From: Albimonas marina
Lineage (GTDB): Bacteria > Pseudomonadota > Alphaproteobacteria > Rhodobacterales > Rhodobacteraceae
Assembly (NCBI RefSeq): GCF_029223255.1
Contig: NZ_JARHUC010000003.1
Location: 434,001 to 498,000 of the forward strand
Direction: 5' to 3'
Length of the DNA: 64,000 nucleotides
Position numbers and translations under genes: made by a program. A model generated the notes under the pieces. It was given only the letters and a program-made list of their open reading frames with translations. It made no database searches and was not told the origin of the DNA. Of the stretch, positions 1 to 64,000 are shown in pieces (the first letter of the stretch is position 1; each line of letters opens with the position of its first letter).

Positions 1-882
1 GACCTCGCCGGCGACCCGGTGGCGACGCTGGTGGGGCTCGACGCCTCGGCCGAGCGGCAGGCGGAGGTGCGCGCGGCGCTGGGCCTCGACCAGCCCTTCC
101 TCCTGCGGTTCCTGGCCTGGGCGGGCGACGCGATGCAGGGCGACCTGGGCCTGTCCTGGCGGCTGCGGATCCCGGTGGCCGAGGCGCTGGCCGCGCGGCT
201 GCCCGCGACGCTGGAGCTGGTGGCCGTCTCGGCCCTGCTGGCGATCCCGCTGGGAGTCGCGGCGGGGACCTGGGCGGGCGTGCGGCCCCACGGCTCGGTG
301 GCGCGGGCGGCGGGGGCGGTCTCGCTGCTGGGCGCCTCGGTCCCGACCTTCGTCATCGGCCTCGCGCTCATCCAGGTCTTCGCGGTGGAGCTGCGCTGGC
401 TGCCGGCCTCGGGCCGCGGGGGCGTGGTGGAGCTGGGCGGGTGGCGGACCTCGCTGCTCAGCGCCGCGGGCTGGGCCTCGCTGGCGCTGCCGGCGCTGAC
501 CCTGGCGCTGTTCCAGGCGCCCACGATCCTGCGCCTGACCCGCGCCGAGGTGGCCGAGGCGATGGCGGCCGAGCACATCCGCTTCGCCCGCGCCCGGGGC
601 CTGCCGGAGCGGGCGGTGGTGCTGCGCCACGCCCTGCGCAACGCCGTGCCCCCGGTGGTGGCGGCGAGCGCCACGAACCTCGGTGGACTCGCCGCCTTCT
701 CGGTGGTGACCGAGACGGTGTTCCAGTGGCCCGGCGCGGGCCTGTTCTTCCTGCAGTCGGTCGAGGCGGTGGACGCCCCCGCCATCGCCGGCTGCCTGGT
801 GCTGGCGGCGGCGATCTTCGTGGCGGTCGGGCTGATCTCGGACCTCGCGCACCTGGCGCTGGATCCGCGGCTGAGGGGCTGA
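1..882 (+). CDS. Dipeptide/oligopeptide ABC transporter permease, DppB/OppB family (5' end outside window)
   Basis: First permease of a peptide-type ABC importer, in the inner membrane. The reading frame is already open at base 1, so the gene begins upstream; 293 codons are visible. The opening residues DLAGDPVATLVG and the following LGLDQP and GDLGLSW segments match the conserved N-terminal part of DppB-like permeases, so only the first transmembrane segment is probably missing. Several hydrophobic segments follow. The cytoplasmic EAA loop that contacts the ATPase is visible as ARGLPERAVVLRHALRNA at about residues 197-214. It stops 4 bases before the second permease gene. Substrate is unknown because the binding protein is outside the window; peptides, nickel or sugars are all transported by this family. 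Confidence 0.93.
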   Translation, partial: DLAGDPVATLVGLDASAERQAEVRAALGLDQPFLLRFLAWAGDAMQGDLGLSWRLRIPVAEALAARLPATLELVAVSALLAIPLGVAAGTWAGVRPHGSVARAAGAVSLLGASVPTFVIGLALIQVFAVELRWLPASGRGGVVELGGWRTSLLSAAGWASLALPALTLALFQAPTILRLTRAEVAEAMAAEHIRFARARGLPERAVVLRHALRNAVPPVVAASATNLGGLAAFSVVTETVFQWPGAGLFFLQSVEAVDAPAIAGCLVLAAAIFVAVGLISDLAHLALDPRLRG

Positions 883-886
883 GGCG

Positions 887-1831
887 ATGGGCGCGCAGGA
901 CAGGGGGCCCGAGCCGCGGGGGGCGGGACGGGCGCGCGGCCTGCGCGCCGCCCTGCGCGCGCCCTCGGCCGCCGGCTGGGCGGCGATCCTGCTGGGATTG
1001 CTGCCGGCGCTGGCCTGCCTGCTCGCGCCCTGGATCGGGCCGCAGGATCCGTTCGACCCCGCCGCCCTGTCGCTGCGCAACGCCTTCCTGCCGCCGATCT
1101 GGGCGGCGGAGGGCCGCGCGCCCTTCCTGCTGGGGACCGACGGGCAGGGGCGGGACCTGCTGTCGGCGATGCTCCACGGGGGGCGGCTCTCGATCGCGGT
1201 GGCGGCGGCGGCGACGGCGCTGGGCCTCGCGATCGGGGCGTTGGCGGGGGTCGCGGCCGGGGCGCTGGGGGGCTGGGCGGATGCGGTCCTCATGCGCCTC
1301 GCCGAGGTGCAGCTGACCCTGCCGGGGATCCTGGTCGCGATCCTGATCAACGGGCTCGCCCGCGCCTTCCTGCCCCCCGGCGCGCGGGAGGCGCTGGCGA
1401 TCCCGGTGACGGCGCTCGCCATCGGGCTCAGCGACTGGCCCCAGGTCGCGCGCGTCGCCCGCGCGGCGGCGGCGGCCGAGGCGCGGCGCGACTTCGTGGC
1501 CGCCGCCCGCATCACCGGCCTGCCGTCCTGGCGGATCCTGGCGCGCCATGTCCTGCCGGGGGTGCTGCGCCCGCTGGCGGCGCTGGCCGCGGTGCTGCTG
1601 CCGATGGCGGCCATCGCCGAGGCGACGCTGTCGTTCCTGGGCCTCGGCGCGCCGCCCTCCACGCCCTCGCTCGGCACGCTGATCCGGCTGGGGTCCGAGC
1701 AGATGTTCGCCGGGCGCTGGTGGATCGCGGCCTTCCCCTCGGCCCTGCTGGTGATGCTGGCGCTGGGCGCGAACGCCGCCGCGCAGTCCCTGCGCGCGCG
1801 GGCCGATCCGCATCGGGAGGGGGGGCGGTGA
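887..1831 (+). CDS. Dipeptide/oligopeptide ABC transporter permease, DppC/OppC family
   Basis: Second inner-membrane permease of the same importer (314 aa). A basic N-terminus and one transmembrane segment (about residues 24-46) precede a periplasmic stretch containing LLGTDGQGRDLLS, the hallmark of DppC/OppC proteins. The EAA loop ITGLPSWRILARHVLPGV lies near residues 209-226. It starts with ATG 4 bases after the first permease stop, and its TGA overlaps the GTG start of the ATPase gene (GTGA), so the three genes are translationally coupled. Family membership is clear; the transported substrate is not deducible here. Confidence 0.93.
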   Translation: MGAQDRGPEPRGAGRARGLRAALRAPSAAGWAAILLGLLPALACLLAPWIGPQDPFDPAALSLRNAFLPPIWAAEGRAPFLLGTDGQGRDLLSAMLHGGRLSIAVAAAATALGLAIGALAGVAAGALGGWADAVLMRLAEVQLTLPGILVAILINGLARAFLPPGAREALAIPVTALAIGLSDWPQVARVARAAAAAEARRDFVAAARITGLPSWRILARHVLPGVLRPLAALAAVLLPMAAIAEATLSFLGLGAPPSTPSLGTLIRLGSEQMFAGRWWIAAFPSALLVMLALGANAAAQSLRARADPHREGGR

Positions 1832-3522
1832 GCGCGCTCCTGCGGATCGAGGGGCTGCGGGTCGCCTTCGCGCCCGGCGCGGCCCCGGCGGTCGACGGCG
1901 TGGACCTGGCGCTCGCGCCCGGCGAGGTGCTGGCGCTGGCGGGCGAATCCGGCGCGGGCAAGTCGGCGCTGGCCGCCGCCGTGCTGGGCCTGCTGCCCCC
2001 GCCCGGGCGGATCGAGGCGGGGCGGATCCTGTTCGAGGGCCGCGACCTCGTCGCCGCGCCGGAGGCGGAGCTGCGCCGGCTGCGGGGCGTGCGCATCGGG
2101 GCGGTGTTCCAGGACGCCTCGGCGGCGCTGGATCCGCTGGCGACGCTGGGCGCGCAGCTGGTCGAGACGCTGCGCCTGCGCCGGGGCCTCGCCCCCGCGG
2201 CCGCGACGGTGCGGGCCGAGGCGCTGCTGGCCGAGGTCGGTCTGCCGGACCCGGCCGAGGCCCTGCGCCGCCACCCCCACCGCCTGTCGGGCGGGCAGCG
2301 CCAGCGCGGGGTGATCGCGCTGGCGCTCGCCGGCGAGCCTGCGCTGCTGGTGGCCGACGAGCCCACCGCCTCGCTCGACGTCGCCAACCGGGCGCGGGTG
2401 CTGGCGCTGCTGGGGCGCCTGTGCCGGGAGCGGGGGATGGCGGCGCTGCTGATCGGCCACGACCTCGCCGCCGCGGCCGCCGTCGCCGACCGCGTGGCGG
2501 TGATGCGCGACGGCCGGATCGTCGAGACCGGCCCCGCCGCCGAGGTCCTGCGCGCCCCGACCCATCCCTGGACCCGCGCCCTGATCGCCGCGATCCCGCG
2601 GCTGGACGGGCCGTTGGAAGCGGCAGAGCCGAAGGCCGGGGCCTCCGACGGCCCGCGCCCCGGATCGCTCGCCGCGCCGGCCGTCGTCTCGTCGTCCGGG
2701 GGGCTGGGCGCCCTCGGGCCTGCGGACGCTCCGCCCGCGCTCTCGCTCGAGGGGGTCGGCCATGCCTATGTGCGGGGCGGACTGGCGGGGCGGCGGCGGG
2801 CGCGGGCGCTGGAGGGGGTCTCGCTGCGGCTGGCGGCGGGGGAGAGCCTGGGGCTGACCGGCGTGTCGGGCTCGGGCAAGTCCACGGTGGCGCGGATCGC
2901 GGCGGGGCTGCTGCGCCCCTCCGAGGGGCGGGCCTCGCGGGCGGCGCGGGTGCAGATGGTGTTCCAGGACCCGTTCGGCTCGCTGAACCCGCGGATGCGG
3001 GCGGGGGAGATCGTGGCCGAGCCCATCGCCCACCTCGGCCTCTCCCGGCCGGGGGCGGAGACGCGGGCGGCGGTCGCCCGGCTGCTCGCCCAGGTGGGCC
3101 TGCCGGAGGATGCGGCGGCGCGGCGGCCCCACGCCTTCTCCGGCGGGCAGCGCCAGCGCATCGCCATCGCCCGGGCGCTCGCCGCGCGGCCGCAGCTGCT
3201 GATCGCGGACGAGCCGACCTCGGCCCTCGACGTCACCGTGCAGGCGCGGGTGCTGGCGCTGCTGCGCCGGCTGCAGGCGGAGGTCGGCTTCGCGCTGCTG
3301 CTGGTCAGCCACGACCTCGCGGTGGTGCGCGCGACCTGCGCGCGCATCGCGGTGATGGAGGGGGGGCGGGTGGTCGAGACCGGGCCCGCGGCCGAGGTGC
3401 TCGCCGCCCCGCGCGCCGAGGAGACGCGGCGCCTGGCGGCCCTCGCCCGCGCGCTGGAGCCGCCGGCGCCCGCCGACCCGGCCCCCGGCGCGAGGCTTCC
3501 CCGCCGCGATCCCCCCGGCTAG
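1828..3522 (+). CDS. Fused dipeptide ABC transporter ATP-binding protein (two nucleotide-binding domains)
   Basis: Energises the importer; it fuses DppD- and DppF-like ATPases in one 564-aa chain, as in GsiA/YejF-type proteins. Domain 1 has Walker A GESGAGKS at residues 39-46, signature LSGGQRQRG and Walker B LLVADEP. Domain 2 has Walker A GVSGSGKST from residue 345, signature FSGGQRQRI and Walker B LLIADEPTSALD. The linker around residues 265-310 is low-complexity and Ala/Pro/Ser-rich. I chose the GTG at 1828, which overlaps the upstream TGA by 4 bases, because the ABC domain begins immediately after it (LLRIEGLRVAF). An ATG 108 bases upstream in the same frame would only add residues that overlap the permease. 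Confidence 0.93.
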   Translation: MSALLRIEGLRVAFAPGAAPAVDGVDLALAPGEVLALAGESGAGKSALAAAVLGLLPPPGRIEAGRILFEGRDLVAAPEAELRRLRGVRIGAVFQDASAALDPLATLGAQLVETLRLRRGLAPAAATVRAEALLAEVGLPDPAEALRRHPHRLSGGQRQRGVIALALAGEPALLVADEPTASLDVANRARVLALLGRLCRERGMAALLIGHDLAAAAAVADRVAVMRDGRIVETGPAAEVLRAPTHPWTRALIAAIPRLDGPLEAAEPKAGASDGPRPGSLAAPAVVSSSGGLGALGPADAPPALSLEGVGHAYVRGGLAGRRRARALEGVSLRLAAGESLGLTGVSGSGKSTVARIAAGLLRPSEGRASRAARVQMVFQDPFGSLNPRMRAGEIVAEPIAHLGLSRPGAETRAAVARLLAQVGLPEDAAARRPHAFSGGQRQRIAIARALAARPQLLIADEPTSALDVTVQARVLALLRRLQAEVGFALLLVSHDLAVVRATCARIAVMEGGRVVETGPAAEVLAAPRAEETRRLAALARALEPPAPADPAPGARLPRRDPPG

Positions 3523-3579
3523 GGTGCCGCGCGCAGGCCGCGCGACAGGATGCGGCCGACCCCACCGAAGGAGCCCCCC

Positions 3580-4206
3580 GTGATCGTCATCCACTCCGCG
3601 CCCGGCGCCTGCTCGCTCGCCTCCCACATCGCGCTGCGCGAGGCGGGGGCGGAGTTCGAGCTTCGCCGCGTCGACTTCGCCGCCGACCAGCAGCGCAGCC
3701 CGGAGTACCTGGCGCTCAACCCCAAGGGCCGCGTGCCGCTGCTGCAGACCGAGCGCGGCGCGCTGACCGAGACGCCCGCGATCCTGACCTGGATCGCGCA
3801 GAGCTTTCCGCAGGCGAACCTGGCCCCGGCCGACCCCTGGGACTTCGCCCAGATGCAGAGCGTGCTGGCCTACATCTGCGCCACGCTGCACGTGAACCAC
3901 GCCCACGGCCGGCGCTCGGCCCGCTGGGCGGACCAGGAGAGCTCCCACGCCGACATGCGCGCGAAGGTGCCGCAGACGGTGGGCGAGAGCTTCCGCCACC
4001 TGGAGGAGGAGGTCTTCAAGGGCCCCTTCGTGATGGGGGATGGTCACACGGTCGCGGACGCCTATCTCTACACGGTCTCCCGTTGGATGGAGACGGACAA
4101 GATCGATCCCGCGCGGTTCCCCAAGGTGCATGAGCACCGGACCCGGATGCAGGCGCGACCCGCCGTCCAGGCGGCGCTGGAGGCGGAGGGGCTCAAGCCC
4201 CTCTGA
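3580..4206 (+). CDS. Glutathione S-transferase family protein
   Basis: Cytosolic GST-fold enzyme of 208 aa. The N-terminal thioredoxin-like domain contains SAPGACSLASHIAL, which resembles the beta-class active-site region with its Ser/Cys pair. It also has the cis-proline NPKGRVPLL and the glutathione-contacting TETPAILTWIA. The C-terminal helical domain includes GDGHTVADAYLY, the usual N-capping motif of this fold. I chose the GTG at 3580 because AAGGAG lies 7 bases upstream and the domain begins at once. An in-frame ATG at 3550 would add ten unconserved residues. The reaction substrate cannot be told from sequence. Confidence 0.88.
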   Translation: MIVIHSAPGACSLASHIALREAGAEFELRRVDFAADQQRSPEYLALNPKGRVPLLQTERGALTETPAILTWIAQSFPQANLAPADPWDFAQMQSVLAYICATLHVNHAHGRRSARWADQESSHADMRAKVPQTVGESFRHLEEEVFKGPFVMGDGHTVADAYLYTVSRWMETDKIDPARFPKVHEHRTRMQARPAVQAALEAEGLKPL

Positions 4207-4276
4207 GCGCTTTTGGCGCGGCCGGGACGGGGGGCGCGTCCGCCGGGGCGGAACGTCGCGCGAGCGAGGAGCATCG

Positions 4277-5353
4277 ATGCGCCTGTTCACCTGTCCCGCC
4301 TGCGGCGGGTCGCTTTGGTTTCACAATCTGTCCTGCGCCTGCGGCGTGCGGGTCGTCTACGACCCGGACGCCGAGGGCGGGGCGGGCGCGTTCCTGACGC
4401 TCGACCTGCCCGCGGAGGGGGAGGCGCCTGCCGCGGACCCGCCCGCCCCCTGCGCCCACCGCGAGCGGCTGGGCTGCAACTGGCGGGCGGAGGGCGGCGA
4501 GTTCTGCCGCGCCTGCGCCATGACCGAGACCGCCCCCGACCCGTCGCTGCCCGAGGCGATGACCCAGTGGGCCGAGGCCGAGGCCGCCAAGCGCTGGGTG
4601 CTGGCCAACCTCGGCCGCTGGCGCTGGTGGACGCCGGACGATCCCGGCCCCGGCCCCCGCTTCCGGATGCTGGCGGAGGAGACGCGCCACGGCCCCGTGG
4701 ACGTGATCATGGGCCATGCCGACGGCGTGGTGACCATCAACCTCGCCGAGGCCGACCGCGCCGAGCGCGCCCGCCGGCGGGAAGACCTGGGCGAGGCGTT
4801 CCGCACCCTCAACGGCCACTTTCGCCACGAGCTGGCCCACGCGCTCCAGCTGCGGCTCTCGGCCTCGCAGGAATTCCTGGACGCGTTCCGCGCCCTCTTC
4901 GGCGACGAGCGGGAGGACTACGGCGCGGCGCTGGCCAGGCATTACGAGGAGGGGCCGCCCGCGGACTGGCAGGACCGGCACGTGAGCGAATACGCCTCGG
5001 CCCACGCCCATGAGGACTGGGCGGAGAGCTGCGCGCATCTCCTGCACCTGACCGACATCGTGGACAGCTTCGTCTCGGCGGGGCTGAGCGTCCCGGCGGT
5101 GGCGCCTGGCTACGACGCCTATGCCGAGCGCGACGCGCCCGCGCTGATCGACCGGGGCTGCGAGCTGGGGCTGGCGCTGAACCACGTGAACCGCTCGATG
5201 GGGCTCGCGGATCTCTACCCGTTCGTGATGCCGAAGCCCGCGCGGGAGAAGCTCGCCTTCGTGCACCGCTGGCTCGCCGCCGGCCCGCAGGCGCTGGCGG
5301 ACGCGGCCCGGGCCGCGCCGGCGGAGCCGACCGAGGCGCCCGCCGAGGCCTGA
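4277..5353 (+). CDS. Putative zinc-binding metallopeptidase with N-terminal zinc ribbon
   Basis: A 358-aa protein with two recognisable parts. The first ~20 residues form a zinc-ribbon-like CPACGG...CACG pattern, and two further Cys-rich stretches follow within the first 80 residues. The second part has an HELAH zinc-protease motif (H184, E185, H188) with a downstream SAHAHEDWAESCAHLLHL segment that could give the third ligand and an acidic residue. This architecture matches the putative zinc-binding metallopeptidase family often annotated in Rhodobacterales and rhizobia. No signal peptide is visible, so it is probably cytoplasmic. Proteolytic activity and substrate are inferred only from the motif. 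It converges on the next gene. Confidence 0.82.
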   Translation: MRLFTCPACGGSLWFHNLSCACGVRVVYDPDAEGGAGAFLTLDLPAEGEAPAADPPAPCAHRERLGCNWRAEGGEFCRACAMTETAPDPSLPEAMTQWAEAEAAKRWVLANLGRWRWWTPDDPGPGPRFRMLAEETRHGPVDVIMGHADGVVTINLAEADRAERARRREDLGEAFRTLNGHFRHELAHALQLRLSASQEFLDAFRALFGDEREDYGAALARHYEEGPPADWQDRHVSEYASAHAHEDWAESCAHLLHLTDIVDSFVSAGLSVPAVAPGYDAYAERDAPALIDRGCELGLALNHVNRSMGLADLYPFVMPKPAREKLAFVHRWLAAGPQALADAARAAPAEPTEAPAEA

Positions 5354-5361
5354 TCCGACGC

Positions 5362-5397
5362 GCCCGCCGCCCGCGCCCCCGGCGCGGGCGGCGGGGC
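5362..5397. terminator. GC-rich hairpin between convergent genes
   Basis: Near-perfect stem of about 16 bp (5362-5377 with 5381-5397) with a CCC loop, lying in the short gap between two convergent genes. There is no T-tract, so it could be a bidirectional terminator or only a structured 3' end. Confidence 0.5.
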
Positions 5398-5402
5398 GGG
5401 GA

Positions 5403-6209
5403 TCAGGGGATCTCGTCGATCCAGACCTCGAACTTCGCGAGCTGGGCGAAGCCGAACGTGTGGGTCAGCGGCACGTCCGCCGCGTCCCGCCCGCGCCCCA
5501 CCAGCACGCGCCCGATGCGGGGCGTGAGGTTGCGCGGATCGAAGGTGATCCAGCGCCCGTCGAGGAACACCTCCATCCAGGCGGCGAAATCCATCTGGGA
5601 ATAGGGCGGCGGCTGGCCGATGTCCGAGACGTAGCCCGTGCAGTAGCGCGTAGGCAGGTTCAGGGCCCGGCAGAAGGCCACGGCCAGGTGCGCGAAGTCG
5701 CGGCACACGCCCGTTCGCTCGGCGTTCGCCTCGAAGGCGGTGCGGGTGTTGCGCGCGGCCATGTAGTCGAAGCGGATGTGGTTGTGGACGTATTCCACCA
5801 CCCCCTGCGCGCGCGCCCAGCCCTCGGGCAGGTGGCCGAAGCGGGACCAGGCCTCCTCCATCAGCTTGTCGGATTCGCAGTAGCGCGAGGGCAGCAGGAA
5901 CTGGATCGTCTCGGACGGCAGGTCCTGGATCGCGGCCTGGCGGGCGTCGGGGAACACCGGGTCCGGGGCGCCGTCGTCGCGGATGATGCCGTCGGTGCGG
6001 ATCGAGAAGCGCCCGGCCGGCGCCACCATGCGCGCGCACCAGTTGCCGAAGGCGTCGCGGTAGTGGTCGACCTGCACCGCCGGCGAGACGGTCAGGTGGT
6101 CCGGCCGCTCGAGGTGGGACACCCGCGAGGGGTGCACGTTCAGCATCGCCACGATGGGCGTCGGGGCCTGGTAGTCGCAGGCGATCTCGCATCCGAGGCG
6201 CAGGCGCAT
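5403..6209 (-). CDS. Transglutaminase-like family protein
   Basis: A 268-aa cytoplasmic protein of the bacterial transglutaminase-like (cysteine-protease fold) family. An N-terminal beta-rich domain (residues 1-90) precedes the core. The nucleophile is Cys169 in GVCRDFAHL, and the FDPRN Asp segment follows. The position that carries the catalytic His in classical members is Ala here (AAWMEVFLDGRW). From memory, relatives of this subfamily also have a small residue there, so activity may use another residue or be lost. I chose the ATG at 6209 because GAGGAG lies 5-6 bases upstream; a longer frame upstream is Arg/Pro-rich. Natural function is unknown; peptidase or amidase roles are possible. 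Confidence 0.85.
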   Translation of the reverse strand: MRLRLGCEIACDYQAPTPIVAMLNVHPSRVSHLERPDHLTVSPAVQVDHYRDAFGNWCARMVAPAGRFSIRTDGIIRDDGAPDPVFPDARQAAIQDLPSETIQFLLPSRYCESDKLMEEAWSRFGHLPEGWARAQGVVEYVHNHIRFDYMAARNTRTAFEANAERTGVCRDFAHLAVAFCRALNLPTRYCTGYVSDIGQPPPYSQMDFAAWMEVFLDGRWITFDPRNLTPRIGRVLVGRGRDAADVPLTHTFGFAQLAKFEVWIDEIP

Positions 6210-6594
6210 GAGGTCTCCTCTTTGGCCGTCGGGTCCGGGGCGGGCGTCGGGAAGGCGGGGAGGTGGCGACCCTCGCGCCGGTTGCAAGGGGCCCCGCGTC
6301 GGAAAGGCGCGATCCGCCGCCCGCGCCGTTTCGGCACGCGCGACGATGCCGCCGCTGCGGGCGCGCGGTTTGCGCGGACGTCGACGGCGCGGAACGGCGA
6401 TGGGGCCCAGCGTGTCGGCGCGCGGCCTTGCGGGCAAGGGAATTCGGCCCGGCGGCCTGCGGCGTTTCGCGGGGCGGGCGGCCGTTTGGCGCTCACGCCC
6501 GTGCGAGCGGGTCTTAACGCCGTTTCAACCCGACTCCGCGCCTTGCTGCCCTCCGACCGCCCGGCCTGGCCGGGCCTTGCTGGAGACGCCGCGC
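6210..6594. other. Divergent intergenic region
   Basis: 385 bases between two divergent genes. It must hold promoters for both, but no convincing -35/-10 pair or palindrome stood out. I see no coding potential that looks real. Confidence 0.5.
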
Positions 6595-7401
6595 ATGATC
6601 CGTTCCGCCGTCCTTCTCCTGTCGGCCCTCGCGGCGGCGGCGCCCGTCGCCTCGGCGCGGGCGGGGGCCGATCCGCTGTGCGAGGGGTTCGGCCCGCAGA
6701 CGCCGCGGGACATCTCGGCCAAGGCCGGCGCCAACGCGCGCCTCTTCGCGCTCGCGCCTCCGGCGTCGCGGATGAACCTGTGCAACATCCACTTCCACGT
6801 GAACGCCGAGCACAAGGGCCCCGGCTTCTCGGTCCCCGGCGGGCCGGGGGAGCATGGCGGCTGGCGCTGCAACGAGACCGCGGCGCTGACGGCGGAGGAG
6901 CTCGACGACCCCCTGCGCGGCCACGGCGCCTGCGGCGGGCTGAAGCCGGGCGACACGGTCGAGGTGCACTGGGTCCACACGACCTGCGACGCGGGCCCCG
7001 GCGCGGGCCTGGGCGCCTGCGCGACCGAGACCTGCGCCAACCCCCAGCTCCGGGTCGAGACGCAGGTGTTCCTGGCGGTGAACGATCCCGAGGCGCTGGA
7101 TTTCTCGGCCTTCGACTACGCCTCGTCGGTCGAGCCGGCGGGCCTCGCGCTCAGCCAGCCCCGGGCGCTGCCCACCGGCTTCGGGGAGCCGGTGGTGTTC
7201 GCCGGCTCGACGACGGGGCCCGCGTATTCGGACGCGAGCTGCTCGCCCTACCAGGTGACCTGGTCGGTGCGGCCCTGGTGCGCACGGGTGGACGTGATGA
7301 CCCTGCACCGCTGGTGCGCCGAGAACGCGTTCGAGGAGGACCACGCCCACGGCGTGCGCCGACTGGTCACCGCGCCCGCGTTGCTGGCCCCGATCGAGTG
7401 A
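6595..7401 (+). CDS. Secreted delta-class carbonic anhydrase
   Basis: A 268-aa exported protein with an N-terminal signal peptide (MIRSAVLLLSALAAAAPVAS, cleavage likely after ASARA). The mature part carries CEGFGPQTPRDI, then NLCNIHFHVNAEHKGPGF and a later VEVHWVHTTC. The clustered histidines (HFH, EHK, HWVH) are the expected zinc ligands of delta carbonic anhydrases, the class first described in marine diatoms, which also has bacterial members. It would hydrate CO2 in the periplasm. At least eight cysteines in the mature chain suggest disulfides and fit export. It is transcribed alone, converging on the Mrp gene. Assignment rests on remembered family motifs rather than an alignment. Confidence 0.8.
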   Translation: MIRSAVLLLSALAAAAPVASARAGADPLCEGFGPQTPRDISAKAGANARLFALAPPASRMNLCNIHFHVNAEHKGPGFSVPGGPGEHGGWRCNETAALTAEELDDPLRGHGACGGLKPGDTVEVHWVHTTCDAGPGAGLGACATETCANPQLRVETQVFLAVNDPEALDFSAFDYASSVEPAGLALSQPRALPTGFGEPVVFAGSTTGPAYSDASCSPYQVTWSVRPWCARVDVMTLHRWCAENAFEEDHAHGVRRLVTAPALLAPIE

Positions 7402-7530
7402 CGTCGCGCGCGCGGCCCCGCGCGGCCGTCGCCGGGAGGAGTTGAGCGGCCGCGGCGGGGCGGGGCGGGAGAAACCGTGCGGCGGCTGCCGAACGCACGA
7501 GGCCGGGCAGGGCCCGGCCCCGGCGTGGGT

Positions 7531-8649
7531 TCAGGCCAGCCCGCCGTCGATCAGCTTCGCGGCCAGCGCGTGGAAGGCCTGCGCCTGCGGGCCGTCGGGA
7601 TCGCGGGCCACGATCGGCGCGCCCTCGTCTCCCGAGACGCGGATGTCGAGATGCAGCGGGATCTCGCCCAGGAAGGGCAACCCGAGGCGCTGCGCCTCGG
7701 CCTTCGCGCCGTCGTGGCCGAAGATGTGGCTGGGCTGGCCGCAATGGGGGCAGACGAAGACCGACATGTTCTCGACCAGCCCCAGGATCGGCGTCTCGAG
7801 CTTGCGGAACATCGCCACCGCCTTCTTGGCGTCGAGCAGGGCCACGTCCTGGGGGGTGGAGACGATGATCGCGCCCGTCACCTCCGCCTTCTGGCAAAGG
7901 CTCAGCGCCACGTCGCCCGTTCCCGGCGGCAGGTCCACCACCAGCACGTCGAGCTCGCCCCAGCGCACCTGGTTCATCATCTGTTGAAGCGCGCCCATCA
8001 GCATCGGCCCGCGCCAGATCACCGCCTCGTCCTCGGGCAGCATCAGGCCGATGGACATCGCCGTCAGCCCGTGGGCCTGGAGGGGGATGATGGTCTCGCC
8101 GTCCGAGCGGGGACGCTCCGACAGCCCCAGCATCCGGGCCTGGCTGGGCCCGTGGATGTCGGCGTCGAGCAGGCCCACCCGCTTGCCGGCCCTGGCCAGC
8201 GCAACGGCGAGGTTGGCCGAGACGGTGGACTTGCCCACGCCGCCCTTGCCCGAGCCCACGGCGATGATCTTGTCGACGCCCGGGATCTTCTTGCTGGCCT
8301 GCGGCTGCGGATGGCGGCCGATCTTGAGGTTGGGGGCCCCCCCCGGCGGCGGCGGCGGCACGCCGGCCGGGCCGCGGGCCGCGGGCTGGGCGGGGGCCGC
8401 GGGGCCGTGGGCGGTCAGCACGCCCTGAACCTTCGTCACGCCGGGCAGGGCGCCCACCGCGGCCTCGGCCGCCTTCAGCACCGGGCCCATCTCGCGTCCG
8501 CGGGCGGGGTCGACCTCGAGGATGAAGCGGGCGGTGCCGTTCTCGAAGACCGGGGCGCGGACCATGTCGGCCGCCACCAGGTCCTTGCCCTGGCCGGGAT
8601 CCACGACCCGGGAGAGGGCCTTCAGGATGTCCTCGCGCGTCACGCTCAT
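7531..8649 (-). CDS. mrp: Mrp/NBP35-family P-loop ATPase, iron-sulfur cluster carrier
   Basis: A 372-aa Mrp/ApbC protein that binds and transfers 4Fe-4S clusters in the cytoplasm. The N-terminal DUF59/MIP18 domain (about residues 1-80, VTREDILKALSRVVDPGQGK) is followed by a Pro/Ala-rich linker. The ATPase domain has the deviant Walker A GSGKGGVGKSTVSANLA and the conserved DADIHGPSQARMLG. The bridging CxxC of the family is CPHCG near residue 300. I chose the ATG at 8649, with AGGAG about 7 bases upstream. It lies downstream of xthA on the same strand, separated by about 250 bases. ErpA, another Fe-S carrier, is encoded nearby at 12683-13054. Confidence 0.93.
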   Translation of the reverse strand: MSVTREDILKALSRVVDPGQGKDLVAADMVRAPVFENGTARFILEVDPARGREMGPVLKAAEAAVGALPGVTKVQGVLTAHGPAAPAQPAARGPAGVPPPPPGGAPNLKIGRHPQPQASKKIPGVDKIIAVGSGKGGVGKSTVSANLAVALARAGKRVGLLDADIHGPSQARMLGLSERPRSDGETIIPLQAHGLTAMSIGLMLPEDEAVIWRGPMLMGALQQMMNQVRWGELDVLVVDLPPGTGDVALSLCQKAEVTGAIIVSTPQDVALLDAKKAVAMFRKLETPILGLVENMSVFVCPHCGQPSHIFGHDGAKAEAQRLGLPFLGEIPLHLDIRVSGDEGAPIVARDPDGPQAQAFHALAAKLIDGGLA

Positions 8650-8903
8650 CTGGGATCTCCTCTCGCGCCCGGGGGGCGCCGGCGGTTCGCGCCTACCTAT
8701 GGGTCCGCGCGAGGGCCTGCAAGGCGGCGGCGGGGCGCGGGAGGGCGCGCGCCGCGCCATGGCCGCGGACGGGGCGCCCCCTCGCCGTCCGCCGCATCGG
8801 GGCGGCGAGGGCGAGGCCTCGGGGCGAGCCCGGGGCGCCGGGCGCCGGGGCCCGCGCCCCGCCCAGGCCGGCGGGGCCGGGGGACGAGGCTTCGGCGGTA
8901 CGA

Positions 8904-9686
8904 TCAGATGTCGAGCTCGATCCACACCGGCGCGTGGTCCGAGGGCTTCTCGCCGCCGCGGGCCCAGGCGTCGACCTCGGCGCCCTTCAGCCGGTCGGCG
9001 GCTTGGGGGGTCAGCAGGAGGTGGTCGATGCGGATGCCGTCGTTCTTCTGCCAGGCGCCTGCCTGGTAGTCCCAGAACGTGTAGACCTCCGGGCCGGGGC
9101 GGTGGATGCGCAGCGCGTCGGTCCAGCCCTGGTTGAGGATCCGCCGGAAGGCCTGGCGGGTCTTCGGCAGGAACAGCGCGTCCTCGGTCCAGGCCTGCGG
9201 GCGGGCGGCGTCCTCGGGCTGGGGGATCACGTTCCAGTCGCCGGCGAGCACGGCGCATTCCTCCGACGCGATCAGCTCGGCCGCGCGCGCCTCCAGCCGC
9301 TCCATCCAGGCGAGCTTGTAGTCGTATTTCGGACCCGGCGCGGGGTTGCCGTTGGGAAGATACAGGCCGCAGACGCGGACCGCGCCCTGATCGCCGGAGA
9401 TCGTGGCCTCGATGTAGCGGGCCTGCTCGTCCGAGTCGTCGCCGGGCAGGCCGCGCATCACGTCCTCGATCGGGCGGCGCGAGAGGATGGCGACGCCGTT
9501 GAAGCCCTTCTGGCCGTGGGTCTCGAGGTTCCAGCCGGCGTCCTCGATGGGCTCGCGCGGGAAGGTCTCGTCGAGCGACTTGATCTCCTGCAGGCAGACC
9601 ACGTCGGGCTTCGCGCGGTCGAGCCATTCCAGCAGGGCGGGCAGGCGGGCCTTCACGCCGTTGATGTTGAAGGTCGCGATCTTCAT
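8904..9686 (-). CDS. xth: Exodeoxyribonuclease III
   Basis: Class II AP endonuclease and 3'-5' exonuclease for base-excision repair, 260 aa, typical family length. Motifs in order: MKIATFNINGVKAR, CLQEIKSLDETFP with the metal-binding Glu, LYLPNGNP, AVLAGDWNVIPQPED (catalytic Asp/Asn), and RIDHLLLTP and SDHAPVWIEL at the C-terminus. A dispersed palindromic repeat lies between recQ and this gene on the same strand, so it probably has its own promoter downstream of that element. Confidence 0.95.
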   Translation of the reverse strand: MKIATFNINGVKARLPALLEWLDRAKPDVVCLQEIKSLDETFPREPIEDAGWNLETHGQKGFNGVAILSRRPIEDVMRGLPGDDSDEQARYIEATISGDQGAVRVCGLYLPNGNPAPGPKYDYKLAWMERLEARAAELIASEECAVLAGDWNVIPQPEDAARPQAWTEDALFLPKTRQAFRRILNQGWTDALRIHRPGPEVYTFWDYQAGAWQKNDGIRIDHLLLTPQAADRLKGAEVDAWARGGEKPSDHAPVWIELDI

Positions 9687-9781
9687 CGGCGAAGTCTCCT
9701 GCCTGTCGTCGGGGGCCTCGCGAGGCGGGGCTCGCTCGGGCCATGCCCGGCTACGCCGGGGCGCGCGATGCGCGCAAGAGG

Positions 9782-9980
9782 GGCGCTTCGGGAGCCCACC
9801 AGAAAACAGGCCCGCGCCTGTCCTCCGGAGCCGTCCGTCGCTGGAGATGCCTGAGCGACTCGGGGGGCGGGGTCAAGGACAAGCCGGCTTCGCCGGTCGC
9901 TTCGCGATCCCTGACCTCGCCCCCCGAGCCGCTCTTCACGGCATCAGCGACGGACGGCTCCGGAGAACAGGCGCTCGCGG
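9782..9980. repeat. Dispersed covarying hairpin element, copy A
   Basis: Imperfect palindrome. The outer arms 9816-9843 and 9945-9972 are complementary at 27 of 28 positions. The middle arms 9859-9875 and 9912-9928 pair with one mismatch (CTCGGGGGGCGGGGTCA). The apical stem is CCGGC/GCCGG. It lies between the recQ stop and the xthA start. It shares outer arm, flanks and architecture with copies B and C, but its middle stem sequence is different, with both arms changed together. Confidence 0.9.
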
Positions 9981-10139
9981 GGGGCGCTTGCGGCGCAGGG
10001 GCGCCGGCGGCGGGCGTCGGAGACGGCGGGCGGCGACGGGAGACGGGGGCCCCGCGCGCCGAGGCCGGGGCGCGCCGCGGGCGGGAGGGGGCCGCAAGGC
10101 GCCCCGGTCGACGCGGCGCCTCGCGGCCGGGCGCGCGGC

Positions 10140-12242
10140 TCACGCCTCGGCGGCGGCGGCGAGGATCGACAGGAACGCGGGGCCGAAGCGCTCGGCCTTC
10201 TGGGGACCCATGCCGGGGATCTGGCCCAGCGCCTCGAGGCTGTCGGGACGCCGTTCGACGATCTTGGCGAGCGTCGCGTTGGTGCAGTTGAGCGGCTTGT
10301 CCGCGCCCTCGACGCCGCGCGACAGGCGCAGCTGCGCGGCATGGAGGGCGTCGAACAGCTCCCCGTCGCCGGAGGCGGCCGCGCGGATCCGGCCGGGGTG
10401 GGCGTCGCCGGCGGGGGCGCCGGTCAGCACCTCGAGGAACTCGGCCCCGTAGCGGGCGAGCTTGGCCGCGCCGACGCCGTGGCACTGGGCGAGCTCGTCC
10501 ATCGTGCGCGGCTTCTTCGTGGCCATGTCGATCAGGCTGCGGTCGTTGAAGACGATGTAGGCCGGCGCGTTCTGCGCCTCGGCCAGGCGCCGGCGCAGCA
10601 CCTTGAGGGCCGAGAGCAGCGGCTCGTCCGCCTCGTCCACCAGCGCGGCGGGGGCGGGGCGGCGTTCGTCCTTCTTCGAGCCGCGGGACGTCAGCGCGTC
10701 CTTGCGCAGCTGCAGGCCCTGTTCGCCGCGCAGCACCGGGCGGGCGTCCTCGCTCAGGCGCCAGCCGCCGGTCTGGCCGTCGACCTGGGTCAGGCCGAGC
10801 GCCAGCAGCTGGCGTAGGATGCCGCGCCAGGCGTTGCGATCGAACTCCTTGCCGATGCCCCACACCGTGAGGCGGTCGTGGCCCAGGCGCTCGGCCCGCT
10901 CGTTGGTCTTGCCCAGCAGCACGTCGACCACGTGCTCGACCCCGAAGCGTTCCCCGGTGCGGTAGATGGCCGAGAGGGCCTTCTGCGCCGCGACCGCGCC
11001 GTCGAAGAGCTCGGGCGGCTTCCGGCAGAGGTCGCAGTTGCCGCAGGGCTGGGGGCGGGCCTCGCCGAAATAGGCGAGCAGGGTCTGGCGGCGGCAGCCG
11101 GGCGCCTCGGCCAGCGCCAGCAGGGCGTTCAGGCGCTGGTGGTCGGCGCGCTTGCGCTCGTCCGGCGCGAGGCTCTCGTCGATCTGGAGGCGGCGGAGCT
11201 TGATGTCCTCGACCCCGTAGAGGGTGAAGGTGTCGGCCGGCGCTCCGTCGCGCCCGGCGCGCCCGATCTCCTGGTAGTACGCCTCGACCGACTTGGGCAG
11301 GTCGGCGTGGGCCACGAAGCGGATGTCGGGCTTGTCCACGCCCATGCCGAAGGCGACGGTGGCGCAGATCACCATCCCGTCCTCGCGGCTGAAGCGGTCC
11401 TGGGTGTGGGCGCGGGTCTCTGCGTCGAGGCCGGCGTGGTAGGGCAGGGCGTCGAAGCCCTCGGCCCGGAGCGCGGTCGCCAGCACCTCGCACTTGTTGC
11501 GCGAGCCCGCGTAGACGATGCCGGAGCGGCCGCGGCGGGGGATCACGAAATCCATCAGCTGCTTGCGCGGCGAGGCCTTGGCCTCGAAGGCGAGATGCAG
11601 GTTGGGCCGGTCGAAGCCGCGCAGGAACACGGCCGGGGCGCCCGGGTCCTCGCCCTCGTCCGTCAGGGCCGCGTCGTCGTGGTCGAAGAGACGGCGCAGG
11701 ATCTCGGCGCGGGTCTCCTCGTCGGCGGTGGCGGTGAAGGCGGCGGTCTGGATGTTGCCCAGCGCCGCGCGCAGCTCGCCGATGCGCAGGTAGTCGGGGC
11801 GGAAGTCGTGGCCCCACTGGCTGACGCAATGCGCCTCGTCGATCGCCAGCAGCGAGATCGGCAGGCGGGCGAGCAGCTGGCGGGAGGAGGAGAGCCGCTC
11901 GGGCGCGAGATAAAGAAGCTTCAGAGCGCCGCGGTCGATCGCGTCGAAGATCCGCTCGTTGTCCTCGGGCGTGTTGGCCGAGGTCAGCGCGCCCGCCTCC
12001 ACCCCCGCCTCGCGCAGCCCCGCCACCTGGTCGCGCATCAGGGCGATGAGGGGGGAGACGACCAGCGTGACGCCGTCACGGGCCAGCGCGGGAAGCTGGT
12101 AGCACAGGCTCTTGCCGCCGCCGGTCGGCATGATCGCCAGCACGTCGCGGCCGTTCTGGATGGCGGAGACGATCTCCTCCTGGCCGGGGCGGAAGGCGTC
12201 GAAGCCGAAGACGGATTTCAGGAGCGTCTCGGGTGTGGGCAT
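10140..12242 (-). CDS. recQ: ATP-dependent DNA helicase RecQ, with two HRDC-like modules
   Basis: 3'-5' superfamily 2 helicase acting in recombination and fork repair. At 700 aa it is longer than the ~610 aa of E. coli RecQ. In order: Walker A MPTGGGKSLCYQLPA near residue 40, DEAH box AIDEAHCVSQWGHDFRPDY, arginine-finger motif QEIGRAGRDG, and the RecQ zinc-binding CRRQTLL...CGNCDLC. An RQC region follows, then an HRDC domain (residues about 535-600). A second HRDC-like block (about 625-700) contains LGQIPGMGPQKAERFGPAF. Duplicated HRDC regions are known in Neisseria and Deinococcus RecQ. Dispersed hairpin copies A and B lie just after and just before the gene. Confidence 0.95.
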   Translation of the reverse strand: MPTPETLLKSVFGFDAFRPGQEEIVSAIQNGRDVLAIMPTGGGKSLCYQLPALARDGVTLVVSPLIALMRDQVAGLREAGVEAGALTSANTPEDNERIFDAIDRGALKLLYLAPERLSSSRQLLARLPISLLAIDEAHCVSQWGHDFRPDYLRIGELRAALGNIQTAAFTATADEETRAEILRRLFDHDDAALTDEGEDPGAPAVFLRGFDRPNLHLAFEAKASPRKQLMDFVIPRRGRSGIVYAGSRNKCEVLATALRAEGFDALPYHAGLDAETRAHTQDRFSREDGMVICATVAFGMGVDKPDIRFVAHADLPKSVEAYYQEIGRAGRDGAPADTFTLYGVEDIKLRRLQIDESLAPDERKRADHQRLNALLALAEAPGCRRQTLLAYFGEARPQPCGNCDLCRKPPELFDGAVAAQKALSAIYRTGERFGVEHVVDVLLGKTNERAERLGHDRLTVWGIGKEFDRNAWRGILRQLLALGLTQVDGQTGGWRLSEDARPVLRGEQGLQLRKDALTSRGSKKDERRPAPAALVDEADEPLLSALKVLRRRLAEAQNAPAYIVFNDRSLIDMATKKPRTMDELAQCHGVGAAKLARYGAEFLEVLTGAPAGDAHPGRIRAAASGDGELFDALHAAQLRLSRGVEGADKPLNCTNATLAKIVERRPDSLEALGQIPGMGPQKAERFGPAFLSILAAAAEA

Positions 12243-12428
12243 GGGGATGCTGCGCGGACCTTGGGAATCTGTCTCTCGGGTGCGGGTGGCGCAGGGTATC
12301 GGCAGGGGGCGGGGAAGGCGAGAGGGAGGGGCGCGATCCGGGCCTTCGAGCGGCGCGGGAGCGGGGGGCCTCCGAGGCGGGGCTCGTCGGCTGGCCGCTG
12401 CGCGGGGGCGCTTGCGCGCCCGGAAGGC

Positions 12429-12625
12429 CGCTTCGGGAGCTCACCAAAGAACAGGGCCGCGCCTCTTCTTCGCAGCCGTCCGTCGCTGAAGATGCCTGAG
12501 CGAGTCGCCGGGAGGGGTCAAGGACAAGCCCGCGCAAGCGCGGGTCGCTTCGCGATCCTGGACCCCTCCCGACGACTCGCTCTTTACGGCATCAGCGATG
12601 GACGGCTCCGAAGAACAGGCGCTTC
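12429..12625. repeat. Dispersed covarying hairpin element, copy B
   Basis: Same architecture and orientation as copies A and C. The outer arms 12461-12488 and 12593-12620 match at 25 of 28 positions. The middle arms 12501-12524 and 12556-12579 match at 22 of 24, with a CCGGGAGGGGTC core instead of the GGGGGGCGGGGTC of copy A. The apical stem is CCCGCGC-AA-GCGCGGG. It sits 58 bases past the erpA stop and upstream of recQ. Similarity to copy C continues about 40 bases beyond the right arm. Confidence 0.9.
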
Positions 12626-12682
12626 GCGCGGGCCTGCGGGCGTCGCGCCGGGCGCGTGGGGCGGGCCGCGCGAGGGCGCGGC

Positions 12683-13054
12683 TTACATCGAGAAGGAGGT
12701 GCCGCAGCCGCAGGAGCTGGTGGCGTTGGGGTTCTCGACCGCGAAGCGGGCGCCGATCAGCTCGTCGGTGAAGTCGATCACCGAGTTCGACAGGAACGGC
12801 AGCGAGACTGGGTCGACCAGGATCCGCTGGCCGTCCTTCTCCAGCACCAGGTCGTCCTCGGCGGGCGCGTCCTCGAGCGTGATCTCGTACTGGAAGCCCG
12901 AGCAGCCGCCGCCCTCGACCGCCACGCGCAGGCATTTCGCCTCGCCCGCGCCCTCGGCGATCTCGGCCAGGCGGGCGAAGGCGCGGTCGGTCGCGCGCGG
13001 CGGAACCGTGATCGCCGGCGTGGACAGGTCGAGCGAGAATTCGGCGTCGGCCAT
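12683..13054 (-). CDS. erpA: Iron-sulfur cluster insertion protein ErpA (HesB/IscA family)
   Basis: A-type Fe-S carrier that delivers clusters to apoproteins in the cytoplasm; 123 aa. It has the three conserved cysteines of the family: one in EGGGCSGFQYE and two in SSCGCGTSFSM at the C-terminus. The first ~17 residues before VPPRATDRAF are an unconserved extension. It is divergent from dgt, an arrangement I recall as common in Rhodobacterales. IscA or SufA are alternatives, but the GGGCSGFQY form and this position favour ErpA. Confidence 0.9.
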   Translation of the reverse strand: MADAEFSLDLSTPAITVPPRATDRAFARLAEIAEGAGEAKCLRVAVEGGGCSGFQYEITLEDAPAEDDLVLEKDGQRILVDPVSLPFLSNSVIDFTDELIGARFAVENPNATSSCGCGTSFSM

Positions 13055-13158
13055 GGCGGTTTTCCCTTCGCGGAGGATGGTGTAGGCCTCGCGCCATTAT
13101 CTAGGCGAAGGCGGGGGCGACGCAAGCGGCGCGGCCTCGACGGAGCCGGATGCTCTCG

Positions 13159-13205
13159 CCCGGACGGACCCGCCCAGCCGGCCCCGCCCGGACGGACCCG
13201 CCCAG
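13159..13205. repeat. Short direct repeat upstream of dgt
   Basis: A 19-bp unit, CCCGGACGGACCCGCCCAG, occurs at 13159-13177 and again at 13187-13205 (period 28) in the erpA-dgt divergent region. It could be replication slippage or a duplicated regulatory site; no protein family is suggested by it. Confidence 0.7.
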
Positions 13206-13226
13206 ACGCTTCAGCCAGGAGCCCCC

Positions 13227-14396
13227 ATGCCCGCGCCCTACGCCTGCCGCCCCGCCGCCTCGCGCGGGCGCCTGCATCCCGAGCCGGAGTCCGCCCACCG
13301 CACGCCCTTCCAGCGCGACCGCGACCGGATCATCCACTCCTCGGCCTTCCGGCGGCTGAAGCACAAGACCCAGGTCTTCGTCGAGCATGAGGGCGACTAC
13401 TACCGCACCCGCCTGACCCACTCGATCGAGGTGGCGCAGGTGGCGCGCACGCTGGCGCGCGACCTCGGGCTGACCGAGGAGCTGGCCGAGGCGGTGGCGC
13501 TGGCCCACGACCTGGGCCACACCCCCTTCGGCCACACCGGGGAGGACGCGCTGCACGCCGCGATGATCCCCTTCGGCGGCTTCGATCACAACGCCCAGGC
13601 GCTGCGCATCGTGACCGAGATCGAGGCGCGCTACGCCGAGTTCGACGGGCTGAACCTGACCTGGGAGACGCTGGAGGGCATCGCCAAGCACAACGGCCCC
13701 CTGTGCGAGGCGGGCGCCGACGTGGGCGAGCTGCACTATGCGCTGGCCGAGTACGTCGCCCGCCACGACCTGGAGCTGCACACCCACGCCTCGGCCGAGG
13801 CGCAGGCGGCGGCGCTGTCGGACGACATCGCCTACAACACCCACGACCTCGACGACGGGCTACGCGCGGGCCTCTTCACCGCCGAGGAGATCGCGACCCT
13901 GCCGGTGGTGGGCGACTGCTTCCGCGAGGTGGACCGGCGCTATCCCGCGCTCGACCCCGTGCGGCGTCAGCACGAGGCGCTGCGCCGGGTCTTCGGCGCG
14001 CTGGTCGAGGACGTGCTGGAGGAATCCCGCGGCCGCCTGTCGGACTCGGGCGCCGAGAGCCCCGACGAGATCCGCGCGCTGGGCCGGCCGGTGATCGCCT
14101 TCTCGGCCGGGATGACCGCCGACCTCAAGCAGGTGCGCGGCTTCCTGTTCGAGCGGATGTACCGCCACTGGCGGGTGGCGCGGATGCGGCGCAAGGCGGC
14201 CGCGGTGGTGGCGGAGCTGTTCGAGATCTACATGGAGACGCCCCGCGTGCTGCCCGACGACTGGCGCGACAGCGCCATGCACGCGATGTCGGCGGCGGGC
14301 CGGGCGCGGGTGGTGGCCGACTACATCGCCGGCATGACCGACCGCTTCGCCCTGCAGGAGCATCGCCAGCTGACCGATCCGATGTCGCGGACCTGA
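13227..14396 (+). CDS. dgt: Deoxyguanosinetriphosphate triphosphohydrolase (dGTPase)
   Basis: HD-superfamily hydrolase that cleaves dGTP (and often other dNTPs) to the nucleoside and triphosphate, adjusting nucleotide pools. It is 389 aa, in line with the shorter type-2 family members. The metal site is visible: RLTHSIEVAQ with the first His near residue 65, AHDLGHTPFGHTGE near residues 93-106 with the HD pair, and the distal Asp in LSDDIAYNTHDLDDG. The N-terminus RTPFQRDRDRIIHSSAFRRLKHKTQVF is characteristic. It is the first gene of the dgt-argS-SPOR-nagZ-scpAB neighbourhood, although 1,084 bases and a minus-strand small gene separate it from argS here. Confidence 0.95.
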   Translation: MPAPYACRPAASRGRLHPEPESAHRTPFQRDRDRIIHSSAFRRLKHKTQVFVEHEGDYYRTRLTHSIEVAQVARTLARDLGLTEELAEAVALAHDLGHTPFGHTGEDALHAAMIPFGGFDHNAQALRIVTEIEARYAEFDGLNLTWETLEGIAKHNGPLCEAGADVGELHYALAEYVARHDLELHTHASAEAQAAALSDDIAYNTHDLDDGLRAGLFTAEEIATLPVVGDCFREVDRRYPALDPVRRQHEALRRVFGALVEDVLEESRGRLSDSGAESPDEIRALGRPVIAFSAGMTADLKQVRGFLFERMYRHWRVARMRRKAAAVVAELFEIYMETPRVLPDDWRDSAMHAMSAAGRARVVADYIAGMTDRFALQEHRQLTDPMSRT

Positions 14397-14595
14397 AGGA
14401 TCGACGCGGGGGCGCTGGTCCCAAGGGCCGCCCCCGGGCACAGGGTCGGAGAAGGGCCCGAGGCTTGCCGGCGGACGACCGGGCCGCAGGCGCCTCGGCC
14501 GGGCCGCGCCGCGGGCGAAGGGTCGGCGGCCGGCGCGCGCGTCGACGCGGCGCCTTGCGACCGACGGGGGCCGGGGCGGTGCGGGAAGCGACGGG

Positions 14596-14649
14596 GTCGG
14601 GGCGGGGGGAAAGAAGTCCGGCGTCGGGGCGGGGGGAAAGAAGTCCGGC
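14596..14649. repeat. Perfect 27-bp tandem duplication
   Basis: The 27-bp unit beginning GTCGGGGCGGGGGGAAAGAA occurs twice head to tail (14596-14622 and 14623-14649) in the 302-base gap after dgt. It looks like slippage. No other feature was seen in that gap. Confidence 0.85.
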
Positions 14650-14698
14650 CGACCCCTGGGGGCCGGCCGCGCCTGGCATTCGGACGGTCGCGCCGCCG

Positions 14699-14851
14699 TC
14701 AGATCGAGCGTCCCATCATCAGGACCCCGAGGACGGAGGCGACGGCCACGGCCAAAAGCAACGTATACGCCGGCCCTCCAAGCAACTGAACGAGCTCATC
14801 TCCCATCAGGTCGCCAAGCAAACCCGGGGAGGACACCGTCTTGAAGGACAT
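14699..14851 (-). CDS. Small single-pass membrane protein, 50 aa (unrecognised)
   Basis: A 50-codon reading frame starting ATG at 14851 with AGGAG 8 bases upstream and ending TGA at 14699. The first half is polar and begins MSFKTVSSPGLLGDLMGDEL. The second half is one hydrophobic span, AYTLLLAVAVASVLGVLMMG, ending RSI, so it should be an inner-membrane protein. The codons are less GC-rich than the neighbours, and the leader is distinctly AT-rich for this genome. I do not recognise the family. The ribosome-binding site, membrane span and own leader make it a credible gene despite its size. Confidence 0.65.
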   Translation of the reverse strand: MSFKTVSSPGLLGDLMGDELVQLLGGPAYTLLLAVAVASVLGVLMMGRSI

Positions 14852-14882
14852 GACGGGTTCTCCTGTTCAGTTAATGAACCGA

Positions 14883-14918
14883 TTGTTAATGTATCATTCA
14901 TGTTGACGCAAGGGTCAA
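14883..14918 (-). promoter_or_regulatory. AT-rich leader, possible promoter of the 50-aa membrane protein
   Basis: This stretch is unusually AT-rich. On the minus strand it holds TTGACC (14913-14918) followed, 17 bases on, by GATACA (14890-14895). A TTGCGT/TAACAA pair also fits. The exact -10 is uncertain. Confidence 0.35.
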
Positions 14919-14981
14919 ATTGACCTGGGCGTCAGGATCGCGGCGGCGGTCGCGGCGCGCGCTATCGGACGGCGTGGGGGG

Positions 14982-15030
14982 TACCCTTCGGATAGCAGCT
15001 ATCCGTAAGGTAGCGACTATCCGAAGGGTA
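14982..15030. repeat. Nested inverted repeat built from GGATAG/CTATCC units
   Basis: TACCCTTCGGATAG (14982-14995) is perfectly complementary to CTATCCGAAGGGTA (15017-15030). The left arm also forms a second, smaller palindrome, CGGATAG-CAG-CTATCCG, with sequence inside the loop, so two mutually exclusive hairpins are possible. There is no T-run on either side. Confidence 0.8.
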
Positions 15031-15480
15031 TCGGCGGCTGCCCGGAAGACCCGACGGCTTCTCGGGGTGCGGCCGGGCGGGCGCTCGGGCGGCGGGTCCG
15101 CCGCCGAGACGTTGGGGCAGGGCGCCTGGGACGCGAGGCGCGTCGGCCGGTGGAACCGGGACGGGAGGCGCGAGGCTGGGACCGTCAGGGCAGGCGCCGC
15201 GCCGCGCCCCGCGCGACTGCCGCAACGCCCTCTCCCCTGACCACCCTCTCCCCCCGGGCGGGCGCCGCACCCTGTCCCTCCTTGCGCCGGCGCCGCGCTC
15301 TGCCCCCCACCCGCGGCCGCCGCGCTCCGTCTTCCCCGCCCGGCCGCTCGACCGGCGACCTGCGCCGGACGCCATCGTGCAGGGACGGTCTACGCGGCCG
15401 CAAGGCCTGCACGGCGCGGCGTGCGTTGACCCGCGGGCGCGGCGGTGGCAAAGGTCGCGCGCCGTTGAACGGAGCCTTCC

Positions 15481-17220
15481 ATGAACCTCTTCGCCGACAT
15501 CCGGGCCCTGGTGACCGACAGCCTCGAGGCGCTGGCCGCGCAGGGCGCGCTGCCCGCCGGGCTCGACCTCGCCAACGTCGCCGTCGAGCCGCCCCGCGAT
15601 CCCGCCCATGGCGACATGGCGACCAACGCCGCCATGGTGCTCGCCAAGCCCGCCCGCATGAAGCCGCGCGACATCGCCGAGGCGCTGGCGCCGCTGCTGG
15701 AGGCCGACGACCGCGTCGCCTCGGCCGAGGTGGCGGGCCCGGGCTTCCTGAACCTGCGCCTCTCGCCCGCCGTCTGGCGCGGCGCCGTCGCCGCGGCGCT
15801 GGCGCAGGGGGCGGACTTCGGCCGCTCGGACATGGGCGGAAAGAAGAAGGTGAACGTCGAGTACGTCTCGGCCAACCCCACGGGGCCGCTGCATGTCGGG
15901 CACACCCGCGGCGCGGTCTTCGGCGACGCGCTCGCCAGCCTGCTGGACTTCGCCGGCTGGGACGTGACGCGCGAGTACTACATCAACGACGGCGGCGCGC
16001 AGGTCGACGTGCTGGCGCGCTCGGCCTACGAGCGCTACCGCGAGGCGCACGGGCTGGAGCCGGCGATCGCCGACGGCCTCTATCCCGGCGACTACCTGGT
16101 GCCGGTCGGCGAGGCGCTGAAGGCGACATACGGCGACGCCCTGCTGAACAAGCCCGAGTCCGAGTGGCTGCGCGAGGTGCGCGACTTCGCCACCGAGATG
16201 ATGATGGAGCTGATCCGCGAGGATCTGGCCGCGCTGGGCGTGAAGATGGACGTCTTCTTCTCGGAGAAGTCGCTCTATTCCGGCGGGCGGATCGAGGGCG
16301 CGCTCAAGGCGCTCGAGGACAAGGGCCTGGTCTACGTCGGCGTGCTGGAGCCGCCGAAGGGCAAGACCCCCGAGGACTGGGAGCCGCGGCCCCAGACCCT
16401 GTTCAAGTCCACCGAGTTCGGCGACGACGTCGACCGGCCGCTGAAGAAGTCGGACGGCGGCTGGACCTATTTCGCCCCCGACATCGCCTATCACTGGGAC
16501 AAGGTCGAGCGCGGCTTCGACGAGCTGATCAACGTCTTCGGCGCCGATCACGGCGGCTACGTGAAGCGGCTGAAGGCGGCGACCGCGGCGCTGTCGGGCG
16601 GGCGCGTGCCGCTCGACATCAAGCTCACGCAGCTGGTGAAGCTCTACAAGAACGGCGAGCCGTTCAAGATGTCGAAGCGCGCCGGCACCTTCGTGACCCT
16701 GCGCGACGTGGTCGACGAGGTGGGGCCCGACGTGACCCGCTTCGTGATGCTGACCCGCAAGAACGACGCGCCGCTCGACTTCGACTTCGCCAAGGCGACC
16801 GAGCAGTCGCGCGACAACCCGGTGTGGTACGTGCAGTACGCCTCGGCGCGCGTGAACTCGATCTTCCGCACCGCCGCCGAGGCCGGCCTCGGCCAGGTCG
16901 CGGCGGACGAGGCGGCGCTGGCGCCGCTGGACCACGCGGACGAGCTGGAGCTGGCCGCCAAGGTCGCCGAATGGCCCCGGCTGGTGGAGACCGCGGCGAA
17001 GCATCACGAGCCGCACCGCGTGGCCTTCTACCTCTACGATCTCGCCTCGGCCTTCCATGCCCACTGGAACAAGGGCAAGGACGAGCCGCGCCTGCGTGTC
17101 GTGCAGGAGACGGACCCTGCGGGAACCGCCGCCCGGCTGGCGCTTGTGAAGTCGGTCGCGGTTGTCATCTCCGCCGGTTTGGGTATCTTGGGCGTGACCC
17201 CGGCCGAAGAGATGCGCTGA
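15481..17220 (+). CDS. argS: Arginyl-tRNA synthetase
   Basis: Class I aminoacyl-tRNA synthetase charging tRNA-Arg; 579 aa, normal length. The N-terminal additional domain (residues 1-110) is followed by the catalytic core with [16 protein letters not shown] (HIGH motif as HVGH) near residues 130-145. [15 protein letters not shown] (KMSK loop) lies near 396-410. The C-terminal DALR anticodon-binding domain (about 450-579) ends with [19 protein letters not shown]. It starts ATG with GGAG 7 bases upstream. Confidence 0.97.
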
Positions 17221-17308
17221 CAAAGCGTCCGCGGCGGGGACGAGCAGTCATCGCCGCGCCTCACGGGGAAAACTTCGGAGGCCGGCCTCAGCGCAGGCGG
17301 GATTCCGA

Positions 17309-18217
17309 ATGGCCGAAATGGCCGGAGACCCCTACGGGTACGACGAACGCGGCGGCCGCGGCTGGCGGCGCCAATTCGCGGGCGCGCTGGGCGGCGCCTG
17401 CGCCATCGCTCTGGTCTGGGGACTGGTGAGCTGGGGCCACGGGCTGCTGACCCGCGACTCCGGCCAGATTCCGTTCCTGCGCGCCGAGGAAGGGCCGATG
17501 AAGATCGTGCCCGAGGATCCCGGCGGGCTGAAGCTGGCGCGCACCGACATGGCGGTCAGCCGCATCGTCGGCGGAACCGGCGCCTCGGCCGTCGAGCCGG
17601 GGCTGGCGCCCCAGCCCGAGGCGCTGAGCGAAGAGGATCAGCCGCAGCCCTACCTCGCCGCCCGCGACCCGGGCGCGGCGACCTCGGGGGAGGGCGAGAC
17701 GGACGCGACCCCGACCCCCGCCGTCATGCCCGCGCCCGACGCCGACGCCATCGACCGCGCGGTCGCCCGCGTGCTGCAGGAGCAGGCGATGGAAAGCTCC
17801 GACGGCTCGACCGCCGAGGCCGAGGAGAGCTCCTCCCTCTCGGCCGTCGCCGCGCCGCCGCCGCCGCTGCGCCCGCGTGCGCCGACGCGCGCCGAGATGG
17901 CCGCGGCCGCCGCGGCCGCCGCCGCGGCCCAGCCCGCGCCCGTCGTGGCCGCCTCCTCGATGGCCGCCGGCGACATCGGCATCCAGCTCGGCGCCTTCAA
18001 CTCCGAGGCCATCGCCCAGTCGCAGTGGCGCCGCGCCCTGCGCCGGCACGAGGATCTGCTGGGCGCGCTGGCCCATGCCGTCACCACCGTCGACAGCGGC
18101 GGACGCACGCTCTACCGCCTGCGCGCCGGGCCGGTCGCCGACCGCCGCAAGGCGCAGGAGCTGTGCGCAGCGCTGAAGTCGCGCGGCGAGGCCTGCATCG
18201 TGGCGACGATCCGGTGA
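17309..18217 (+). CDS. SPOR-domain membrane protein
   Basis: A 302-aa envelope protein with a cytoplasmic N-terminus, one transmembrane helix (about residues 26-50, LGGACAIALVWGLVSWGHGL), a long Ala/Pro/Glu-rich periplasmic linker with a run of alanines near 196-208, and a C-terminal SPOR domain (about 222-302: DIGIQLGAFNSEAIAQSQW ... LYRLRAGPVADR). SPOR domains bind denuded peptidoglycan glycan strands at division sites, so a role at the septum is likely. It lies between argS and nagZ, as in many alphaproteobacteria. Its stop overlaps the start of a tiny ORF by 4 bases (GTGA). Confidence 0.9.
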   Translation: MAEMAGDPYGYDERGGRGWRRQFAGALGGACAIALVWGLVSWGHGLLTRDSGQIPFLRAEEGPMKIVPEDPGGLKLARTDMAVSRIVGGTGASAVEPGLAPQPEALSEEDQPQPYLAARDPGAATSGEGETDATPTPAVMPAPDADAIDRAVARVLQEQAMESSDGSTAEAEESSSLSAVAAPPPPLRPRAPTRAEMAAAAAAAAAAQPAPVVAASSMAAGDIGIQLGAFNSEAIAQSQWRRALRRHEDLLGALAHAVTTVDSGGRTLYRLRAGPVADRRKAQELCAALKSRGEACIVATIR

Positions 18218-18318
18218 GGATAGGGCCGATGAGGATAGGGCCGATGACGAGAGGGCCGATGACAGGGGGCGCGATGACGCCGGGGCTCGATCCCTTCGCC
18301 GCCGGGAGGGCGCGCTGA
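18214..18318 (+). CDS. Coupled 34-codon ORF made of RIGPM-like repeats (possible translational bridge)
   Basis: GTG at 18214 overlaps the SPOR gene stop (GTGA), and its TGA (18316-18318) overlaps the nagZ ATG (TGATG). The 34 codons read M-RIGPM-RIGPM-TRGPM-TGGAM-TPGLDPFAAGRAR. They are encoded by four degenerate 15-bp tandem units (18216-18275), each carrying an ATG. The overlaps on both sides suggest continuous ribosome transit from SPOR to nagZ. It may instead be a simple repeat expansion with no functional peptide. Start codon choice is ambiguous because any of five in-frame starts would end at the same stop. Confidence 0.45.
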   Translation: MRIGPMRIGPMTRGPMTGGAMTPGLDPFAAGRAR

Positions 18319-19343
18319 TGGGCGCCCCCCGCGCCATCATCCTGGGCTGCGCCGGCCCGCGCCTGTCGGCGGGCGAGGCGGCCTTCTTCCGCGACGCCGA
18401 CCCCTGGGGCTTCATCCTCTTCGCCCGCAACGTGCAGGACCCTGAGCAGCTTCGCGCCCTGACCGCCGAGCTGCGCGCCGCCGTCGGCCGCGACGCCCCG
18501 ATCCTGGTGGACCAGGAGGGCGGCCGCGTCGCCCGCCTGAAGGCCCCCCACTGGCGCGAATGGCCGTGGATGGAGCGCATGGTCGAGGGCCTGCCCGAGG
18601 CCGAGGCGGACGCCGCCCTCGCGCTTCAGTACCGCGTCATCGCCCATGAGCTGCACGCGGTGGGGCTGGACGTGAACTGCATGCCGATCGCGGACGTGCG
18701 CTTCGATCAGACCGACGGCATCATCTCGACCCGGGCGCTGGGCCGCTCGGCCGCGACGGTCTCCCGGCGCGGGCGGGTGATCGCCGACGCGATGGCCCGC
18801 GGCGGGGTGCTGCCGGTGCTCAAGCACCTGCCGGGGCACGGGCGGGCCACCGCCGACAGCCACCTGGCGCTGCCCGTGGTCGACGCCCCGCTGGAGGAGC
18901 TGCGCGCCCACGACTTCGCGGCCTTCCAGCCGCTGTCGGACCTCGCCATGGGGATGACGGCGCATATCGTCTACACCGCCATCGACCCCGACGCCCCCGC
19001 CACCCAGTCCCCCGCCGGCATCCGCACGATCCGCGAGGAGCTGGAGTTCGACGGGCTGCTGATGACCGACGACCTGTCGATGAACGCGCTCTCGGGCTCG
19101 ATGGCCGAGCGGGCGGAGTTGTCGATCGCGGCGGGCTGCGACCTGATCCTGCACTGCAACGGCGACATGGCCGAGATGGAGGGCGCGCTGAGCGCCACGC
19201 CGCGGCTGGAGGGCCGGGCGCTGGCGCGCGCCGACGCCGCGCTCGCCGCCCGCCGCGCGCCCGAGCCCTTCGATCCGGCCGAGGCCGACGCCCGTTTCGC
19301 GCAGATCCTGCGCGCCCTGAACGGGGAGGCCGCGGATGCGTGA
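18318..19343 (+). CDS. nagZ: Beta-N-acetylhexosaminidase (NagZ, GH3)
   Basis: Cytoplasmic glycoside hydrolase family 3 enzyme that removes N-acetylglucosamine from anhydro-muropeptides in cell-wall recycling; 341 aa. Motifs: LVDQEGGRVARL (substrate loop), KHLPGHGRATADSHLALP with the His/Asp acid-base pair near residues 173-190, and the nucleophile Asp in LMTDDLSMNAL near residue 252. Its end overlaps the scpA start by 8 bases, so it is translated in the same transcript as scpA and scpB. Confidence 0.95.
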   Translation: MGAPRAIILGCAGPRLSAGEAAFFRDADPWGFILFARNVQDPEQLRALTAELRAAVGRDAPILVDQEGGRVARLKAPHWREWPWMERMVEGLPEAEADAALALQYRVIAHELHAVGLDVNCMPIADVRFDQTDGIISTRALGRSAATVSRRGRVIADAMARGGVLPVLKHLPGHGRATADSHLALPVVDAPLEELRAHDFAAFQPLSDLAMGMTAHIVYTAIDPDAPATQSPAGIRTIREELEFDGLLMTDDLSMNALSGSMAERAELSIAAGCDLILHCNGDMAEMEGALSATPRLEGRALARADAALAARRAPEPFDPAEADARFAQILRALNGEAADA

Positions 19344-20166
19344 GCAGGGGCGGGGATGGGAGGCGCTGCTGCGCGACGTCCCCGACGGGCGCACCGGCGC
19401 GCTGACCGGGGACGACAAGCTCGCCGCCGAGGCGCTGGTCGTCGACGTCGAGGGGTTCGAGGGCCCGCTCGACATCCTGCTGACGCTCGCGCGCAGCCAG
19501 AAGGTCGACCTGCGCCACGTCTCGATCCTGCAGCTCGCCGAGCAGTACCTGGCCTTCGTCGAGGAGGCCAAGCGCCTGCGCATCGAGCTGGCCGCCGACT
19601 ACCTGGTGATGGCCGCCTGGCTCGCCTACCTGAAGTCCCGCCTGCTGCTGCCCCCCGAGCCGACCGAGGAAGGCCCCTCGGCCGAGGAGCTCGCCGCGCG
19701 GCTCGCCTGGCGCCTGGAGCGGCTGGAGGCGATGCGCGAGGCCGGCGCCCGGCTGATGGGGCGCGACCAGCTCGAGCGCGACCGCTTCGCCCGCGGCGCG
19801 CCCGAGGCCGCGACGCTGCGCCGGAAGGTGATCTACGACGCCAGCCTGATCGACCTGCTGCGCGCCTATTCGCGCATCAAGACCCGCGACGACTACCGCC
19901 CCCTGCACATGAACCGCGCCCCCGTGATGACGCCCGAGGAGGCGATCGAGCGGATGCGCGGCCTGATCGGCGACGTGCTCGACTGGCGCACGCTGAGCTC
20001 CTTCCTGCCGCCCGCCTGGCGGGGCGATCCCAAGCGCCGCCGCTCTGCCACCGCCGCGACCTTCGTGGCGATGCTGGAGCTGGTGCGCCGGGGCGAGGCG
20101 GAGCTGCGCCAGTTCGAGACCTTCGGCGAGATCACCCTCAGGCGTCGCGCCGAAGATGGCCGATGA
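19336..20166 (+). CDS. scpA: Segregation and condensation protein A
   Basis: Kleisin subunit of the SMC-ScpAB condensin that organises and segregates the chromosome; 276 aa. The diagnostic N-terminal segment is FEGPLDILLTLARSQKVDL (residues about 40-58), followed by ISILQLAEQYL-type sequence (VSILQLAEQYLAF) and the helix ADYLVMAAWLAYLKSRLLLP. The C-terminal winged-helix part ends FVAMLELVRRGEAELRQFETFGEI. The first ~35 residues are an unconserved extension overlapping nagZ. It overlaps scpB by 11 bases. Confidence 0.95.
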   Translation: MREQGRGWEALLRDVPDGRTGALTGDDKLAAEALVVDVEGFEGPLDILLTLARSQKVDLRHVSILQLAEQYLAFVEEAKRLRIELAADYLVMAAWLAYLKSRLLLPPEPTEEGPSAEELAARLAWRLERLEAMREAGARLMGRDQLERDRFARGAPEAATLRRKVIYDASLIDLLRAYSRIKTRDDYRPLHMNRAPVMTPEEAIERMRGLIGDVLDWRTLSSFLPPAWRGDPKRRRSATAATFVAMLELVRRGEAELRQFETFGEITLRRRAEDGR

Positions 20167-20806
20167 CCCCCTGAACGACGAGCCCCCGTCCGGCCACCTG
20201 TTCCCCTCGCCGCCCATCGAGGAGCAGGAACGCATGGTCGAGGCGGTGCTCTTCGCCTCGCGCACGCCGCTGTCCCCGGCGGAAATCGCGTCGCGCCTCC
20301 CCCAGGGGTGCGACGCCGCGCAGGCGTTGGAGCGGTTGCGTAGACGATACGAGGGGCGTGGCGTGACCCTCGAGAAAGCGGGCGAGTCCTGGAGCTTCCG
20401 CACCGCGCCCGACCTGGGCTGGCTGCTGTCGCGGGAGGTGGTCGAGACCCGCCCCCTGTCGCGCGCCGCGATCGAGACGCTGGCGATCATCGCCTACCAC
20501 CAGCCCGTCACCCGCGCCGAGATCGAGGACGTCCGCGGCGTCGCCGTCTCGAAGGGGACGGTGGACCTGCTGATCGAGCGGGGCTGGGTGCGCATGGGCC
20601 GCCGGCGGATGACGCCCGGCCGCCCCGCCACCTTCGTGGTGACCGAGGGGTTCCTGGACCACTTCGGCCTGCAGAGCGCGCGCGACCTGCCGGGCCTGAA
20701 GGAGCTGCGCGAGGCGGGCCTCCTGGACCACGTCCCGCCCGGAGAGGGCGAGCCGGACCCGACCGACCCCAACCAGCCCGAGATGTTCGAGGATCCCGAC
20801 GACTGA
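20156..20806 (+). CDS. scpB: Segregation and condensation protein B
   Basis: Second non-SMC subunit of the condensin, forming a dimer of winged-helix domains that binds ScpA; 216 aa. Conserved segments: EAVLFASRTPLSPAEIASRL (residues about 27-46), SFRTAPDLGWLL and SRAAIETLAIIAYHQPVTRAEIE, then the second winged helix with GRPATFVVTEGFLDHFGL. It is the last gene of the plus-strand run; two strong hairpins follow (20883-20917 and 20968-21010). Confidence 0.95.
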   Translation: MADDPLNDEPPSGHLFPSPPIEEQERMVEAVLFASRTPLSPAEIASRLPQGCDAAQALERLRRRYEGRGVTLEKAGESWSFRTAPDLGWLLSREVVETRPLSRAAIETLAIIAYHQPVTRAEIEDVRGVAVSKGTVDLLIERGWVRMGRRRMTPGRPATFVVTEGFLDHFGLQSARDLPGLKELREAGLLDHVPPGEGEPDPTDPNQPEMFEDPDD

Positions 20807-20882
20807 TCGGCCCTGCGGCCGCGCCGCCGCGGGTTTCGTCCGAACGTCGCGCCGCGCTCGCCCGCGGTTCCCGACCCCTCGC

Positions 20883-20917
20883 GCAGGAGGCCCCGGCCTC
20901 AAGCCGGGGCCTCCTGC
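20883..20917. repeat. Perfect GGCCCCGG palindrome, family copy 1
   Basis: 15-bp perfect stem (GCAGGAGGCCCCGGC with GCCGGGGCCTCCTGC) and a CTCAA loop, in the convergent gap after scpB. It may serve as a bidirectional terminator; it resembles copies at 20968-21010 and 26906-26936. Confidence 0.8.
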
Positions 20918-20967
20918 GGCCCGCACGCGGCGAAGGCCTGCGCGATCCCCGCGCCGCGCCGACCGGA

Positions 20968-21010
20968 CCCACGGACGAGGCCCCGGCTCGAGGGCCGGGG
21001 CGCCCGTGGG
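20968..21010. repeat. GGCCCCGG palindrome, family copy 2
   Basis: Imperfect stem from CCCACGG to CCGTGGG enclosing AGGCCCCGGC-TCGAG-GGCCGGGGC, 15 bases before the cueR stop. Together with the previous hairpin it fills most of the scpB-cueR gap. Confidence 0.7.
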
Positions 21011-21024
21011 ACCGGCGCGGCGCC

Positions 21025-21420
21025 TCAGCCCTTCTCGGCCCCCGCCAGGTCCATCAGGATCGGGCAGTCGGGCCGGTCGTCGCCGTGGCAGCGGTGCACG
21101 AGGGTGGCGAGGGTGGCGCGCATCTCGTGCAGCTCGGCGATCTTGCGGTCGATCTCGACCAGGTGCGCCTCGGCCACCCGCTTCACGTCGCCCGAGGCCC
21201 GCTCGCGATCCTCGTAGAGCGCCAGCAGCGTGCGGCATTCCTCGATCGAGAAGCCCAGCGAGCGGGAGCGGGCGAGGAAGGCCAGCTTGTGCGCATCGGC
21301 GCGGGAGAAGTCGCGGTAGCCGTTGTCCCCGCGGGCCGGGCGCACCAGGCCGATGTCCTCGTAGTAGCGGATCGTCTTGGTGGGCAGGCCGGAGAGCTCG
21401 GCGGCGTCCTTGATGTTCAT
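21025..21420 (-). CDS. cueR: Copper-responsive MerR-family regulator CueR
   Basis: Cu(I)-sensing activator of copper efflux, 131 aa. The N-terminal MerR winged helix reads MNIKDAAELSGLPTKTIRYY, and a long dimerisation helix follows (residues 75-108). The metal-binding loop has Cys111 and Cys119 in CHGDDRPDC, the spacing of CueR Cys112/Cys120 that holds Cu(I)/Ag(I). It is the second gene of the copA operon (ATGA overlap with copA), so the regulator is transcribed from the promoter it activates. Confidence 0.92.
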   Translation of the reverse strand: MNIKDAAELSGLPTKTIRYYEDIGLVRPARGDNGYRDFSRADAHKLAFLARSRSLGFSIEECRTLLALYEDRERASGDVKRVAEAHLVEIDRKIAELHEMRATLATLVHRCHGDDRPDCPILMDLAGAEKG

Positions 21421-23879
21421 GCGCGGACCTCCTGCAGGGCGGGTTCGGCGGCGGGCTCGACCGGCGTCCAGCGGGTGAGCAGGATCGAGTTGCCGACCAC
21501 CGTCACCGAGCTGAGCGCCATCGCGGCCCCGGCGAGGGCGGGGTCGAGCAGCCCGGCCGCCGCGACGGGGATGCAGAGCGTGTTCCACGCGAAGGCCCAG
21601 AACAGGTTCTGCTTGATCTTGGTCGAGGTGGCGGCGGCGATGTCGAGGGCCGAGGCGACCAGCGTCGGGCGCGGGCGCACCAGCGCCACGCCCGCCGTCT
21701 CCATCGCCGCGTCCGCGCCCCCGCCCATGGCGATGCCGAGGTCCGCGGCGGCGAGCGCGGGGGCGTCGTTGATCCCGTCGCCCACCATCGCCACCCGGCG
21801 GCCCTGCGCGGTCAGCGCGGCCACCGCCTGCGCCTTGCCCTCGGGCTTCACGCCCGCGGTCACGTCCTCGATCCCCAGCCGCGCGGCGATGGCCCGCGCG
21901 GCGGGTTCGGCGTCGCCGGTCAGCAGCGAGACGGCCACGCCCCGGCGCTTCAGCGCCTGCACCGCGGCCGCCGCATCCTCGCGCGGGGCGTCGGCGAGCG
22001 CGATCAGCCCCAGCGCCTCGCCCTCGCGGGCGACCCAGACCACGGTGCGCCCGGCGCCCGCCATCTCGGCGGCCTGCGCGCGCAGGGCCTGCGGCGCCTC
22101 GGGGGCGGCGAAGTCCTGGCGGCCGATGCGCACGGGGGCGCCGTCGACCGTCGCCTCGATCCCCTCGCCCACCACGGCGCGGAAGCCCTCGGGCTCCGAC
22201 AGCGCCAGGCCGTCGGCGGCGGCGACCATGGCGCGGCCCAGCGGATGCTCGGACCCGCGCTGGGCGGAGGCGGCGAGGGTCATCAGCGCCTCGCGGTCGA
22301 GGGAGGCGAGGGGACGGACCTCGGCGACCTCGGGCTTGCCCATCGTCAGGGTGCCGGTCTTGTCGAAGATCACCGCGTCGATGTGGGCCGCGCGCTCCAG
22401 CGTGGCGATGTCCTTGATCAGGATGCCGGCCTTCGCCGCAGCCCCGGTGCCCGCGACCAGAGCGGTCGGCGTGGCGAGGCCGAGCGCGCAGGGGCAGGCG
22501 ATGACCAGCACCGAGATCGCGGCCGAGACCGCGACGTCGAGCGAGGCGCCGGCGACCAGCCAGCCCGCCAGCGTCAGGGCCGCGATGGCCAGCACCGCCG
22601 GCACGAAGACCGCGGCGATGCGGTCGACCAGCCGCTGCACCGGCGCCTTGCCGGTCTGGGCCTTGGCGACCATGTCGGCGATCCGGGCGAGCGTGGTGTC
22701 GCGCCCGACCCGGTCGGCGCGCAGGCGCACGAGGCCCGCGCCGTTCACCGCGCCCGCGGGCACCGCGTCGCCGATGCGGCGGGGGACGGGCAGGGGCTCG
22801 CCGGTCACCAGGCTCTCGTCGAACTCGCTCTCGCCGCGCACGACCGTGCCGTCGACGGGGGCGCGCTCGCCCGGGCGCAGGATCACCATGTCGCCGACCG
22901 AGACCTCGGCCACGGCGACCTCCACCTCCTCGCCGCCGCGCAGGATGCAGGCGCGCTCGGGGCGCAGGGCCATCAGCTCGCGCAGGGCGGCGGAGGCGGC
23001 GCGCTTGGCCCGCGCCTCCAGCGCCTTGCCGGCGAGCACCAGGGTGATGATGACGGCCGCGGCCTCGAAATAGAGGTGCGGCGCATGGCCGGCATGGGCG
23101 GTCAGCAGCATCCAGGTCGAGAAGCCGACGGCCGCCGTCGTGCCCAGCGAGACCAGCGTGTCCATGTTCGCCGTGCGCGCCCGGGCGGCCGCGAGCGCGC
23201 CGCGGTGGAAGCGGCGGCCGCACCACAGGAAAACCGGCGCGGCGAGGATCAGCTCCACCCAGCCCGGCATCCGCCAGGCGGGGTCGATCTGCATGGCGAT
23301 CATCTGGATCAGCAGCGGCGCGGTCAGCAGGGCTGCGAGCGGCAGGTCCCAGCGCTCCAGGCCCGGGCGGTCGTCCTCGGCGGGGGCGGCGCCGGCCTCG
23401 GACGGCGCGGCCTCGTAGCCCGCGGCCTTCACCGCGGCGATCAGGTCCGCGAGATCGCCGGACCCGCGGAGGCGGCGGACCTCCGCCTGGTCGATGGCGA
23501 GGTTGACCTCGGCCGAGATCACGCCCGGCGCCGCCTCCAGCGCCCGCTGCACGCGGCCCGCGCAGCTCGCGCAGGTCATGCCGCGCACGGCGAGGGTCAC
23601 CGTCTCCTCCCGCCCGGCGAAGCCGGCCTCGCGCAGGGCGCGGGCGATGTCGGCGCCGGCGGCGGGCGTGGGGGCGAGGGCGAGGTCGGCGCGCTCCAGC
23701 GCCAGGTTCACCTGCGCCGCGGCGACGCCGGGCAGGGCGGTCAGCGCCCGCTCCACCCGCCCCGCACAGCCCGCGCAGGTCATGCCTGCGACGGAGACGG
23801 AGAGGGTTCCGGGGGCGCTCGCCGCGGTCGCGGGCGACTCGGGCGAGAGGTCGAGGTCTTGAAGGGCTGCGTCTTTCAT
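21417..23879 (-). CDS. copA: Copper-exporting P1B-type ATPase CopA
   Basis: Inner-membrane Cu(I)/Ag(I) efflux pump, 820 aa. Two N-terminal heavy-metal-associated domains carry GMTCAGCAG (near residue 33) and GMTCASCAG (near 100). Eight membrane segments follow, with the intramembrane metal site CPC at 462-464, the phosphorylated Asp506 in DKTGT, and MVGDGINDAPAL in the hinge. I chose the ATG at 23879 (MKDAALQDL) because AAGGAG lies about 8 bases upstream and the CueR-type promoter lies just beyond. A longer frame would run through that promoter. Confidence 0.96.
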   Translation of the reverse strand: MKDAALQDLDLSPESPATAASAPGTLSVSVAGMTCAGCAGRVERALTALPGVAAAQVNLALERADLALAPTPAAGADIARALREAGFAGREETVTLAVRGMTCASCAGRVQRALEAAPGVISAEVNLAIDQAEVRRLRGSGDLADLIAAVKAAGYEAAPSEAGAAPAEDDRPGLERWDLPLAALLTAPLLIQMIAMQIDPAWRMPGWVELILAAPVFLWCGRRFHRGALAAARARTANMDTLVSLGTTAAVGFSTWMLLTAHAGHAPHLYFEAAAVIITLVLAGKALEARAKRAASAALRELMALRPERACILRGGEEVEVAVAEVSVGDMVILRPGERAPVDGTVVRGESEFDESLVTGEPLPVPRRIGDAVPAGAVNGAGLVRLRADRVGRDTTLARIADMVAKAQTGKAPVQRLVDRIAAVFVPAVLAIAALTLAGWLVAGASLDVAVSAAISVLVIACPCALGLATPTALVAGTGAAAKAGILIKDIATLERAAHIDAVIFDKTGTLTMGKPEVAEVRPLASLDREALMTLAASAQRGSEHPLGRAMVAAADGLALSEPEGFRAVVGEGIEATVDGAPVRIGRQDFAAPEAPQALRAQAAEMAGAGRTVVWVAREGEALGLIALADAPREDAAAAVQALKRRGVAVSLLTGDAEPAARAIAARLGIEDVTAGVKPEGKAQAVAALTAQGRRVAMVGDGINDAPALAAADLGIAMGGGADAAMETAGVALVRPRPTLVASALDIAAATSTKIKQNLFWAFAWNTLCIPVAAAGLLDPALAGAAMALSSVTVVGNSILLTRWTPVEPAAEPALQEVRA

Positions 23880-23904
23880 GGTCCGGCTCCTTGGCTCGGC
23901 GCCG

Positions 23905-23935
23905 GATATAGGGTTTCCAGTCGCTGGAAGGTCAA
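23905..23935 (-). promoter_or_regulatory. CueR-type promoter/operator of copA-cueR
   Basis: On the minus strand: TTGACC, a 19-base spacer holding the dyad TTCCAG-CGA-CTGGAA, then TATATC. The 19-base spacing with a centred dyad is the hallmark of promoters activated by MerR-family regulators, and the dyad resembles known CueR sites. It ends 26 bases before the copA start. Confidence 0.88.
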
Positions 23936-24053
23936 GAGCTGTTTTCGACGATCTCGCCCCTCGCCCCACGCGCCGCGCCGGGACGCGCCGCGGGCCGTCC
24001 GCCCGCCAGGGGCGGGACGGTCGACGCGGCGCCTCCGTCGGGGCTTGGCGCGT

Positions 24054-24905
24054 TCAGTCGTGGGGGGCGAGCCGGTCGAGGATCGCGCGGTGGATGCCGG
24101 GGGCCGAGGCGATCAGGCCCGAGAGGCGCGGCTCCGGCCGGTTGTAGCGCGGGCGCTCGCCCCGCGCGTCGGAGACCGCGGCGCCGGCTTCCGACAGGAT
24201 CAGGTCGCCGGCGGCGGCGTCCCATTCCCACACGCCGCCCACCGAGATCGAGCAGTCGAAGCGCCCCTGCGCCACCAGGCACAGCCGGTAGCACAGCGAG
24301 GCGCGGAAATGCCGGGTCACCGCGGGCGGGCCGCTCTTCCACCGCTCCGCCCGCATCCCCGCGGCCGAGACCAGCGCGTCGGCGCCGGTCAGCTCGGTGC
24401 GCGACGAGGGGGCGAGGGGCGCGCCGTTCAGCGTCGCGCCGCCGCCGCGGCTCGCGCCGTACATCGCCTCGCGCGCGGGCAGGAACATCACGCCGGCGCG
24501 GACCTCCCCGTCCTGGGCGACGGCGAGGGCGTGGCCCCAGGTCTCCTCGCCCTTCAGGAAGGCGCGGGTGCCGTCGATGGGGTCGCAGATGAAGACGCGT
24601 TCGGCCGAGAGCCGCGCCTTGCGCCGCGCGCCCGAGTCGTCGGTCTCCTCCGACAGCCAGCCGTAGTCCGGGCGCGCGGCGCCCAGTTCGGCCTTCAGCA
24701 TCCGGTCGACCTCGAGATCGGCCTCCGAGACGGGGCCCTGGCCGCCGTCCTTCTCCCAGGTCTCCGGGTCCTCGCGGAAATGGCGCAGGGCGATGACGCC
24801 GGCGGCGCGGGCGGCGTCCACCAGCAGGGCCAGGTCCTCGGCGTCGCGCGGGTCCACGGGCGGGGGCGCGGGCGGGGTCAGGGGGGGACGCTCAGCCGCC
24901 GGCAA
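24054..24905 (-). CDS. cysQ: 3'(2'),5'-bisphosphate nucleotidase CysQ / inositol monophosphatase family
   Basis: Mg-dependent, Li-sensitive phosphatase of the IMPase superfamily, here most like CysQ, which hydrolyses 3'-phosphoadenosine 5'-phosphate from sulfate assimilation. The metal site is visible as WLSEETDDS and DPIDGTRAFLKG, and a later WEWDAAAGDLILSEAGA completes the family signature. Maximum length is 283 aa with a TTG start at 24905, preceded by GAGGGG and overlapping the pmbA stop by 14 bases. A GTG about 15 codons further in would remove the Pro-rich N-terminus and is also possible. Inositol-1-phosphatase activity is the alternative. Confidence 0.88.
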   Translation of the reverse strand: MPAAERPPLTPPAPPPVDPRDAEDLALLVDAARAAGVIALRHFREDPETWEKDGGQGPVSEADLEVDRMLKAELGAARPDYGWLSEETDDSGARRKARLSAERVFICDPIDGTRAFLKGEETWGHALAVAQDGEVRAGVMFLPAREAMYGASRGGGATLNGAPLAPSSRTELTGADALVSAAGMRAERWKSGPPAVTRHFRASLCYRLCLVAQGRFDCSISVGGVWEWDAAAGDLILSEAGAAVSDARGERPRYNRPEPRLSGLIASAPGIHRAILDRLAPHD

Positions 24906-26253
24906 CCGTCAGCCCCTCGACCAGCAGCGACGGCACGACGGCGGACTTGGTCTCGTCGCCGTCGTTCGCGGCGATCATCCCCGCCAGCATCCGCTTGAGG
25001 TTGCCCGCCACGGTGATCTCGTTGACCGGGTAGGCGATCTCGCCGTTCTCGATCCAGAAGCCCGAGGCGCCGCGGGAATAGTCGCCGGTGGTGGCGTTGA
25101 TCGAGGCGCCGATCAGCGAGGTGATCAGGAGCCCCGTCCCCATCTCGCGCAGCATCTCGTCGAGCGAGGCCGCGCCCGGCGTCAGCCGGATGTTCGAGGT
25201 CCCCGGAGAGGGCGTCGACGAGGCCCCGCGCATGGCGTTGCCGGTCGACTGCATCCCCAGCTGGCGGGCGGAGGCGAGGTCGAGCACCCAGCTCGTCAGC
25301 ACGCCGTCGTCCACGAAGGCGCGCGAGGCCACCGGCAGCCCCTCGGCGTCGAAGGGGCGGGAGGCGGCGGCGCCGGCGCGCAGCGGCTCCTCGACCAGGG
25401 ACATGCCGGCGGGCAGCACCCGCTCGCCCAGCAGGCCCGCGGCCCAGGAGCCGCCGCGCGCGACCGAGGCGCCGTTGATCGCGCCCAGCAGGTGGCCGGG
25501 CAGGCCCGAGGCGATGCGCCGGTCGTAGATCACCGGCCAGGCGCCGGTGGGGGCGCGGCGGGGGTTGAGGCGGGCGACGGCACGTTCGCCGGCTTCGCGC
25601 CCGATCTCCTCGGCGGAGGGCAGCGAGGCCCACCGCCTGCGCGCCTCGGCGCGGTGGTCGCGCTCCATCCCCAGCCCCTCGCCGGCGATGGCCGAGACGT
25701 AGAGGGACGAGGAGGTGCGCGCATAGCCGCCCGAGAAGCCGTTGGAGGCGGCGAGGTGGATGCGCCGGCGCGACCAGGCGGCGCCCGCGCCCTCGGCCTG
25801 GCTGACGCCCTGCACGGCCAGCGCCGCGGCCTCGGCCGCGCGGGCGGCATCCTCAAGCGCCGCGGGGTCGGGCGGCCCGGCCGGGTCGGCCATGTCGAGC
25901 GCCGCCACGTCCCAGGAGGTGGCGAGCTGCGAGGGATCGGCGAGGCCGCACCACGGGTCCTCCGGCGCGACGCGGGCCATGGCCACGGCTCGCTCGGCGA
26001 GCGCGGCGAGGGTGGCGGGGCGCGCGTCGGAAGCCGAGACCGTCGCCTGCCGGCGCCCGATCAGCACCCGCAGGCCCACGTCCACGCCCTCGGCCCGCTC
26101 GGCCTGTTCCAGCCGGCCGCCGCGCACGTCGGCCGAGAGGCTCTCGCCCGAGATGGCGATGGCGTCCGCGGTCTCGGCCCCGGCGGCCTTCGCGGCCTCC
26201 AGCAGCGCCTCGCAGATCGCCTCGCCCGCGGGGGCGGTCATGTCGCCGTCCAT
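24892..26253 (-). CDS. pmbA: TldD/PmbA family metalloprotease-like protein (PmbA)
   Basis: A 453-aa PmbA/TldE-type protein. In other bacteria TldD-TldE forms a heterodimeric protease that matures microcin B17 and degrades CcdA; TldE lacks the zinc site. Recognisable parts are GLRVLIGRRQATVSASD, ASNGFSGGYARTSSSLYVSAI and MGTGLLITSLIGASINATTGDYSRGASGFWIENGEI. The N-terminal half lacks the HExxxH zinc motif of TldD, consistent with PmbA. No tldD lies nearby. The start is ambiguous: ATG at 26256 gives an ATGA overlap with the MAPEG gene, but the GGAGGG site directly abuts it, so I use the next ATG at 26253. Confidence 0.93.
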   Translation of the reverse strand: MDGDMTAPAGEAICEALLEAAKAAGAETADAIAISGESLSADVRGGRLEQAERAEGVDVGLRVLIGRRQATVSASDARPATLAALAERAVAMARVAPEDPWCGLADPSQLATSWDVAALDMADPAGPPDPAALEDAARAAEAAALAVQGVSQAEGAGAAWSRRRIHLAASNGFSGGYARTSSSLYVSAIAGEGLGMERDHRAEARRRWASLPSAEEIGREAGERAVARLNPRRAPTGAWPVIYDRRIASGLPGHLLGAINGASVARGGSWAAGLLGERVLPAGMSLVEEPLRAGAAASRPFDAEGLPVASRAFVDDGVLTSWVLDLASARQLGMQSTGNAMRGASSTPSPGTSNIRLTPGAASLDEMLREMGTGLLITSLIGASINATTGDYSRGASGFWIENGEIAYPVNEITVAGNLKRMLAGMIAANDGDETKSAVVPSLLVEGLTVAGG

Positions 26254-26675
26254 CATCCCTCCAGTCCCGTTCCAAGGCCCATGAGCCCGTGCGCGATGGC
26301 CCCCAGCGCCGCGAGCAGCAGCGTCAGCAGGGTCAGCGCCGCGCCGGCGCCGCGCTGCCAGCCGGGGGCGTCGGCCTGCACGAAGTGCACCGCGTGCAGC
26401 ACGCGGCCCAGGGTCAGCATCACGCCCAGCGCGTGGATCGCGAGCGTGGGCGCGCCCAGCAGGGCGGCCATCGCGATCAGCAGCAGGGTCATGGGCACGA
26501 ATTCCACGAAGTTGGCCTGTCCGCGCATCGCCCGGATCACCAGCGGATCGCCCCCGTCGCCCATGAACACCTTCCGGTCGCGCCGCACGCGAACGACGTT
26601 GAGCGCCAGCCAGGCGAGCACGAGGCCGTTCAACCCCGCGTAGACGGCGACGGCGGAAAGGGCGGGCAGCGGCAT
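26253..26675 (-). CDS. MAPEG family membrane protein
   Basis: A 140-aa integral membrane protein of the MAPEG superfamily (membrane-associated proteins in eicosanoid and glutathione metabolism), related to bacterial YecN-like members. Four hydrophobic segments are visible. The conserved RAMRGQANFVEFVPMTLLLI (the glutathione-site region with Arg/Asn/Glu) follows the first, and LGRVLHAVHF the third. The ATG at 26675 is chosen with GGAG 7 bases upstream; an upstream extension is Pro-rich. It overlaps pmbA. Catalytic role unknown. Confidence 0.88.
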   Translation of the reverse strand: MPLPALSAVAVYAGLNGLVLAWLALNVVRVRRDRKVFMGDGGDPLVIRAMRGQANFVEFVPMTLLLIAMAALLGAPTLAIHALGVMLTLGRVLHAVHFVQADAPGWQRGAGAALTLLTLLLAALGAIAHGLMGLGTGLEG

Positions 26676-26996
26676 AGGGGGCTCCGGAACCGGATCGGCG
26701 GGCGGCGACAGGCCTCCGCGCGCCCCGCAACGTATAGGGTCGGGCGCGGGCGTCAATCGCCCCGGGGGGAACGTCGGCGCGAGCGGAAAGGCCGGACGGG
26801 CGCGTCGTCGCCGCGCCGCGCCGCGCCCGGGGCGGAGGGCGAAGGAGGCCCCGGGTCAGGCCTGGGGCGCGCCCCGGGGGGGCCGAGGGCGCGCGAGGGG
26901 CCGCGGCGAGGCCCCGGGCTCGACCCGGGGCCTCGCCCGAACCGTCGGCGGCAGGGCGCGGCGAGGGCGCCGGATCCAGGTCGCTCGGGGCCCGCC
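26676..26996. other. Intergenic region with GC palindromes
   Basis: 321 bases between the MAPEG gene and the hyi-like gene (both minus strand). It holds a degenerate GGCCCCGGG repeat near 26848-26872 and the perfect one at 26906-26936. I see no gene. Confidence 0.5.
26906..26936. repeat. Perfect GGCCCCGG palindrome, family copy 3
   Basis: 13-bp perfect stem (GCGAGGCCCCGGG with CCCGGGGCCTCGC) and a CTCGA loop, downstream of the hyi-like gene stop. Same core as the two copies after scpB. Confidence 0.75.
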
Positions 26997-27758
26997 TCAG
27001 AGGGACTTGTAGAGCGGCAGCCACCCCAGGAACTCGTCCGTCGGGCCGGGGGAGCCGTATTCGGCGGCCATCCAGCCGTCCCAGCCCGCCTCGCGCAGGG
27101 CGGGGAGCACGCGCTCGAGCGCCAGTTCGCCGGTGTCCGGGGGACTGCGCCGGGGGGCGCCGGCGAACTGCACGTGGCGCACGATGGGCAGGTGCTTCGC
27201 GAAGCGGCGCAGCACGTCCCCCTCCTGCACCTGCACGTGGTAGAGGTCGAACATCAGCCCCAGCTCCGGCCGGTTCACGTCGGCGATGATCGCGGCCGCA
27301 TGGTCGAGGGTGGAGAGGAAATAGCCCGGTTGGTCGCGGTCGTTCAGCGGCTCCAGCACCAGGGTCAGCCCGGCCTCGCCTGCGCGGGGGCAGGCCCAGG
27401 CGAGGATCTCGCGGAAGGCGGCCTCGGCGGCCTCGCCCGAGGCGCGCCCGGCCATCACGTGGATGTGGCCTGCGCCCAGCGCCTGCGCCCAGTCGATGGC
27501 CCGCAGGATGCCCTCGCGCGCCTCGGCCCCGCGGCCGGGGACGGCGGCCATGCCGGGTTCGCCCGCCGCGCTCGGGGGGACGTTGACGCCCAGCATGGGA
27601 ACGCCGGTCTCGGCCAGAGCCTGAAGGGCGGCGGCGCGGTCGTGCGCGTAGGGATACTGGGTCTCCACCGCCTCGAACCCCGCCGCGGCGGCGGCGCGGA
27701 TGGCGCGGTCGAGCGGCAGGTCCTTCCACAGGTGACCCAGGTTGGCGGCGATCTTCAT
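26997..27758 (-). CDS. Hydroxypyruvate isomerase-like TIM-barrel protein
   Basis: A 253-aa xylose-isomerase-like TIM barrel of the Hyi/OtnI group. Motifs: MKIAANLGHLW at the N-terminus, the metal Glu in TLVLEPLNDRDQPGYFL, LGLMFDLYHVQVQEGD, HVQFAGAPRRSPPDTGEL and WMAAEYGSPGPT. Hyi interconverts hydroxypyruvate and tartronate semialdehyde; OtnI acts on 2-oxo-tetronates. The start overlaps the guaD stop (ATGA), so the two genes form an operon. This suggests a link to purine or ureide catabolism through glyoxylate, but the pathway genes are not in the window. Confidence 0.85.
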   Translation of the reverse strand: MKIAANLGHLWKDLPLDRAIRAAAAAGFEAVETQYPYAHDRAAALQALAETGVPMLGVNVPPSAAGEPGMAAVPGRGAEAREGILRAIDWAQALGAGHIHVMAGRASGEAAEAAFREILAWACPRAGEAGLTLVLEPLNDRDQPGYFLSTLDHAAAIIADVNRPELGLMFDLYHVQVQEGDVLRRFAKHLPIVRHVQFAGAPRRSPPDTGELALERVLPALREAGWDGWMAAEYGSPGPTDEFLGWLPLYKSL

Positions 27759-29044
27759 GGGCGAACCTCCCGGCCTGCGGCCCAGACCTGCTTCACGGCC
27801 CGGTCGTCGCCGAGCATGACGAGGGCGAACAGCGCCTCCCACACGTCGCGCGCGCGGGCGCTGCGCTGGGCGAGGGCGGGGGTGGCGGCGAGGTCGAGGG
27901 CGACGAGATCCGCCTCCATCCCCACCGCGAGCGTGCCCACCTTGTCCGACATCCGCATCGCCTGGGCGGAGCCGGCGGTCGCGAGCCACCACAGCTGCGC
28001 CGGATGCAGGGGATGCCCGCGGAGCTGCCCGACCTCGTAGGCCGCGCGCATGGTGGCGAGCATCGAGAAGCTGGAGCCGCCGCCCACGTCGGTGGCGAGC
28101 CCCACCGGCACGCCCGCCGCCTTCAGCCCCGCCACGTCGCACAGGCCCGAGCCGATGAAGGTGTTCGACGTCGGGCAATGCGCGACGCCCGAGCCGGTGG
28201 CGAGGATCGCCGCCCGCTCCTGCTCGCTCAGGTGGATCGCATGGCCCATCAGGGCGCCGGGCCCGGCGAGGCCGAAGCGCTCGTAGACCGCGAAATAGTC
28301 GGCGTCGGAGGGGAAGAGCTCGCGCACCCAGGCGATCTCCTCGGGCTGCTCGCTCAGGTGGGTCTGCATCAGGCAGTCGGGATGCTCGGCCCAGAGCGCG
28401 CCGGCGGCCTCGAGCTGCTCGGGGGTCGAGGTGGGGGCGAAGCGGGGGGTGACGGCGTAGGTCAGGCGGCCGCGGCCGTGCCAGCGCTCGATCAGGGTTT
28501 TGGACTGGTCGTAGCCCGACCGGGGCGTGTCGCGCAGGCCGTCGGGGGCGTTGCGGTCCATCATCACCTTGCCGGCCGCGAGGCGCAGGCCCCGCGCCTC
28601 GGCCGCCGCGAAGATCGCCTCGGCGCTCTCGGGGTGGACGGTGGCGAAGCAGCAGGCGGTGGTGGTGCCGTTGGCGAGGGTCAGGTCGAGGAACAGGTCC
28701 GCCTGCGCGCGGGCGTAGGCGGGATCTGAGAAGCGCAGCTCCTCGGGGAAGGTGTAGCCGTTCAGCCAGTCGATCAGCCGCCGGCCCCAGGAGGCGATGA
28801 TGCCGGTCTGGGGATAGTGGGCGTGGCAGTCGACGAAGCCGGCCGAGATCAGGGCGTCGCCCATGTCGACCACGCGGGCGCGGGGGTGGGTTGCGCGCAG
28901 GGCGTCGGCCTCGCCCAGGGCTGCGACGATCCCGTCCTCGACCAGCACGCCCCCACGGGAGGAATGGCGGGCGCTCTCCTCGGGCGGAACCGCGAACGGG
29001 TCCGCCTCGAAGGCGAGGGTCTGGCCGAGGATCAGGAGGGTCAT
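27755..29044 (-). CDS. guaD: Guanine deaminase
   Basis: Zn-dependent amidohydrolase converting guanine to xanthine and ammonia; 429 aa, the usual length. The metal site is FVDCHAHYPQTGIIASWG, MQTHLSEQPEEI and MGHAIHLSE, followed by VAHCPTSNTFIGSGL and the metal Asp in GLATDVGGGSSFSML. The PQTG and SEQ forms distinguish GuaD from other cyclic deaminases. It is translationally coupled to the Hyi-like gene. Cytoplasmic. Confidence 0.95.
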   Translation of the reverse strand: MTLLILGQTLAFEADPFAVPPEESARHSSRGGVLVEDGIVAALGEADALRATHPRARVVDMGDALISAGFVDCHAHYPQTGIIASWGRRLIDWLNGYTFPEELRFSDPAYARAQADLFLDLTLANGTTTACCFATVHPESAEAIFAAAEARGLRLAAGKVMMDRNAPDGLRDTPRSGYDQSKTLIERWHGRGRLTYAVTPRFAPTSTPEQLEAAGALWAEHPDCLMQTHLSEQPEEIAWVRELFPSDADYFAVYERFGLAGPGALMGHAIHLSEQERAAILATGSGVAHCPTSNTFIGSGLCDVAGLKAAGVPVGLATDVGGGSSFSMLATMRAAYEVGQLRGHPLHPAQLWWLATAGSAQAMRMSDKVGTLAVGMEADLVALDLAATPALAQRSARARDVWEALFALVMLGDDRAVKQVWAAGREVRP

Positions 29045-29176
29045 GGGCGGCTCCGCTGCGACGGCGTTCGGGGCGAGAGGGCCCTGGGACGCGCGTCGCG
29101 GGCCGGAGCCGCAATCAGGGGCCGCGACGGCGGGCGCGTCAACCGCGCCGCCGCCGCAGCCGGACGGAAGGAAGGC

Positions 29177-29269
29177 TCAGGGAGCCAGGAAAGGCGCCGC
29201 GTTCGCCGCGAACAGGGCCGCAAGGCCGAAGAGCGCATAGAGAACGGGCGCGGCCAGGAAGGCGCGCAT
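29177..29269 (-). CDS. Possible 30-aa hydrophobic small protein
   Basis: ATG at 29269 with GAGG 7 bases upstream. The 30 codons read as one hydrophobic span beginning MRAFLAAPVLYALFGLAALF and ending NAAPFLAP. It lies alone between guaD and a 291-base gap that contains an AT-richer patch (29340-29380). Such a short frame could occur by chance; the ribosome-binding site and uniform hydrophobicity are the only support. Confidence 0.4.
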   Translation of the reverse strand: MRAFLAAPVLYALFGLAALFAANAAPFLAP

Positions 29270-29560
29270 GATGAAACCTCGAAGGTCGCTGATGAAAGAA
29301 CCGGCCGGGAGGTGGCCGGGGAGCGCTGAGATAGGGGGCGTGCGACGGAAATGTAAGGCTTTTGCGACGGCTTTTTTGCGCCGCAGCGGAAACGCTGCGT
29401 CAGCGAAGCGTGGCCTTGTGCGCCGGCGCGGGCGAATGGGGGAGACGGGCGCCCAGGATCGCGCCATCCGCGCCGGATCGGCTGCGCGCGGAAGGGGCGG
29501 AGGCCCGCGTCCTGCCCCCGGCGCGGGCGCCGGGTCGAGGGCGGCTCATCCCGGCTCGCG

Positions 29561-29911
29561 TCACAGCGACATCGCTGCGATGACCTGGAGCGCGACGAGG
29601 ACGAGGGCGAGCCCCAGCGTCCACAGCCGCGTCCGCGCGTCGTCGTTGCCTGCGACGACGACGCCGGCCAAAAGTCCGAAGATGACGCTGGCGAAGAGGC
29701 TGATCCAGAAGGCCACAACCAAGAAGAGAGCCAGTCCGAAGCCGCCCTCCTCTTTCCACGCGGCAGCCATCACGAGCGACAGGACCGCGGGCGCCAGGAG
29801 GCCGCCGGGGACGGCGACGGCGAGAGGCAGGACGAGCGGCAGCGCGATCCGCCCGGGCCAGCCGGCGGCGAGGCGCAGGCCGCGGCCCGCCAGTCCGCGC
29901 AGCGGCCCCAC
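29561..29911 (-). CDS. Hypothetical membrane protein
   Basis: A 116-aa protein with three predicted transmembrane segments (about residues 22-50, 60-86 and 95-114) and a basic N-terminus. It starts with GTG one base after the stop of the cyclase gene (TGAGGTG), so it is probably co-translated. I recognise no family. Codon use is slightly less GC-biased than its neighbours near the C-terminus. Confidence 0.65.
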   Translation of the reverse strand: MGPLRGLAGRGLRLAAGWPGRIALPLVLPLAVAVPGGLLAPAVLSLVMAAAWKEEGGFGLALFLVVAFWISLFASVIFGLLAGVVVAGNDDARTRLWTLGLALVLVALQVIAAMSL

Positions 29912-29912
29912 C

Positions 29913-31154
29913 TCAGCTCGCGGCCTTCACCGGCACGAAGGCGTCGCGGGCGCAGGCGCGGGTGAACAGCTCGATCCCGTGGTCGAAGTCGCGCAGCGAC
30001 TGGGGGCCGACCGAGACCCAGCGCTCGGGCTCGACCTGGGCCACCTCGCGGGTGACGAGGACCATGCGCCCGAGCTCCTTGGACATCTCGTCCAGCCGGG
30101 CGACCTTGTTCACCGCCGGGCCGATGGCCGAGAAGGTCAGGCGCGCGGGCACGCCGATGTTGCCGAACATCACCTCGCCCACGCTCATCGCGATGGAGAA
30201 GTTCATGCGCTCCCGCCCCCCCTCCGGGGCGGCGGCGATCCAGGCCTCGCGCAGGTCGAGCGTGCGCTCCATCGCGCGCACGGCGGCGCGCACCGCCTCG
30301 GGACCGCCGGTGTCGCCGCGGATCGGGAAGATCGCGAGCACGGCGTCGCCGATGAACTCCAGGATCTCGCCGCCTTCGTCGATCACCGGCTGGGCGGTGC
30401 AGTCGTAGTAGCTCTTGAGCAGGTCGAGGTAGTCCTCGGGCGGCATCTCGTTCGAGAGCCGGGTCGAGCGGCGCAGGTCCGAGTGCCAGACGACGGCGCG
30501 GATCCGCTCCCCGTCGCCGCGGCGCACGTCGCCGCCCAGCGCCTTCTTGGCGGCGGTCGCGCCCAGGTAGGCGTCGGCGAGGTTCACCATCACCCGCTTC
30601 TGGATCGAGGCATGGCAGGCCACAGCGAAGACCCGCTGCACCCGGCTCAGCGCCTCGATGTCCCCGTCCGAGAACCCGCCCGGGCGCGTGGTGGACCAGG
30701 ACGCCATGATGCCGGAATCCCCGCCGCGGAAGCCGTCGACCTCCGCCACCCGGAAGCGGGTCGAGGTCAGCAGGTAGTCGGTGAAGCCCTTCTCGTGCAG
30801 ATCTTCCAGCACGGGGAAGTCGATCATCGTCTCGGGCCCCTCCAGCCGGCGGCGCAGGCGGTCGAGCCGGTTGGTCAGCGCGTGCATGAAGGGGCTGCGC
30901 TCGAAGTCCTTCGAGCGTTCGGCGTCGTGGCGGAACTGGAACAGCTCCGCGGCCTCGCCCTGGCGCCAGTAGATCTGTTCCGCCTGGAAGAGGGGATGCA
31001 GCGTGGGCCAGCTCAGCGCGGCGCGCTGAAGCGGGATTCCCAGCGCGTGAAGCCGCAGGCACAGGTCCCCGAACAGTTCGACGATGTCGGGGTCGTGCAG
31101 GGCCTGGTCGAGCAGCCAGGACTCGACCTCGTCGGTGAGGGGCGTGTGCGTCAT
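29913..31154 (-). CDS. Adenylate/guanylate cyclase domain protein (class III)
   Basis: A 413-aa protein. The C-terminal class III cyclase domain (about residues 220-400) has the metal-binding Asp in VVWHSDLRRSTRLSNEMP, the second metal site in LEFIGDAVLAIFP, and the transition-state region IGPAVNKVARLDEMSKEL. The N-terminal ~200 residues (ALHDPDIVELFGDLCLRLHA, LSWPTLHPLFQAEQIYWRQG) form a conserved soluble domain common in alphaproteobacterial cyclases, of unknown ligand. The expected product is cAMP or cGMP. I chose the ATG at 31154, where the conserved domain begins. A small membrane protein follows immediately. Confidence 0.88.
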   Translation of the reverse strand: MTHTPLTDEVESWLLDQALHDPDIVELFGDLCLRLHALGIPLQRAALSWPTLHPLFQAEQIYWRQGEAAELFQFRHDAERSKDFERSPFMHALTNRLDRLRRRLEGPETMIDFPVLEDLHEKGFTDYLLTSTRFRVAEVDGFRGGDSGIMASWSTTRPGGFSDGDIEALSRVQRVFAVACHASIQKRVMVNLADAYLGATAAKKALGGDVRRGDGERIRAVVWHSDLRRSTRLSNEMPPEDYLDLLKSYYDCTAQPVIDEGGEILEFIGDAVLAIFPIRGDTGGPEAVRAAVRAMERTLDLREAWIAAAPEGGRERMNFSIAMSVGEVMFGNIGVPARLTFSAIGPAVNKVARLDEMSKELGRMVLVTREVAQVEPERWVSVGPQSLRDFDHGIELFTRACARDAFVPVKAAS

Positions 31155-31364
31155 CGGCGAAAGATAGGGAGGCGCGAACCCGACGGCAACGCGCATCGCG
31201 CGGGGCCCGGCAGGCGTAGCGAAAGCGCCTCGGGCAGGGGCGCCGGCGCCGCACGATTTCAAAGATGAACGGAACGCTTGAGCGCGGGGGGGAGGCTGCG
31301 CTAAGGTCAATTCACCGAGGTGAACGTCGTCGACTTCAGGCGGCGAGCCTCGGCTGGGGGTTTC

Positions 31365-32363
31365 ATGCTCAAGTTTTTCAGGGGCGGCGAAGCCGCATCG
31401 CGCGCGGCGGCTTCGCGGCGCACGTCGGCCGGCGCGGGGGCGCGCGGGCTGATCGCAGGGGCCGCGGCGCTCGCGGGTCTGGGGGCGGCGCCGGCGACGG
31501 CGCTGACCATCAACGTTTCGCAGTCGTCCTCGCCGCTGACGGTGGCGGGGCCGACGAACTCGGCCGGCTCGGGCACGCTGCTGGCCCTCGCCCAGGCGGC
31601 CGCCAACGTGTGGGAGGCCGCGCTCGACGACGGCGGCGCGGGCACGGTGATCAACATCTCCGTGGGCTGGGCGAACATCAGCGGGCTGGGCGCCACGACC
31701 TCCTCGACCTCGCCCTCTGCGGGGCCGGGCACGGTGGGGCGGACCAACGTCAAGCAGGTGCTGCTGAACGCCGACGCGACCTACGACTGGTACCTGGACC
31801 CGACGCCGTTCGACATGACCGGCGAGTATTCCGGGACCGCGACGCTCGACACCACCGGCGACGGCGCCGGCGGCGTGCTGGAGACGGGGCGCCGGCACGG
31901 CTCGGCGACCGGCGACGCGGCGGGCCGCTACGACGCCTTCACCGTCCTGGTGCACGAGATCGCCCATGCCGTGGGCTTCGGCGACTACGCCTCGAGCCCC
32001 TTCGACCTGGGCGAGGTCGACGTGGTGCAGCCGGGCACGGACGACGTCTTCACCATCCCGCTGACCAACAAGGGCGGCGGCCACGTGGGGGAGTTCGACG
32101 GGTCGGGGAACGCCGTCCTGACCAGCGACTACATGAACGCGCTGCTCTATCCCTTCGCCTCGCCCAGCCGCCGGGTGCTGCCCTCGGAGGCCGACGTGCT
32201 CGTGGTCGCCGAGATCGTGGGCTACATCCTGGGCGACTCGCGGGTCGGCATGAGCCTGTCGAACGGGACCTTCGGCGCGGCGGTGCCGCTGCCGGCGGCG
32301 GGCGGGCTGCTGGCCGCGGGCCTGCTGGCGATGGCGGCCGCGGGGCGCCGGCGCCGGGCCTGA
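31365..32363 (+). CDS. Secreted VPLPA-CTERM metallopeptidase-like protein
   Basis: A 332-aa exported protein. A basic N-terminus leads into a signal sequence (about residues 27-47, LIAGAAALAGLGAAPATA). The mature domain carries HEIAHAVGFGDY (H197, E198, H201, D207), a metzincin-like HExxHxxGxxD zinc motif. The C-terminus is AVPLPAAGGLLAAGLLAMAA followed by GRRRRA, the VPLPA-CTERM sorting signal recognised by an exosortase. It resembles the NF038122-type putative metalloproteases. A GTG 45 bases upstream in frame is an alternative start. It is divergent from the cyclase gene. Confidence 0.85.
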   Translation: MLKFFRGGEAASRAAASRRTSAGAGARGLIAGAAALAGLGAAPATALTINVSQSSSPLTVAGPTNSAGSGTLLALAQAAANVWEAALDDGGAGTVINISVGWANISGLGATTSSTSPSAGPGTVGRTNVKQVLLNADATYDWYLDPTPFDMTGEYSGTATLDTTGDGAGGVLETGRRHGSATGDAAGRYDAFTVLVHEIAHAVGFGDYASSPFDLGEVDVVQPGTDDVFTIPLTNKGGGHVGEFDGSGNAVLTSDYMNALLYPFASPSRRVLPSEADVLVVAEIVGYILGDSRVGMSLSNGTFGAAVPLPAAGGLLAAGLLAMAAAGRRRRA

Positions 32364-32388
32364 GGACGCGGAGCGGGGCGGAAACGGG

Positions 32389-32417
32389 AAAGGGCGCGCC
32401 GCGGTCGGCGCGCCCTT
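32389..32417. terminator. Bidirectional terminator between convergent genes
   Basis: AAGGGCGCGCCG (32390-32401), loop CGGT, CGGCGCGCCCTT (32406-32417). The A/T ends give short U-tracts in both directions between the CTERM peptidase and metG. Confidence 0.75.
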
Positions 32418-32442
32418 CGTCGTTCCGGGGAGGTCGCTTGGA

Positions 32443-34179
32443 TCAGGCGCCGGCGAAGCGGGCGGCCATCTCCTCGCGCGCCTCGTCGGTGATCTTGGCG
32501 AAGAGCACCTCGGGCACCGTGAAGGCGTGGCCGGCCGACAGGGCCGACAGCGCCTCGCCCACGTCTCTGGGCCAGTCCTTCGAGGCGACCTCGGGGTCCA
32601 GCCCCAGCGACTCGAGGATCGCGTTCGAGGCGTCGGGCACGAAGGGCCGCGACAGGATCCCGTAGAGCCGCACGAGGTTCAGCGAGAAGCGGATCACCGC
32701 CGCCGCGCGCTCGGGGTCGGTCTTGAAGACGGCCCAGGGCTCGGCGCGCTGCAGGTACTCGTTCCCCGCCACCCAGATCGCGCGCAGATCGGCCGCGGCG
32801 CGGCGGATGGCGATGGCGTCCCAGTGGGCCTCGTAGGCCTTCAGGCGCTCGGCGATCTCGGCCGTCACCTCGGCCTCCATCTCGCCGTAGGCGCCGCCGC
32901 GGGGCACTTCCTCGCCGAAGCGGGCGCGGCAGAACTTGGTGACGCGGCTCACGAAGTTGCCCAGCACGTCGGCCAGGTCCTTGTTCACGCCGGCCTGGAA
33001 GCTCTCCCACGTGAAGTCGGTGTCCGCGCTCTCGGGGATGTTGGCGAGCAGCCACCACCGCCAGTAGTCGGGCGGCAGGATGTCGAGCGCCTGGTCCATG
33101 AACACGCCCCGGCCCGAGGAGGTCGAGAACTTGCCCCCCTCGTAGTTCAGCCAGTTGGTGGACTTGATGTAGTCGACCAGGTGCCAGCGCTCGCCCGCGG
33201 GGTCGGAGGCGCCCATCATCGTGGCGGGGAAGCTGAGCGTGTGGAAGGGGACGTTGTCCTTGCCCATGAACTCGACGTAGCGGACGTCCTCGGCCCCCTT
33301 GTCGTCGCGCCACCAGCGCTGCCAGGCCTGGTCGTCCTGGCCGGTGGCGTCGGCCCACTCGGCGGTGGCGGCGATGTAGGCGATGGGCGCGTCGAACCAG
33401 ACGTAGAAGACCTTGCCTTCCATGCCGGGCCACTCGGCCTCGCCCTTCTTGACCGGGATGCCCCAGTCGAGGTCGCGGGTGATGCCGCGGTCCTGGAGGC
33501 CGTCGCCGTCGTTGAGCCACTTCTTGGCGATCGAGGTGGTCAGCACCGGCCAGTCGGTCTTGCTCTCGATCCATTCGGTCAGCTTGCCGCGCATGGACTG
33601 CTGGCGCAGGTGCAGGTGCTTGGTCTCGCGCACCTCGAGGTCGGTGGAGCCGGAGATGGCGGAGTAGGGCTTGATCAGGTCGGTGGGGTCGAGCTGCTTG
33701 GTGCAGTTCTCGCACTGGTCGCCGCGGGCCTTCTCGTATCCGCAGTTGGGGCAGGTGCCCTCGACGTAGCGGTCGGGCAGGAAGCGGCCGTCGGCGGGGG
33801 ACCAGATCTGCTTCTCGGTCACCTCGGCGATCAGGCCCGCGTCGGCGAGCCGGCCGGCGAGGTGCTGGGTCAGCTTGTGATTGCGCTGGGAGGAGGAGCG
33901 GCCGAAGTGGTCGAAGCTCAGCCGGAAGCCCTCGGCGATGCGGGCCTGGACCTCGTGCATCTCGTCGCAGAATTCGGCCGGGCTCTTGCCGGCCTTGGCG
34001 GCGGCGAGCTCGGTCGGCGTCCCGTGTTCGTCCGTCGCGCAGATCAGCAGCACCTCGTGGCCCCGCTGGCGCATCACCCGGGCGTAGGCGTCCGAGGGCA
34101 GCTGGCTTCCCACCAGGTTCCCGAGATGCTTGATCCCGTTGATGTAGGGCAGGGCGGAAGTGACGAGGATGCGTGTCAT
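32443..34179 (-). CDS. metG: Methionyl-tRNA synthetase
   Basis: Class I synthetase charging tRNA-Met, 578 aa. HIGH-type motif [14 protein letters not shown] at residues 11-24, the zinc-knuckle [17 protein letters not shown] near 140, and the KMSKS-equivalent [11 protein letters not shown] near 350. The KFSTS form replaces KMSKS; I recall it as normal for this MetRS subgroup in alphaproteobacteria, so it is not read as a defect. There is no C-terminal tRNA-binding dimerisation domain. It starts ATG at 34179, divergent from a sulfotransferase. Confidence 0.96.
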
Positions 34180-34349
34180 GGTCGGTCCGGTTGCCGCGAG
34201 TCGGGCCGTCTTAACGCATCGGCTCCGCCCGGGCGAGGGGCGCGCGCGCTTGCGGCCGGCTCGCCGGCGGCGCAGGCTGCCCCTGCGGCGCCCGCCGCGG
34301 CCGTCCCGCTCCGGGCCGGGGCCGCGGGCGCGGAGGGGGGGATTAGGAC

Positions 34350-34976
34350 ATGACGTTGCAGGTCATCGGCGCCGGCTTCGGGCGCACGGGCACGGATTCG
34401 ATGCGCGCCGCGCTCGACATGCTGGGCTTCGGGCCCTGCCACCACATGTTCGAGCTCAAGGACGGCTCCGAGCAGCAGCGCCTGTGGCGGGCGATGACGG
34501 CCTCGGACGCGCCGCCGGACTGGGGGTCGCTGCTGGGCGGCTACCGCGCCTGCGTGGACTGGCCCACCGCCGCCTGGTGGCCGGAACTGGTCGAGGCCTT
34601 CCCGCAGGCCAAGGTGGTGCTGACCTGGCGCAGCCCCGAAAGCTGGTGGGAGAGCTTCTCGAAGACGATCCTCCCCGTGCTCGTCCGCCTGCGCGACAGC
34701 GACCCCGACGCGGCCGGATACCGGGCCGTGGCCCTGCGCTCGCTGGGCGGGCGGTTCGAGGATCGGGCGCATTGCCTGGCGGCCTACGAGGCGAACGCGG
34801 CCGCGGTGAAGGCCGCGGTCCCGGCCGAGCGGCTGCTGGTCCACGGGCTGGGCGACGGCTGGGGGCCGCTGTGCGCCTTCCTGGGCGTGCCGGTCCCCGA
34901 CGCGCCCTATCCCCGCAGCAACGACGCCGCCGCCTTCCAGGCGCGCGTCGCCTCGCAGACCCCGGCGGAGCGGTGA
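34350..34976 (+). CDS. Sulfotransferase family protein
   Basis: A 208-aa P-loop protein of the bacterial/eukaryotic sulfotransferase family 4 type. The PAPS-binding loop is [16 protein letters not shown] at residues 7-22. The 3'-phosphate-binding region [15 protein letters not shown] lies near 90-104, and SWWESF-type sequence is typical of this family. The C-terminus ([20 protein letters not shown]) also matches. The acceptor is unknown. Cytoplasmic, monocistronic. Confidence 0.85.
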
Positions 34977-34992
34977 GCGGCGCGCGCCGCGC

Positions 34993-36210
34993 TCACTTGC
35001 GGCGGCGCAGCAGGCGGTCGACCACGAAGGAGGAGCGGGGGGTGTAGACGTAGGCGGTCTTCTCGGTCGCGGTCGGGCGGGCGCGCATCCGCCAGAAGCC
35101 GACGGCCGCCAGCACCAGGTGCGCGACGGCGATGAAGACGAAGAGCGAGGACGGCCCCGCCGCCTCGATCAGCCGGGCGGAGAAGAGCGGCGCGAGGATC
35201 GCCCCGACCGCGTAGATGAAGAGCAGCGAGGCGTTGAGCTCCACCGCCTCGGCCGGGCCTGCGAAGTCGTTCGCATGGGCGGAGCTGACCGAGTAGATCG
35301 GGTAGCTCACCAGCCCGAAGACCAGCGCGCCCCCGTAGATCGCGGCCGGAGAGGCGCCGCCGATCCAGGCCACGCCGATGCACACCGCCATCGCCGCCAC
35401 CGACAGCCACACCAGCACCCAGCGCCGGTCGTGCTTGTCCGCGAGCCAGCCCACCGGCGCCTGCGCCAGCGCCCCGCCGAGAATGGCCGCCGACAGGAAC
35501 AGCGCGATGCCCCGCGCGTCCAGCCCGACCTCGAGCCCGTAGAGCGGGCCGACCATGCGGAAGGCCGGCATGGTGATCCCCGCGACGAAGACCCCGGCCG
35601 CGCCCAGCGGCGACAGGCGCAGGGTCTTGAGGGGGCGCAGGCGGGGGGGCGTCTCGGGCCGCTCGGGCTCGGGCGCGCTGGTCAGGGTCAGGGGGACCAG
35701 GCACAGGCAGCACAGCATCGCGACGATGTTGTAGCTCACGAAGGTCGCGGGCGGCAGGAACGAGATCATCGCCTGCGCCGCCAGCGCCGCGCCGAGGTCG
35801 ACGACCCGGTAGACGCCGATCACCCGGCCGCGGGTGTCGTTGGTGACCCGCGCCTGCAGCCAGCCCTCGATCACGGTGGCCGAGCCGGCGACGGCGAAGC
35901 CGGTCAGCATGCGCAGCACCGCCCAGAACCACGGCTCGTGCCACAGCGGGTGGGCCAGCGCGCCGATGGCGCCCGAGGCCGCGAAGGCCGCGAAGACGCG
36001 CACGTGGCCGATGGTGCCGGTCATCTGCGGGGCCAGCCAGCAGCCCACGAAGAAGCCCACGAAATGGGCGGAGCCGAGCATGCCGATCTCGGCCGCCGAG
36101 AAGCCCAGCTTCGCCCCCGACAGCGCGTCCAGCGGCGCGAGGGATCCCGAGCCCAGCTGCACGAGCGCCACCGACATCAGCAGGGCGGCGAAGGAGATGA
36201 TCAGGCGCAT
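34993..36210 (-). CDS. Major facilitator superfamily transporter
   Basis: A 405-aa inner-membrane protein with twelve predicted transmembrane helices. The MFS loop between helices 2 and 3 is weak (APQMTGTIGHVRVF), but RMLTGFAVAGSATVIEGWL in helix 4 and GWLADKHDRRWVL in the second half are typical. It resembles the YcaD/UMF2 group of uncharacterised transporters. Substrate unknown. The C-terminus ends in a basic tail RRRK. Confidence 0.88.
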   Translation of the reverse strand: MRLIISFAALLMSVALVQLGSGSLAPLDALSGAKLGFSAAEIGMLGSAHFVGFFVGCWLAPQMTGTIGHVRVFAAFAASGAIGALAHPLWHEPWFWAVLRMLTGFAVAGSATVIEGWLQARVTNDTRGRVIGVYRVVDLGAALAAQAMISFLPPATFVSYNIVAMLCCLCLVPLTLTSAPEPERPETPPRLRPLKTLRLSPLGAAGVFVAGITMPAFRMVGPLYGLEVGLDARGIALFLSAAILGGALAQAPVGWLADKHDRRWVLVWLSVAAMAVCIGVAWIGGASPAAIYGGALVFGLVSYPIYSVSSAHANDFAGPAEAVELNASLLFIYAVGAILAPLFSARLIEAAGPSSLFVFIAVAHLVLAAVGFWRMRARPTATEKTAYVYTPRSSFVVDRLLRRRK

Positions 36211-37101
36211 GGGACGGGCTTCGGGCGGGATGGGGTCGGGGCCGACGGAGATCCGGCGGAGCGTGGGCGGGGCGGGCGAAGCGGCCCGCGGGGCCGGCGC
36301 GGCGGCCGCCCCTCATTCCCCTTGCCCCGATCCCGCGCCCGGGTCGAGAGCGAAGCGCCGGGCGATCGCGGAAAATGCAGGCGACCGGGCGCGAGGGGGC
36401 GGCCGGCGGAGGCCTGGGGGGAGGATGTGGAGAGAAGAAAAGTCGTCCTCCGGGGCCGCGGGGGCGAGGGAGGCGCGCCAGGCCGCGCCCCGGAGGACCA
36501 GCGGCGCTGACCGGCGCCGCCTCGGGTCGGGTCCGTCCCGGGACCTCGTCCTTGCCCCGCGCCCGGGGGAAGGGAGGAGGTCCCGGTCCGACATCCGGCG
36601 CGCCTACGAGGGACAGAAGCGCGCGGGACCGCCGGCGGAGGGCCGGCTCTGACGAAGGTCGGCGCGGCGTTCCGGGCAGGGACTGGCGCGTCGATTCCGT
36701 AGGGACGACTCATGTTTCGCACGGGCCGCGTGATCGGAGCGTGACCGAACGGGCCTCTCGTGCATTTTTCGTCACGCAGGCGGGCCGAGCCCGGCCCGGA
36801 ACCCGGCGGGAGGGGACCTCGTCGGCCCTCCTCGCACGCCGCCCGGACCCTCTCCGGCGAGCAGGCGAAGGCGAGGGGGCGGCGACGGTCGCGCCCCTCC
36901 CGGCGGCGCGCCTCGGAGGGGCAGGGAGGGGCCCCTCCCTTGGCCGCATTGCTCCCGCCCCCCGCCGCTGGTATCCAGCGCGCGCTCCGCTCCCGGCCGG
37001 CGGCCCCCGCGCCGTCCTGCGCCGGGAGGGGGCGAGCAAGATCCCGCGCTCCGGGTCCCGCCACCCGGCGCCGGACGCCCGAACCTCAGACGGGAGCGCC
37101 C
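36211..37101. other. Long intergenic region without a convincing gene
   Basis: 891 bases between the divergent MFS and ABC exporter genes. Several open frames cross it on both strands, but all encode Arg/Pro/Gly-rich sequence of the kind expected from antisense or non-coding GC-rich DNA. A small AT-richer patch near 36700-36775 may be promoter DNA. I see no RNA-like hairpin with a T-run. Confidence 0.5.
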
Positions 37102-38877
37102 GTGGCCGACGCGAACGACACCAAGGACCGCCCGCGCTCGCGCTCGGTCGGAAGCCTCCGCCGGCTGGCGCCGCTGCTCGCGCCCTATCGCCTGATCGCC
37201 TGGGGCGCGCTGGCGATGCTGCTGACCACGACCGTGCTGAACCTGATCCTGCCCATCGCGGCGGGGCGGGTGGTCGACGGCTTCCGGGCCGAGCGCATCG
37301 AGCTGATGGACTATTACTTCCTCTCGGCGCTGGGCATCGCGGGCTGTCTCGCGATCTCGACCGCCGCGCGCTACTACCTGGTGACCCGGCTGGGGGAGCG
37401 GGTGGTCGCCGACGTGCGCCGCATCGTCTACGACCGCGTCATCGCCATGAGCCCCGCCTTCTACGAACGCCTGATGACGGGCGAGGTGCTCAGCCGCCTG
37501 AACGCCGACACCACGCTGCTGCTGTCGGTGATCTCGTCCTCGGTCTCGGTCGCGTTGCGCAACTCGCTGCTGCTGGTCGGCGGGCTGGGGCTGATGTTCT
37601 GGACCTCGCCGAAGCTGACCGCCTACGCGCTGCTGATCGTGCCGCTGGTGGTGATCCCGATCCTGACCTTCGGGCGCAAGGTGCGGCGCCTGTCGAAGCT
37701 GAACCAGCAGGCGCTGGCCGACAGCTCGGCCCGCGCCTCCGAGACGCTGCTCGCCGCCCAGACGGTGCAGGCCTACACCGCCGAGGACGAGAGCCGGCGC
37801 CTCTACGGCGGGCTGGTGGAGCAGAGCTTCGAGGCCGCCCGCCAGCGCATCTTCGCGCGCGCCATCCTGACCGCGGCGGTGATCTTCCTGGTGTTCTCGG
37901 CCGTCGTGGGCGTGCTGTGGATCGGCGCGGCCGACCTGCGCGACGGGCTGATGTCGGCGGGCGAGCTGGTGCAGTTCCTGATCTACGCGGGCCTGGTGGC
38001 CGGCGCGACCGGCTCCCTGTCCGAGATCTGGGGCGAGCTGCAGCGCGCCGCCGGCGCGACCGAGCGGCTGCTGGAGCTGATGGACGCCGAGGATCCGATC
38101 CCCCAGCCCGCCGCCCCGATCCCCGCGCCCAGCCCCGCGGCGGGGGAGATCGTCTTCGACGACGTCAGCTTCCGCTACCCCTCGCGGCCCGAGCGCTCGG
38201 CCCTCGACCACGTCTCCTTCACCGTGAAGCCGGGCGAGACGGTGGCGCTGGTCGGCCCCTCGGGCGCGGGCAAGACCACGGTCTTCCAGCTGCTGCTGCG
38301 CTTCTACGATCCCGAGAGCGGGGAGATCCGCATCGACGGCGCCGCCGCCCAGAAGATGACCCGCCAAGACCTGCGCCGCATCTTCTCGGTGGTCAGCCAG
38401 GATCCGGCGATCTTCGCCGACACGGTGGCGGGCAACATCGCCTTCGGCGCCCCCCACGCCACCCCCGAGGCGATCGAGGCCGCCGCCCGCGCCGCCGCCG
38501 CGCACGAGTTCATCACCGACCTGCCGCAGGGCTACGAGACCTATGTGGGCGAACGGGGGGTGATGCTGTCGGGCGGGCAGAAGCAGCGGCTCGCCATCGC
38601 CCGCGCGATCCTGCGCGACGCGCCGGTGCTGCTGCTGGACGAGGCGACCTCGGCGCTGGACGCGGAATCCGAGCGCCTGGTGCAGGAGGCCGTGGCTCGC
38701 CTGTCGGAGAGCCGCACGACCCTGGTCGTGGCCCACCGCCTGGCGACCGTGAAGCGCGCCGACCGGATCCTGGTGCTCGACCACGGGACCATCGTGGCCG
38801 AGGGCACCCATGCCGAGCTCGCGGCCTCCGACGGGCTCTACGCCCGGCTCGCGCGGCTGCAGTTCGCCCCGGACTGA
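37102..38877 (+). CDS. ABC exporter, fused transmembrane and ATPase domains (MsbA-like)
   Basis: A 591-aa half-transporter expected to act as a homodimer in the inner membrane. Six transmembrane helices span residues 20-310. The ATPase domain has Walker A GPSGAGKTT at 385-393, signature LSGGQKQRL from 489 and Walker B VLLLDEATSALD, ending with AHRLATVKRADRI. It resembles the multidrug/lipid A exporter group. I chose the GTG at 37102 (VADANDTKD), with GGAG 7 bases upstream. A longer frame from 36760 would add 114 Arg/Pro-rich residues unlike any exporter. Substrate unknown. Confidence 0.9.
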   Translation: MADANDTKDRPRSRSVGSLRRLAPLLAPYRLIAWGALAMLLTTTVLNLILPIAAGRVVDGFRAERIELMDYYFLSALGIAGCLAISTAARYYLVTRLGERVVADVRRIVYDRVIAMSPAFYERLMTGEVLSRLNADTTLLLSVISSSVSVALRNSLLLVGGLGLMFWTSPKLTAYALLIVPLVVIPILTFGRKVRRLSKLNQQALADSSARASETLLAAQTVQAYTAEDESRRLYGGLVEQSFEAARQRIFARAILTAAVIFLVFSAVVGVLWIGAADLRDGLMSAGELVQFLIYAGLVAGATGSLSEIWGELQRAAGATERLLELMDAEDPIPQPAAPIPAPSPAAGEIVFDDVSFRYPSRPERSALDHVSFTVKPGETVALVGPSGAGKTTVFQLLLRFYDPESGEIRIDGAAAQKMTRQDLRRIFSVVSQDPAIFADTVAGNIAFGAPHATPEAIEAAARAAAAHEFITDLPQGYETYVGERGVMLSGGQKQRLAIARAILRDAPVLLLDEATSALDAESERLVQEAVARLSESRTTLVVAHRLATVKRADRILVLDHGTIVAEGTHAELAASDGLYARLARLQFAPD

Positions 38878-39077
38878 GTGCGCGCCGACGCCGATGTGAT
38901 CGCCCCCGCGCTCTCCCGCCGCGTGAAAACCATCGAGCCGGCGCGCAATCGAGGCTAGTCTCCGCGGAGGAGGCCGGCGAAGCTTCCGTTTACGTCAGGT
39001 TCGACTTGCGCCGCGACGACCGCGCGGCCAAGTGATGGACCAATCATGTGGATCGGCAGTCTCAGGGAGGAGACGGG

Positions 39078-41000
39078 ATGGTCAGCGAGAGCGGCGCGTT
39101 CGCGACGGTGCAGGACAAGGCGCGGTGGGAGGAGGTGCCCCTGTCCGAACGCTGGAGCGCCAGGAGCGTCTACGAGCAGGTCTCGCAGACCGCCTCGAAG
39201 CACCCCCGCCGCCCGGCCGTGAGCTTCCAGATCACCTCGGGCCCCACCGACAAGGCGGTGACGATGAACTGGGCCGAGGTGCGCGCCCAGTCCGCGCAGC
39301 TCGCGAACCTGCTGCGCGAGCTGGGGGTGAACGAGGGCGACTCTGTCGCCTACCTGCTGCCCAACTGCACCGAGGCCGCGATCACGCTGGTCGCCGGCGC
39401 GACCGCGGGCAAGGTCTGCCCGCTGAACCCGCTGCTCGACGCCGAGAGCCTGGGCGGCCTGCTGCGCGAGCTCGACGCCAAGGTGCTGGTCACGCTCGCC
39501 CCGTTCCCCAAGTCGGACGTGGCCGAGAAGGCCTCCGCCGCGGTGGCGCTGGCGCCGAACGTGAAGGCGGTGCTCGAGGTCGACCTGAAGCGCTATCTTT
39601 CGCCGCCGCTGAGCTGGATCGTGCCGCTGATCCGGCCCAAGCGCGCCGGCGGGCACAAGGCCCGGGTGCTGGATTTCCACTCCGAGATCGCCAAGCGCTC
39701 GGCCGAGCTGACCTTCGCCGAATCCGGCGATCCGGCCTCCATCGGGGCCTGCTTCCACACCGGCGGCACCACCGGGATGCCCAAGGTCGCGCAGCACGCG
39801 CATGAGGGGATGCTCTACAACGGCTGGTGCTCGGCCTCGATGCTGGTGCGCGAGACCGACGTGCTGCTGTGCCCGCTGCCGATGTTCCACGTCTTCGCGG
39901 CCTATCCGATCTGGATGGCCTGCATCATGTCGGGCGCGCACATGGTGATGCCCACGCCCGCGGGCTATCGCGGCGACGGCGTCTTCGACAATTTCTGGAA
40001 GCTGGTCGAGCGCTGGAAGGCCACGCTGATGATCGTGGTGCCCACGGCCGCCGGCGCGCTGATGCAGCGGCCGGTGAACGCGGACGTCTCCTCGGTCACC
40101 TACGCGCTCTGCGGCTCCTCCCCCCTGCCGCGGGGGCTCTTCGACAAGTTCGAGGAGGCGACGGGCGTGAAGATCCTGGAGGGCTACGGGATGACCGAGG
40201 CGACCTGCCTCGTCTCCTGCAACCCCAAGGACGGGGAGCGCAAGGTGGGCTCGGTCGGGCTCTCCTTCCCCTACACCGAGGTGCGGATCCTGCATTTCGA
40301 CGCCGCGGGGAACGTGACCAAGGACTGCGCGACCGACGAGATCGGGGAGATCTGCGTCTCCAACCCCGGCGTGCGTCCGGGGCAGACGTATCTCGAGGCC
40401 GCGCGCAACGTCGGGCTGTTCGCCGACGAGAAGTGGCTGCGCACCGGCGACCTGGGCCGCGTCGACGCCGACGGCTACCTGTGGATCACCGGCCGCGCCA
40501 AGGACCTGATCATCCGCGGCGGCCACAACATCGACCCCGCCGAGATCGAGGAGGCGCTGGCCAAGCACCCCGCCGTCGCCTTCGTGGGCGCCATCGGCCA
40601 GCCCGACGCCCATTCCGGCGAGGTGCCCGCGGCCTATGTCGAGCTCGCGGCCGGCTCCAACGTGACGGTCGAGGAACTGCAGGAGTGGGCGATCGAGCAC
40701 GTGCACGAGCGCGCCGCCCATCCCCGCTACATCGAGCTGATGGACGAGATCCCCAAGACCGCGGTGGGCAAGATCTTCAAGCCCGACCTGCGCAAGAGCG
40801 CGATCCGGCGCATCCACGGCGAGACCCTGGCCGCGGCGGGCATCACCGCCACGATCCAGGTGATCGAGGACAAGAAGCTGGGCCTGGTCAGCGTGGTCAG
40901 CCCCGCCGAATCCGACGTGACCGAGGAGCGGGTGAAGGAGGTGCTGAGCGTCTTCCCCCAGCCCGTGCGCGTGGTCTCGGCCTCGCCCGCCATGACCTGA
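39078..41000 (+). CDS. Acyl-CoA synthetase (AMP-binding family)
   Basis: A 640-aa ANL-superfamily ligase that activates a carboxylic acid to acyl-AMP and then acyl-CoA. Motifs: phosphate loop HTGGTTGMPK around residue 228, LEGYGMTEATCLVS (adenine site) and the hinge WLRTGDLGRVDADGYLWITG, then KDLIIRGGHNIDPAEIE and the catalytic Lys in PKTAVGKIFKPDLR. The length and the LPNCTEAAITLVAGATAGKV segment suggest a medium/long-chain fatty acid or related substrate. It starts ATG at 39078 after GGGAGGAG. Confidence 0.92.
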   Translation: MVSESGAFATVQDKARWEEVPLSERWSARSVYEQVSQTASKHPRRPAVSFQITSGPTDKAVTMNWAEVRAQSAQLANLLRELGVNEGDSVAYLLPNCTEAAITLVAGATAGKVCPLNPLLDAESLGGLLRELDAKVLVTLAPFPKSDVAEKASAAVALAPNVKAVLEVDLKRYLSPPLSWIVPLIRPKRAGGHKARVLDFHSEIAKRSAELTFAESGDPASIGACFHTGGTTGMPKVAQHAHEGMLYNGWCSASMLVRETDVLLCPLPMFHVFAAYPIWMACIMSGAHMVMPTPAGYRGDGVFDNFWKLVERWKATLMIVVPTAAGALMQRPVNADVSSVTYALCGSSPLPRGLFDKFEEATGVKILEGYGMTEATCLVSCNPKDGERKVGSVGLSFPYTEVRILHFDAAGNVTKDCATDEIGEICVSNPGVRPGQTYLEAARNVGLFADEKWLRTGDLGRVDADGYLWITGRAKDLIIRGGHNIDPAEIEEALAKHPAVAFVGAIGQPDAHSGEVPAAYVELAAGSNVTVEELQEWAIEHVHERAAHPRYIELMDEIPKTAVGKIFKPDLRKSAIRRIHGETLAAAGITATIQVIEDKKLGLVSVVSPAESDVTEERVKEVLSVFPQPVRVVSASPAMT

Positions 41001-41023
41001 CGGCCGCGGATCGCGATTGCGGG

Positions 41024-41051
41024 CGGGCCGCCCCGGCGACGGGGCGGCCCG
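41024..41051. terminator. Terminator between convergent genes
   Basis: Perfect 11-bp stem CGGGCCGCCCC / GGGGCGGCCCG with loop GGCGAC and a T-rich tail TTCCGTTT on the plus strand, after the acyl-CoA synthetase and before the xerD stop. Confidence 0.75.
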
Positions 41052-41090
41052 TTCCGTTTCCGCCCGGCGGGCGCGCGGCCGCGGGGCGCC

Positions 41091-42008
41091 TCAGCCCTGC
41101 GCCAGGGGGTGGTGGGTCAGCACCAGCTCCTTCAGGCGCGCGTCGAGGACGTGGGTGTAGATCTCAGTGGTCGAGAGGTCCGCGTGGCCCAGCAGCTGCT
41201 GGATCGAGCGCAGGTCCGCCCCGTGCGCCAGCAGGTGCGTCGCGAAGGCGTGGCGCAGGGTGTGGGGGGAGACGCGGGCCGGGTCGATCCCCGCGCGCGC
41301 CGCCAGCGCCTGGATCAGCTGCCACATGCGCTGGCGGGTGACGTGGCCCGCCTTGCCCGGCGAGGGGAACAGGAAGGCCGAGCCCTTCCAGGCCGGCGTC
41401 GCGTCGCGCACCGACAGCCAGGCGGCCAGCATCCGCCGCGCGGGCGGCGAGAGGGGCACCATCCGCTCCCGCCCGCCCTTGCCGCGCACCAGCACCATGC
41501 GCGGATCGCCCCGCACCGCGGCGACGGGCAGGGAGACGAGCTCGCTGACCCGCAGGCCGGTGGCGTAGAGCAGCTCCATCAGGCAGGCGAGGCGCAGGGC
41601 GTCGCGTTTCGCCGCCTCCGTCTCCCGCGTCGGTTCGCGGGCGGCGGCGAGCAGCGCCTCGGCCTCCGCCTCGCTCAGCGTCTTGGGCAGGCGGCGGGAG
41701 GCGCCGGGGCCGGAGAGGCGCGCGGCGGGATCGTCCTCGCGCCAGCCTTCCGACAGCGAGAAGCGGTAGAACTGGCGCGCCGCCGACAGCCGCCGCGCCC
41801 GGGTCGCCTGGCCAAGGCCGCGGGCCTCGAGATCGACCATCCATGCCTCCAGCACCTCCCGACCGGCGTCGGGCCAGTCGGGGCCGGCGAATTCCGCCAG
41901 GTCCTGGAGGTCGCGCGCGTAGGCGGCGAGCGTGTTCGCCGCCGCCCCGCGCTCGGCCTGCAGCGCTTCGAGGAAGGCGCGCAGCGGCTCGCGGGGGCGG
42001 GCGGTCAT
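41091..42008 (-). CDS. xerD: Site-specific tyrosine recombinase XerD
   Basis: Resolves chromosome dimers at dif together with XerC; 305 aa. N-terminal SAM-like DNA-binding domain (FLEALQAERGAAANTLAAYA) and C-terminal catalytic domain. The first catalytic Arg is in LYATGLRVSELVSLP, the Lys in VRGKGGRERMVPL, then HTLRHAFATHLL and LGHADLSTTEIYTH with the nucleophilic Tyr. It starts two bases after the stop of a 44-aa membrane protein gene, so the two are coupled. Confidence 0.93.
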   Translation of the reverse strand: MTARPREPLRAFLEALQAERGAAANTLAAYARDLQDLAEFAGPDWPDAGREVLEAWMVDLEARGLGQATRARRLSAARQFYRFSLSEGWREDDPAARLSGPGASRRLPKTLSEAEAEALLAAAREPTRETEAAKRDALRLACLMELLYATGLRVSELVSLPVAAVRGDPRMVLVRGKGGRERMVPLSPPARRMLAAWLSVRDATPAWKGSAFLFPSPGKAGHVTRQRMWQLIQALAARAGIDPARVSPHTLRHAFATHLLAHGADLRSIQQLLGHADLSTTEIYTHVLDARLKELVLTHHPLAQG

Positions 42009-42010
42009 GC

Positions 42011-42145
42011 TCAGCCGTTGGGCGGGGGCGCGGGCACGGCGATCTCGCGCACCGGCGCCGGCAGATCCGCGATGGCCGCGTAGACGGCGAAACCCGCCGC
42101 CGCCAGCAGCACGAGGTAAAGAAGGTATCTGAAGACCACCGACAT
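42011..42145 (-). CDS. Small membrane protein upstream of xerD, 44 aa
   Basis: ATG at 42145 with GGAG 5 bases upstream. 44 codons: a short basic N-terminus (MSVVFRYLLYLVLLAAAGF), one transmembrane span, then a Pro-rich tail ending APPPNG. The stop is two bases from the xerD ATG (TGAGCATG). From memory, similar tiny hydrophobic proteins precede xerD in other Rhodobacterales, which supports it being real. Function unknown. Confidence 0.7.
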   Translation of the reverse strand: MSVVFRYLLYLVLLAAAGFAVYAAIADLPAPVREIAVPAPPPNG

Positions 42146-42414
42146 GCCTGCTCCGCCGGGCGCCGCCCGGATCCGCCTGTTGCGTCCGATTCGACCGCGC
42201 GGCGCGTCCTCCGGCAGGTCTTGTCGCCCGCCCCAGGGCCCGGGACGCGACCCTCTCGCGCTCCGGTCCGGCCGCGACGGTCAGCCGGCCCTTTGCGCCG
42301 CGCTCCGCGCTGACGTAAAGAGGCCCGGCTCCGCCTCGGCGCGCACTCTACAGGGCGCGCCCGGCCCCCGCAACGCGCCCGGCCGAACCGCGGCCGGGAC
42401 TGGACCCCGAGACG

Positions 42415-43053
42415 ATGACCACGCCCGAACCCATCTCCCGGCCGGACGCCGCCTCCGACCCCGCCTCCGACGATCGCGCGGACGCGGGCGTTGCCGGCGC
42501 GCCGACCTGGCGGCTGGCGAAGCCGGTGGTGCTGATCGGGCTGATGGGCGCGGGCAAGACCTCGGTCGGGCGGCGGCTGGCGGCGACCCTCGCCACCCCT
42601 TTCGTCGACAGCGACGAGGAGGTGGAGCGCGCCGCCCGCATGACCATCCCCGAGATCTTCGCCCAGTACGGCGAGCCGGAATTCCGCGACGGCGAGCGGC
42701 GGGTGATCTCCCGCCTGCTGGAGCGCGGCCCCCAGATCATCGCCACCGGCGGCGGGGCCTGGATGAACGCCCTGACCCGCGAGGCGATCCGCGAGCGGGG
42801 GGCGACGGTCTGCTGGCTGCGGGCCGAGCTCGACACGCTGCTGGGGCGGGTGATGAAGAAGGGCGGCGCCACGCGCCCCTTGCTCGCCACCGGCGACCCG
42901 CGCAAGACGCTGAGCGACCTGATGGCGGTGCGCTATCCCGTCTACGCCGAGGCCGACGTGACGGTGGACAGCCACGCCGGCGAGCGGCATGAGGCCGTCG
43001 TCGCGCGCATCCTCGAGGCGCTGGCCGCCCGGGGCGAGGCGCAACCGATCTGA
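42415..43053 (+). CDS. aroK: Shikimate kinase
   Basis: Phosphorylates shikimate at the 3-position in aromatic amino acid synthesis; 212 aa. A ~35-residue acidic N-terminal extension precedes the Walker A loop GLMGAGKTSVG. Then come the shikimate-binding Asp/Glu in FVDSDEEVE, FRDGERRV, GGGAWM, and the lid RPLLATGDPRKTL with its conserved Arg. It is followed by aroB 46 bases downstream, the classical aroK-aroB operon. Confidence 0.95.
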   Translation: MTTPEPISRPDAASDPASDDRADAGVAGAPTWRLAKPVVLIGLMGAGKTSVGRRLAATLATPFVDSDEEVERAARMTIPEIFAQYGEPEFRDGERRVISRLLERGPQIIATGGGAWMNALTREAIRERGATVCWLRAELDTLLGRVMKKGGATRPLLATGDPRKTLSDLMAVRYPVYAEADVTVDSHAGERHEAVVARILEALAARGEAQPI

Positions 43054-43099
43054 TCCCGGCGGGACCGGGACCCACGAACACAGGGCAGGGGACACCACC

Positions 43100-44218
43100 A
43101 TGCGGGAGACCGTGGACGTCGCGCTGGGCGAGCGCTCGTACAAGATCGAGATCGGCCCGGGCCTGATCGCGCGCGCGGGCGAGTTCATCGCCCCCCTGCT
43201 CCCGCGTCCGCGCGCCGTGGTCGTCACCGACGAGACCGTCGCCGCCCGCTGGCTGGAGCCGCTGCGCGAGGGGCTGGCCGCCTCGGGCGTCGAGATCGAG
43301 GCGCTGGCGCTGCCGCCGGGCGAGGCGACCAAGAACTGGGCGGACCTGGGCCGCACCGTCGAGTGGCTGCTGGCGCAGAAGGTCGAGCGGGCGGACCTGG
43401 TGATCGCGCTGGGCGGGGGCGTGATCGGCGACCTCGCGGGCTTCGCCGCCGCCATCCTGCGCCGGGGCGTGGGCTTCGTGCAGGTGCCGACCACGCTGCT
43501 CGCGCAGGTCGACAGCGCGGTGGGGGGCAAGACCGGCGTGAACTCGCCCCACGGCAAGAACCTGATCGGCGCCTTCCACCAGCCGCGCCTGGTGCTCGCC
43601 GACACCGACGCGCTGGAGACGCTGCCCGAGCGGGAGCTGCTGGCGGGCTACGCCGAGGTGGTGAAATACGGCCTGCTGGGCGACGCGGCCTTCTTCGAGT
43701 GGCTGGAGGCCGGCGGCGGCGCCGCGCTGGCCGCGGGCGACGTGGCCGCGCGGATCCGGGCCGTGCGCCGGTCGTGCGAGATGAAGGCCGAGATCGTCGC
43801 GCGCGACGAGACCGAGACCGGGGACCGCGCGCTCCTGAACCTGGGCCACACCTTCGGCCATGCGCTGGAGGCGGCGACGGGCTATTCCGCGCGCCTCCTG
43901 CACGGGGAGGGGGTCTCGATCGGCTGCCAGCTCGCCTTCGAGCTCTCGGCGCGCCTGGGCCTCTGCCCGCAGGAGACGCCCGGCCGGGTGGCCGCCCACT
44001 TCCGCGCCATGGGGATGCGCGCGGGGCTGGAGGACATCCCCGGCGAGCTGCCTGATTCGGACGGGCTGATCTCGCTCATGTCCCAGGACAAGAAAGTTAA
44101 GGCCGGCATACCGACCTTCATTCTCGCCCGGGAAATCGGCGATGCATTCGTGACCAGAAACGTTTCTCCGGAGGCGCTCCGCGATACGCTTGATGCGGGA
44201 TTGGAGCGCCGCAAGTGA
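43100..44218 (+). CDS. aroB: 3-Dehydroquinate synthase
   Basis: Second step of the shikimate pathway (DAHP to 3-dehydroquinate), NAD- and metal-dependent, cytoplasmic; 372 aa. NAD-binding GGGVIGDLAGFAAA, then QVPTTLLAQVDSAVGGKTGV, the metal Glu in YAEVVKYG, and the His ligands in LNLGHTFGHALE and LLHGEGVSIG. I chose the ATG at 43100, where the conserved MRETVDVALGERSY begins. Codon use near the 3' end (44090 onward) becomes noticeably AT-richer, running into an AT-rich intergenic region. Confidence 0.96.
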   Translation: MRETVDVALGERSYKIEIGPGLIARAGEFIAPLLPRPRAVVVTDETVAARWLEPLREGLAASGVEIEALALPPGEATKNWADLGRTVEWLLAQKVERADLVIALGGGVIGDLAGFAAAILRRGVGFVQVPTTLLAQVDSAVGGKTGVNSPHGKNLIGAFHQPRLVLADTDALETLPERELLAGYAEVVKYGLLGDAAFFEWLEAGGGAALAAGDVAARIRAVRRSCEMKAEIVARDETETGDRALLNLGHTFGHALEAATGYSARLLHGEGVSIGCQLAFELSARLGLCPQETPGRVAAHFRAMGMRAGLEDIPGELPDSDGLISLMSQDKKVKAGIPTFILAREIGDAFVTRNVSPEALRDTLDAGLERRK

Positions 44219-44277
44219 CGTTCGCGTTAGTTTCGCAGCGTATCGGAAAAACGTTTTAGCAGATCGCATTTTCCGAG

Positions 44278-44306
44278 TTGATCCGTATCGAAACACCCCC
44301 TATGTG
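44278..44306 (+). promoter_or_regulatory. Candidate sigma-70-type promoter for the first CTERM gene
   Basis: TTGATC (44278-44283), 17-base spacer, TATGTG (44301-44306), in an AT-rich gap 85 bases before the gene start. Confidence 0.5.
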
Positions 44307-44390
44307 GGGTCCCAGGCAGCCTGAACGCTGCATGAACGATCGAGGCCTGGGGACCGGCTCGATCTTCGCTGGGGTCGAAGGATCAAATAG

Positions 44391-45068
44391 ATGGTGTCGT
44401 TGCGTCGTCTCGCGCGTCTCGCGCGCAGGGTGTCTTTTGCATTCATGCCGGCTCTGGCGGGCCTCGTTCTCCTCTCGGGCGGCGACGCCCGGGCCGCCAC
44501 CGCCTCGACCCTGCCTTGCGCGCACGTCAACTACGCCGGCGACGCCTCCGGCTTCAGCCTCGACTGCCAGGTTCTGGACGCGGAGAACGACAAGGCCGAG
44601 ACCCTCGACGAGCAGACCGCGTTTTCGATCGACGGCTGGACGCAGGTCGCGAAGTACGACGTGAGCTCGCGCGGCTACGAGGGCCGCGGCTTCGGCTTCA
44701 CCGTGGACGGCGACGGCGAGGGCGGGGCGTTCTCGTTCGACGACACGCTGTGGGACCAGTGGTCGAGCGCGGTGATCCTGTTCAAGAGCGGCAGCGCCAA
44801 GCAGGCCGAGAAGGCCGGCTCTCCGGGGAACGTGGTGATGTTCCTTCTGCAGCCCGACGTGCTGTTCGGCGAATATGCCCGCTCGCTGGGCAAGTACGCG
44901 ATCAGCCACATCAGCGTCTACGTCGCGGGCGCCGACCCGTTCGGCGACGGCTCCTCGGCGACCCAGCCGCTGCCGACCCCGCTGCCGGCCCCAGCCCTGC
45001 TGCTGGTCGGCGGTCTTGCGGCGCTCGGGGTGCTGAGCCGTCGCCGGCGCGGAGGCGCCGCCGCCTGA
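44391..45068 (+). CDS. PEP/VPLPA-CTERM exported protein (function unknown)
   Basis: A 225-aa protein with a signal peptide (residues 1-35, SFAFMPALAGLVLLSGGDARA), a beta-rich mature region with two cysteines near its N-terminus (CAHVNYAGD, LDCQVLD), and a C-terminal sorting signal: PLPAPALLLVGGLAALGVL followed by SRRRRGG. This layout is that of exosortase substrates, expected at the outer surface or in exopolymer. I recognise no catalytic domain. It starts ATG after AAGGA. A similar-looking CTERM gene follows. Confidence 0.8.
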   Translation: MVSLRRLARLARRVSFAFMPALAGLVLLSGGDARAATASTLPCAHVNYAGDASGFSLDCQVLDAENDKAETLDEQTAFSIDGWTQVAKYDVSSRGYEGRGFGFTVDGDGEGGAFSFDDTLWDQWSSAVILFKSGSAKQAEKAGSPGNVVMFLLQPDVLFGEYARSLGKYAISHISVYVAGADPFGDGSSATQPLPTPLPAPALLLVGGLAALGVLSRRRRGGAAA

Positions 45069-45167
45069 GCGGCGGTGCAGCCTGGGTCTCCGCCGGTTCG
45101 GCAAGAGCGCCGCAGATCGCCGCGTAACGCTCTGAATCCAATCGTATCCACCGGCCGAAGTTTTTGT

Positions 45168-45196
45168 TTGCGATCAAGGTATTTTAACTTTATATT
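45168..45196 (+). promoter_or_regulatory. Candidate sigma-70-type promoter for the second CTERM gene
   Basis: TTGCGA (45168-45173), exactly 17 bases, TATATT (45191-45196), inside the most AT-rich stretch of the window. It lies 50 bases before the chosen start codon. Confidence 0.65.
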
Positions 45197-45246
45197 CATA
45201 ACTTGGAAAGCGGATGGGGATCCGCCTCCAGAACGGGGTCTGTATT

Positions 45247-46077
45247 ATGTTTAAGCGACGCGTCCTCGCGCTCGCAGCTGCGGCTGCATGCGCGTCAGGA
45301 ACCTTTGCCGCGGCTGCGACCGTGCCGGTCGAGAGCTTTCCGGTCTACGTCGACTCGGCCGTCGACAACTATGGTCTGGGCGGCGGCGTGAAATTCGCCG
45401 GCCTTTCGGTGAATGGAACGAACGCAGGGTACAGTCCCAACGACTTCGGCAACCTGGCGTTCCGGGAGAAGATCTTCACCGCCACGTCCCCGGACCCCGC
45501 CGACCCGCTCACGGGCTACTGGAGTTCGTCCGAGAGCTACTCCCTCACCAACGCGGGTTTCCTGAACGGCGGCCTTCAGCTCGGCTACGACCTGAACCAG
45601 AGCGGTCAGGGACGCATCCGCATGGGCATCGTCCAGATCTCGGTCATGATCGACGACATCGTGGTCTGGGAGCTGGCGCCGAACACCTACGACACGTTCG
45701 AGCGGATCGTCCTCAACCCGAATTCGACCGAGTGCGCGACCTGCGAGCAGACCCAGAAGCCGCTGGGCTCGGGCGTCGACGCGGTCCTCTATATCCCGAC
45801 CAGGGTGATCGTCGCCGCCGGCGAAGCGGCGGCGGGCGGTCCGGTCGTCTTCAACGGCAACAGCGAGCTCACCTTCCGCTGGAAGCAGTCGGTGGTGAGT
45901 TCGAGCGCGGGCGCCGACCAGTGGGCCTTGCTCGGCACCAACAATCCGAGCACGACGTTCCTTCAGCCGAACGATCCCCTGACCGCGCCCCAAATCCCGC
46001 TTCCGGCGACCGCGGCCTTGCTGCCGGTCGGGTTGCTCGGTCTCTTCGCGGTCCGCCGTCGGCGCGCATCGGCCTGA
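45247..46077 (+). CDS. VPLPA-CTERM exported protein (function unknown)
   Basis: A 276-aa protein: signal peptide (MFKRRVLALAAAAACASG, to about residue 25), a mature region rich in Asn, Ser, Tyr and Thr with a CATCEQ cysteine pair, and the C-terminal signal QIPLPATAALLPVGLLGLF followed by AVRRRRAS. It should be processed by an exosortase/archaeosortase-type enzyme encoded elsewhere. Codon use is less GC-rich than the surrounding core genes. An in-frame ATG at 45214 with GGAAAG upstream is a possible alternative start, but it would put 11 residues before the signal peptide. Confidence 0.8.
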   Translation: MFKRRVLALAAAAACASGTFAAAATVPVESFPVYVDSAVDNYGLGGGVKFAGLSVNGTNAGYSPNDFGNLAFREKIFTATSPDPADPLTGYWSSSESYSLTNAGFLNGGLQLGYDLNQSGQGRIRMGIVQISVMIDDIVVWELAPNTYDTFERIVLNPNSTECATCEQTQKPLGSGVDAVLYIPTRVIVAAGEAAAGGPVVFNGNSELTFRWKQSVVSSSAGADQWALLGTNNPSTTFLQPNDPLTAPQIPLPATAALLPVGLLGLFAVRRRRASA

Positions 46078-46101
46078 CCCCGGCCATTGCGCAGACGTCG
46101 G

Positions 46102-46126
46102 AAGGGCGGCCCCTGCGGCCGCCCTT
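46102..46126. terminator. Terminator between convergent genes
   Basis: Perfect 10-bp stem AAGGGCGGCC / GGCCGCCCTT with loop CCTGC, then CGTCGTTTCC, between the second CTERM gene and the radical SAM gene. Confidence 0.7.
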
Positions 46127-46153
46127 CGTCGTTTCCCGGCGCGTCCAGCGGCC

Positions 46154-47107
46154 TCAGGCCGAGCAGCTCGCCCCGCCCAGCACGCAGAAGGTCGCGCAGT
46201 GGCGGTGGTTGAGCTTCACCGGGGCCGAGGCCTCGGCCAGCGTCTCGCCCATGTCGAAGCCCTCGGCGTAGGGCAGCAGCGTGCAGGCCGCGACCGAGGC
46301 GCGGGCCGAGCCCTTGCGGCGCACCACCATGCGCGAGGAGGCGCACATCACCTCCTCCGGGCGCTTGTTCAGGATGCCCCAGCAGGCGGTGGTGATTTCG
46401 GGCGGCTCGGCGGCCTCGTCCATCTCGGGGAACAGCACGCAGGCCGCGGGGTCGGCGGCGTCGATCGGCAGGCGCTCGGCGGCGAAGAGGGCGGCGAAGC
46501 GGGCGCGCAGGTCGGGCTCGCGCCCCTCCCACAGCCGCCCGGCGACGGCGATCCGGGCGCCCGCGTCGCGCAGCCAGCGCAGGCCCTCGAGCGCGGCTGC
46601 GAAGGCGCCGGGGCCGCGCTCTGCGTCATGGGGGCCGGCCTCGGGGTGGTCGAGCGAGACGCGGAAGGTCAGGCGCGCGCCATGCGCCTCGATCAGCCGG
46701 CGCAGGGCGGCCTGCACCGAGGGGCGCATCATCGGGCGCATGGCGTTGGTCAGCACCAGGACCGAGAGGCCGCGGGTCAGCGCCGCCTCGATCATCGCGG
46801 GGGCCTGGGGGTTGAGGAACGGCTCGCCGCCGGTGAACCCCGCCTCCTCCAGCGGCCAGCCGAGCGCCTGCGCCTCGTCCAGGAAGCGTTCGACCTCCTC
46901 GGTCGAGAGGTAGACCAGCCGGTCGTTGGTGGGCGAGCTCTCGATATAGCAGGCGGCGCACTCGATGTTGCACAGCGTGCCGGTGTTGAACCACAGCGTC
47001 CGCGGCCGCCCCAGCGCCACCGAGGCCCTAGGCTCGCCCTTCGCGGTCACGTCGGGGTCGGCGAACTTGCGCGGGGCTGCGGGGTGGACGGGGTGGTGCG
47101 AGGTCAA
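46154..47107 (-). CDS. Radical SAM protein
   Basis: A 317-aa protein with the SAM-cluster motif Cys46-x3-Cys50-x2-Cys53 (CNIECAACY) and GFTGGEPFLNP for SAM binding, in a partial TIM barrel. The C-terminal third adds about six cysteines (ACWGILNK, EVMCASS, VAACTLLP, HRHCATFCVL, SCSA), which could bind an auxiliary iron-sulfur cluster as in SPASM/twitch proteins. The substrate is unknown; no precursor peptide gene was found next to it. The TTG start at 47107 is preceded by GGAG at 7 bases; a GTG at 47050 is the alternative. Confidence 0.82.
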   Translation of the reverse strand: MTSHHPVHPAAPRKFADPDVTAKGEPRASVALGRPRTLWFNTGTLCNIECAACYIESSPTNDRLVYLSTEEVERFLDEAQALGWPLEEAGFTGGEPFLNPQAPAMIEAALTRGLSVLVLTNAMRPMMRPSVQAALRRLIEAHGARLTFRVSLDHPEAGPHDAERGPGAFAAALEGLRWLRDAGARIAVAGRLWEGREPDLRARFAALFAAERLPIDAADPAACVLFPEMDEAAEPPEITTACWGILNKRPEEVMCASSRMVVRRKGSARASVAACTLLPYAEGFDMGETLAEASAPVKLNHRHCATFCVLGGASCSA

Positions 47108-47320
47108 GACGCGTCTCCGGCGGAAATCCTGCCGTCAATCAGGCAGCGCGTCGTGTCGGGGTCAAGCCGGGGGTCCCGCACCCTCACGTAGACGTCATGG
47201 AACGCGCGCCGGGACGCCTGCGCGCCGCGCGCTCTGGACGCGGGATCGGGCGCGCGATAAGGCGAGCGCGCCCCTCGCCATCGACGCCCAGACGCAGACG
47301 CGCGCAGCCGGAGCCGCTCC

Positions 47321-48019
47321 ATGACCGCCGACCTTCCCATCAAGATCGCGCCCTCGATCCTCGCCGCGGATTTCGCCAATTTCGGGGCCGAGTGCCGCGC
47401 GGCCGAGGCCGCGGGCGCCGACTGGATCCACGTGGACGTGATGGACGGCCACTTCGTGCCCAACCTGACCTTCGGCCCCGACATGGTGCGCGCCCTGCGC
47501 CCGCACGTGACGGGGATGATGGACGTGCACCTGATGATCTCGCCGGTCGACCCCTACCTGCAGGCCTTCGCCGAGGCGGGCGCCGACGTGATCACCGCCC
47601 ATGTCGAGGCCGGCCCCCACCTGGATCGCACCCTGCAGGCGATCCGCGAGCTGGGCTGCCGGGCGGGCGTGGCGCTGAACCCCGCCACCCCGGCGGAGGC
47701 GATCGAATACGTGCTGGACCGCATCGACCTGGTCTGCGTGATGACGGTGAACCCCGGCTTCGGCGGGCAGAAGTTCATCAGCTCGCAGATCCCCAAGATC
47801 CGCCGCCTGCGCGAGATGCTGGGCGACCGTCCGGTGCATGTCGAGATCGACGGCGGCGTGACGCCCCAGACCGCGCCGCTGGTGGCCGAGGCCGGCGCGG
47901 ACGTGCTGGTCGCGGGCTCGGCGGTGTTCAAGGGCGGCTCGGTCGCCAACCCCAAGCCCTATCGCGACAACATCGCCGCGATCCGGACCGCGGCCGAGGC
48001 GGCGCGCGCCGCCGGCTGA
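47321..48019 (+). CDS. rpe: Ribulose-phosphate 3-epimerase
   Basis: Interconverts ribulose 5-phosphate and xylulose 5-phosphate (pentose phosphate pathway, and Calvin cycle where present); 232 aa. TIM-barrel signatures: [35 protein letters not shown] with metal His/Asp, [20 protein letters not shown], and [15 protein letters not shown] with GGAG upstream. It stands alone, divergent from the radical SAM gene. Confidence 0.96.
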
Positions 48020-48143
48020 GCGCGCGGCGTCTTCCCGGCGGCACTCCGCGTCCCGCCTCGCGGGACGTGGACGGCCTGCCTGCCGGTCGTTAGGCTGCCC
48101 GCGACGCGCCGCGCGCAAGCGGCGGCGGACCGGGAGGACCCTC

Positions 48144-48749
48144 ATGAAAGTCTGCTACGCCCCCAACACGCGGGCGGTCAGAGTCGTCTGGCTGCTCAAC
48201 GAACTGGGCCTGGACTACGAGCTGGAGCGCTACAAGCTGGGCGATCCGGCCATGCGCGGGCCGGAGCTGGCCAAGAGCCATCCGCTGGGCCGGGTGCCGG
48301 TTCTGCACGACGGGGAGGTCAGCCTCTACGAATCCGGGGCGATCGTGGAATACATCCTCGCGCGCCACGCGCAGGGCAAGCTGAAGCCCGCGGTCGAGTC
48401 CGAGGACTTCCCCCGTTACCTCCAGTGGTTCCACTATGCGGAGGGCATGATCATGCCCCCGGTGAACACGCTGGTGGTCGAGACGATCCTGCTGCCCGAG
48501 GACAAGCGCAACCCGGTGAACGTGATGCGCGCCGAGAAGCTGCTGGGCCGGATGCTGGACGCGGTCGAGCAGGGGCTGGAGGGGCGCGAGTTCCTGGCCG
48601 GCGAGTTCTCGGCCGCCGACATCATGTGCGGCCACGCCTGCATCGTGGCCTCGTCGCGGCTGACCGACCGGGCAGGGCGCCCGAACCTGTCGGCCTATGT
48701 CGAGCGGCTGAAGGCGCGCCCCGCGCTCGCCTCGGCCTGGGACGCGTGA
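48144..48749 (+). CDS. Glutathione S-transferase family protein
   Basis: A 201-aa GST: thioredoxin-like N-domain with NTRAVRVVWLLNELGLDYEL, cis-Pro LGRVPVL and YESGAIVEYIL; helical C-domain with FSAADIMCGHACIVAS. It is of the Ure2/GstB-like bacterial group rather than the SAPGACSLA type encoded at 3580-4206. ATG after GGGAGGA. The SDR gene follows 14 bases later, so the two are probably one operon. Confidence 0.88.
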   Translation: MKVCYAPNTRAVRVVWLLNELGLDYELERYKLGDPAMRGPELAKSHPLGRVPVLHDGEVSLYESGAIVEYILARHAQGKLKPAVESEDFPRYLQWFHYAEGMIMPPVNTLVVETILLPEDKRNPVNVMRAEKLLGRMLDAVEQGLEGREFLAGEFSAADIMCGHACIVASSRLTDRAGRPNLSAYVERLKARPALASAWDA

Positions 48750-48763
48750 AAGGAGCCATGCGC

Positions 48764-49504
48764 ATGATCGACTCCCCCCTGGATTTCACCGGCAGGACCG
48801 TCCTCGTGGTCGGCGGCTCGAGCGGCATCGGCAACGGCGTGGCCCACGGGTTCCGCCGCTGCGGCGCCGAGGTCCATGTCTGGGGCACCCGCCCCTCGGC
48901 CGAGGACTATGCGGGCGTCGAGGGCTCGGACCTGACGGGCCTGCACTACCAGGGCGTCGACGCCGCCGACTTCGACGCGGTCGAGGCGGTGGAGCCGGCC
49001 TTCGAGCGGCTCGACGTCCTCGTCGCCTGCCAGGGCACCGTGATCTACAAGCGCGGCGAGTTCGAGATGGCGGGCTTCCAGCGCGTGGTCGACGTGAACC
49101 TGAACTCGATGATGGCCTGCGCGGTGAAGTTCCGCCCCATGCTCTCGGAGGCGAAGGGCTCGCTGATCCTGGTCAGCTCGATCGTCGCCTACCACGCCGC
49201 CAAGGGGAACCCGGCCTACGCCGCCTCGAAGGCCGGGGTGGTCGGTCTGACCCGCACGCTGGGCCAGGCCTGGGCGCCCGAGGGCATCCGCGTGAACGGC
49301 ATCGCGCCGGGTCTGGTGGCCACCAAGTTGACCAAGGTGACGACCGAGAATCCCGACCGTCGGGCCGGCGCGCTGGCCGGAATTCCGGCCGGCCGGATGG
49401 GCGAGCCGGAGGACATGGCGGGGGCGGCGCTGTTCCTCGCTTCTCCCCTGGCGAGCTACATATTCGGCCAGACGCTGACCGTGGACGGCGGTATGATCCT
49501 GTAA
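48764..49504 (+). CDS. Short-chain dehydrogenase/reductase
   Basis: A 246-aa Rossmann-fold NAD(P)-dependent oxidoreductase. Cofactor motif VVGGSSGIGNG at residues 13-23 (TGxxxGIG variant), VACQG in place of NNAG, catalytic Ser in ILVSSIVAYHAA, Tyr/Lys in YAASKAG, and the C-terminal GQTLTVDGG. I chose the ATG at 48764 because AGGAG is 8 bases upstream; the ATG at 48758 is too close to it. Substrate unknown. A strong small-RNA promoter follows just after its stop. Confidence 0.9.
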   Translation: MIDSPLDFTGRTVLVVGGSSGIGNGVAHGFRRCGAEVHVWGTRPSAEDYAGVEGSDLTGLHYQGVDAADFDAVEAVEPAFERLDVLVACQGTVIYKRGEFEMAGFQRVVDVNLNSMMACAVKFRPMLSEAKGSLILVSSIVAYHAAKGNPAYAASKAGVVGLTRTLGQAWAPEGIRVNGIAPGLVATKLTKVTTENPDRRAGALAGIPAGRMGEPEDMAGAALFLASPLASYIFGQTLTVDGGMIL

Positions 49505-49542
49505 TGAAATACGATTCCGCATTCGTATGGGAACATGAACGC

Positions 49543-49570
49543 TTGACGACAGCCCGCTCTCCTCTATGTT
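49543..49570 (+). promoter_or_regulatory. Strong sigma-70-type promoter of the candidate small RNA
   Basis: TTGACG (49543-49548), 16-base spacer, TATGTT (49565-49570). This is one of the best consensus promoters in the window; transcription would start about 49576-49578. Confidence 0.7.
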
Positions 49571-49575
49571 GAGTC

Positions 49576-49748
49576 CCGCATCAGTTGCGTGAGCGTTGAC
49601 CCCAGCTCAGCGTAGTGTGCCAATAGGCGACGAGCCCCTCCCCAGGGTCGCCGCCGTAACAGAGCGTAGGTTCGCCAGCGGGCAATTAGGCCCCCGTGCG
49701 GATATCTGAACTAGCAAGGGCCACGCGGATCGCGTGGCCTTTTCTTTT
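49576..49748 (+). ncRNA. Candidate structured small RNA, about 170 nt, class not identified
   Basis: Bounded by a strong promoter and by an intrinsic terminator (perfect 9-bp stem 49719-49727/49731-49739 followed by TTTTCTTTT). There is no ORF or ribosome-binding site inside. Visible pairings: a 5' hairpin CGCA/TGCG; AGCTCAG with CTGAACT and GCCAAT with ATTAGGC as long-range closing helices; and an internal GGCGAC/GTCGCC hairpin whose loop is C/U-rich (GAGCCCCTCCCCAGG). The size and rod-like long-range pairing would suit a 6S-type RNA, and the CCCCTCCCC loop resembles anti-Shine-Dalgarno loops of alphaproteobacterial sRNAs. Neither identification is secure. Confidence 0.6.
49719..49748 (+). 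terminator. Intrinsic terminator of the small RNA
   Basis: GGCCACGCG, loop GAT, CGCGTGGCC, then TTTTCTTTT. Textbook rho-independent terminator, rare in its quality for this GC-rich window. Confidence 0.9.
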
Positions 49749-49877
49749 GCGCGGCGCGCTTCGCGGCGGTCCGGCGAGCCCTCCGCGCGGAGGGCCGCAT
49801 GGACAGGCGCGCGCGAATTGCCTAGCGTCCGGCGCGCGTCCGCTTTCGGCCGCGGATCCCAAGCCCCCCGCCTCCCC

Positions 49878-51287
49878 TTGCAGCTCGTCCTCTTCACCAA
49901 CGGCGTCATCTTCGCCCTGATGGGCGTGCTGATGCTGGCGCCCGCCGCCGTCGACGGCCGGCTCGACGGTCCCTTCGTCGAGGCGGCCTTCCTGACGGTC
50001 GCCGTCGGCGCGCTGGTCGCGGCCGCCGCGCGGGGCGGGCGGCCGGGGTTCCGGCCGCGCCACGCCTTCGCCATGACCACCACCGCCTGGATCACCGCCG
50101 CCGCCGCGGGCGCGATGCCCATGCTGGTGGGCGGGATCAGCTTCACCGACGCCTATTTCGAGTCGATGTCGGGCCTGACCACCACCGGCTCGACCGTGCT
50201 GTCGGGGCTGGACGCGCAGCCGCGCGGGCTGCTCGCCTGGCGCTCGATCCTGCAATGGCTGGGCGGCGTGGGGATCATCGTGATGGGCATCGCGGTGCTG
50301 CCGGCGCTGCGGGTCGGGGGCATGCAGCTCTACCGTTCCGAATCCTCGGACAAGGCGGAGAAGGAGTTCGCCTCCGCCGGGCGCTTCGCCACCGGCACCG
50401 CCTTCGTCTACCTGCTGCTGACGCTGGCCTGCATGATGGCCTACGAGCTGTGCGGCATGGGCGACTTCGAGGCGCTGATGCACGCGATGACCACCGTCTC
50501 GACGGGCGGCTTCTCGACCCACGACGCGTCGCTGGGGCACTACAACGACACGCCCGCGATCCAGTGGGTGGCGGTGGTCTTCATGCTCTCGGGCAGCCTG
50601 CCGTTCATCTGGTACCTGCGCGGCTGGACGCGGCGGACCTTCGACAGCGAGCAGGTGCGGATCTACGTCGGCTCGCTGGCGGTCATCATCCTCGCCGTCG
50701 CCGCCTGGCTGGCGGTGGAGCGGGCCGAGGCGCCGCTGGACGCGCTGCGCCTGTCGGCCTTCAACGTGGTCAGCCTGGTGACCACCACCGGCTTCGCCAA
50801 CACCGACTACATGCTGTGGGGGCCGGCGCCGATGGCGCTGTTCCTGATCATCACCTGCTTCGGGGGCTGCACCGGCTCGACGTCCGGCGGGCTGAAGTCG
50901 ATGCGCATCATCATCGCCACCAAGGCGCTGTTCGCGGCCGTCAGGCGGGTGCACAGCCCCCACTCGGTGCAGACCGTGCGCTTCGAGGGGCGGCCCGTCG
51001 ACGACGCCACGCTGAGCTCGGTGATGGCGTTCTGCGTGTTCTTCCTGATGACCTTCCTGGTGCTGGCCATGGCGCTGGGGCTGCTCGGGCTCGACATCGA
51101 CACCGCCGTCAGCGGGGCGGCGACGGCGCTGGCGAACGTAGGGCCCGGGATCGGCGACGTGATCGGGCCCGCAGGCTCCTTCGCCTCCTTGCCCGACTCG
51201 GCCAAGTGGCTGCTCTCGCTGGGGATGCTTCTGGGGCGGCTGGAGGTGATGACGGTGCTGGTCCTGCTGCAGGCGCACCGGGCCTGA
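49878..51287 (+). CDS. trkH: TrkH-family potassium uptake protein
   Basis: Inner-membrane K+ translocating subunit, about 469 aa. Four pore-loop repeats carry the selectivity-filter segments GLTTTGSTV, TTVSTGGFST, LVTTTGFANTDY and GGCTGSTSGG, between hydrophobic pairs. TrkH needs the cytosolic TrkA, which is not in the window. The start is uncertain: TTG at 49878 begins the conserved LQLVLFTNGVIFALMGVLML but has no clear ribosome-binding site. An in-frame ATG at 49734 lies within the small-RNA terminator and is unlikely. Confidence 0.88.
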   Translation: MQLVLFTNGVIFALMGVLMLAPAAVDGRLDGPFVEAAFLTVAVGALVAAAARGGRPGFRPRHAFAMTTTAWITAAAAGAMPMLVGGISFTDAYFESMSGLTTTGSTVLSGLDAQPRGLLAWRSILQWLGGVGIIVMGIAVLPALRVGGMQLYRSESSDKAEKEFASAGRFATGTAFVYLLLTLACMMAYELCGMGDFEALMHAMTTVSTGGFSTHDASLGHYNDTPAIQWVAVVFMLSGSLPFIWYLRGWTRRTFDSEQVRIYVGSLAVIILAVAAWLAVERAEAPLDALRLSAFNVVSLVTTTGFANTDYMLWGPAPMALFLIITCFGGCTGSTSGGLKSMRIIIATKALFAAVRRVHSPHSVQTVRFEGRPVDDATLSSVMAFCVFFLMTFLVLAMALGLLGLDIDTAVSGAATALANVGPGIGDVIGPAGSFASLPDSAKWLLSLGMLLGRLEVMTVLVLLQAHRA

Positions 51288-51295
51288 CGTGCGAA

Positions 51296-51322
51296 GGGGG
51301 CCGCGCGGTCGGCGCGGCCCCC
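51296..51322. terminator. GC-rich hairpin between convergent genes
   Basis: GGGGGCCGCGC / GCGCGGCCCCC, perfect 11-bp stem with a 5-base loop, between trkH and the permease gene. No T-run. Confidence 0.55.
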
Positions 51323-51349
51323 CCTCGATCGGCCCCGGTTGGGGCGGCG

Positions 51350-52384
51350 TCAGGCGAAGAGCGAGAAGATCATCCCCGAGACGACCGCGCCCCCCAGGCC
51401 CAGGGCCACGTAGGTCGCGAAGACCGGCAGGCGCACCAGCGACCACACCGCCGCCATCGCCGGGATGCAGGAGACCGCGCCCGCCGTGAGGAACGCCATC
51501 GCCGCCCCCGCGCTCATCCCCTGGGAGACGAGCGCCGCCACCAGCGGCGGGGCCGCGTAGCCGTTGAGATAGGCGGGCATGCCCACCAGCGCGCCGACCA
51601 CGATGGGCAGCGGCCCCTCGCCGCCGGCGAGCGCCCCCACCGCCTCGGCCGGGATGAAGCGGATCATCAGCCCCTCGAGCAGGTAGGCGAGCGCCATCCA
51701 CTTCACCAGGAAGAGGGCGTTGGTCGCGGCCTCCTTGCGGAAGGTGGCGCGGCGCTTTTCGACCTCCCAGAACTTCCACACCGGCTTGCCCTTGAAGGGC
51801 GAGCCGCAGCCGCAGCCGCCCGAGGGCGCGGTCGGCTTCAGCGGGCTCGCGAAGAGGCCGGCGCGCATCGCGCCCGCGGTCAGCAGCCCGCCGCCCAGGC
51901 CGATGCCCACCGCCGCCACCGCCTTGCCGACGGCGAAGGGCCAGCCCAGCGCGCCCGCGGTGATCATGAAGCTCGCCGGGTCCATCAGCGGCGAGGAGAG
52001 CCAGAAGGCCATCACCGCCGAGACCGGCGCCCCCAGCGCCAGCAGCCCGGCGATGAAGGGGATCACCTGGCACGAGCAGAACGGCGCGAGCCCGCCGACC
52101 AGGGCGGCCAGCACGATCATGCGGATCTCGCGGCCCTGGAAGGCGCGCGCCACGATCGCCTCGGCCCCCGTCGCCTTCAGCCAGGCCACCAGCCCCACCG
52201 CGACGGCGATGAAGGGCAGGGTGGACAGGAACGAGGAGACGGCGATGTCGAAGACCGCCGGCGCCTCCGAAGGCGCGAGCAGGGCGGTCGCGACCGCCGT
52301 GAGGGCGATCAGGATCCAGACGCGGTCGAGGCCGCGCAGGCGGCTCCAGAACGCGTCGGCGGTGCGCAGGGCGAGCTCGGTCAT
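51350..52384 (-). CDS. Permease of the ArsP/DUF318 family
   Basis: A 344-aa inner-membrane protein with about eight to ten hydrophobic segments in two related halves. The FCSCQVIPFIAGLLALGAP motif is the cysteine signature of the family; members export methylarsenicals or other metal(loid)s. A cytoplasmic loop between the halves contains GGCGCGSPFKG, another possible metal-binding site. Its ATG overlaps the stop of the ArsR-type regulator (ATGA), so regulator and permease form one unit. Substrate is inferred only from family and neighbour; trivalent organoarsenic is one option, zinc or copper another. Confidence 0.85.
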   Translation of the reverse strand: MTELALRTADAFWSRLRGLDRVWILIALTAVATALLAPSEAPAVFDIAVSSFLSTLPFIAVAVGLVAWLKATGAEAIVARAFQGREIRMIVLAALVGGLAPFCSCQVIPFIAGLLALGAPVSAVMAFWLSSPLMDPASFMITAGALGWPFAVGKAVAAVGIGLGGGLLTAGAMRAGLFASPLKPTAPSGGCGCGSPFKGKPVWKFWEVEKRRATFRKEAATNALFLVKWMALAYLLEGLMIRFIPAEAVGALAGGEGPLPIVVGALVGMPAYLNGYAAPPLVAALVSQGMSAGAAMAFLTAGAVSCIPAMAAVWSLVRLPVFATYVALGLGGAVVSGMIFSLFA

Positions 52385-52764
52385 CTCTCGGCTCCGTCGA
52401 TCGGGCTCAGGCAGCCCGCGTGGGAATGGGCGTCGGGCCCGCCCGCATCGGCGCAGCATTCGCGCTGCAGGAAGCCGACGAGGGCGGAAATGTTGGCGAA
52501 GCTCGCCCGGCAGATCAGCGAGCGGCCCTGCCGCTCCTGGCTCAGCAGCCCGGCGGCGGCGAGGAAGCGAAGGTGGTGCGAGAGCGTCGAGGCGGCGATG
52601 CCCAGCCGCTCCTGCAGGGCGCCGACGGGCAGGCCGGCGGGACCGGCGCGCACCAGGGTGCGGATCACCTCCAGCCGCGGCTCGGAGCCGAGGGCGGCGA
52701 AGGCCTGGGCGGCGGCCTCGGGGGCGGGCGCGTCGAGCGCGTCGGGTTCGGGCGTCGTTCTCAT
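52381..52764 (-). CDS. ArsR-family transcriptional regulator
   Basis: A 127-aa winged-helix repressor. The HTH region is LGIAASTLSHHLRFLAAAGLLSQERQGR (helices and wing). The usual CVC metal site of ArsR is absent. Instead, two adjacent Cys (QRECCADAGGPDAHSHAG) and a C-terminal Cys with two His could form a sensor site near the C-terminus, as in some As(III)-responsive variants. It starts ATG at 52764 and is translationally coupled to the permease gene. Probably autorepressing. Confidence 0.9.
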   Translation of the reverse strand: MRTTPEPDALDAPAPEAAAQAFAALGSEPRLEVIRTLVRAGPAGLPVGALQERLGIAASTLSHHLRFLAAAGLLSQERQGRSLICRASFANISALVGFLQRECCADAGGPDAHSHAGCLSPIDGAER

Positions 52765-52792
52765 GATTCCAGAATTATCGAAATGAAGGCGC
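52762..52792 (-). promoter_or_regulatory. AT-rich region with possible ArsR operator
   Basis: Just upstream of the regulator start, the minus strand reads ATTTC-GATAATTCT-GGAAT, an imperfect dyad in an otherwise GC-rich region. It could be the operator or -10 region. The dyad arms match at only four of five positions. Confidence 0.35.
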
Positions 52793-52952
52793 GCGTCAAG
52801 ATCCTTGTCGGGCGCGGGGCGGCGCTCTGCGGCCGTCAGGATTACGGTGGGCGTTGGGAGCGAAGGAGGACGGAGGCGCCCTGCGGGCGGGCTTGGGCCT
52901 CTTGCAGGCGGCGCGCCCGGGTTAGGCCGGGCGGGAGCCTCCGGCGGGCTCC

Positions 52953-53150
52953 TGACTCACCAAAGAACAAGCCCGCGCCTGTCCTCCGGAGCCGTCTCTC
53001 GCTGATGGATGCCTGAGCGACTCGCCCCCGCCGGTCAAGGACAAGCCCCGCGCAAGCGCGGGGTCGCTCCGCGATCCCTGACCGGCGGGGACGAGTCGCT
53101 CTTTACGGCATCCGCGAGAGACGGCTCCGGAGAACAGGCGCTTCGCGAGG
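52953..53150. repeat. Dispersed covarying hairpin element, copy C
   Basis: Same layout as copies A and B. The outer arms 52977-53004 and 53112-53139 pair almost throughout. The middle arms (53016-53042 with 53074-53100) pair with two mismatches and have a CCCCCGCCGGTCA core. The apical stem is CCCCGCGC-AA-GCGCGGGG. In the outer stem, CTCTCG/CGAGAG replaces the CCGTCG/CGACGG of copy A, a paired change. It lies 87 bases past the stop of the orphan ABC protein and upstream of arsR. Confidence 0.9.
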
Positions 53151-53236
53151 GGCGCCGGCGTCGCGCCGGGGCGCCTGGGGCGGGGCGGACGGCGCGGGGG
53201 CGGGCAGGGGGCGAGGCGGGAGCGCGGCGGCGCGGG

Positions 53237-54208
53237 TCAGGCGCCGCCGGCGCCGTTGGAGCCGCCGGACATCCAGCCGGCCACCAGGTCGTGCTGGACG
53301 CGGGCCTGCTGCCAGGCGCGGTAGAAGGTCAGCAGCTGACGCAGCGGGGCCGACAGGCGCTGGAAGGCCGACACGAAGGCCACCACCACGCCGACCGTGG
53401 TCTCGCCCTGCGTGACCAGCCAGCCGCCGTAGCCGAGCGCGGCGAGGGGGCCGAGCTGGTTGAGCAGGTTCAGGATGCCCTTCATCCCGTACTTCACCAG
53501 GTAGATCGCCAGCCGGTTGCCGTAGATCCGCGGCAGCAGCCGCCCGACCCGGCCCTGCGCGGCCTTGGTCTCGCCCGCCCGCGCGCCCAGCGTGCGCAGC
53601 AGGCGGAAGCGCACGCTCATCAGCCGGTTCAGCCGCCCCTGCAGCAGGGGCGCGGCCAGCGCCTGCGGGGCCAGAAGCGCGGCCGAGACCAGCGCCAGCT
53701 CCGGCTGGGTCCAGGTCATGTAGGCGAAGACCCCGACCAGCATCGCGAAATTGGCGCAGGCGTCGGAGACGCCGGTGCCCACGAAGCCGCCCAGCCGGTC
53801 GATCTCGGAGCCCAGCACCACCGCCGAGACGCCGTGGCCCTCGTCCTCCTCGTCCTTGGCGGTGGAGCGCACCCGCATCTTCAGCGAGTGGCGCCGCGTG
53901 TGGACGATGGCGCTCTCGGAGATCCAGCCCTGGTACATCCGCAGGCCCAGCTTCAGGACCTGCTGGGTCACCGCGACGCCCGCGTAGATCATCGCCAGCG
54001 TCCACAGCAGGCCCACGTCGCCGGGCGTGATGGCGTCGTCGATCAGGCGGCGCTGAAGCTCGACCGGCACGAGGTCGAGCAGCGCCACCAGCACCGCCAG
54101 CACGCACAGGCCCGCCTGGTGCGGGCCGCTCATGCGGATCAGGTAGCCCCACAGGCTGTGCGCGGGACTGTCGTCGCCGCTGCGGCCCATGCGGCGGATG
54201 CGCGGCAT
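53237..54208 (-). CDS. Orphan ABC transporter transmembrane-domain protein
   Basis: About 323 aa with the six-helix fold of type IV ABC exporters (LWGYLIRMSGPHQAGLCVLA, ELQRRLIDDAI, LKLGLRMYQGWISESA..., ending FQRLSAPLRQLLTFYRAWQQARV). The typical DEISERV-like coupling region is present as VVLGSEIDRLGGFVGTGVSD. No ATPase domain follows: the chain ends GWMSGGSNGAGGA and stops. No separate ATPase gene is adjacent. It may pair with an ATPase encoded elsewhere or have another role. The start is uncertain (ATG 54208 or 54190); neither has a good ribosome-binding site. Confidence 0.75.
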   Translation of the reverse strand: MPRIRRMGRSGDDSPAHSLWGYLIRMSGPHQAGLCVLAVLVALLDLVPVELQRRLIDDAITPGDVGLLWTLAMIYAGVAVTQQVLKLGLRMYQGWISESAIVHTRRHSLKMRVRSTAKDEEDEGHGVSAVVLGSEIDRLGGFVGTGVSDACANFAMLVGVFAYMTWTQPELALVSAALLAPQALAAPLLQGRLNRLMSVRFRLLRTLGARAGETKAAQGRVGRLLPRIYGNRLAIYLVKYGMKGILNLLNQLGPLAALGYGGWLVTQGETTVGVVVAFVSAFQRLSAPLRQLLTFYRAWQQARVQHDLVAGWMSGGSNGAGGA

Positions 54209-54309
54209 CCGGTGGAGGGGAGGGCGCAGGCCCACGGCTTCGCGCCGCGCGCGCCGCGCCCGGCGGCGGGCGCGCCCGTCGCGCGCCTCGCCCGCCCGCT
54301 CGAGACCGC

Positions 54310-55077
54310 TCAGAATTCGTCCTTCCGTTTGCGCACCTCGGCGAAGACCGCCCCGGGCTCGGCGCCCGCGAGGCCCACGTTCGCCGCGACCGAGGCCTCG
54401 GTCGCCCGCAGGAACGGGTTGGTGGCGAGCTCTTCGGCCAGCGTGACGGGGACGATCGGCTCGCCGGCCGCGTCGGCCCGGGCGATCGCCTCGATGCGGG
54501 CCTTGAGGTCGGCGTTCTCCGGCTCGATCGACATCGCGAAGCGGCCGTTGGCGGCGCCGTAGTTGTGGCCCGAGTAGACCTGGGTCTGGGGGGCGAGCGC
54601 CATCAGCTTCTTCAGGCTCTCCCACATCTGGGCGTAGGTCCCCTCGAACACCCGCCCGCAGCCGAGCGCCATCAGGCTGTCCGCGGTGAAGGCGATCTTC
54701 GCGTCCTCGAAGCAGAAGGCGATATGGCCGAGGGTGTGGCCGGAGACGTCGAGGATCTTCGCCTTCGCGGCGCCCACCTCGATCACGTCGCCCTCGTTCA
54801 CCGCGACGTCCAGCGCGGGCAGGCGCTCGGCGTCCTTGGCGTGGCCGATCACCTTGGCGCCGTAGGCCGAGACCAGGTCCGGGATGCCCTGGATGTGGTC
54901 GGCGTGGTGATGGGTCACCAGGATCAGGTCCAGGCGGCCGCCCGCAGCCTCGATGGCCTTGTGCAGCGGTTCGGCGTCCGGCGCGTCGACGACGGCCCAG
55001 ACGTCCTGCTCCGTCTCGTGCAGCAGATAGCCGTAGTTGTCCTGCAGACAGGGGATCACCTGGACTTCAAGCGGCAT
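54310..55077 (-). CDS. gloB: Hydroxyacylglutathione hydrolase (glyoxalase II)
   Basis: Metallo-beta-lactamase-fold enzyme hydrolysing S-lactoylglutathione to lactate and glutathione in methylglyoxal detoxification; 255 aa. The binuclear metal motif is VTHHHADHIQG, followed by SGHTLGHIAF, FTADSLMALGCGR, the glutathione-binding YSGHNYGAANGRFA and C-terminal LATNPFLRA. I chose the ATG at 55077 (MPLEVQVIPC), where the family begins. It is divergent from a methyltransferase gene, a common alphaproteobacterial pairing. Confidence 0.95.
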   Translation of the reverse strand: MPLEVQVIPCLQDNYGYLLHETEQDVWAVVDAPDAEPLHKAIEAAGGRLDLILVTHHHADHIQGIPDLVSAYGAKVIGHAKDAERLPALDVAVNEGDVIEVGAAKAKILDVSGHTLGHIAFCFEDAKIAFTADSLMALGCGRVFEGTYAQMWESLKKLMALAPQTQVYSGHNYGAANGRFAMSIEPENADLKARIEAIARADAAGEPIVPVTLAEELATNPFLRATEASVAANVGLAGAEPGAVFAEVRKRKDEF

Positions 55078-55154
55078 TGTAGGGCTCCGTCTCTTGCATT
55101 TCGGGCGTCGAGGCGCACCCTGCACCTAGGGCGAGGGCGGAAAAAGGGCGCGCG

Positions 55155-56090
55155 ATGCACCTGGATGTGATCGATCTGAGGCGGTTCTACTACCGCACCC
55201 CCCTCGGGCGCGCCACCCAGCGCAGCCTGCAGGACGCGATCCGGGCCCTGTGGCCCGACGTCTCCGGCGAGACGGTGGCGGGCTTCGGCTTCGCCGCTCC
55301 CCTGCTGCGCCCCTTCCTGAAGGAGGCCGCCCGCGTCATCTGCCTGATGCCCGCCCCCCAGGGCGTATGCCGCTGGCCGCCGGAGGGGCCCAACGCCTCG
55401 GTCCTCACCGACGAGACCCACTGGCCGCTGACCGCGGGCCAGGTGGACCGGCTGATCGTGGCCCATGCGCTCGAGACCTCGGAGCGGCCCGGCGCGCTGC
55501 TCGAGGAGATGCACCGGGTGCTGGCGCCCGAGGGCAAGGCCATCGTCATCGCCCCCAACCGCACCGGAATGTGGGCGCGTTCCGACGCCACGCCCTTTGG
55601 CCACGGCCGCCCCTATTCCGCGAGCCAGCTGGAGGCGACGCTGCGCAGCCACGACTTCGCGCCGGAGCGGACCGAGGCCGCGCTCTACGGTCCGCCCTCG
55701 CACCGGCGCTACTGGCTCAAGACCCATCGGCTGTGGGAGGGAGCGGGCCGGCGCCTGGACGCGCAGCGCCTCGGCGGCGCGGTGCTGGTCGAGGCGACGC
55801 GGCGGATCTACGCCATGCCCCGCTCGGGGTTGAAGGAGAAGTCGCTGTCCCCGCTGGAGGTTCTGGAGGGGCTGGCGAAGCCCGGAGGCGTGCGCCCGGC
55901 CGCGGGCGGGGGCGCGCGTCCCGCGGGCCGGGGCCTGACCAGCCGCGAGAGCGGCGGCCGCGGCCTGGCCGAGCGGGCGGCGCAGGGGGGCAGGGCGGTG
56001 GTCCGCCCCCTCGCCTGGTCTCAGAACAGCAGCCCGATGCCCCAGGACACGCCGCTCCACCCGCCCGAGCCGACGCCCACAGACAGGTAA
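55155..56090 (+). CDS. Class I SAM-dependent methyltransferase
   Basis: A 311-aa methyltransferase-like protein divergent from gloB. The nucleotide-binding glycine region is degenerate (VAGFGFAAPLLRPFLKEA), but the post-motif LIVAHALETSERPGALLEEM, HRVLAPEGKAIVIAPNRTG and the PYSASQLEATLRSHDFAPE region are typical. The substrate is unknown. The last ~60 residues are Arg/Gly-rich and then run antisense into the 3' end of the convergent lipoprotein gene (56021-56090). The functional domain probably ends near residue 245, and the tail may be a read-on caused by loss of a stop. Confidence 0.82.
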   Translation: MHLDVIDLRRFYYRTPLGRATQRSLQDAIRALWPDVSGETVAGFGFAAPLLRPFLKEAARVICLMPAPQGVCRWPPEGPNASVLTDETHWPLTAGQVDRLIVAHALETSERPGALLEEMHRVLAPEGKAIVIAPNRTGMWARSDATPFGHGRPYSASQLEATLRSHDFAPERTEAALYGPPSHRRYWLKTHRLWEGAGRRLDAQRLGGAVLVEATRRIYAMPRSGLKEKSLSPLEVLEGLAKPGGVRPAAGGGARPAGRGLTSRESGGRGLAERAAQGGRAVVRPLAWSQNSSPMPQDTPLHPPEPTPTDR

Positions 56091-56563
56091 GGGCGCAGGC
56101 GGACCGGGGCGCGGTCGCCCTCGGCGACCTGGGCCTCGGGCTCGGGGGGCGTCTCGGCGGGCTGGGAGAGGCCCTCGGCATAGGCCGCCTGGAAGGGGCC
56201 GTTCAGCGCCGCGGGGCAGTCCAGCGTGGGGGCCACGCGCCAGCGGCCCAGCTGCGCGCCGTTCGCGGGCGAGCAGTAGGCGGCCCGCCCCTCGTCATGG
56301 CCGGCCATGTAGTCGTCCTGCGCCGCATCGGCGTCGGCGAGCCGCGGACAGCCCGACAGGCGCGCCAGCCCCGAGGTGGGGGAGCGGCCGGCCATCGCGT
56401 CCTCGACCCCCTGCCGGTTCCAGTCCACCGCGGCGCAGTCCCCGGCGGTGGGCGAGACCGCCGCGCGCTCGGCCGGGGGCGCGGAAGAGCAGGCCGCCAG
56501 CAGGCCGGCGACGATCAGGGCGAGCGGGCCGCGCCGCAGGCGCGGAAGGCGAATCGCAGTCAT
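56021..56563 (-). CDS. Putative lipoprotein (DUF2799-like)
   Basis: A 180-aa exported lipoprotein: a basic N-terminus, a hydrophobic stretch (PLALIVAGLLA) and the lipobox LLAAC with Cys near residue 25. The mature part has CAAVDWNRQGVEDAMAGR and RAAYCSPANGAQLGR with conserved-looking cysteines, close to the DUF2799 pattern as I remember it. The C-terminus ends in an aromatic YLSVGVGSGGWSGVSWGIG. It overlaps the end of the convergent methyltransferase by 70 bases. Start 56563 or 56566 (two ATGs in tandem after GAGAGG). Confidence 0.75.
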   Translation of the reverse strand: MTAIRLPRLRRGPLALIVAGLLAACSSAPPAERAAVSPTAGDCAAVDWNRQGVEDAMAGRSPTSGLARLSGCPRLADADAAQDDYMAGHDEGRAAYCSPANGAQLGRWRVAPTLDCPAALNGPFQAAYAEGLSQPAETPPEPEAQVAEGDRAPVRLRPYLSVGVGSGGWSGVSWGIGLLF

Positions 56564-56818
56564 CATGCCTCTCTATCGCACAGCTTCGCGGCGACCGGGC
56601 GCCCGGCCGCCTGCGCTCCCACCCCGTGGGCTTGATACGCACGACCGCGCGCCGGCCGTCGCGCCGCGTCGCGCCCGGCTTCGGGCGGCGGTTCCGCGCG
56701 CCCCTGCGGCCTCGCGCCCCCGGCCGCCGCTTGCCCCTCGCGTCCGCGCTCGCCAAGGTGGCGCCCGACACGGCCGCGACCGACCGGCCGGCAGATCGTT
56801 TCGAGGAGGAGACCCCCC

Positions 56819-57625
56819 ATGACCGAGCCCCTGGTGATCGTCACCGAGCCCGAGGACGGCGTCGTCGAGGCCGTGCTGAACCGTCCCGACAAGCTCAACG
56901 CCATCACGCCGGAGCTGATGCGCGCCATCGCCGACGCCCAGGCCAAGATCGCCGGCATGTCGGGCGTGCGCTGCGTGGTGCTGCGCGGCGAGGGCCGCGC
57001 CTTCTGCGCGGGCCTCGACAAGTCGGGCTTCGAGCGGATGAAGAACACCGGCGCAGGCTCGCTCGGCATGGACATCATGGAGCGCACCCACGGCCCGGCC
57101 AACGTCGCGCAGAACGCCTGCTGGGGCTGGCGGATGCTGGACGTGCCCGTGGTCTGCGCCCTGCAGGGCTTCGCGCTGGGCGGCGGCTTCCAGATCTGCC
57201 TCGGGGCCGACATCCGCATCGCGGCGCCCGGCACGCGCTTCTCGATCATGGAGATGAAGTGGGGCCTGGTGCCCGACATGGGCGGCATGGCCGCGATGCG
57301 CCACATCGCGCGCGGCGACGTGATCCGCAAGCTGACCTACACCGCCGAGGTGTTCGAGGCCGAGGCGGCGCTGGTCTACGGCTTCGTCACCGAGCTCGCC
57401 GAGGATCCGCTGGCCCGCGCGCGCGAACTGGCGCGCGAGATCGCGGGCAAGAGCCCCTCGGCCCTGCGCTCGGCCAAGGCGCTGCTCAACATCGCCGACG
57501 AGGAGGCCGGCGCGCTGGAGCCGCTGCTGGCCGAATCCCGCCTCCAGAAGGACCTGATCGGCAAGCCCGACCAGCTCGAGGCGATCGCGGCGGGCATGGA
57601 AGGCCGCCCCGCGCGCTACGCGTGA
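56819..57625 (+). CDS. Enoyl-CoA hydratase/isomerase (crotonase) family protein
   Basis: A 268-aa crotonase-fold protein. Oxyanion-hole segments RAFCAGLDKSG (near residues 60-70) and ALQGFALGGGFQICLGADIR (near 116-135) are clear. The usual two catalytic glutamates of hydratases are not obvious (KWGLVPDMGGM has Val/Pro at that region), so an isomerase or other crotonase reaction is as likely as hydration. GAGGAG upstream of the ATG supports the start. It precedes recA but is probably transcribed separately. Confidence 0.9.
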   Translation: MTEPLVIVTEPEDGVVEAVLNRPDKLNAITPELMRAIADAQAKIAGMSGVRCVVLRGEGRAFCAGLDKSGFERMKNTGAGSLGMDIMERTHGPANVAQNACWGWRMLDVPVVCALQGFALGGGFQICLGADIRIAAPGTRFSIMEMKWGLVPDMGGMAAMRHIARGDVIRKLTYTAEVFEAEAALVYGFVTELAEDPLARARELAREIAGKSPSALRSAKALLNIADEEAGALEPLLAESRLQKDLIGKPDQLEAIAAGMEGRPARYA

Positions 57626-57774
57626 CGCCGTTTCGCGGGGCGGCGGTTCCGGCCGCCCCGCGACTCGCCCCGCGCGCCGGGTCCGCCCGGCCGGGTTCAC
57701 GCGATGCGCGCGGTGGAAACGCTTCCTTAACCCTGTCCCCCCAATTTGGCTCAAGTCGGTCCACTTAGGCCTAT

Positions 57775-57789
57775 GTTCTTGTAAAGTTC
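57775..57789 (+). promoter_or_regulatory. LexA (SOS) box of recA
   Basis: GTTC-TTGTAAA-GTTC, the direct-repeat GTTC-N7-GTTC operator recognised by alphaproteobacterial LexA. It overlaps a TATGTT at 57772-57777 that could be the -10 element, and lies about 105 bases before the recA start. Confidence 0.85.
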
Positions 57790-57893
57790 TCGGTTAAGAT
57801 CGGGGCAAAAGCAGAACATGGGCAGGCCGTCCCCGCGCGCAGCGCGGCGTCGCAGTCGACGGGACCTCGCCCGCGAGGCATATGGAGACAGGC

Positions 57894-58961
<1,068 letters not shown>

Positions 58962-58989
58962 TCCGCGCGAAAGCGCCTGGATCCCGCAG

Positions 58990-59015
58990 ACGGGCGCCCT
59001 TCGGGGCGCCCGTTT
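58990..59015 (+). terminator. recA terminator
   Basis: ACGGGCGCCC, loop TTCG, GGGCGCCCGT, then TT. Perfect 10-bp stem with an extra-stable C(UUCG)G loop, 29 bases after the recA stop. Confidence 0.85.
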
Positions 59016-59491
59016 CGGTTCCGGGGGGCGGTTCCGCGCGTCTTGGTGCGCCTGGCGCCGGGGCGCGGGCCCGGGTCCGTTGCGGGAGAGGGGACGGAGC
59101 TCGGGGGCGGGTGGAGCGAGGGGCCGCATCGGAAGCCGGTGCGTCGGGCGACTTCCGGGGTTTCGAAGCGATGAGCCCGGGCGGCTCCGAGACGGTTTTC
59201 ACCTCTGCGCGCGCGTCGACCCGGAAGGGAGGCGGCCCCCGCTCGCCGGCCTCGGCTGCCAGGTTTCCGAGCACTGCCGCCGCGGCGTCTGCCTGAGGGG
59301 CGCGGGGATGACGTGCCGCGCGGTCGTTGGCCCACCGTGCCGGTTCTCGCAGCGGCTGCTTCGCCGGTGCACTCCGTTCCGCAATCGTCGATGCCACGAC
59401 CGAGCGCTGACGATGCCGCCATGACGTCCCCCTGAACGACTCGGCGCGCCTCGCCCGCGACGTCACGCAACTTGCGCTCGCTCGAAACCAT

Positions 59492-59508
59492 TTTAGAACC
59501 ATTCCAAA
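59492..59508 (+). promoter_or_regulatory. ICE box (Irr-binding iron control element) of mbfA
   Basis: TTTAGAA-CCA-TTCCAAA, a 17-base dyad with one mismatch that matches the Irr iron-control-element pattern TTTAGAAnnnTTCTAAA. It lies 22 bases before the mbfA start. Irr repression of mbfA under low iron is established in rhizobia; its use here is inferred. Confidence 0.8.
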
Positions 59509-59529
59509 CACTGCCGCAGCGAGTCGCCG

Positions 59530-60507
59530 ATGTTCCGCTTTCTTTCCTCCCGCAAGACCTTCGCCGACCTGGACGAGCGCCAGGTTCTGGCCCTCGCCAT
59601 CTCGTCGGAGGAGGACGACTCGCGCATCTACGCCGATTTCGCCGCCCGCCTGCGCGCCGAGTTCCCCGCCACCGCCGCGATCTTCGACGACATGGCCGCC
59701 GAGGAAGACGGCCACCGCCGGCGCCTGATCGACCTGTTCCAGAAGCGCTTTCCCGGCCCGATCCCCCTGATCCGCCGCGAGCATGTCGCGGGCTACTACG
59801 CCCGCCGCCCCGTCTGGCTGACCGAGACCCTCGACATCGCCGCCATCCGCGGCGAGGCCGTGCGCATGGAGCAGGTGGCCGCGGAGTTCTACGAGCGGGC
59901 GGCCGCCCGCGCCTCCGATCCCGACCAGCGCCGCCTGCTGGGCGACCTCGCCCATGCCGAGCGGGGCCATGCGCGCACCGCCGAGGGGCTCGAGGCGACC
60001 CATGTCGACGAGGACGCCGCCGCCGCCGAGGCGGAGGCCGACCATCGCCGCTTCGTGCTGACCTGGGTGCAGCCGGGTCTGGCGGGGTTGATGGACGGCT
60101 CGGTCTCGACCCTCGCGCCGATCTTCGCCACCGCCTTCGCCACGGGCGACACGATGACGACCTTCCAGGTCGGGCTCGCCGCCTCGGTCGGCGCCGGCAT
60201 CTCGATGGGCTTCACCGAGGCCGCCTCGGACGACGGCGTGATCTCGGGGCGCGGCTCGCCGGTGAAGCGCGGGATCGCGGCGGGGGTGATGACCACGCTG
60301 GGCGGCCTGGGCCATGCGCTGCCCTACCTGATCCCCGATTTCATGACCGCCACGGTCATCGCCCTGGCGCTGGTCTTCGCCGAGCTCTGGGCGATCGCCT
60401 GGATCCAGAAGCGCTGGATGCAGACCCCGTTCCTGCGCGCCGCCTTCCAGGTGGTGCTCGGCGGCGCGCTGGTGCTGGGCGCGGGGATCCTGATCGGCGA
60501 GTTCTGA
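59530..60507 (+). CDS. mbfA: Membrane-bound ferritin / iron exporter MbfA
   Basis: A 325-aa protein joining an N-terminal rubrerythrin-like ferritin domain (about residues 1-165; helices with SSEEDDSRIYADFA, DMAAEEDGHRRRL, MEQVAAEFYERA and LAHAERGHART provide the Glu/His di-iron ligands) to a C-terminal VIT1-like membrane domain (about 170-325). The membrane domain includes GLMDGSVSTLAPIFATAFAT and VGAGISMGFTEAASDDG. In rhizobia MbfA exports iron and protects against iron and peroxide stress. The upstream ICE box supports iron-dependent control by Irr. Confidence 0.93.
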   Translation: MFRFLSSRKTFADLDERQVLALAISSEEDDSRIYADFAARLRAEFPATAAIFDDMAAEEDGHRRRLIDLFQKRFPGPIPLIRREHVAGYYARRPVWLTETLDIAAIRGEAVRMEQVAAEFYERAAARASDPDQRRLLGDLAHAERGHARTAEGLEATHVDEDAAAAEAEADHRRFVLTWVQPGLAGLMDGSVSTLAPIFATAFATGDTMTTFQVGLAASVGAGISMGFTEAASDDGVISGRGSPVKRGIAAGVMTTLGGLGHALPYLIPDFMTATVIALALVFAELWAIAWIQKRWMQTPFLRAAFQVVLGGALVLGAGILIGEF

Positions 60508-60686
60508 CCCGAGCGACGACCTCTTTCGCGAGGCCGCGAGTCGAGGGACGACCAACCCGGGTCCTGCCAGGCCGGCGGACCGGGGTCCCTCACCAGAGGC
60601 GCGACGCCCGCCCCGCGCCGCGGGCGAGCGAGGGCCACGCGCGGAACGGCCGACGCGGCGCCTCCGTCTCCGGGGCGCCGCGGCTT

Positions 60687-61568
60687 TCAGCTCGCGGCGG
60701 CGATGGCGAGGGGGGCGCGGCCGTGGAGCTCGCGCTCCGGACGTTCGGTGGGAAAGATCAGCAGGCCCTCGCCGCGGATCTCCCAGTCGGCGTCGCGGAA
60801 ATCCTCCTGCGCCAGCAGGCCGCGCAGGGTGGCGGTGCGGCCGGGCAGGAAGTCGTGCGGCTCGATCAGGATCACGGGGCGGTGGCGCCAGAAGTCGGCC
60901 TCGGGCGTCAGCGCCTCGGCCTCGGCGCCCTCGATGTCCATCTTGATCATCACCAGCTCGGCGTCCGGACGCTCCGCCAGGAGCGCGTCGATCGTCACCG
61001 CCTCGGCCGAGACGTCGCCGGCGGGAGACTCCTCGTCGACGGCGCGGTAGGCGAAGGCGCCTTCGGCGGCGTCGATGTCTTCCGGCTGGAGACGTCCCGG
61101 CGCGCTCCACAACGCGGCGTCGCGGAAGCGGACGTTGCGCAGGCCCGTGCAGTTGCGCCGCGCCATCGCCAGGTTGCCGCGGTGAGGCTCCACGCACAGG
61201 ATGTCGGCCTGCGGCCAGCGCAGCGCCGCCTGCAGCGAGAACAGGCCGACGTTGCCGCCCGCGTCGATGATCAGCGGCCGCCGTCCCGCCGCGTGGGCGC
61301 GCGCGCAGCGGCGGTCGACCGCGTCGGCCCGGTCGGGCGAGAGTTCGTATTCCCGCTGCACCACGATCTTGCGATACACCCGCAGGTCCGAGGCGCGGGC
61401 GCGCAGGCGGACGGTGCGTCCGCCGAAGGCCGGGGCGCGGATGCGCCGGCCGCGCGGCGCGAGGAAGCAGAACCCCGCATGCCATAGCGCCAGCGGGACC
61501 CCGAGCGCCCCCTTCCAGCGCATGTAGTCGGCGAGCCATCCCAGCCCGGCCGCGACCCACCTGACCAT
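60687..61568 (-). CDS. FkbM-family methyltransferase
   Basis: A 293-aa SAM-dependent methyltransferase. A hydrophobic N-terminal 40 residues precede motif I IIDAGGNVGLFSL (about residues 100-112), LCVEPHRGNLAMARRN, and the FkbM hallmark IKMDIEGAEAEAL, then PVILIEPHDF. FkbM proteins O-methylate sugars and polyketides. There is no glycosylation cluster here to suggest a substrate. It starts ATG at 61568, divergent from the GH114-RTX gene. Confidence 0.9.
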   Translation of the reverse strand: MVRWVAAGLGWLADYMRWKGALGVPLALWHAGFCFLAPRGRRIRAPAFGGRTVRLRARASDLRVYRKIVVQREYELSPDRADAVDRRCARAHAAGRRPLIIDAGGNVGLFSLQAALRWPQADILCVEPHRGNLAMARRNCTGLRNVRFRDAALWSAPGRLQPEDIDAAEGAFAYRAVDEESPAGDVSAEAVTIDALLAERPDAELVMIKMDIEGAEAEALTPEADFWRHRPVILIEPHDFLPGRTATLRGLLAQEDFRDADWEIRGEGLLIFPTERPERELHGRAPLAIAAAS

Positions 61569-61701
61569 CCGCGTTCTCCTCGACGTGATTTCGCTACGTC
61601 AGGGGAGCACGAAGAGCGTAAAGATCGGCTTAATCGGTTGCCGAACCGTGACCGGACCGGCACTCGGATTTGAAACGCATTTTCAGCCGCGGGGAACGGA
61701 C

Positions 61702-63135
61702 ATGGCCGGCAATCCTTTGGCGCGCGTCGATGCGTGGCTCTATCACCTGGGCGACGTGAACGCCGCGCGGGCCGAGGCGATCGCCGCGACCGACGCCGAC
61801 CTGGTGGTGACCGAATGGGCCTCCTACGCCCGCAAGGAGGCACCCTACGACGCCGGGATGCTCGACGCGATGCGCGGGGACGACGCCGACCGGCTGATCG
61901 TCTCCTACCTCTCCATCGGCGAGGCCGAGCCCTACCGCTACTACTGGAAGCAGGCGTGGGAGCGCGACGCGCCCGCATGGCTGGGCGAGGTCAACCCGGA
62001 GTGGACCGACAACATCAAGGTCAAGTACTGGAAGCCCGCCTGGCAGAAGATCGTCTTCGACTATGCCGAACGCATCGTCGAGGCGGGGTTCAACGGCCTC
62101 TATCTCGATATCGTCGACGCCTGGGAATACTGGCGGCGCAAGGGCCCGGAGGGGATCGATCATCGACAGGAGATGATCGACTTCGTCGCCCGGTTGCGCG
62201 AGGTCGTCGAGGCGAAGCTGGCCGACGTGGATCCCGACCGCGAGTTCGTGGTGATCGGTCAGAACGCGCTGACGCTGCTGCGCCAGCAGGCCTATCTCGA
62301 CCAGATCGACGGCGTCGCGAAGGAGGACCTGCGCTTCTACTACGAATACGGGCGCGAGAAGACCTTCGACGCGCTGCCCAATTCGGAGACGAAATTCAGC
62401 CTCAAGCTCCTGAAGCAGGCGGAAAAGGCCGGCGTCGAGTCCTTCGTCGTCGAGTACATCCCCGAGGCCCATGAGAAGAAGGCCGCCAGGCTGCTGGCCG
62501 AGGAGGCCGCGGCTCTGAAGGACGCGGGCATCCCGCTCTACGTCGCCGAGGGGCGCGACCTCGACACGATCGCGGAGGCGCCGACGGGCGGGGGCGGCAC
62601 GGGCGGCGGGGGCAAGGTCGAGCGGGGCTCGAACACGGGCGACCGCATGGTCGGCGACGGCAAGGCCGACCGGCTCGACGGGCGCGGGGGCGACGACAAG
62701 CTGCTGGGCCGGGGCGGCGACGACCGGCTGGACGGCGGCGGCGGGAACGACCTGCTGGAGGGCGAGGGCGGCGCCGACCGCCTGCGCGGGCAGGGCGGCA
62801 AGGACGAACTCTTCGGCGGCGACGGCGACGATTTCCTCTACGGCGGCGGCAAGGCCGACTGGCTCGAGGGCGGCGCCGGTCGCGACCGGCTGGACGGCGG
62901 CTCGGGCGACGACCGGCTGACCGGGGGCGCGGGCGAGGACATCTTCGTGCTGGGCGCGAAGACCCGCGGGCAGGCGCGGGACTTCACGCCGGGCGAGGAC
63001 CGGATCGAGGCCTCGGGCGAGGCCGAGCTGCGCGAGGTCCGCAAGGGCGTGATGGTCGAGAGCGACGGCGGCGGCCGGCTGCTGCTGCGCGGGCTGGGCC
63101 TGGGCGAGCTGGACGCCGACACGCTGTTCGTCTGA
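61702..63135 (+). CDS. GH114-like (TM1410-type) glycosidase fused to RTX calcium-binding repeats
   Basis: A 477-aa two-part protein. Residues 1-300 match the endo-alpha-1,4-polygalactosaminidase/TM1410 TIM-barrel family: VSYLSIGEAEPYRYYW, WLGEVNPEW, KVKYWKPAWQKIVFD, GFNGLYLDIVDAWEYW (acidic active-site candidates), VIGQNA. A Gly/Thr-rich linker (about 294-308) leads into RTX nonapeptide repeats (about 317-413; GRGGDDKLLGRGGDDRLDGG and similar, roughly ten units). A C-terminal tail of ~60 residues follows. There is no N-terminal signal peptide, so type I secretion with Ca-dependent folding outside the cell is expected. Secretion genes are not adjacent. Confidence 0.88.
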   Translation: MAGNPLARVDAWLYHLGDVNAARAEAIAATDADLVVTEWASYARKEAPYDAGMLDAMRGDDADRLIVSYLSIGEAEPYRYYWKQAWERDAPAWLGEVNPEWTDNIKVKYWKPAWQKIVFDYAERIVEAGFNGLYLDIVDAWEYWRRKGPEGIDHRQEMIDFVARLREVVEAKLADVDPDREFVVIGQNALTLLRQQAYLDQIDGVAKEDLRFYYEYGREKTFDALPNSETKFSLKLLKQAEKAGVESFVVEYIPEAHEKKAARLLAEEAAALKDAGIPLYVAEGRDLDTIAEAPTGGGGTGGGGKVERGSNTGDRMVGDGKADRLDGRGGDDKLLGRGGDDRLDGGGGNDLLEGEGGADRLRGQGGKDELFGGDGDDFLYGGGKADWLEGGAGRDRLDGGSGDDRLTGGAGEDIFVLGAKTRGQARDFTPGEDRIEASGEAELREVRKGVMVESDGGGRLLLRGLGLGELDADTLFV

Positions 63136-63145
63136 GCGTTTCGCA

Positions 63146-63166
63146 GGGGCGGCGCCGGGCCGCCCC
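63146..63166. terminator. Hairpin between convergent genes
   Basis: GGGGCGGC, loop GCCGG, GCCGCCCC, extendable by CGC/GCG, 10 bases after the GH114-RTX stop. No T-run. Confidence 0.5.
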
Positions 63167-63186
63167 CCGCGAGGCGCAGGCTCGGA

Positions 63187-63582
63187 TCAGGCGGTGAAGC
63201 CGAAGCCGTCGGGATCGGCGACCGGCTGGGATTCCAGCGCCTTCAGCAGGCCGGTGATGAACCGCGCCAGCGCCCAGACCCCCCAGACCGCCATCACCAG
63301 CCAGCCGACCAGCAGCAGCGTGAGCAGCGCGCCGGCGGTGATCGCCACGAAGCCGATCCAGAAGGAGCGGATCTGGAAGGCGAAATGGCCGGCCTCGGCC
63401 TCGCCGACCGAGCCGCGCTTGGCGTAGGCCACGATCACGCCCGCGAGCGCGCAGAGCGGGACGAAGAAGCCCACCAGGTAGAGCACGTAGACCAGCTTCA
63501 CCGCGTCCCAGCCGCCGAGGCCGGAGGACTTTCCGGCGGGCTCGGGCTCGGGCGCGCGGGCGGGGCTGTCGAGATCGGTCAT
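63187..63582 (-). CDS. Small integral membrane protein (DUF4870-like)
   Basis: A 131-aa protein with a Pro/Glu-rich N-terminus and three hydrophobic segments (WDAVKLVYVLYLVGFFVPLC, SFWIGFVAITAGALLTLLLV, WLVMAVWGVWALARFI). The YVLYLVGFFVPL and HFAFQIRSFWIGF pattern resembles the DUF4870/YidH-like group of small membrane proteins. AGGAGGT 5 bases before the ATG at 63582 fixes the start; the longer frame upstream is rejected. Function unknown. Confidence 0.82.
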   Translation of the reverse strand: MTDLDSPARAPEPEPAGKSSGLGGWDAVKLVYVLYLVGFFVPLCALAGVIVAYAKRGSVGEAEAGHFAFQIRSFWIGFVAITAGALLTLLLVGWLVMAVWGVWALARFITGLLKALESQPVADPDGFGFTA

Positions 63583-63720
63583 CGGGACCTCCTGCTGCGA
63601 TGGTTCGGGCCGAACGTGGGAGGGGATTGCGGCTGGCGGATGACGGGCGGGCGGCGCGCCGAGGGCCATCCTGGGGGCCATCGCGGGGGCTCGGCCCGGA
63701 GCCGGCGGAGGGCGCGGACG

Positions 63721-63751
63721 AAAAACGGCCCGCGGATCGCTCCGCGGGCCG
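63721..63751 (-). terminator. Intrinsic terminator of icd
   Basis: Read on the minus strand: CGGCCCGCGGA, loop GCGA, TCCGCGGGCCG, then TTTTT. Perfect 11-bp stem, 27 bases after the icd stop. Confidence 0.88.
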
Positions 63752-63777
63752 TCGAGATCAGGCCGAAGCCCGAGAGA

Positions 63778-64000
63778 TCAGGCGAGGGCCTTGTTGAGGT
63801 TCTCGTCGACCTTCTCGAGGAAGCCCATCGTGGTCAGCCACTTCTGGTCGGGGCCGACCAGCAGGGCGAGGTCCTTGGTCATGAAGCCGCTCTCGACCGT
63901 GTCGACCACGCACTTCTCGAGCGCGGTGGCGAAGGTCATCAGCTGGTCGTTGCCGTCCAGCGTGGCGCGGTGCTTCAGGCCGCCGGTCCAGGCGAAGATC
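63778..64000 (-). CDS. icd: NADP-dependent isocitrate dehydrogenase (C-terminal end only)
   Basis: The last 74 codons of a gene entering from the right edge: IFAWTGGLKHRATLDGN at the visible start, then a helix with FATALEKCVVDTVESGFMTK, and DLALLVGPDQKWLTTMGFL near the stop, ending NKALA. This is the C-terminus of the homodimeric eukaryotic-like NADP isocitrate dehydrogenase typical of alphaproteobacteria (TCA cycle, isocitrate to 2-oxoglutarate). The start is outside the window. Confidence 0.92.
   Translation of the reverse strand, partial: IFAWTGGLKHRATLDGNDQLMTFATALEKCVVDTVESGFMTKDLALLVGPDQKWLTTMGFLEKVDENLNKALA

What the first reader, a model, noticed from the sequence alone, without database searches (positions are those of the whole stretch)
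9782..12625. recQ is bracketed by two copies of a ~200-bp hairpin element whose stems covary
Copies A (9782-9980) and B (12429-12625) share outer arms, flanks and layout, but their middle stems differ: CTCGGGGGGCGGGGTCA in A against CCGGGAGGGGTC in B. In each copy the opposite arm is changed to match. Outer-stem positions also change in pairs (CTCC/GGAG in A, CTTC/GAAG in B), and so does the apical stem. Paired change means selection or gene conversion keeps the fold, not the sequence. Candidate roles are a mobile REP/MITE-like element moved by a REP-associated transposase, an RNA 3'-end stabiliser, or a protein-binding DNA cruciform.
Basis: seen in the sequence. Interest (0 to 1): 0.8.

Follow-up and report, generated by a model that had tools for sequence, protein, structure and literature searches.

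The report
Hairpin cassettes in fixed genomic slots
The two repeats beside recQ belong to a family of well over a hundred long DNA hairpins that sit at many of the same places in two related bacteria, whose stems change letters in matched pairs and whose sequences seem to be copied from slot to slot within each genome, which makes an old question about how such repeats persist directly testable.

Summary
Copies A and B, and a third, C (unit 52872-53184), belong to a dispersed family: 133 pattern matches in this genome and about 145 copies in a congener. The core is a 160-170 nt branched hairpin. On 60 copies, 98.5% of 3711 stem cells pair; 272 cells changed on both sides, against 90 in shuffles. 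Further findings: (1) 41 copies lie at orthologous sites in both species, yet orthologues are at most 90% identical and share no middle stem (0 of 38), while hairpins at unrelated sites of one genome reach 99%. So sequence is overwritten within each genome at fixed slots. (2) The hairpin is bounded by a short direct repeat (AAGAACAGG). Eleven hairpin-less slots hold one repeat; seven are filled in the sister species. (3) Copies sit at gene 3' ends and avoid divergent gaps. No Y1/RAYT transposase was found in either species. Best reading: a REPIN/BIME-like non-autonomous hairpin element, fold kept by selection, copied between fixed slots by an unidentified process. New variant of a known kind.

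The parts
9711..10015 (+). Copy A, whole unit: left module (GGGGGCCTCGCGAGGCGGGGCTCGCTCGG, 9711-9739), pre-hairpin segment to CACC (9783-9800), hairpin, right module to about 10015
   Evidence: Similar modules flank other copies; coordinates
9801..9810 (+). Copy A upstream direct repeat 'a' (AGAAAACAGG)
   Evidence: one such repeat remains in hairpin-less slots
9814..9974 (+). Copy A hairpin; outer arms 9814-9843 and 9945-9974; right foot repeats 'a' at 9962-9971
9863..9924 (+). Copy A hypervariable middle stem: arms 9863-9871 and 9916-9924 around the apical domain
   Evidence: Positions counted; variability
12363..12666 (+). Copy B, whole unit: left module 12363-12423, pre-hairpin segment 12424-12445, hairpin, right module 12620-12666
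12446..12455 (+). Copy B upstream direct repeat 'a' (AAAGAACAGG)
12459..12622 (+). Copy B hairpin; right foot repeats 'a' at 12610-12619
12508..12572 (+). Copy B hypervariable middle stem: arms 12508-12516 and 12564-12572
   Evidence: Positions counted; variability
52872..53184 (+). Copy C, whole unit: left module 52872-52899, pre-hairpin segment GGAGCCTCCGGCGGGCTCCTGACTCACC 52934-52961, hairpin, right module 53139-53184
52962..52971 (+). Copy C upstream direct repeat 'a' (AAAGAACAAG)
52975..53141 (+). Copy C hairpin; 98.8% identical to the copy in L102 (G000:C12) at an unrelated site, although both sites have their own orthologous copy in G001

Best explanation
A family of large dispersed palindromic elements of the REPIN/BIME general kind. 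Each unit is a slot (left module, CTCACC, a 9-10 bp repeat, right module) holding a 160-170 nt hairpin cassette with a three-way apical domain. SHOWN: dispersal; pairing despite sequence turnover; many positions shared by two species, at gene 3' ends; precise presence or absence of the hairpin with one direct repeat left; near-identity of hairpins between unrelated slots of one genome but not between orthologous slots. INFERRED: hairpins are copied from slot to slot (gene conversion, or excision and re-entry as single-stranded hairpins), are sometimes lost by recombination or slippage between the flanking repeats, and selection for the fold (as DNA hairpin or as transcript 3' end) removes unpaired stem changes, so stems drift mainly through matched changes.
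For: 133 matches in G000 (each of the 98 full-length copies held matches once) and 290 in G001, about 145 copies because all 87 full-length copies held match the short pattern on both strands. Covariation: 98.5% of 3711 cells paired, 272 doubly changed cells vs 90 shuffled (0 of 500 as high), slid controls 38-44% paired. Middle-stem mismatches of 9 positions: own partner 0.48 (G000, n=95) and 0.27 (G001, n=86), another copy's partner 3.34 and 3.64. 41 orthologous pairs with both flanks. Orthologue vs random cross-genome identity: far flank 0.80/0.505, middle stem 0.648/0.672, 0 of 38 identical. 26 within-genome hairpin pairs at 97% identity or more, their 200-bp flanks matching at 0.42-0.56 (random copies: mean 0.47, 5-95% 0.43-0.51); best orthologue 0.896; an own-genome paralogue nearer than the orthologue in 40 of 40. 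In 3 of the 26 both sites have an orthologous copy in the sister species. Eleven hairpin-less slots, 7 filled in the sister. Context: 74 convergent, 86 tandem, 6 divergent of 166 against 13/38/22 of 73 background gaps of 100 bp or more.
Against: No enzyme for copying was identified. Saturation under strong sequence constraint could mimic part of the loss of orthologue signal, though hardly the 97-99% paralogue pairs. 'Nearest of about 90 paralogues' favours paralogues by number alone; the permutation test is the fair one, and there orthologues are slightly but significantly closer than random pairs in the arms (p=0.0025 and 0.004). Pre-hairpin type is linked to outer-arm type (z about 30 in G000, 15 in G001), so cassettes do not move freely between all slot types. 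Hairpin-less slots could include assembly or PCR artefacts. One covariation measure (further pair types) did not exceed shuffles (465 of 500 as high). Copies fetched were mostly exact pattern matches, which favours standard copies.
Confidence: 0.6

Rival explanations
1. The element is chiefly a selected RNA device: a transcript 3'-end hairpin (terminator or stabiliser), perhaps working best on the minus strand, kept at gene ends because it works there. Sequence turnover is compensatory evolution with some recombination among copies.
For: 3'-end placement and near absence between divergent genes; positions shared by two species; asymmetric internal loops and a three-way apical domain; T-rich tail on the minus strand just beyond the hairpin (T fraction up to 0.92; not on the plus strand); a terminator-like match inside the apical part on the minus strand in each of A, B and C, the strand of their neighbouring genes (3 found vs 0.8 in shuffles and 1 vs 0.2); in the closest copy pairs 8 of 40 differences fall in stems although 124 of 175 columns are paired (pairs not independent).
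Against: Tandem orientation 52 versus 34, p=0.066, so both orientations are common. Excess of wobble on the minus strand not significant: 21 vs 12 distinct states, p=0.16. No Rfam family. Does not by itself explain 97-99% identity between unrelated slots.
Confidence: 0.24
2. Mutational bookkeeping without function: replication template switching inside the hairpin copies one arm onto the other, so any long palindrome covaries.
For: The mechanism is proposed for RNA stems (PMC8794818, outline and abstract seen).
Against: At 3 or fewer differences (18 pairs) there were 0 doubly changed pairs and 8 single ones; the doubly changed share rises with divergence 0, 0.22, 0.41, 0.56, 0.75, 0.79, which fits stepwise change better than one-event copying. 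The 181 copies that my orientation-specific parse could read all have the apical domain the same way round, though switching would sometimes invert it; 4 full-length copies were not read, and fetching by pattern favours the standard orientation. Outer arms are sequence-conserved while the middle stem is free. Does not explain identity between slots.
Confidence: 0.1
3. A true REPIN system moved by a RAYT (Y1 HUH) transposase in the host.
For: REPINs are hairpins with conserved ends, a variable paired spacer and common compensatory changes, and their presumed intermediate has a 5' tail complementary to the 3' end (PMC3116915, passages). Here the upstream repeat 'a' goes together with the right foot and can pair with the left foot.
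Against: No PF01797 match in G000, G001, G002, G020 or G022 (the same search rang in 5 of 14 control genomes). No GTAG or CGTC tag at the hairpin foot. Cores are 160-170 nt.
Confidence: 0.04

Closest known systems
REPIN (REP doublets forming hairpins), Pseudomonas and E. coli
   Same: High-copy extragenic hairpins; conserved ends with a variable but complementary interior; compensatory changes; excision seen in reads (PMC3116915, passages)
   Different: Here 160-170 nt, a branched apical domain, flanking modules of their own, direct repeats that bound hairpin-less slots, no RAYT found, and contents overwritten at fixed sites
CGTC-tagged REPs of alpha-proteobacteria
   Same: Dispersed palindromes in the same class, reported without a linked transposase (PMC3733652, passages)
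   Different: CGTC REPs have 8-9 bp stems starting with A and T residues, a CGTC-like tag and a CCA-like tail; none of these is at the foot here
BIME / ERIC / RU-type composite intergenic repeats of enterobacteria
   Same: Composite palindromic intergenic units (BIME and ERIC features recalled; RU seen only in the search listing)
   Different: No sequence comparison was made
MITEs
   Same: Non-autonomous, short, dispersed, bounded by direct repeats (general features recalled)
   Different: The direct repeat is the same motif family at the sites read, so it is not a random target duplication; no autonomous partner known (not searched beyond PF01797)

Membership tests
REPIN/RAYT | RAYT (Y1 HUH, PF01797) in the host | tested here: not met
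   0 matches in G000, G001, G002; a match in 2 of 11 genomes tested (G139, G148)
REPIN/RAYT | GTAG- or CGTC-type tag at the hairpin foot | tested here: not met
   Foot is GCGCCTG / CAGGCGC in alignments A1 and A2, read by eye; tags as in PMC3733652 (passages)
REPIN/RAYT | Conserved ends, complementary variable interior | tested here: met
REPIN/RAYT | High-copy, extragenic | tested here: met
   no strongly coding ORF was found to span a held copy by a GC3 criterion
CGTC REP | 8-9 bp stem starting with A/T, CCA-like tail | tested here: not met
MITE | Target-site duplication and empty sites | tested here: inconclusive
   Hairpin-less slots with one direct repeat exist, but the repeat is element-specific
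MITE | Related autonomous transposon | not tested
   Only PF01797 was searched
Known structured RNA | Match to an Rfam family at its gathering score | tested here: not met
   0 in the window and 0 in 13 related loci

The most novel reading that the evidence does not exclude
A within-genome homing system of hairpin cassettes. Fixed slots marked by CTCACC-AAGAACAGG act as landing pads; the upstream repeat can pair with the hairpin's left foot in place of the right foot (a:a':a), letting a single-stranded hairpin leave precisely and re-enter another slot of the same type in fixed orientation, so that a hundred or more positions stay put while their contents are rewritten as one evolving population, by an enzyme not yet known.
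Probability: 0.22. Interest if true: 0.82.

Novelty: new variant of a known kind. Interest (0 to 1): 0.62.

Why it matters
Whether bacterial palindromic repeats persist by selection at their sites, by transposition or by gene conversion is an old question (a review titled 'evolution by gene conversion?' is in the reference list of PMC3116915, seen). This family separates the three: positions are shared, contents are not, and hairpin-less slots give the exact unit. It offers 41 orthologous site pairs and 11 hairpin-less slots for direct tests, and warns that strong covariation need not mean one stable RNA gene per locus.

Tried and rejected
Rfam at gathering score and permissively on 3 kb (8 matches, all below their gathering scores, the best a microRNA model, read as chance). 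RAYT search: negative in G000 and G001. SbcD loss as a reason for palindrome tolerance: only G003 of 16 genomes passed the TIGR00619 cut-off (12 of 16 had weaker or stronger matches), so uninformative. RNA-strand wobble test: not significant. Insertion boundary at window 57.63 kb: G001 has a unit where G000 has none, but the surrounding intergenic DNA is too diverged to give breakpoints. Scan of named genomes: one hit only, Pseudoroseicyclus tamaricis, on a contig of the same length as G020:C1; that collection may leave out the window's own genome. Papers: 10 searches; nothing in those listings, nor in the passages of PMC3733652, PMC8632094, PMC8049555, PMC3116915 and PMC12306157 or the outline and abstract of PMC8794818, names this element; most subscription papers are not in that library.

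Results against a simple reading: pre-hairpin type and left-module type ARE kept between orthologues (31 of 41 and 29 of 41, p=0.0004 and 0.0006), outer-arm type and right foot weakly (18 of 41, p=0.009; 20 of 40, p=0.018), while loops (9 of 41 and 5 of 39) are not significant and the middle stem shows no signal. The short pattern counts each G001 copy twice, so 290 means about 145. My orthologue filter required the same orientation; the full listing holds only two inverted rows that match both flanks crosswise, both between L114 and L145, a locus with two neighbouring inverted copies whose same-orientation matches score higher.

Mended on checking: an earlier count of 66 stem types was 65 by genome, 61 overall; an earlier statement that no T-rich run follows the hairpin held for the plus strand only, and for that reason I moved the RNA rival from 0.22 to 0.24 and the best explanation from 0.62 to 0.60.

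Full report
Check of the observation. Copies A (hairpin 9814-9974) and B (12459-12622) are as described: 86% identical over the two listed stretches, each a long hairpin, with differing middle stems matched on the other arm. A third copy, C (hairpin 52975-53141), lies in the same window. The window is contig C16:434001-498000 of a 5.85 Mb genome, G000. Its family label is shared with G020, whose first contig has the length of a Pseudoroseicyclus tamaricis record (order Rhodobacterales); the genus of the window itself is unnamed.

The family. An own-genome search with copy A scored 40 of 216 first-look candidates, all of them matches. The pattern GATGCCTGAGCGASTCG-N9-GTCAAGGAC with up to 3 mismatches gave 77 + 56 = 133 places, reversed-pattern control 0. 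The same-genus genome G001 gave 290 matches to a shorter pattern (control 4); all 87 full-length G001 copies held match that pattern on both strands, so about 145 copies. I held 100 places in G000 and 90 in G001; 98 and 87 were full length; 181 of these 185 had both middle-stem arms readable.

Structure and covariation. The consensus is an outer stem, an asymmetric internal loop, a long middle stem and a three-way apical domain. On 60 copies (30 per genome, drawn at random from 183 cores), 98.5% of 3711 cells pair; 272 cells are changed on both sides against 90 in shuffles (0 of 500 as high); sliding the partner by 1-3 columns drops pairing to 38-44%. One measure, further pair types, does not exceed shuffles (465 of 500 as high). 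The 13-nt middle arm has 61 types among 181 copies, 29 in G000 and 36 in G001; 121 copies match the other arm perfectly and 52 with one mismatch. The nine variable positions differ from their own partner by 0.48 and 0.27 on average, from another copy's partner by 3.34 and 3.64. Among the closest copies (18 pairs, 3 or fewer differences) 32 differences are unpaired and 8 are single stem changes, none double; the double share rises with divergence. This looks like stepwise compensation under constraint, though the pairs are not independent.

Positions shared, contents not. Flank comparison found 41 site pairs in G000 and G001 with both flanks matching. Identity 200-700 bp away is 0.80 against 0.505 for random pairs; in the left arm 0.810/0.789, right arm 0.886/0.873, apical part 0.755/0.739, and in the middle stem 0.648/0.672 with 0 of 38 identical. 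Within-genome similarity exceeds random cross-genome similarity for the right arm (0.913 and 0.900 vs 0.873), apical part (0.778 and 0.775 vs 0.739) and middle stem (0.701 and 0.699 vs 0.672), and for the left arm clearly in G000 only (0.831 and 0.792 vs 0.789). Of 40 orthologous pairs with cores, the best is 0.896 identical; 26 within-genome pairs reach 0.97 or more with flanks at 0.42-0.56, near the background of 0.47. In three of the 26 (window C with L102; L003 with L005; L200 with L196) both sites have an orthologous copy in the sister species, so the sites were already occupied and their contents became alike afterwards. In C versus L102 the likeness stops at the hairpin foot on the right, and the spacer before the left foot differs. 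The slot type just before the hairpin is kept between orthologues (31 of 41 versus 21.5 expected), the outer-arm type less (18 of 41 versus 12.1), loops not significantly.

Hairpin-less slots. The upstream repeat 'a' (AAGAACAGG and variants) resembles the right foot and is complementary to the left foot; variants go together: all 11 G000 copies with right foot GGG have GGG or AGG upstream, though AAG upstream occurs with both AAG (45) and GAG (37). In related genera the repeat has other sequences, again similar on both sides in the loci that I read by eye. If the hairpin left between the repeats, one repeat should remain. The pattern CTCACC-NRR-GAACAGGCGCT (up to 1 mismatch) finds 6 such places in G000, 5 in G001, 0 in G002, controls 0. 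None has a hairpin at that place, and about 8 of 11 keep a recognisable left module, judged by eye. Seven of the eleven lie where the sister species has a filled slot: five lacking the hairpin in G000, two in G001 (L278 by its left flank only). Filled slots are the majority, so I read these as losses, but gain is not excluded.

Context. With a simple GC3-based gene caller, 166 of 185 copies had genes called on both sides: 74 convergent, 86 tandem, 6 divergent; background gaps of 100 bp or more in the window and 95 kb of G001 were 13, 38 and 22 (Fisher on convergent/divergent p about 1e-9). Orientation in tandem contexts was 52 versus 34 (p=0.066). On the minus strand, which carries the neighbouring genes of A, B and C, the hairpin is followed by a T-rich tail and the apical part gives a terminator-like match in all three copies. 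In the roughly 64 kb of synteny between window and G001, 3 copies are shared and 2 are in G001 only.

Relatives. Of 195 genomes searched with a covariance model (14 candidates scored in each genome listed), 11 had a match at E 0.01. Beyond G000 and G001, G022 (7 matches at 6 places), G020, G139 and G055 have elements of similar architecture with mostly a different apical sequence; G039, G148, G003, G002 and G125 have only an apical-like piece at weak E-values. An exact apical pattern was seen in 5 of 293 genomes, with more than one match only in G000 and G001.

Mechanism and verdict. Shown: a dispersed, structure-conserved hairpin family with shared slots, within-genome likeness and hairpin-less slots. 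Inferred: copying between slots (gene conversion or single-strand excision and re-entry), loss by recombination between the short repeats, and selection for the fold. Not shown: any enzyme, transcription, or a cellular role. By membership it is not a REPIN or a CGTC REP (no RAYT found, no tag, larger), although it works like a REPIN in its paired variable interior. I call it a new variant of a known kind.

Noticed in passing
L217 (G039), L222 (G125), L218 (G148), L219 (G003), L220 (G002), from position 1501 on the matched strand: Stand-alone hairpins resembling the apical domain (such as TCAAGGACAAGCC..ATCCTTGACC), four of five preceded by a GCTGAGA-like string by eye; in L217 and L222 between frames that look like betaine aldehyde dehydrogenase and choline dehydrogenase (judged by eye). 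Weak E-values, no Rfam match.
   Followed up: partly
L015 and L029 (G000), just before the hairpin: A strong GC hairpin followed by TTTTT, like an intrinsic terminator, directly abuts the element.
   Followed up: no
window 10061-10095 and 14497-14533: Another GC-rich module (around GGGCGCGCCGCGGGCG) recurs in the right flanks of a number of copies.
   Followed up: no
window 14986-15027: Inverted repeats (CTTCGGATAGCAGCTATCCGTAAGGTAGCGACTATCCGAAGG) between dgt and argS, possibly an operator.
   Followed up: no
window 14599-14648: A short tandem duplication (GGGGCGGGGGGAAAGAAGTCCGG twice) in the same gap.
   Followed up: no
G001:C36 near 97400-98300 (L173): In G001 the gap before argS holds a small reading frame that looks like a helix-turn-helix regulator and a copy of the element; the window has no copy there (gene type judged by eye).
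   Followed up: partly
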